Below are positions 1 to 34,612 of a stretch of 34,612 nt of DNA, piece after piece. Made by a program: the position numbers and the translations under genes. How positions within the stretch are numbered: position 1 is the stretch's first letter; each line of letters starts with the position of its first letter. Source of the stretch: Ophryocystis elektroscirrha (lineage: Eukaryota > Apicomplexa > Conoidasida > Neogregarinorida > Ophryocystidae); NCBI GenBank assembly GCA_030141585.1, contig JAQIFP010000060.1, positions 1 to 34,612 of the forward strand. The letters run 5' to 3'. The notes under the pieces are model-generated. The model saw only the letters and a list, made by a program, of their open reading frames with translations. It ran no database searches and was not told where the DNA came from.

Positions 1-145
1 TATATGTATATATATGTATATATATGTATATATATGTATATATATGTATATATATGTATATATATGTATATATATGTATATATATGTATATATATGTATA
101 TATATGTATATATATGTATATATATGTCCATATATGTATATATAT
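1..145. repeat. Decamer microsatellite (TATATGTATA)n
   Basis: About twelve near-perfect copies of the ten-base unit TATATGTATA fill the left edge, with one interrupted copy near 127-132. The array runs out of the window, so its full length is unknown. The remaining bases to 212 are AT-rich 3' flank of the alpha-SNAP gene and hold no other feature that I can see. Confidence 0.95.
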
Positions 146-212
146 TTATATAAGATATTTAAATAGAAACTTTATACTAGCAAGGTGAATGGGCTTATCA
201 GATGAAAAATTC

Positions 213-1842
213 TTATATATTGTGATTAATGGTAATCTCATTATTCTGTAAACATATATACACACGTTTATTATTTGATAACTGATTTATAGTCTTTAAA
301 ACACTCATAAAATTGCATTTTATATGTAATTTATAGTTTATTACCTTTGAATACAAATAATTATGAAGTTCTGATGAATGATACTGTTGAATGAGGCTGT
401 CGCTGTAATTCATAAATATATAAAATATCAACTTACACGGCATTTTGATAATCTTCAACATTAGTGTGTTCTACGGCATCCATGAGCCTCTAATTGTAAA
501 AAAAATGTTCATAGTATTACAGTCAAATCAGGAAATTCTTTACAATTACTGTAGCTTGAATCTGCTTCGGCATATCTTAAGATAATTTCTTTTGCAATAT
601 CGGCATTCTGATTTCAAAATTAAAACATGTTTGAGTACTTGAAACGCCAAAGTTACTAATACTAACTTAACCCAAAGTTTGCGACAATTTAATTTGGCAA
701 TAATATCTGACTTTAACGAAAAATTTAAAGCATCAGTATAAATCTACAATTTTTGTAATATTGTTTGGCTCACGACTTGAATAGTTTGTTGAATATTATT
801 TCCGTATCTTGCATTATAATCCGCAAATTTCTGAAGACAATTGTTTTTTGATACAGAACTATTTCCGTCCAGCTCAAAATATTTTGCAGCTTTTCCATAT
901 AACTCCATAATTAGTTTTTCATCTCCTTTGACACTTGATTCTTCAAAAGATTCGCAAAGTGTCTAAAAAAAAATCATTTTTATCTATCTGGATAATAAAT
1001 AGAGCAACAAGTCAATGTATTTGAAATACAAATAAGTAATTCAGTAGCAATAGTACTGCAATTAAAGAAAACAATACAATGTGGGTATTAAATAAACTAT
1101 TTGTATTCAAAATACATATTGAAAATTTATTTATTTATTTAATGATGCAGTTACAATTAATATAATTTTTATTTGTTAACAGAATATATGATTTTGATAA
1201 GTTTTAAATATATCTTTGAATAGCTGTACCTTATATAACCTAGCCGCAGCATTGAACCGCGTTATGGTTATAAATATTTCAGTAGCGCTGTCTGCTAAAG
1301 ACACGGCACCTAAAAATTTCGTGGTTAAATATAATTATACGTTGTTTGTCGTAGCTTTTTGCGCAAGTTGCAGCTGAAGCTAATGCGTTTGCTGCGTCAT
1401 ACAAAGAATCAGCTTTTACATAAGCGTCTTTAGCTTCCATGTATCTTTCTACTGCCATTTTCCCTGAATAATAGTAAATAAAAATATACAATAAAATATA
1501 GTTTATGGTAATTCAAATATATCATCAATTATATATTTGCTTATTGTAATATAGTTGCTTTATATATATTGCAATAATAGTAATTATGTTACAATATAAA
1601 TCTTTGCTTTAATCAATATTATTAATAAGTCAAAAAACCTCTAATTATATATGTCAAATATTGTAATAAATTACATTAGTTATATATGTCATATGTACAT
1701 ATTACATACTGTGCTTCATATAATAATTACTCACTTACGTATAAAGGCAAATATTAAAAATCTGAATATTTAAATTGTCTGTAACTACATATTTAAATGT
1801 ATTGAAATATGTGAATAATTTATACTATATATTAATATATAA

Positions 1843-1878
<36 letters not shown>

Positions 1879-2207
1879 TTTCAGTAATATTGTTAATAAT
1901 TAATATAATGAAATATTAATTTTAATTAAATTTTATTTAATTGTAGAAAGTTGAACTAAATTATTTGTGTTTTAATTTTTGTTTTATATTAAAATTATTA
2001 GTAATTTCTCTTTATTGAAATATGTTAAGCTATATTTTATACATTACATGCATCATTGGCTTTATAGCAGTTAGCTGCTTTTACTAAAAGTTCTCCCGCT
2101 TCGTGATAATCTGGAGATTCAAAGGCTGAAAATATTTTCCTAAAAAAAGTTGCATTTCTATTTAATATTTTATATGCTTCTCTTTCATAAAAATCAGGCG
2201 ATAGCAT
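213..2207 (-). CDS. Alpha-SNAP (NSF attachment protein), 9 exons
   Basis: Soluble NSF attachment protein: it coats SNARE complexes and recruits the ATPase NSF to take them apart after membrane fusion. Exons in coding order are 2048-2207, 1341-1463, 1230-1309, 774-962, 672-743, 521-607, 437-489, 345-402 and 213-245, giving 284 residues (family about 290). Recognisable pieces are ESPDYHEAGELLVKAAN near the N-terminus, a Trp restored across the first splice, LADSATEIFITITRFNAAA, FSLKSDIIAKLNC (matching the SLKDYFLKKGLC stretch of yeast Sec17) and a late RLMDAVEHTNVEDYQNAVDS. All phases agree. Four introns are 30-34 nt (1310-1340, 744-773, 490-520, 403-436). The first intron (1464-2047) is 584 nt of AT-rich sequence with a TA tract near 1840-1877. 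The weakest part is the C-terminus: the last exon lacks the usual acidic Leu-rich tail, and the final 99-nt intron (246-344) could also be read through in frame. Confidence 0.88.
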
Positions 2208-2220
2208 GATGCTTGAACCA

Positions 2221-2292
2221 CCTTTTTTTTTTTTTAATATTTTGGTATATAAATCTATATTGCAGAAAAAAAATTTTTTTTTTTTTTTTTTA
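2221..2292. repeat. Two long T-runs upstream of alpha-SNAP
   Basis: On the plus strand there are T-runs near 2223-2235 and 2270-2291. Seen from the minus strand they are poly(A) tracts just upstream of the alpha-SNAP start and downstream of the small gene's stop. Poly(dA:dT) tracts often mark nucleosome-poor promoters in AT-rich genomes, so a promoter role for alpha-SNAP is an inference. Confidence 0.6.
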
Positions 2293-2307
2293 ATGTATTA
2301 AATGAAT

Positions 2308-2703
2308 TTATTCATTATTTGAAGGAAGGCAATATAGAATAAGGTACTTCAAAAATCTGACAAATCAATAAAGAAACAAATATATACTCATTAATTAAGT
2401 TAAATGTGTTCGGTTGAGTATTATTTAGCAATCCAATATCAAAAGAAATTTTTCCACGGTCTAGTTTAACGCACAAAGGAGCTTTCTCAATAGCAAATTT
2501 TATGATCTAGATTATGTATGGACTATATTAAGCTTCGTACTAGTGCATTTAATTGTGGTGTAAGCAATTTGAATCGTTTTGTGAACTTTACTAAAGACTT
2601 ACTTTGTTTCGAAGCGGAAGACCTATATATAGCTTCAGTAAACATGAATCTACCTTATGGAATAGCGGGACTTTGTCTCCCCCACATCTGTTTCACTTTT
2701 CAT
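2308..2703 (-). CDS. Small unrecognised protein, 99 aa, 4 exons
   Basis: No long single frame exists here, but four exons join cleanly: 2654-2703, 2541-2622, 2388-2506 and 2308-2356. They give 300 nt ending in TAA. The three introns are 31, 34 and 31 nt, begin GTAGAT, GTACGA and GTATAT, and end in TAG or CAG, exactly like the verified short introns nearby. The product has a basic Ser/Lys-rich first third (SSASKQSKSLVKFTKRFK), a hydrophobic middle (LNALIIKFAIEKAPLCVKL) and a C-terminal helix-like FLKYLILYCL. I see no signal peptide and do not recognise the family. The gene ends 100 bp upstream of the alpha-SNAP start on the same strand and starts 179 bp from the divergent KH gene. The conserved phase and intron grammar argue for a real gene. 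An RNA read or a homologue would be needed to be sure. Confidence 0.6.
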
Positions 2704-2882
2704 ATATACCTTTTGGGTATCCTTTAATGCTATTGTCAAAATATATATCAAATTATACATACAGAATCAAAATTTATGTCAAACTACAATGTAGAAATTA
2801 AACAGACGATTGTGAAATAATATTGAAAAAATTTTATATACAGTCGAAACCAAAGTACCGTACCTAATTAAAATGACTCAAA
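2704..2882. promoter_or_regulatory. Divergent intergenic region, probable bidirectional promoter
   Basis: This 179-bp spacer separates the start codons of two divergent genes, so both promoters must lie here or reach into the flanking exons. It is AT-rich. A short upstream frame, ATG at 2872 with stop at 2887-2889, overlaps the ATG chosen for the KH gene at 2883. No defined promoter motif was recognised. Confidence 0.4.
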
Positions 2883-3629
2883 ATGAGTAAAGTTGATAAT
2901 GAAGACGAATTAAAAGATATTAATAAAGAAAAGAACTTTGAATCACTTCCTGAATTTTATAAAGAAAGGGTATATTTTTACTTATTTTTTAAGCGCATAA
3001 TATACATTTTTACAGTAATAACGAAGTGAACAAATGAAAACATAAAAAAATAACTTTGAATTTATTATTACGTTTATTAAAAAAAATATTACATTCAATC
3101 CAATAAAATAAACGTAACTATAAGCAGTTTTAAAATTAAAAAAATGTATTATAAGAACAATGTTTTGAACTAAATATATTTTATATGATTATTGCAGAAA
3201 TGTTTTCAAAAGATTTATGTGGATCGTCTTTTCCCGTCGTATGTTCGTCCGCCAAGTGTCCTTATTGGCGTAAAAGGCGTAAATCACAATAAGATGCAAT
3301 CTAGTGGGTGTTTAGTGCAATTACGTGGCAAAGGTTGCTCTCAGGTACAAATAATAATTCAAATAAACATTGTAGATAGTTTAGCTTCAGTTATTTGAAT
3401 TATCAAAAAAATGCTATATTAATAATAATCAATATTATTTTGATAAATTATTCAAAAAACACACATATAGTTTATAAGCATATCCTTAATTCATTTGTAA
3501 ATATTTTGAATAAATGAAATATAGTTTCTTTTGAAAAATTTTAATATATTATGCATCTATATGTCTATGTATATGTGTGTATATATATATATACATATAT
3601 TTAAGTATATAGACACGTATATATTTGTA

Positions 3630-3684
<55 letters not shown>

Positions 3685-4637
3685 AAGTATATGGACACAT
3701 ATATATTTGTATATATATGTGTATATATATGTGTGTATATATGTGAGTATATATGTGTATATATATGTGTATAAATATACACATATATTTGTGTATATAT
3801 ATGTATATTTATTTGCGTGTATATGTGTGCTGTTTACATAAATATAAATATGAATAAATTTTTTCACATATATATGTATAAGCAAACTCAATAAAACTAA
3901 GTTTTATTGAAATTTGTGAGCCTAAAGTGTATAGTCAAAATATATGACTATTTTAACAACTGATAAATAATCAATTGTAAATGATTTATGTGTATCGATT
4001 AATATTGTTGTCTTTCATACAATCAATTGCTATTATAAAATTATAGTACATACATATTCATAAATTACCTGTATTATGGGGTTTCTGTCTGTACTATTTT
4101 ATTTTATACTGGATAAAATGATAATAATAATAATATTGATTATAGTAATAGTTAATGGATAATTGTATTAATTCTATATACTATGAAGTTTACGGTTTGT
4201 CTTTTATACCAAATTATAATGTTATAATAAAAATAGAATAAGCTATTTATTATTTTTTATGCATATAAACCCAATATTCAAAACAAATGTTCTTAGCCTA
4301 ATGCGTCTGACGCAGATGAACCGCAGCATTTATTAGTAAAATACAATACAGAAGAGCAATTTAAGCAATTTATGAAGATATTCAATGAAATTGTGAACAA
4401 TTTTAAAAACCAGAAACTTAACCGTTTTATGAGTAAGATACATTACATATGTGACTTTGTATTCTTTAAGACAATAGAAGACGTGGAGCTCAAAATAATA
4501 TAGCTAAGTTTAATAAATTTCAGTTAAATGCTGAGTTTCATCTTATCTGGATGATAAGGCTGTTATTCAACACTACAGTACGTCTCAAATAAGAACTTTT
4601 TTCAATTATATATGTGTGTGTAAATATACAAAATAAA

Positions 4638-4693
<56 letters not shown>

Positions 4694-6212
4694 ATTTATA
4701 TATATGTATGTATATTTATATATAGTTTATGAAAAATACTGTAAATAGTTTTATTCCTCAATATATGAATGTATATGTTTATAATCAGACACATATATGT
4801 GTAGTAATATACTTTATTATAAGAAGTATGTGTTTTGCTTTTATTTTACGTTATTAATAAATGTAATTCAATTTATACAGAATACAGTTTAAATTGCTTA
4901 TTCTTCATATTTATTCTAATGCACTTATCTTTCTTATTTATTATTCAATTACTAAGAAACATATTTTTTTTTACCAGCAAAGCATTCCCTTTATACATCT
5001 AAATGAAACTTTCTGTAGCTTTTATCAACACAATTCAATGGCGCCGTAAGTTAAAATTTGATTTTATCGTCTTCAGGTATTTGAACAATACTGGAATACC
5101 TTTTTCTGCTTTCCAGTTGCAGCAATTTATTTCTCTTTGTTGCCCTCATATTTTTCAGCTTGTTTCTCCTACAGGAATTCTTCTTGATCATACAAAGTCC
5201 GACGTCTGGGCATCTGCTCTTGTAGTACTAAACCAGATGGTGCATCAGACCACTAAAGAACAACTGTTTGAAATACATCGCTCAGTTCGAGTTCCATCTC
5301 CAGAAACACCTCTTCCATGTCCCGTTAAAGATCCATTACCCATGTCGACCTTGAATCTAATATTGCAAGCACTACATTTCTTAATTAGTGAAACAAATAG
5401 TATTCCTTTCTATATGGTCAAGGTAAAATATACATTTTATCAAATTTAATGATTAACAAATTCAAACTTAAAAGTATTTTAATTTACATTTTCATAGGAA
5501 AATAAATTTTTTTGTTTAATATATTGTTTCCGAGTGATAAAAAAAATATAATTAAATGTGAAATTTGATAAATATTTCAATACTACAAATCTGTATTTAT
5601 TTATTTCTTAAAATCATTGAATTATATCAACACATTTACATAAATTAATTATATAAAGGAAATTATGTATTACTACTAGTAAAACATTGTATTGGTGCAT
5701 AAATAAATTTATGAATAATCTTAACAATAAATTAATTTTTTATTTATTTGACGTAACAATTAGAAACGATTTCTTGACCGCTTCAAAATTCCTTTAGTAA
5801 CAACTCCTTTTGGATATCCGAATGTCATGGTGTAAGACAACGCACATATATATATATTGAACAGCTTGCTGCAAAGCTTTCCGCAAATATTTGCTATACA
5901 TGGCAGTGATAAAGATTTGTATGTGGAGGCCCTTACAAATCCAGAGTTTGGTTTAAATCGAATGGCAAAGTAAGATTTGTTAAAAAATGTATTTGCAAAA
6001 GTAATCTAGTTAATATATGCATACATTAAAAAAAACACAATATATATATATGTAAATTGTTTATTAAAAGGCAGGAGATTACTTCAACTCAAAATCAGCT
6101 TCCACCTCCCGATTTAAAAAAACCTGAACCGGTTCCTGATGCGGCGGAAATCAGAAAACCAGTTTCACAGCCTAAGCTTTTGGGGATACTTGGAAAATTA
6201 GTGAAAAAATAG
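2883..6212 (+). CDS. KH-domain protein with a LOTUS-like C-terminal segment, 9 exons
   Basis: Exons are 2883-2969, 3198-3344, 4297-4432, 4471-4577, 4978-5045, 5077-5422, 5764-5831, 5865-5969 and 6071-6212 (401 residues). Three introns are 38, 31 and 33 nt (4433-4470, 5046-5076, 5832-5864). Residues about 30-115 form a KH RNA-binding fold of the SF1/STAR type: the loop reads [13 protein letters not shown] and is followed by [10 protein letters not shown] and [11 protein letters not shown]. Residues about 275-345 resemble a LOTUS/OST-HTH winged helix: [15 protein letters not shown], then [20 protein letters not shown] and a final LYVEAL strand. The canonical G-x-x-G of KH is present as GVKG. 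The function is probably RNA binding or mRNP assembly, by inference from the domains. The exon at 4471-4577 is the least certain, because it has little similarity to anything and relies on phase and splice signals. The gene stops 36 bp from the convergent myosin stop. Confidence 0.72.
3345..4296 (+). other. Long intron 2 of the KH gene with a TA/TG microsatellite
   Basis: This 952-nt intron starts GTACAA and ends TTCTTAG. Positions about 3563-3840 hold an imperfect (TATATATGTG)-like array with an uninterrupted TA core near 3641-3681. Long frames through it encode only Tyr-Ile repeats and are artefacts of the microsatellite. I see no nested gene on either strand. Confidence 0.8.
4578..4977 (+). 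other. Intron 4 of the KH gene with (TA)n
   Basis: A 400-nt intron with a GTACGT donor and a T-rich tract before the ACCAG acceptor. It contains a TA array at about 4639-4685 followed by two copies of a TGTATGTATATTTATATATA-like unit. No coding potential was seen. Confidence 0.7.
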
Positions 6213-6248
6213 GTAATTGTTTTAGTATATACATTAAATAATTACATT

Positions 6249-9200
6249 TTATTTACGAGTTGTATGCATTCCACACATATAGTCTCGGTGTTTTGACCTA
6301 TGTGTATTTTGTCTCATTCTCATGTTATCGCAAGGTTCCATAATATAATCCTTTCTCTAGACACGCAAAAATTTAGACATTTGTTTTTCTAATTTAGATA
6401 TATATATTCTACTACATAGACATATAATAGATATATTAATAATTACACATTTTAATTAATAATTTTTACCATTCTAGAAGTTTGAGGAGTATTTCCATTA
6501 ATATCGTAGTATAGCTCGGACTGAATAATATTTATATATATTGATGGATACTTACTTGTTTGCATTTGCACACTTTTTTTTCTATGACTTTTGATAATGC
6601 AGCAGATAATCCTAGAATGGTTGCTTCTTGAGATTTGAGTTGTTTTACGTGTTCATTAATAACATCGTATAATCGTTCTATTTTTTTTCTTAAAACCTCA
6701 TTTTGTAACTATTAGAGAATTAGAAATTAAATATTTATTTTACGTAGAGCTCTTCTTCTTCTTTAGTATTAAAGTAATATACACTTTTCTACAAAAAAAA
6801 AGAGAAGTTTAGTATATTTATTACTACAGATATTATAATTATATATGTAGTAGTATGGAAACTTACCGTTCCGTGATTTGAGTCCTCATAATACATATCA
6901 TCTGAGGCAAATGTGTTGTATGATCTATTTTGAAAATTATCTCCGTAACTAGGTCGATGAGTTATATTGTCAGGTTTGATACGAAGTTTTGGTACAGTAG
7001 GGGGTCTTCTTCGAATGTCTTTATCACACCTTCGTCTATTCTCATGTGGGGTATTACGACTATGATCTTCATTCTCGTAATCATCATAGTCATATAGCTG
7101 TTCTGAGTTATACGTTTTGTCATCTGTGTAAGCGGTCTCTCTTTTAACCGTAAATTCCTCACTTGATGAAGAAAAGTTTTCTGTCAAGCGGTTTAAGGGT
7201 ATTTTAGGGTAATTATTATGCGGTTTATCACTATAGATCACTTCATTACGTAACCGATAAGTATCTCTACTAGTTTTTTTAGGTTGTTCGATAGACTGTA
7301 TTTTATCAAAATTCTTGATTTCCAGTATTTTGTGTGATTTATTGTTTTCAGACCTTTTTTCGTTACTAACAGGCAATTTATTGAATTTTCGGATATATGA
7401 CAATTGATGTGAAGTGTTTATTTTACTTAATTCTGTATTATCTACTGGATAGTTTGGTGTTATATCTCTTTCTATTTTTTTGACAGATATTTTATGAATA
7501 GTTTCTGTGTTTAGCATGTCTTTTTTCATGTTAGAAAACTGCTTGACATATGGTCTTAGGTCTTTATTAAATATATTTGGATTTACTGATTGTGTATCCA
7601 AAGAAGGCACTGTTATTACTGGTGTACACATTTCATTATCTGTATGTTTATATGTTAAAGATAATGTGTCTTCTGTTGAGTTCATAGATACTGATATGCT
7701 TGTTTTCTGTGTGTTTTTTAGTTTATACTTTTTCCACGCATCCGATATTAAATTTACCGAGCGTAGTAATTTACGATTAATATAGATTCTCCAGAAATAC
7801 TGTATTTGACGAGCAGCGCAATTCCGTGCTTTCATATACTCTGAAAATCCTTTTGCCATTCTTTGGCATTGATTTATGCCTTGTAATACACAAGCATAAT
7901 ATATTATTTGTCTGTAATATTTTCTACATAAAAATCCACGGATATGCTTTTGAATTTTTGTTGCAGAAACATTCCATAACTGCATTAACCTTGAATCTAT
8001 ATATTGTTGCAATTGTGTCTTCAAAAAAATTCGAGATTTACCCAATTGCCAATAATATTTATATTCTTTGATTTCTATGTTTTGATGTCGCGCAAAAGCA
8101 TCCGTTATATTACACATGAAATAAGAGATTAAGTCTCGAACTTTACTTAGTGGTTTTAACAGTTGATTATCCGAGCTAGGAAATAGCGACTCAATTATTG
8201 ATCTAAGAAGCATAAAAATTACATTGAAGTATATAAATTATTTTTATCACTTTAGTAATAACTACGACACTATTTAAACAATTAATATTTAATTAATAAT
8301 AATTAAATATTTATAGATTTGAAACTGTAAGCAAACACTTTGGTAATGCTTCTAATTTAAACTGTAAACTATAATTGAATATGCTTTGATTTGCAAATCA
8401 TATATATATAGGCTAATTCATTTTGCACAGAATAAACTACCTAAAGCGCTTGTAAAAATCGATTATATTGACCCGAATAGGATAGCCGCTTTTGCGTATA
8501 CGAATACTTTCAAGGACTCCCGCACATTTCAACTGGCGTAAAACATCCATACTATTAAACGATAAGCTAGCCTTATATGAGTTGGGTTTTATACATCTGA
8601 TGTAACTAGTAGTTGTAATTTCAAGAGTTTTTATTAAATCGTCAAGTTGATCGCGAAACGTAGCGCTTACACTAGTTTTAATAAAGCCTGGACGTCCAAA
8701 CGCTGCACTTGGTTTATCAGATAAATCAGGCTGTGAGAATATTTCACTTAAAACACAGTTTTTAGCTGTCTTTAAATAATTCATGACGTTTGGAAAAACC
8801 CTATCAGAATTTTTTTCTAAAAATCCTAAAGCTGAATAATATACAGGGCCTGCGTAATGATTGATACCAAATTGATTAGATCTTTTTATTATGGAGTTTG
8901 GTTTTATAAGAATTTTGTTATCAGAATCACGGGCAACACTGTATATTTTACCTAAAAGCGTTAAATCTGTAGATTTCGGTACAAGAGACTCGCAATCTAA
9001 CATTGGAAATACTCCATTTATGCGGTCCGTTAATGCAGCTATAATTTCTTGGTTATCCACAAAAGGTATGACAGTCCAATCTATGCCTTCTAAACTATAT
9101 AAATGTTGTTCTTCCTGAAATACATGTAAGTTGAACTGCTGCTGTAGCTGTTCATTGGCGAAATTTATACATAACTGTTCAAAGGAATTTATTTCAAATA

Positions 9201-11584
9201 CTTCAAAACCAAATATATCTAGTAATCCAATGGAGCTTTTATTATCGATTATGGTTCCTTGTTCATTTCGGGGATTGCTAACTTGAGCGACGCGGCTTTT
9301 CCTATTCCAAGGTGTAAAACGCTCTGGAAATGCAGAACTGTCTCCTCCTACTGTAATTCCTCCTCTTGAACTTTTGGGTGGTTTTGTTTTGCCGTTTGTT
9401 GGTGATTCAGAAATGAAAACTTTAGCTAATTCTTTATTGAGCTCAATAATTATCCATTGAAATAGTTTTTCATATATTGCCTTAATTATTGCGTCTCGTG
9501 CAGACTCAATGTCCACTTTATTTCTTGGTACTTTTATTTCTTCATTATTTTGAGCATCAGTTATATGTTTAAACTGTATTAAATCACACAACTCTTCAGG
9601 ATTTACACCGAATAAATCACATGCTATTTCAAAAGATTTTCTATTTCCTAGAGAATCCAAAATGTCCGTATTTTTATCTGCTTCTGGAATCACAACATTT
9701 CCCATGTGCAAAATTCCTGCTAGAATTTTTAATATTGATGCTTTTCCGTCAGAAAGGAATTTTAATTGATCAAAGCATTTTAATAATAATTTAAATTGTT
9801 CTACGTCGTCGACACCTACACACCGCAACAATGATTTCTATATAAACCCAAATATTTAGTATATTATGAATTTCTCGTGAAAAATTTGCTCGACAATTAT
9901 CAACATTCAATTATATAGACAAAGCATATTTACTAAGCGGACATATGCCTATATACCATACGTGTATAGTAGCAAATATTTGACTTTTTATAATGTTTCA
10001 CAATTCTATATATAATAAATGCACTTTAATTAATTATGTCTTCACATTTGAAGCATAAAGTTCATTATACAAAAAAATAATGAACTACTTAGTATATAAA
10101 TGAAGGTATATTATGAAGAATATTGGATTAAATATATGCAGAGATTATATTATTTATGTGATACATACCGTATATAGTAGTACAAGCTTTAGTGAAATTA
10201 AAAGTTTCAGGCGAGTCTAAGAATAATTGCGATCTTAAAGCAGGCTCAATTAAGTTAGAGCCATAGCAAAGTTGATAGAAAATATGATAATTGCGTTCAT
10301 CTTGTTGTTGTCCAACAATTCTTGACTTCTCGAGTAAATAATTTGTTACGGTAGCTCCAATTAAGTTGGGGGTCTCATTGGAAAAATAAACTTGTGTAAA
10401 CTTGCCGAAACGCGAAGAGTTGTCGTTGCGTATTGTTTTGGCGTTTCCAAAACATTCTAACAAATGATTAGAATTGGTCAATTTGTTTGTCATGTCTGCG
10501 AATACTCGCTGTTTTTTCCCCGTCCAGTTTGCTGTATATTTCTTAGATGTACTTGCTAAATATGCTAGAATTTTCTTAGTAGCCTCTGTTTTTCCAGCCC
10601 CACTTTCTCCAGATATTATAATGGACTGGTTATATTGGCATTCATACATTTGTTTTAAACAGTTTTGAGCTATGCGGTATATGTGAGGCTTTAAATTAAA
10701 ATCATCGAAATCGTGACTGTTTCTCTCCGCTACTACGTCAATTTTAGGAGTAAACTTAATTTTTAAACTAGGTAAAGAAGGTATCACAGATTGATAAATT
10801 TCTTGAGTTTCTTCTGAATATAAACTAGGCAAGTTTGTATATGGATTAACAGAAATCAATATTGGAGGTCCCACTGCGGTATATATTTCGCTTCGGTAAT
10901 ACCTTGTTCTTACAGTATGCAATAAAGGACCTATGTCAAACTGATTCATTGTTAATAAATCATCCACTCCTAGTAAACATTTTGGGTTTACATATGTTCT
11001 ATCTTTAATTGTTACTTTAAGCTGTTGCCCATCTTGTAATTCTATGAAATCTTTATTTAATTTATTATCATAACCCAGATAAAGAACTGGTTCAAAGCCT
11101 GTCTCTTCGTTTTCGTACCATAAATACTTGTAGTTTTTATCTTCTGCAGAGTTCGTAATGGACAATTCATTATCGGCGGAGAATCCCTCATATAAGCTTG
11201 AAACTATAAACAACAAATGAATTCAGTCTTTATTTGATGTATACGTAGCAATTTATTACTGAAATTTATTATATAATTAAATACTTTAATGCTTGTATTA
11301 TAAGTTTATTCGTATATATGTGTATAGTTGCCTATAAGCAGACACAAACCAAATAATCTAATGGTATAAATAAAGTTGCATTAAGTCATCTATATAAAAG
11401 CTAAGTATTTTCCATTTATTTTGCATATATGCAGATTGCATACTAGATATATCAGATCGCATGCGAATGCAAAGTTTTTAAACTGATATATATATTTTCA
11501 AACGTTTATTGGTATAAATGATTGAATACTTCAAAAAATTATACTATATTGCTGACAAAATGATACATATATATCAAATTGCAA

Positions 11585-11618
<34 letters not shown>

Positions 11619-12041
11619 TTATATATATATATACATTCATAAACAATTTTTTGCTCATAGTCGTGTACGCAGATCTTGAAACAGTAGTTCGTATTCAAGC
11701 ATATGTAATCTTAAATTTGACTATTAGATTAAAAAAGAAATGTATGAATAAAACAGTGAAATAGCAGCATACGTTCATTTTCAGTGCATGCAATACATAT
11801 ATAGAGTAAATATACGTATGAAATTAAGGCATGTTTGAAGACATGAATACCATGCATGCGTTATATCCCTCATAATTACCAAAATTACAAGAGTATATAT
11901 TGAAATTAATAAAGTATACTGAAATCTAAAACTTAATAAAATACCTGGAGTCATACGACTAGAGGTTATAGCAGATTCAACGGATAAGTCTGGGTTATAG
12001 TGTTTTGAATCATTCATATAATTGACTTTAGGAGTATTCAT
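6249..12041 (-). CDS. Unconventional myosin heavy chain, 1399 aa, 8 exons
   Basis: Actin-based motor. Exons: 11945-12041, 10169-11203, 8441-9815, 6867-8202, 6744-6788, 6556-6708, 6470-6520 and 6249-6356, in phase throughout. Motor landmarks: P-loop GESGAGKTE (about 231-239), switch I NDNSSRFGK, switch II LLDIFGFE (about 575-582), the relay segment NSFEQLCINFANEQL, actin-side HYAGPVYYSALGFLEKN, and the SH1 region QLKCAGVLESIRIRKSGYP. About 55 residues rich in Gly, Ser and Lys are inserted just before switch II. IQ motifs follow (ATKIQKHIRGFLCRKYY, a degenerate one, ARQIQYFWRIYINRK). The tail is a long basic low-complexity stretch, then a short coiled coil (NEVLRKKIERLYDVINEHVK) and a His/Arg-rich end. 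There is no FERM, MyTH4 or WD40 domain, and the myosin class cannot be assigned by eye. The third exon must start at 9815, because the more obvious TAG acceptor at 9841-9843 breaks the phase. Introns at 6521-6555 and 6709-6743 are 35 nt each. Confidence 0.93.
9816..10168 (-). other. Myosin intron 2
   Basis: A 353-nt intron joining TAC-G to GT-GTC-GAC-GAC, which restores the conserved G-V-D-D stretch of the motor. It is AT-rich, and I see no other gene in it. Confidence 0.8.
11204..11944 (-). other. Myosin intron 1 with (TA)n
   Basis: A 741-nt intron between a 32-residue N-terminal exon and the main motor exon. It carries TA tracts near 11588-11632. Short frames on both strands look random. 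The first exon is supported by phase and by a GTATTT donor, not by similarity. Confidence 0.7.
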
Positions 12042-12253
12042 TGTATTCCATCAAAATGTTTAATTATTTTCAATAATAAATAGAAAAATTTATATACATT
12101 GTAAAAAAAAATTTCAAAAATTGTACGCACGTTGTGTTTGTACGTACTTTATTAGGTCTTGTACACAAAAATATTGCAAAATTTCAATTTTCACTTTATT
12201 AATAAATTGAAACACATGCTTCTTAATACATAACAAAAAACAGAAATAATAAT
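12042..12253. promoter_or_regulatory. Spacer between SERCA stop and myosin start
   Basis: This 212-bp AT-rich gap lies between two genes on the minus strand. It must hold the SERCA 3' end and the myosin promoter. T- and A-runs are present, but I cannot define a specific element. Confidence 0.35.
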
Positions 12254-17443
<5,190 letters not shown>

Positions 17444-17703
17444 ATTTTTACCTGAATTAAATAGTCCCCAATTATTTTTATAGTAATAATATCCTTAACG
17501 GTACATATAGATATAATTTGAATGCTTAATAAATTACTAAGTCAACAAATATGTTTATTTTTTTTTAACCATTTTTTTTTAATAATCTTTGTATGTGCTG
17601 CACTCATTGCAAAAAATAAATATATATGTATTTATATAATAAAAACTCTAAAATTAAATAATGTTTAATTTATAGATCTCAATGATATTTGATAAAATCC
17701 CTG
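17444..17703. promoter_or_regulatory. Divergent spacer between SERCA and ESCRT-III
   Basis: A 260-bp region between two divergent ATG codons, with T-runs near 17559-17580. It probably contains both promoters. No recognisable box was found. Confidence 0.4.
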
Positions 17704-18624
17704 ATGGGTAATAACTGGAGTCATAAAAAAGGTATAGACTTTTTTATATATACACTTATAGAGGAAACATTAAAATCACAAACACATCAAGCAATCTTTA
17801 ATTGCAATTTGAACATAAAACAAACTACGAAAGAAATAGGAGAATTAGAAAAATCTTTAAAGAAAATAGGGCAAAATGGAGATTTAGTAAAGCGAAACAC
17901 GCTTCAAATATACTCATAGAAATTGGCAAGGCTTACTGCACAATCTGTGCTTATAGCAAGAAATCGTCTTTTAGAAGAATATAAAGCTAAAACTTACTTA
18001 GAAAATGTTTTGTCAAGCATAAAATCGGCACAAAATGTTGAGAATTACAATAAAGTTATTATAGCTGCTAATACGGTAATTTAGTTTAGTATTTTATTCC
18101 TGAAGGTACTTAAGAATAAAAATTTTGCTAAAGTACCGCTTGATTGGGAGCTGAAACCTACGGAAATAGAATATGTACGTAAATCTAAGCATTTATATAA
18201 ATTGAATATATATAGATATTTATCCACATTATTATAATAGCACTATTATTATTATTATTATAATAATTATAATACATTATAATAAAGCATAATAAACCTC
18301 CAAACTAGCTTCCTGAAATACCCAGCGCTTGTATTATATACTCAAACTAAACATAATCTGATTCTTAATTATAATTTATTAAGAAATAAAATGAATTATC
18401 AATTATACGATTTCCTCTCAGATGTTTGACGAAGCTGAATTAGACGCCGTTATAGCAGAGCAATTTGAAGATAAACCCATGATAACAGTAATCATCATTG
18501 ACTTTATTGATAAACTTAGCATATAAAAACATCGAAAAATGAAATTCCGACTAAAGGTATATATAAGTATAACCAATTATTAATAGTTGATTTCAATCAA
18601 AGACTATCAAAATTATTATCCTAA
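17704..18624 (+). CDS. ESCRT-III (Snf7-family) subunit, Vps24/Vps2-like, 172 aa, 7 exons
   Basis: ESCRT-III subunits polymerise on membranes for budding and scission and are removed by the ATPase Vps4. Exons: 17704-17731, 17762-17886, 17920-18075, 18106-18174, 18422-18487, 18520-18556 and 18587-18624. Five introns are only 30-33 nt and one is 247 nt. The start MGNNWS has Gly2 and Ser6, a possible N-myristoylation signal like those known for some ESCRT-III subunits. The helical core reads EIGELEKSLKKIGQNGDLKL, then ARNRLLEEYKAKTYLENVLS. Near the end, FDEAELDAVIAEQF is the acidic helix, and the last residues VDFNQRLSKLLS look like the MIM1 motif that binds the Vps4 MIT domain. At 172 residues it is shorter than usual (about 200-220). 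The class assignment is tentative. Its stop overlaps the convergent p47 stop. Confidence 0.85.
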
Positions 18625-19249
18625 TTGGGCAAGAGTTTTTGAATAATCAATTCACCCGCTAAATCTAACAGTAAAGTAGTCAAAAAAACCTCAATTCTTA
18701 CTCGCGTCAACTAACGTTGTATTTTGGCTTGCTATGATTGGAGATGGTGGATATCCAACTAAAAGCTCAAAACTCAAATTTCCTTGACAACAGCTGAATA
18801 TAAAATAATAATTAATATAGTTTTTTTTTTTTATAATTTAGATAAGTAATAATTAGAACCACTTCTAATGGAAACTAGTTGATTTTTTTATTTATTGTAT
18901 ATTTTACCTTCGAACGTAATCATAAAGATCTTGTATTACATTGTCCTCATTGAATTGCTGTCTTACAGATGTTCCTGCACTATATATAAGTACTTGTTAT
19001 ATTATACACTAAATGCTCTAATAAACTTTAATAAATAAACTATTTTTATAATTATTGACTTCATGTTATACATTTCTTAAAAATACTACAATAATTGCAA
19101 TATTAATTTGTATCAATATACATATCATATTTATTTGCGTACGTATCCAAATATTTGTTTATACAATAAAAAATTTAATTAGCACTTAAATATGCTAATA
19201 TATATTGAATATATTTAAACAAGTCTATTTAATATACTTATAGACAATA

Positions 19250-19305
<56 letters not shown>

Positions 19306-19745
19306 TATACTGTATATAATTAAATGTTCAAACTTATATATATGTGTGTGTTATACGAAATCAAATATCTCTTACCGTTAAAAAAACGAATTTGAAGAGT
19401 AATAAGAGGTTTGCTACTATCAACTTTAAATTTTTCTATATTAACTTTAGCCGAAGTCTTTTTGGTTGCATTGCTATTACAAGTATGTGATTCCAGTTCG
19501 GTACCTTGTGCAAAAACCTTCTCCTTGAAAAGGAGCAGCAGATTTTTTTGTTACAGGAGGTTTATAGTTTTCATTTCTACATAAGCAAGATGACTATATA
19601 AATTGAGCAAAAAATGAATAGTATATATATTGATAGCGACGCAATTATTTAAACACATACTACTGAAAACTAACTTAATTTTACGCAATAGTAGATAAAA
19701 ATCCATAATGAAGGGTTAATTTATAATCCTTCTTATTGAAAATAT

Positions 19746-19806
<61 letters not shown>

Positions 19807-20481
19807 CAATAATTTCATTTATTAATCGAAGCAATAATAATTTTGTATATGCAGTATTTTATATATTAACGTAAACTAATTATATATAATAAAAAAATAA
19901 TAATATTAGTTATAGTTTATACGCATAGGCAAAGTATATTTTTCTGCCTATAAATCTGTACAACTTACGCTTTAGAGTAATCCACTATCATAGAAATTTC
20001 CTTGTCATTAAGGAAGCGGGATTCAAGAATTTCAAGAGGAGCTTTTCTATTTATATCTTGCAACAAGTTCAATCAAACCCTTGACGTAAAAATTCTAAAT
20101 ATTCTTGATTTTTCGGATCGATTAAAGGTCTGAATTCTCCATCTTCAATTTGAAATCCATCTTTGTATCTTTTGACGTATTTTTAATCAAAAAATACTTA
20201 CAAATGCAATTTTTGTGCATCTTTTGGAGCTTCACTGCATGAAACTTGTTATTTTACAAAAATTCTAACTCTAAAGAAATAGCCTGTTGATTGAATTTAA
20301 AAGGAAGATTTTCTAAGGCTAATCCGCTACACAAATATACTTATTAAAATATAAATACCTAGCTTCTCCTCCTGCGTAACTATTTGTGCCCTTGGGACAA
20401 CAATTTTCATTTTTACGCTGATCATCAAGTGTCCTAACAGGGCAAATTATATTAAACTTTTAATTACCAAATTTTTTTCAT
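18621..20481 (-). CDS. p47/Shp1-like SEP-UBX cofactor of p97/Cdc48, 239 aa, 11 exons
   Basis: Adaptor that binds the ATPase p97 through its UBX domain and acts in membrane fusion and ubiquitin-linked degradation. Exons: 20468-20481, 20359-20433, 20270-20326, 20202-20234, 20079-20168, 19969-20046, 19505-19576, 19376-19473, 18908-18974, 18702-18793 and 18621-18664. The N-terminal segment has TLDDQRK and SYAGGEASGL, as in p47. The SEP domain follows (about 55-135): LYKDGFQIEDGEFRPL, LRQGKAPLEIL and AAPFQGEGF. The UBX domain (about 163-239) starts PLITLQIRFFNGTSVRQQFN and ends DANLAGELIIQKLLPN. An N-terminal UBA domain, present in animal p47, is absent. Seven introns are 31-37 nt. The 19474-19504 intron is needed to keep frame and removes 31 nt that would otherwise bring in a stop. 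This tiny-exon structure hides the gene from simple frame scanning. Confidence 0.92.
18975..19375 (-). other. p47 intron with (TA)n
   Basis: A 401-nt AT-rich intron inside the UBX domain, with TA tracts at about 19254-19302. No other feature was found. Confidence 0.85.
19577..19968 (-). other. p47 intron with (CA)/(TA)n
   Basis: A 392-nt intron with a GTAAGT donor and a CACACACA-(TA)n run at about 19745-19803. No other feature was found. Confidence 0.85.
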
Positions 20482-20688
20482 ATTTTTACACGTATCCTTT
20501 TAACAACTGTACTAAAAAAAAAATTATAAACTATTACAAATAATTTTTAAGCTTAATTTAGAATAGTAAGTGGGGAGTACAATTTGAAAAAAAAAATATT
20601 TCTTGTATTTGTTTAATTTGAATAAAATATATCGTAACAGATAATTCTATATAAAAATGAATATAGACATTGACAACAAATAATTTTT

Positions 20689-21580
20689 TTACTCATCCAA
20701 ACGTATTCGTTCAACGCCAAATTTGGCGTATAATGTATTTTTATTTTCTGCCATTTCTTTCTTATATTTTTCTAATTCGGCCTCCAGTTTATTGAGCTCG
20801 TTCAGTTTCCGAGTTTTTTCTTTAATACATTGCTGAACAATTGTTTCTTCATTTAAGCCAGAAACAAAGACTTCTCCGACGGTGAGTCTAATAAATAATA
20901 ATACAACCAAGAAATTGATTACAACACTTTTTCTGGCTCTAGAGTAGATTCCAGTTCAAGAAGAGCATCGTCTATATCTTGTATGTTTTCCTACAAATTA
21001 ATGTTCAGTCAATATACGCGACAAAAAGCATCAACCATTAAATAAATATGATCGTGATAAAAGTATGTATATAAATTAAATTTTAAAGTAATATTGTACA
21101 TACGTGCATATAAATTAATTTATGTCTAATTAAGTATTTATGTATACACTTATGACGATTAGTAGGCTACTTTTAAAACAGATATTCTTTTTTCGTGTTC
21201 TTTAGACTTTATATTAAGATAAGCAAATTGATTAATTAATTCTTGATCCTCTGGTGTAACTTGCACGTCTTCGTTCAACATCTGTAACCAATATATGTGT
21301 GGGACTTGTATATATAGTATGAAATAAGGACTAAACACTATACTAAAGCCTTTTACGAAATATTATTATTATGGATTAGCCAATTTATTAGAATAATTTT
21401 TCTTTACATATTATTATAGCTAATTTTATATATTTATATATATATATGTATATGTATATATATGTGTATATGTATATATATATGTTTTTGTATATATATA
21501 TGTATAAGTATATGTATATATATATGTATAAGTATATGTATATATATATGTATAAGTATATGTATATATATATGTATAAG

Positions 21581-21621
<41 letters not shown>

Positions 21622-21886
21622 TTTAATTATAAATAATAATTATACATGTACTGATACGTTTAATCATTATTATAAGAAGAAATAAGAAAGAGTTCTGCAA
21701 ATACAAATCTATATATATGCATATAACAAAGTACTTGTTATATTAAAGTTTCAGTTTATGTACTGACTCGCTTGAATATATACACAAACAACCTTATTTA
21801 TTTAATTCAAAGAACATGAACAAAAATTGATGTAATTTTCAATAACTTAAATAATTTACTTGTTGTTTACGAACCTGGTCCTTCAT
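20689..21886 (-). CDS. Prefoldin subunit 4, 4 exons
   Basis: Beta-type subunit of the hexameric prefoldin chaperone that hands unfolded actin and tubulin to the chaperonin CCT. Exons: 21860-21886 (tentative), 21171-21281, 20923-20990 and 20689-20887; 134 residues, close to known PFD4 subunits. The body reads [18 protein letters not shown], then a coiled coil, [29 protein letters not shown], a second coiled coil, and the diagnostic YAKFG near the end. One intron is 35 nt (20888-20922). The first exon codes only MKDQVRKQQ and is inferred from phase, a GTAAAT donor and a strong TTACAG acceptor immediately before an internal ATG at 21281. If that ATG is the real start, the protein is 125 residues. 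The proposed start overlaps the start of the divergent Lin1 gene. Confidence 0.88.
21282..21859 (-). repeat. Prefoldin 4 intron 1 with a 24-bp tandem repeat
   Basis: The proposed 578-nt intron carries a TA-rich array at about 21430-21617. Within it a 24-bp unit containing TGTATAAGTATATG repeats four times with exact 24-bp spacing (21501, 21525, 21549, 21573). Long Tyr-Ile frames on both strands are artefacts of this array. Confidence 0.85.
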
Positions 21887-23109
21887 GTCGGAGCAACAAA
21901 ATCAACCCGATTATCTTGATTACAGCGAAGAAGACTATAACCGCATTCGAAGTCAAAGAAGACAAAAACAACGCAAGATTGATTTGGCTAAATTTGAAAA
22001 AGACGATTTAGGTTTGTTTACTTTATTACTCTTGCCTAATAACATCCTCATATAATGCAATGCATATCTGAACTTTCTTAACTTATGTCTGCATATACGC
22101 ATTTTATAAATTTAATTGTATATAATCAATATAAATATAAAAATAATTGATTATCTATATATATATATATATATGTATAGAGTTATTATATAGATATATA
22201 GTATACATGTATATTATATATTATTATATATTATATTTTATATATTATACATATAAATTTATGTATCGTGCTTAAATGTATAATATATTTTGCTATGTAT
22301 ACTTATAATGCGTTATCTCTATTTATAAATGGGTTTTTTTGTAGATAATGATAATAAATACAGTAATTCCAAGTGGAATTTTTCAGCGGTTCCTGATGAG
22401 TTTCCGATGGATCCTTTCAATATGAAAGAAGAAATGACGTTAGGCGATTTTGATAAACAAGGCTATTATGTGTTTAATAAAAAACAAAAGAGACAGAGAA
22501 AGTCAGTAGAAGAAGATGAAGAAGACGCTGACGACAATGAAACAGAAGAAGTAACAGACTCGTGGTTAGCCAGTATTGATCAAGATCCAGATGCTTATAC
22601 TTCGTTTAAACAAAAAGAACCAGTTCAATCATATGTAAGGATACTTTTCAAACGAACATAATATAATACAAATTTATTTTATAGGAGCCCGAAGAAACAG
22701 ATTTCCAAACTTTAATTAGTCAATTAACTGAATTATTACTTCCTAATGAAACACCCACTTTAGCACTTTGTAGATATTCGAAAATTAAAGATCCTGTAAG
22801 TTTCATGTTTCTTGGTGCTATCATTAGCAACAAATATACTAGTTAATTTAATTGATATTATTAGTTCAAAATAACACTGAGTTTACTTCTTCTAACTATA
22901 GAAATTATTTAATTAATTATCAAGGAAACGTATATAGTACAGTATATACTAAGTAGCCTAAATCATTAACATATTTATTCTGAATATTCTAAATTATTAT
23001 TATTACTATTACTATTTTCAATATATATATATGCATAAACATGTATATAGTTATAGTAATAATACTACTATATTAGTATATACTATATATTACTATATAT
23101 ATTATATTG

Positions 23110-23145
<36 letters not shown>

Positions 23146-24401
23146 TTACCAAATACTTTGCTGCGCTAATTACAGACTAGTATTCATATGGTGTCTCAGA
23201 ATAATAAACGAGCCATGAAAGATGACGCGAAAAAAAAATTTGAAAACATTACAAGAATAACAAATATTTTGATTCTAACCCAAGACGCACATGGTAGCAC
23301 ACACAGATAAATGGATGTACGTAAATGCATACCAGTATTCAAAAAATGTTTATATACAATTAATATATTATCTTATTAGACATACTAAACACTCCTCGTG
23401 AGCAATTAACTACTTTAAGGAATGAATCTGCTGAAGAAAATGAAGAGGAAATGTACTGGGAGTACAGGTAAAAATATATGGAGTTTATTTCTTACAAGAT
23501 ACCTTAAATACACATAGATTATAAATATATTAATGCATAACTTCAATTGATTGTATACTTGAATCATCATTCTTTACCTATATTCATATACTGCGTAATT
23601 ATAATATCTCTATTATAATTATTATTTAATAATAAATATATATAGTAATTATTATAACTATAATAATTCTTATAATCATATAATTATTATTATAATCATA
23701 TAACTATTATTATAATGATATTATTGTTATATTATTATTATAAAAAGAATATAATTATGTCTATAATAATATAATTATTCTTATAATAATATAATTATTT
23801 TTATAATAATATAATTATTCTTATAATAATATAATTATTCTTATAATAATATAATTATTCTTATAATAATATAATTATTCTTATAATAATATAATTATTA
23901 TTATAATATTCTAATAATAATACAATATTATTGTTAGTATATTTCGTTTGTACATAAACTGTATAAAATTGATATGATAGTATCTGATTGAAGAATGCAT
24001 CAATCATTTTTAATATATAGAGAGCATTCTTCTCAATCAATAAGAAAATTGAAATATAACACTTTTCTAGATGGGTGAAACAAGTTAAGAACGGAAAAGC
24101 AAATACTTATGGACCTGAACCATCAAAAAATATATTGAAATGGATTGAAGACGGTTACATAACAAAAGAAAACCCTATTGAAGTAAGAGAGGTTCTGAAA
24201 AATGGAGAGCCTACGGATGGTATTTGGAGGAATTATACAGACATAAGATTTGCTGGAAAACAAAATGAAGAAGCAGTAGATTCAAAAAAAGATGACGTCA
24301 TTGACAAGATCCTTAAAGAAAAGCAAAAAAGCAAAGCCATGGATAATCAAGAAGATGATGAAGAAGAAGAGGAAGACGACAACGTTGATTATGGATTATA
24401 A
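21885..24401 (+). CDS. Lin1/CD2BP2-like GYF-domain protein (U5 snRNP-linked), 354 aa, 6 exons
   Basis: Relatives (human CD2BP2/U5-52K, yeast Lin1) attach to the U5 snRNP in spliceosome assembly. Exons: 21885-22011, 22345-22634, 22685-22795, 23176-23293, 23380-23467 and 24071-24401, all in phase. The family signature FNMKEEMTLGDFDKQGYYVF is followed by SWLASID. The C-terminal GYF domain reads EMYWEYRW, then TYGPEPSKNILKWIEDGYI and a terminal YTDIRF strand. Two canonical positions differ: GPF is GPE, and the GYF triplet itself is GYI, so proline-rich ligand binding may be altered. The protein ends in a long Asp/Glu tract. The fourth exon (23176-23293) is supported mainly by phase: its donor CATG|GTAGCA avoids a stop 22 bp downstream. 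It diverges from prefoldin 4 with no spacer, if that gene's first exon is real. Confidence 0.88.
22012..22344 (+). other. Lin1 intron 1
   Basis: A 333-nt AT-rich intron with short TA tracts (about 22154-22250). No other feature was seen. Confidence 0.85.
22796..23175 (+). other. Lin1 intron 3
   Basis: A 380-nt intron with a TA array at about 23112-23145. Nothing coding was seen. Confidence 0.8.
23468..24070 (+). repeat. Lin1 intron 5 with a 20-bp minisatellite
   Basis: This 603-nt intron contains seven tandem copies of TTATAATAATATAATTATTC at 23761-23900, flanked by older degenerate copies from about 23600. Each unit has a short inverted repeat (AATAAT-ATA-ATTATT), so either strand could fold into a chain of small hairpins. 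Confidence 0.92.
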
Positions 24402-24738
24402 TGGTCTCAGTTCCACAACTCTTTCTTTTTCGTATAAATGAATATATATGTAAACTAAATATTGTATATTTGCCTAACTAACATATACAATTAATTGTTT
24501 TTTTTTTTTTTTTTTTTTTTACTTCTTTTCAAATTTCTGTAAAGATATATACTACTTCAATGCATAAAGATCATAACTGTGATTAATAAGGTTTCATAAT
24601 AAACATGGTTTCCACTAGTTTCCAAAAGAATACCACTATTTTAAGATTACAGCTGTAAAATGTAAGAAAGAAATTTGTAAATGCTCTTGTGTGGTATTTA
24701 CAGGTTACTCTGCCTGTAGGAAAGAAATTGTACAGAAA
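24402..24738 (+). other. Intergenic spacer with a poly(T) run
   Basis: A 337-bp spacer between the Lin1 stop and the delta-COP start on the same strand. It contains a T-run of about 22 bases at 24499-24520. It must hold the Lin1 3' end and the delta-COP promoter. A TTTACAG at 24697-24703 resembles an acceptor, so a 5' UTR intron is possible. No gene was found. Confidence 0.6.
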
Positions 24739-25458
24739 ATGGTGGTAATATCAGCGGGGGTAATATCGAAAACAGAAATTTTAGTATCTCGACAATTTTT
24801 GCGTATATCCAGATATGAAATAGAAAGCCTGTATTTTTCTTTTATGAGTTTGATAGATTTGGAATCATTAGGGCAGACCTTTATAGAGACGGATACTTGC
24901 AGGTTTGTATACATTAAATTGGAGGATTTATATCTTGTAATGATTACAAATTTAGACTCGAATATTATTGAGGATTTGGAAACTATTAACTTAATGAGAC
25001 AAGTTGTACAAATGTACTGCAAGTTACCTATTCAAAAGGAAGATGTAGTAAAAGCAGCCTTCGATATAATATTTGCTTTTGACGAAGTAATAACCCTGGG
25101 TTACAGAGAGGACGTGACTTTGAACCAAATTAAAGCATATACAGAAATGGAATCTGTAGATGAAAAACTATGTTTACTTATAGAGGAAGAAAAAGTCAAG
25201 GAAGAACGAAAAAGAGGACAAGAAATTGCAGCACGTCTAAGTCAAGAAAGAAAAGAAAAGTTAAAACAAGAACAATCGCGTAATTTAAGAAATAGTAAGC
25301 TTGGCTTAACTCCTCCAGCTTTTCCTTTTGAAGAAATCCAAGAAACAGACTCTGTAGTCCAAATTATGCTTCCAATAATTGAACAATTCAATCCTTCACA
25401 AACCCCTCCCAAAAAAGGCATGAATCTACGCAAAGTCACGTCAAATAGAGCTCCTTAA
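24739..25458 (+). CDS. Delta-COP (coatomer), short form without mu-homology domain, 239 aa, intronless
   Basis: Delta-COP is the medium chain of the COPI coat for Golgi-to-ER and intra-Golgi transport. Residues about 1-135 are the longin domain: VSRQFLRISRYEIESL, SNIIEDLETINLM and the family hallmark FDIIFAFDEVITLGYRED, followed by the diagnostic YTEMES. A charged helix comes next (EEKVKEERKRGQEIAARLSQ). The C-terminus reads TPPKKGMNLRKV, the basic segment that in relatives leads into the linker before the mu-homology domain (MHD). Known delta-COPs are about 500 residues. Here the frame ends in TAA right after that segment, and the next 445 bp cannot encode the roughly 240-residue MHD. ATG 24739 is chosen because the family starts at this strand. 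It is the only intronless gene in the window. Confidence 0.93.
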   Translation: MVVISAGVISKTEILVSRQFLRISRYEIESLYFSFMSLIDLESLGQTFIETDTCRFVYIKLEDLYLVMITNLDSNIIEDLETINLMRQVVQMYCKLPIQKEDVVKAAFDIIFAFDEVITLGYREDVTLNQIKAYTEMESVDEKLCLLIEEEKVKEERKRGQEIAARLSQERKEKLKQEQSRNLRNSKLGLTPPAFPFEEIQETDSVVQIMLPIIEQFNPSQTPPKKGMNLRKVTSNRAP

Positions 25459-25903
25459 ACATATGAATAATAATTAGTTATAATAATTTGTCAATTGATT
25501 TATATGTATACATATATGTATATTGAGGATGGTAACAGAATTTGATATATGTGTTTGCATGTAAAAACATGTAACCTTATGAAAATTTGAATAACGTTTT
25601 CAAGGAAAGTTCTTCAGACAAAAAACCATTTCAATTTTTACTGTAATTAAAATATTTTACGTATTTTTTTTTATTATCAAATAATCTTTGTTCTCCCGAC
25701 CATTTCTAATTTATCTTTGCTATTTTTTTGAACACAAATGATTATTACAAAATGCCTCTAATTATAAGGAACTTTAATTTGAAGCATTATGTACAACTGT
25801 TGTAAAAATATATAATTTTTGCTTTTCCATTTATAAATCATAAAATTAATAATTGTGTTAAATTCAATAAATTACGAATTAATCTCCAAAAATTGCACAA
25901 AAT
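25459..25903 (+). other. Intergenic spacer after delta-COP
   Basis: A 445-bp AT-rich gap. I looked for an MHD-coding continuation of delta-COP and found stops in all plus frames and no similarity. A two-exon 31-residue reading on the minus strand (about 25690-25835) is too weak to call. The right part must hold the promoter of the P1B-ATPase gene. Confidence 0.6.
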
Positions 25904-26412
25904 ATGATGGAAAATCACAGTGGAAAAAGTAATTCACTGGCTGATTCGGACGAATTAGTTTCAATGAATTTGGACTCAAATTTTATTTATCATATTCAGA
26001 AAAATAATATCCCCAACTTATCCTGTAGTTTTATAGATAGTGAGCTATCTATAGACCCTTCAATGGACGAAGAGTACTATTTCCGACAAAATTATAAAAG
26101 AAGTCTGAGCAATCAAAAAGAAGTCAATCAAATAACGTTTTATGTAGAAGGAATTAATTGCAATAGTTGTTTTAAATTAGTTTTAACACATTTCGAGCAT
26201 TTTTTTGGCGTCCATCGAGTAGTTGTGAATTTGATTTATAATTATCTTACTTTCCAATACGACAAAACTATTGTACAAGGTATTTATACTTCTTTTAGTT
26301 TAAAATACATATACAAAAATAAAATACATAAAAATTGAGAATTATATGTATTGATAAATATTTTATTATATAATATATTTACGACATCTGTTTTTATCAT
26401 TCAAGAGTTATA

Positions 26413-26443
<31 letters not shown>

Positions 26444-27241
26444 ACTATGTATATCTTATATATGACATTCAGTAATACATTGGAGTTACTGGAGCATTTT
26501 ATAATAAGTGTTTTTTATTTATACGTGATAATAAAATCTATATAGTATAAGAATGGAGAATATATGCATACATTTGCCTTTATCAATTATACATGTATTT
26601 TATACAAGCGTATATATATATTCGCTTATAATCATAAAAACCTGTAGTCTTATTAATAAAATACAACTAAAAAAAACATCTATATAAGTAAAAACTTATA
26701 AATTTGATATTTATTGTCTTTGTTACATAAGAATAATACGCACTAAAATAAACTTGTTATAATGCGCTAGTTATTACAATACTCAATATTTATACAGTCC
26801 GTATGAAAAAATATACTTAAGTACATGACTTGTGTTCTCGTATATAATTGTTGCTGATAATCTTAAAAAAAAAAAACTTAATAATAGTTATATATATACT
26901 ATTATGGTTACCTAGAACGAAATAGTGATTTGATAGAGCAGGAATTAATTGATGAACTAAACCATCTTGGATTTCACAACTGCGAAGTGGTTCATGAGGA
27001 AATACAGGAAGACAGTACCCTAGATAATCACATTGTATGGCAAAGTGCTGCGCATATGTAAACTTGATGTGTATATATATGCACTCTTAGCGTGTCTCCT
27101 TATCAGTGTGAATATTTAGATTTAACAATCACTATATCTCCTCTTAATTCTGAGCAATTTGAAGCTTCAACTAATTATTTGATCGATACATTAGCCAATA
27201 AACCGGTATATTATATACTGCTTCAAAAGATGTACATATAC

Positions 27242-27285
<44 letters not shown>

Positions 27286-28518
27286 TTATAGGAATAATTT
27301 TGATAAAATCTATACGATAATACACCTATTTATAATTATCGTTAACATGCTAATTTCAAAATATAAAGCGTAAATTTCAATATATAAGATTAGTTGAATA
27401 TTTTGTAAAGTGTATAGCCAATATATAAGTTTAATAGGGAATTAAAAAAATACTGCGAAAAGAAAAATATATCCGTGTAATTTACTTTCCCAATAAAATC
27501 AAAGCGAGATATATTTTGTCTTTGCTGCAAGAAAATGGCTGTGAATGTAAACATACGTACAGTACAACTACATTCCAGCCTTGGGAAGTTCGTGAAACCA
27601 AAGAGAATCCTTCTACCTATTCCTCTGTTACCCTAAAGTTTTACTTAACATTGCTTTTTTTCATTATTTCCCTGACTATTGTTTGGCTACCAAATATACT
27701 AAATTTTCAATTCCATCAAATTCAGCATTGGTTGTCTATTATAATAAATCTTATCAGCTTATATGTATTCCAAGTGAATTTTTTCAAAATAGAGCTCAAA
27801 AATTTATCGTTTAAGCACTTGATGTATATAATTACCATTCTATGCAATATATGTGATATAATAACTGCTATTAATTATTATTTCTTTGATGAAAGTAAGA
27901 TATTTAATATTCATGATTTTCCATTAATTAATATTTATTGTTCATTTATAATACTTGTAATTAACTACTTTTCATAGTAAAGTCGATACCCATTTACATT
28001 AGTCATTAGATAGAACAGAAATTAATACATTTTATATATACACTGTATATGTTTATAACAATTAAGATCACTACGTTTGCTTCCAAATATTGAATTCTTT
28101 TATTTGATATACTTATTTTGATTACCATATTTATTTAACACATAATAAATAATAGCATAACCCAATATTACAGAATATTTGATATAATCTTTCCAACATA
28201 TATTACATATATATGTATCGCAAAAATATACACATATATATACATATATATATACATACGTTGAATATTTTATAATTTTATTAAACATTAACAAATATAC
28301 GTTTTGAATTTGTGTTATTATTTATTAATAAAAATATTGTTAATACTATATATATTTATATATATTATTTAAATTAATATATATATATATATATATATAT
28401 AATAAGCTTTACATAGAAATTACTATTAATATTTATTAATATAATTTAAATTAATATATATATATATATAATAAGCTTTACATAGAAATTACTATTAATA
28501 TTTATTAATATAATTTAA

Positions 28519-28560
<42 letters not shown>

Positions 28561-31500
28561 TGGTCAGGAAGCGAAGGGTTTATTGCGTTATCTACTCCAG
28601 GACTTACTCTAATATATATATCTATTTGGGCTTCAGAATTGTTAAAAATGCAGCTTTTGTATAAAGCAGCGTACACATTCAATAATTTCCAGAAGTCTGA
28701 TATTGAAGTACCCAAATATTATCCCGTTATTTTGAACCGAAATTTACTTTTACTTACCGGAGATGAAATTTACGAAAAGTCTTTTTTCTCTTCAACAGAC
28801 TGTGATCCTAAGCTCTGGTATCAAATGTTGAACTTGGAATCAATTTCGAATCAAACTGATTTGATAGCTATCGACGTACACGAACAACTTCTTCAACTAG
28901 GAGACACAATCCGTCTTCAAACAGGCCAAATACTGCCCGTAGACGGAGTTCTTCTTGAAACGCATGTAATATTTATTTCCAGCAAAACTTATCACTTTAA
29001 TTCATAGAATCAGACAATTTATTAAATATAAAATATGTAATATATATACTATTTATATAATTATTAAATTTCGATATGTACAAATTTTGTTTGTAAAATG
29101 TATACATTGAATTTTGTTACTTTTATTAGGAAGAGGCATCCCGAGATAATGCACAAAAACCATTCAATATGTTCAGTAAACCCCTTGTTTCTCAGTCAAA
29201 TTCGAAATTGTTGATAGCTCATTCGGGAGATATAATTTTGTCTGGTTCAACTAATTTGGGACCTCCTGTTACTATACGAATTGTTAATTTACCGAATAGC
29301 GCTACTGCAAACCAATTAAAGAAATTTAGCTTTGAAATAGCAAAAAATAAAAAATCATGTTTTGTAGAACCTTTTTTCAACCAAAAATTATTCAAGTAAT
29401 TATTAAAAACAGTTTTATATCATTCTAATCTATACACTTTATTAAATAGTAATTAAATTATTAAATTTTGTATTGAAATTATGCTTATTTTAATTTTATA
29501 TATAAAAATATCTATACATATATATATACATATCTATACATATATATATACATATATATATACATATATATATACATTTATATATACATATACTTATACA
29601 TATTTATGTACATAAACATATATATATACATATACACATATATATACATATACATATATACATACATATACATATATATATATATATATATATGTATATT
29701 ACATTATTAAATTTAAAAGATTTTATAAAAGAAAAAAAAATTATACAATGTATATTGGATAAAAATAAAGTTTTACAGTTTGCATAGTATATATAATTGC
29801 TTATTTAGGTTATATGAGTTTATTGTATTATGGAATATATTTCTAATATTTTTTGTTATACTAGCGATTTGCTTATTTTTAAATTTTCCTTACATGAGTA
29901 AGAACATACTTAGCTGAAAGAAAACCTGCAGGTCTCAATCAGAAAATAAACATCTTTTTCGCGACTCTATCTAAATTTCTGATGTCTTTTTTCAACATAG
30001 GCTTTGGTCTATCCTTAGGGATTGCTGTCAATGCTGTATACCGAACATTTATAAAAAAAAAAATATACATGAAAGATCCATTTCGTGGAATCCAGCTAAT
30101 ATCTGAAAGCACGCACGTAGTACTAGAAAAAGGTAATTTAAACCAAGTACTAAACTATATTATATTATAGTTTAATTATATATTTCTTTTTTATTTTCAT
30201 TATACAGAAAATATATATATTAGTTTCTCACACTAAATGTATATAGTAAATAATTATAGCATGAATATATCATTATGGGTTATATATATGTATATATATA
30301 TTATTTTTCGAATTTACAGTGAGCTTCATTTTATTAATATTATGAATTCAACATTACGGCAAAATTATACAAATATGTTATTTTATACTAGTGTTTTTCG
30401 GCAAATAGATATCATCTTAGACACTATCATGTAACAAACTAGATAATAATTATTTTACATCCGAATTCATTATAAACTTTTAATGTATACTGTGTAAAAT
30501 ATATATATAATAATTATATTAGTTAGGGTATAGAGAATTAAAAAAAAAAAAAAAAAAAAATCTATACAAAAAATCTTTATAATGTATATCTTTTTAGAAG
30601 GTGTTCTGACAGATGCATTACAGCTAAAGCATGTCTGCTTAATTCCAAAAGCATTTGATAAAGCGAATTTAAGTAATGAACTGTACAATTTACGAGATAT
30701 AAACTTTAACTATGAGAAAAACCCTTCTTTTCAATCAAGCATTAGCAATAATAATTTATGCGAACCAATATATCCTCTTGAACTTTCTGAAAACCAAATT
30801 TTGATAAGCATACCACTGCCAGTTGATCTACCAGAAAAGTCTGTATTCGCCAATAACAACATCATATCTCAAATGGTCTCCAAAAATTTGAATAAATATA
30901 AAAAAATTCTGTCCATTACTGAATCTATAGAAAAATCCAAAAAAGATTCAGTTTTTAGTCCTCTTCTTTATTATAACGATAAGTCATTTTTGGAAAACCC
31001 ACAAAACTCAAGTAATCCCTCTCATGGATCATATTTCGGAATAACTTCAAGACCCGATAAATCCACCAGTAATAATTTTTAGAGTATACATCGAAATACT
31101 TAGATTATTTTAACATTATATATATAATTAGTTTAATACATATAGTTTGCAATTATTATCTACCTTATTATAACACGATAATTTATATAAATATTATAAT
31201 TAATTTCTACATATTATATTATAAATAAATAAATGTATATATATATATATATATATAGTTGAAAATAAATGGTTTTATTTTGTATGAATGTATATTAGTG
31301 TAATCAATATATATGTATATATATATATGATGGTTGCAGATAATAAAACGAATAATACGACTCGTTTGTTTATCGTTGAGCGTCGAAGGTCCTCGTCAAA
31401 TTATTTGACTGTAGCAGATGAAACTGCTAATTTTTCTCGGTTTCATACGCTAGATACAAGCTGGATAATGGGTCCAAAAACAACAATAACAAATATAAAT

Positions 31501-33719
31501 GAAAACAAAGAGATTAACACAGAAAATATGCTTAACTTGGCAAACATAAATAACCTCACATATTGGGATTTATTAAGGTTTTTCTATTTTTGTATGTGGT
31601 CTGTATATTCCATTCACCCCAGTGTTATATTTGATGCTTTAAGTAGCTACCTCTCAAAATGTCCAGATGTCCCCAATTTTGTATACCCGTATAAATACAC
31701 AATTGAACTAGATAATGAGTTGACTTTTGACATTAATGATACACATATTTCTTTGTCAACATTACCATGTAGTAAAATAGACAAAACAACTTCTCATGTA
31801 AAATCATTATCGGAAAATGTGGGTAATACTGACGAATCTACACTTTTACGAGTACATTCTTATGATCAATATGAGAAACTCCTTTCTTTTGAAAAGCCAT
31901 TGATAAAAGCACAGTCTTTCGATCTAAATAAAATTCGCAATAATTTGTACCACATAAATATTACACCAAGGAAACACAGAAACACCCGTAATTATGCATA
32001 TTCTCAGCCTGGTAATTTGACCATAGTAGATATAATAGAGGCTCGAAAAACTCTTAATTCCGCTGTCAATCCACAGCATCTTTTTAATAAGTTGAATGTT
32101 AGTGCTAAGCAGTTTAGCGACGCCCAATGTTATTGCACAATACCGTGTACCTGTAAAATAGACCAAAGAGCATTTACTGGTCTTGCTTTGGGATCTGGTA
32201 CTATGCGACTTTCTATTGCAATAAATACCCCTTATTTTGATGAACTTCAAAGGTTTTGTACTCCCTTTTATTACTCTGGACATACAATTATTTGTTTGAA
32301 TGCTAATAATATGTGCATAGGTAACTTTTCATAATAAAATTTCTTGAAATTATTAAGAATTATTTTAAATTAGTGATTATTCATATAATACTAATTAATC
32401 GTCTACTTATAAAAACTATAAATATTTCTTTACGTAACAAAACGCTATAAATATAGAAAATATATTTAACGCTATCATATATTTTCTATTTATATATACA
32501 ATATAATAAATTTGATTTATTGCTTTATTTAGGATGTGCTATTTTCCAAAACAACCTCAAATTACGGGCGTTTGAGCTCATAACGTATTTAAGGTACAGA
32601 TTTAAAGAAGTTTGGCTATCTAGTTGTAAGAGCTTGACTTGTTTTGAAGTTTTCAGCCGCTGACTTCTTTACTGATCAAGCAATAGTAGCGTCTCTCAAA
32701 ATTCCGTTAAATAATATTATTTGTAAAGCAAGTGCGAGAGAAAAAGTTAACTTTGTTCATAGTTTGTCCAGTTCTTCTCCTAAAGGTATGAATTCAGTGT
32801 ACTATTAGCTTAATTACGTAAATCTATCTTTCACATGTAAAAATTATATTATTTTTTTAAACTAATATATTAATAATTCATACCATCAATATATATATTG
32901 ACTTAATATCTGATCATTTATCAATATACATATATATATGTATATATAAATATGTATAATCAATTAAGCATATATAAATATGTATATATAGATTTATATA
33001 TATTAATATATATAGATTTGTAAGTATACATGTATGAATATTTATTTATACTTATACAGACCTAAAGAATTAAATATATATATATATAGATATGTATATG
33101 TTGATTTATATATATTAGTATATATAAATATGTATGTATACTTATATAGACCTGTGGAATTATTTATATATAATTAATTATGTATATATAAATATGTATA
33201 CACAAATTTTTATTTATAAGTATACTTCTTCATAAATTGTAATATCATTTTATCGTAACTTAGAAAGAAATTACTACTTTTGGTTTTATAGTAATAATTT
33301 GCACTGTAACAAGTTCTGAGTATAACTTGTTGAATTTTACTGCGGATTTGTCGATTTGTTTCTATAATAAGACCTTAAATTCTCTAAAAACGGTCATAGG
33401 CTCAGATATAATCATCAATAAAAGTCCAAAGGAGTAAGAGTTTCGCTTCGATTTATTTAGCTTCTCTATTAGTTTGAAAGATCTTGAAATTCTTTTTCGA
33501 ATGATAACATACTTCGAAAAAATATACTTTCGGAATTTGAAAGTATCTTTGCTTTCTTCAATGTTATGCTGGATAATTTTGGGCTATTTGTGTTTGAATT
33601 ACGACATATACAAATTATGGAATCCATCAAATCAAATAATGTGGCAAATTTTTGAGGCTACTGTGATTTTTTTGGCTGTTATTATATCGAATAATTCTTT
33701 ATATACCCAATTATATTAA
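25904..33719 (+). CDS. P1B (copper-type) ATPase relative lacking catalytic motifs, 1359 aa, 14 exons
   Basis: Exons: 25904-26279, 26916-27034, 27107-27205, 27438-27894, 28568-28965, 29130-29395, 29809-29897, 29932-30132, 30598-31068, 31340-32320, 32533-32625, 32657-32785, 33292-33433 and 33461-33719 (4080 nt). The layout is that of a heavy-metal pump: an HMA domain with GINCNSC (Cys 86 and 89), two degenerate HMA-like segments, membrane helices near 264-284, 296-313, 326-347 and 352-375, an actuator domain with [16 protein letters not shown], two helices (573-636), P and N domains, and two final helices. The N-domain keeps an HP pair (918-919). Yet CPC is FGL (626-628), DKTGTLT is EKEGVLT (667-673), TGE is about NMF (496-498), and GDGVND is TVTSSE (1231-1236). 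Such a protein should not form the phosphoenzyme. A role as metal-binding scaffold or pump partner is inferred. An intact frame over 14 exons argues against a dead pseudogene. Confidence 0.85.
26280..26915 (+). other. P1B-relative intron 1
   Basis: A 636-nt AT-rich intron directly after the first HMA domain, with a short (TA)n at about 26418-26442. Nothing else was recognised. Confidence 0.8.
27895..28567 (+). repeat. P1B-relative intron 4 with a 69-bp tandem repeat
   Basis: A 673-nt intron with a GTAAGA donor. From about 28401 a unit containing AATAAGCTTTACATAGAAAT occurs twice, 69 bp apart (28401 and 28470). Each copy is followed by ATTTATTAATATAATTTAAA and a (TA)n of different length. The rest is AT-rich and empty. 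Confidence 0.88.
29396..29808 (+). repeat. P1B-relative intron 6 with CATATATATATA repeats
   Basis: A 413-nt intron whose centre (about 29510-29697) is an imperfect array of ACATATATATATACAT-type units ending in pure (TA)n. No gene was seen. Confidence 0.85.
30133..30597 (+). other. P1B-relative intron 8 with an A20 run
   Basis: A 465-nt intron that splits the codon right after the degenerate phosphorylation-site lysine. A run of about 20 A lies at 30541-30560, only 38 bases before the acceptor. A 65-residue frame (30237-30434) inside it does not fit the flanking phases. Confidence 0.75.
32786..33291 (+). repeat. P1B-relative intron 12 with a diverged duplication
   Basis: A 506-nt intron. 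Two diverged copies of a segment of roughly 100 bp follow each other (about 32990-33170). Both contain GATTTATATATATTA and end in a TATACTTATA(C/T)AGACCT-like block. Imperfect TATATAAATATGTATA units surround them. Confidence 0.65.
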
Positions 33720-33739
33720 GCCAAGTTTTTTGTTTATAC

Positions 33740-33778
<39 letters not shown>

Positions 33779-34061
33779 TATATATATTATGTATCACAGT
33801 TAGTTTGGAGTGCATATATGTAATTGATATAGCATATCAATTATATATCTATAGATGTATGTATGTGTATATAAAAAAATAATCTTATAAATCAAATGGT
33901 ATAGAGGATATATGATGTAAGCAACAATAACAAGTACAAGAATGATCCTTCAATGTGATTATATATGCGTATATATATTAATTAAAGTGAAATTATCTTA
34001 AAAAATGATAAATCTTAGTGCAAATAGCTAAAATATTTGGAAATATTGTTTAAGTAGCTTC
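33720..34061 (+). other. Intergenic spacer with (TA)n
   Basis: A 342-bp gap between the P1B-relative stop and the second KH gene, with a TA array at about 33743-33790. Short frames look random. It should contain the promoter of the downstream gene. Confidence 0.6.
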
Positions 34062-34273
34062 ATGTCGGACCTGTTAGGTAAGGACAATATGGATTTTTTA
34101 GTTCTTCCAATACCTTCCGTATGATTATTACATATATACAATTAAACGACAGGAATGTGTGGGAAGAATTATTGGGAAGCAGGGTTTTCAAATTAAATCC
34201 CTTAGAGGCCAATCCAAGTGTAATATCACAATAGATACCACTCAATCAGACCAACCTGTCGCTAGAATACGTG
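34062..34273 (+). CDS. KH-domain RNA-binding protein, 5' part only
   Basis: Two exons are visible: 34062-34118 and 34153-34273, separated by a 34-nt intron (34119-34152, GTATGA to GACAG). They code a start MSDLLG, a first strand FLVLPIPS, and then ECVGRIIGKQGFQIKSLRG, the hallmark of a type I KH domain with an intact G-x-x-G loop as GKQG. The next part (CNITIDTT, PVARIR) fits the second and third strands. A GTAATT donor at 34274 opens an intron that runs to the window edge and contains (TA)n, so the third helix and everything beyond are missing here. It probably binds single-stranded RNA. The family cannot be narrowed from this fragment. It is unrelated in arrangement to the KH gene at 2883. 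Confidence 0.82.
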
Positions 34274-34461
34274 GTAATTAATTAATTTGTTGTATATGGT
34301 TAAGGTTCTTATAATTTTTATACATAGTTTCTATGTAATCATTATTAAATCAATAATGATTCTTAATTAATAATTATAATTATTATTATAATTATAATTA
34401 TTTTTAAACTTTAAAACTCATAATCTTCTAATACGTTTAATTATATAGTACTTATATAATA

Positions 34462-34514
<53 letters not shown>

Positions 34515-34612
34515 TATATAAATCAATATATGAAAATATATATTTATATATATATGTAAATATATATAACGATATGTATATAAGAGTATATAGATAAGAA
34601 TATGTGTATAAA
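34274..34612 (+). repeat. AT-rich intron reaching the window edge
   Basis: Intron sequence of the partial KH gene, with ATTATTATAATTATAATTAT-type repeats near 34370-34402 and (TA)n at about 34466-34510. No acceptor was identified before the window ends. Confidence 0.7.

Follow-up and report, generated by a model that had tools for sequence, protein, structure and literature searches.

A probable P1B-type ATPase pseudoenzyme with an intact 14-exon reading frame in Ophryocystis elektroscirrha

The plus strand of a 34,612-nt stretch of the O. elektroscirrha genome (the window; contig JAQIFP010000060.1) carried, at positions 25904–33719, a gene whose product is, judged from its sequence, a very diverged relative by descent of the P1B-type (copper) ATPases. 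The initial annotation had described this gene as a pseudo-pump, and the observation was confirmed. The protein is probably a pseudoenzyme in which catalysis has been lost. The catalytic motifs of P-type ATPases are a textbook example of invariance. A P1B relative of full length that lacks them but retains an open frame, helix layout and copper-binding head, next to a copy in which they are intact, would allow testing which parts of a copper pump serve without ATP. The host is a small-genome alveolate protist with one normal-looking copper pump besides the pseudo-pump.

The spliced model comprised 14 exons with a coding sequence of 4080 nt, encoding 1359 amino acids. All 13 introns were GT–AG and preserved phase, and the sole stop codon was terminal, which reproduced the intact frame reported in the initial annotation. 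Intron lengths were surveyed in 172 kb of the genome with strong-motif candidates and a reversed-motif control; the unfiltered survey was too noisy for a decision and the filtered version was used. Candidate introns, as yet unproven, concentrated at 31–35 nt (15 versus 2 in the control), and the 31-nt intron at 32626–32656 of the pseudo-pump gene was one of the 15. With this intron the score on a P1B profile rose from 64.7 to 69.4 bits, a gain confined to the segment near the TGD site. A variant model of 4113 nt with two 16-nt introns (29898–29913 and 32641–32656) was ruled out by the survey. The 34-nt intron at 29898–29931 was chosen on its length class and on a match to the total length given in the initial annotation; its acceptor (CTGCAG) fails the survey filter, and the profile score has no bearing on the choice. 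The least certain of the 13 junctions was the unusually short 27-nt intron preceding exon 14.

Profile searches with the translated coding sequence bore out the proposed P1B descent. The 69.4 bits on the P1B profile compared with a maximum of 3.5 bits in 400 shuffles (217 of which were reported), and an earlier shuffle set for the 4113-nt variant reached at most 9.9 bits versus 64.7. After removal of the HMA region, 22.1 bits remained (4.1 shuffled). The pseudo-pump protein scored −3.1 bits on the SERCA profile; SERCA itself reached 161.8 bits on the P1B profile, above the 69.4 of the pseudo-pump. The protein of the 4113-nt variant matched TIGR01525 at 1.1e-9 (37.7 bits, far under the curated cut-off of 346.25) and the Menkes HMA domain in the PDB at E 0.0016. 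A search of the genome for a normal P1B paralogue, as had been suggested, recovered one, on C20, with intact motifs (CPC, TGES, DKTGT, TGD and GDGIND).

Hydropathy predicted eight helices, arranged 4+2+2 around the A and P/N domains; the same cut applied to the C20 paralogue returned the expected eight and two extra segments. Exon 1 (25904–26279) contained the start of the HMA domain (z 8.8 in alignment with the paralogue) with the copper-binding CNSC at 26159–26170, and HMA1 ended in exon 2 (26916–27034). A second, degenerate HMA domain in exon 3 (27107–27205; z 1.6, not above shuffles) continued into exon 4 (27438–27894), which also encoded predicted helices 1–3. Predicted helix 4 and the start of the actuator (A) domain, with PVDG retained according to hmmalign, lay in exon 5 (28568–28965), and the A domain extended through exon 6 (29130–29395; z 4.6, by pairwise alignment only). 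Exon 7 (29809–29897) held predicted helix 5, and exon 8 (29932–30132), whose start depends on the choice of the 34-nt intron, held helix 6. The P domain began in exon 9 (30598–31068) and was followed by a long N-domain insertion (aa about 685–895); exon 10 (31340–32320) was assigned to the N-domain region by hmmalign. The second part of the P domain, up to the TGD site, was found in exon 11 (32533–32625; z 7.4), with further P domain in exon 12 (32657–32785; pairwise alignment). The hinge expected in exon 13 (33292–33433) was not alignable (z −1.2), and exon 14 (33461–33719) encoded predicted helices 7–8 and the stop, with an alignment not above shuffles.

Pairwise alignment with the paralogue gave no support for HMA2, TM1–4, the HP region, the hinge or TM7–8, and hmmalign left TM1–4, the hinge, TM7–8 and the greater part of the A domain unplaced. 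The last quarter of the protein matched P1B ATPases by hydropathy only. A global MAFFT alignment with nine other proteins misplaced the N and P domains and was left out. Near-invariant P1B columns were kept at 27 of 166 positions, versus 123 of 166 in the C20 paralogue (unaligned columns counted as lost), so the loss extends past catalysis and is general. HMA1 was the best conserved piece of the protein, retaining five of six such columns. The predicted 4+2+2 helices fit the complete domain order claimed for the gene, but preservation of the fold as a whole was not borne out, given the 27 columns.

The claimed change of the catalytic motifs was upheld. CPC in membrane helix 6 was replaced at all three residues by FGL (30003–30011, exon 8). 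DKTGT was replaced by EKEGV (30126–30605, split by the intron at 30133–30597), with D, T and T changed and the phosphorylated aspartate substituted by glutamate. TGD was replaced by SSA, spanning the 31-nt intron at the junction of exons 11 and 12 (32622–32661). These three replacements agreed between pairwise alignment and hmmalign. VSQS (29187–29198, exon 6) was paired with TGES by pairwise alignment only, and the change of E to Q rests on that one alignment. GDGxND was absent. None of DKTG, CPC, TGE and GDGxND occurred in the six frames of 25904–33719; the six-frame search returned one TGD, at 28756, past helix 4 and ahead of the A domain. The CxxC of HMA1 was present as GINCNSC in both the pairwise alignment and hmmalign. 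A further cysteine cluster, CxCx3CxC (32128–32154, exon 10), was rejected as too weak a proof of metal binding, since 61 of 5000 shuffles reached four cysteines in nine residues and SERCA carries a similar cluster.

The C20 paralogue and the pseudo-pump shared 21–29% identity in the four blocks aligning above shuffles. In both, HMA1 is followed by a degenerate HMA2 region, and a phase 0 intron lies just past the ADG/VDG of the A domain; in contrast, only the paralogue has kept CPC, TGES, DKTGT, TGD and GDGIND. The paralogue ranked 50th among 121 P1B targets over the full length (HMA1, 23; HMA2, 10; TM1–4, 89; A, 85; TM5-6-P, 103; HP, 19; late N-P, 2; C end, 66). A recent duplication from the C20 paralogue was therefore unsupported, many other P1B pumps being at least as close. 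The paralogue itself lacks the HP motif. An exon-by-exon HMA search of the genome returned one match, that of the paralogue; since it also missed the HMA domain of the pseudo-pump, the failure to find a further HMA protein carries little weight. A match to the Ctr copper importer was found on C10. A search for COX17 gave no match, and neither did its controls.

Several alternatives concern whether the gene is real and maintained. An artefact, in which wrong exons or an assembly error hide the motifs, is extremely improbable. The two wrong introns of the 4113-nt variant and the short 27-nt intron would fit it, and homology gives no check on the 34-nt intron; but the motifs were missing from all six frames, no intron interrupts FGL, VSQS or the E–K pair of EKEGV, and the gene for SERCA, in the same window and spliced by the same rules, retained its motifs. 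That the gene is a young or slowly decaying pseudogene with a frame intact by chance is distinctly unlikely. Across 1350 whole codons, frame 0 contained no stop but the terminal one (120 of 1354 and 134 of 1348 in the other frames), whereas simulated drift of the paralogue coding sequence to 25% identity, with substitutions only, produced 40 or more stops in every one of 50 runs. A frame that has stayed open at such divergence is the one indication of the long persistence proposed in the initial annotation. All 13 splice sites are usable and the predicted helices are retained, which also argues against decay. The correlation of codon usage was 0.94 for the paralogue and 0.90 for SERCA. On the side of a pseudogene are the missing catalytic motifs, the disappearance of most conserved columns, a period-3 GC signal (36/31/29%) weaker than that of SERCA (45/37/28%), and the lack of an orthologue: with the 4113-nt variant protein, none of 7994 scored candidates, a set limited to relatives sharing exact words, reached E ≤ 1e-3. 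A comparison of exon 10 with viral contigs gave two pattern-matching stretches, neither confirmed.

Other alternatives concern what a maintained protein would do. That it is a P1B relative without catalysis, kept as a copper-binding partner of the C20 paralogue, is the best explanation, and one on which we are evenly divided. Such a pseudo-pump would be unable to form a phosphoenzyme and would not pass copper through the membrane; its HMA head may still bind Cu(I). Since the parts that use ATP are lost and the copper-binding head is kept, the function of the protein may lie in copper binding or in control of the real pump, and as a membrane-anchored partner the protein could hold or sense copper or pass it to the paralogue. 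The specific role as copper partner is tentative, and a membrane-bound copper donor or copper-sensing partner of the sole true pump, replacing a soluble Atx1-type chaperone, is unlikely. The CxxC could also have been retained from inertia, as it would be if the P1B scaffold now served outside copper handling, for example in signalling, in passive transport or in interactions with lipids or proteins. This neofunctionalisation is somewhat unlikely. It is consistent with the loss of the membrane metal path (CPC to FGL), the few conserved columns, the insertion, a C end diverged past alignment and the known use of P-type folds elsewhere, as in PfGCbeta with its degenerate ATPase domain (excerpts of PMC6592433); it is at odds with the metal-binding HMA1 being the best conserved piece. 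A pseudo-pump that senses nucleotide, with ATP binding the N domain and setting the conformation without hydrolysis, is very unlikely. Its main support is SIHP (31609–31620, exon 10), which hmmalign paired with SEHP of P1B N domains and for which composition predicts only about 0.1 SxHP occurrences; the HP-less paralogue has also been taken in its favour. However, the pairwise alignment at SIHP did not exceed shuffles (z 0.1), composition alone predicts one HP dipeptide, and the single-sequence structure prediction of exon 10 was uninformative (pLDDT 32.5).

Among known systems, the pseudo-pump resembles the P1B-1 copper ATPases (CopA, ATP7A/B, plant HMA4, Plasmodium CuTP and Cryptosporidium CpATPase2) in its N-terminal HMA CxxC, predicted 4+2+2 helices, order of the A, P and N regions and profile match. 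It differs from them in lacking CPC, DKTGT, TGES, TGD and GDGxND, in a C-terminal quarter that is not alignable and in its long N-domain insertion. Among the open-licence PMC articles listed in a limited literature search, titles and abstract openings mentioned no stand-alone P1B-ATPase that is dead. TMEM94/ERMA is not known to be a P1B protein, in contrast to the pseudo-pump; its status as an ATPase is reportedly disputed between two papers (PMC12134183 and PMC13322241). Excerpts of one report describe it as P-type-like without TGES, as is the pseudo-pump, with no phosphorylation cycle seen (PMC12134183). Apicomplexan guanylate cyclases likewise carry a P-type ATPase fold in alveolates, and PfGCbeta has a degenerate, P4-ATPase-like domain at its N-terminus; PfGCalpha requires its conserved Asp, so not every one of these domains is dead (excerpts of PMC6592433 and PMC7858053). 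As far as these excerpts go, degenerate P-type domains have already been published, and the 'new kind' of protein proposed in the initial annotation was overstated. The PfGCbeta-type domain is of the P4 (lipid) class and fused to a guanylate cyclase, whereas the pseudo-pump is P1B and stand-alone.

The focal gene (25904-33719, plus strand) was modelled with 14 exons and 13 GT-AG introns, giving a protein of 1359 aa. Its exons had a GC content of 32% versus 17% for its introns, in a window (the whole 34,612-base contig C74, from a genome of 8.0 Mb in 118 contigs) with 26% GC. In a draft model, two frame changes had been bridged with two 16-nt introns, which were replaced after a survey of intron lengths. 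The survey covered 172 kb of the genome (the window and loci L021, L023 and L024-L043) and considered strong-motif candidates joining open frames. Candidates of 31-35 nt numbered 15, versus 2 in a reversed-motif control; short candidates, with their peak at this length, coexisted with AT-rich introns that run to hundreds of nt. One of the 15 (32626-32656, 31 nt) lies in the focal gene. With this intron, the stretch between EVWL and the end of exon 12, TGD site included, aligned gaplessly with the motif-intact P1B-ATPase on contig C20 (the C20 paralogue). The intron also raised the P1B profile score from 64.7 bits for the draft to 69.4 bits. This score was blind to the choice of the other short intron (29898-29931, 34 nt), whose acceptor fails the strong-motif filter of the survey. 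With both introns, the model matched the coding total of 4080 nt in the initial annotation.

Homology of the translated gene to P1B-ATPases was well above that of shuffled sequences. On a profile built from 41 of the 120 listed P1B matches plus the C20 paralogue, the focal protein reached its 69.4 bits against a maximum of 3.5 in 400 shuffles (9.9 in 400 earlier shuffles of the draft protein). Residues 251-1359, with the HMA region removed, scored 22.1 bits versus 4.1 in 400 shuffles. On a SERCA profile, the one other class tried, the score was -3.1. The calcium pump SERCA encoded in the window scored 161.8 on the P1B profile and the C20 paralogue 863.9; score-wise, the focal protein is thus farther from P1B pumps than SERCA. 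The draft protein matched NCBIfam TIGR01525 (1.1e-9) and, slightly below the Pfam cut-off, E1-E2_ATPase (5e-6), and its top PDB matches were Menkes HMA domains (E 0.0016). The top BLAST P1B match among 121 targets was P0053 (1230 aa, source jgi; 1.9e-9, residues 62-481, 19% identity), with the C20 paralogue weaker at 0.026. Six-frame family searches of the genome returned 16 matches to TIGR01525, 8 to PF00122 and 4 to PF00702, none of them at 25904-33719, so the gene would easily be overlooked in annotation.

The signature motifs reported as changed in the initial annotation were indeed altered. Both pairwise alignment and hmmalign placed FGL at CPC, EKEGV at DKTGT (with K, G and the following LT retained) and SSAD at TGDN. 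VSQS stood opposite TGES by pairwise alignment alone, as hmmalign left that stretch unplaced. GDGxND occurred neither in the protein nor in any of the six frames, and the expected stretch did not align. Retained motifs were GINCNSC of HMA1, PVDG and perhaps SxHP. A CxCx3CxC cysteine cluster (32128-32154) in the N-domain region had no counterpart in the C20 paralogue but only slightly exceeded chance expectation, as 61 of 5000 shuffles had four Cys within nine residues. A CNIC (CxxC) within predicted helix 3 (27816-27872) may be due to chance.

As a control, SERCA (12254-17443, minus strand; 10 exons, 1036 aa, introns of 32-666 nt), modelled with the same splicing rules, retained DKTGT, TGE, TGD and GDGVND. 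It shared 62% identity with its best match, and its named matches were from apicomplexans, gregarines, dinoflagellates and Chromera. A 33-row tree (the query and 32 chosen from 120 listed) grouped it with P0121 and P0122 (support 100/99) and left its deeper placement without resolution. These results point to an alveolate host, probably one related to apicomplexans. The window also encoded a myosin (6789-11222, minus strand; motor domain at 10128-11222, Pfam 9.2e-73; IQ motif at 6789-8237) and a KH domain (34102-34278, plus strand; Pfam 2.3e-07), which seems to belong to the initial portion of a gene close to the end of the contig.

The C20 paralogue (complement 43034-38496, minus strand; 8 exons, 1102 aa) was the single normal-looking P1B-ATPase found, and the only one over the TIGR01525 cut-off in the genome. 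It contained CPC, TGES, DKTGT, TGD, GDGIND and GITCAAC; its N domain lacked HP, reading STHL. Identity with the 120 relatives listed was 25-35% over part of its length, and 4116 of 7999 scored candidates passed 1e-10. It held the genome's one PF00403 (HMA) match; as the HMA of the focal gene itself falls below that threshold, further weak HMAs may escape. A fragment of a Ctr-type copper importer (G000:C10:1716-1880, minus strand) scored 28.8 bits, over the Pfam cut-off.

Conservation was uneven. In alignments of focal segments with the C20 paralogue (300 shuffles each), HMA1 (z 8.8), the A domain (4.6), late N to P (7.4) and TM5-6-P (3.5; score 17 versus a shuffle maximum of 14.5) exceeded shuffles, with 21-29% identity. 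HMA2 (1.6), TM1-4 (1.9), HP (0.1), the hinge (-1.2) and TM7-8 (0.6) were no better than shuffles. Of 166 near-invariant P1B columns (90% or more across 41 proteins; nine hmmalign segments, unaligned columns scored as lost), the focal protein retained 27 and the C20 paralogue 123; the losses therefore reach well past catalysis. HMA1 was best (5/6), followed by HP (3/7), late N-P (5/15), TM5-6-P (8/38), A (5/33), the hinge (1/19) and TM1-4 with TM7-8 (0/48). Hydropathy predicted the eight membrane helices initially proposed (four before the A domain, two after and two at the end, none else above the cut). At the identical cut, the C20 paralogue had eight helices plus two extra segments.

Frame 0 of the focal exons contained a single, terminal stop in 1350 whole codons, versus 120/1354 and 134/1348 in the other frames. 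When the C20 coding sequence was drifted to 25% identity by random substitutions without indels, at least 40 stops arose in 50 of 50 runs. Codon usage correlated with that of the C20 paralogue (0.94), to which common AT-richness contributes. Counting against maintenance, the GC period-3 signal was weaker than in SERCA. Of 7994 candidates scored in a protein search, none was a relative at E ≤ 1e-3, and exon 10 had no second copy in the genome. The initial observation of a 14-exon open frame with P1B homology and motif losses was upheld. The gene likely encodes a full-length P1B relative with an open frame and without catalysis, and we consider it quite probable that the protein is a pseudoenzyme.

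P1B pumps operate by a phosphoenzyme cycle, with CPC in the membrane copper path, as is established (PMC10973460). Judged from its motifs, a protein without the aspartate, TGE, TGD and GDGxND would not be expected to undergo this cycle, and loss of CPC would remove the copper path. According to the same paper, the core-proximal HMA serves structurally, together with the A domain, and the HMA next to it may help deliver copper to the pump. In both the focal protein and the C20 paralogue, a degenerate HMA comes after the one with CxxC, an order that appears to fit this layout. Since HMA1 is best retained, our most economical guess at a role would be that the protein binds Cu(I) at the membrane and presents it there, possibly to the C20 paralogue.

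Among apicomplexans, copper ATPases are known from Plasmodium (PMC4016742) and Cryptosporidium (PMC3308323). A search of open-licence PMC papers, judged by titles and abstract openings, revealed no inactive P1B-ATPase or P-type pseudo-ATPase. A known parallel is TMEM94, which lacks TGES; in one cryo-EM study a phosphorylation cycle was not observed and autoinhibition was left possible by its authors (PMC12134183), and another paper argues that TMEM94 is an ATPase (PMC13322241).
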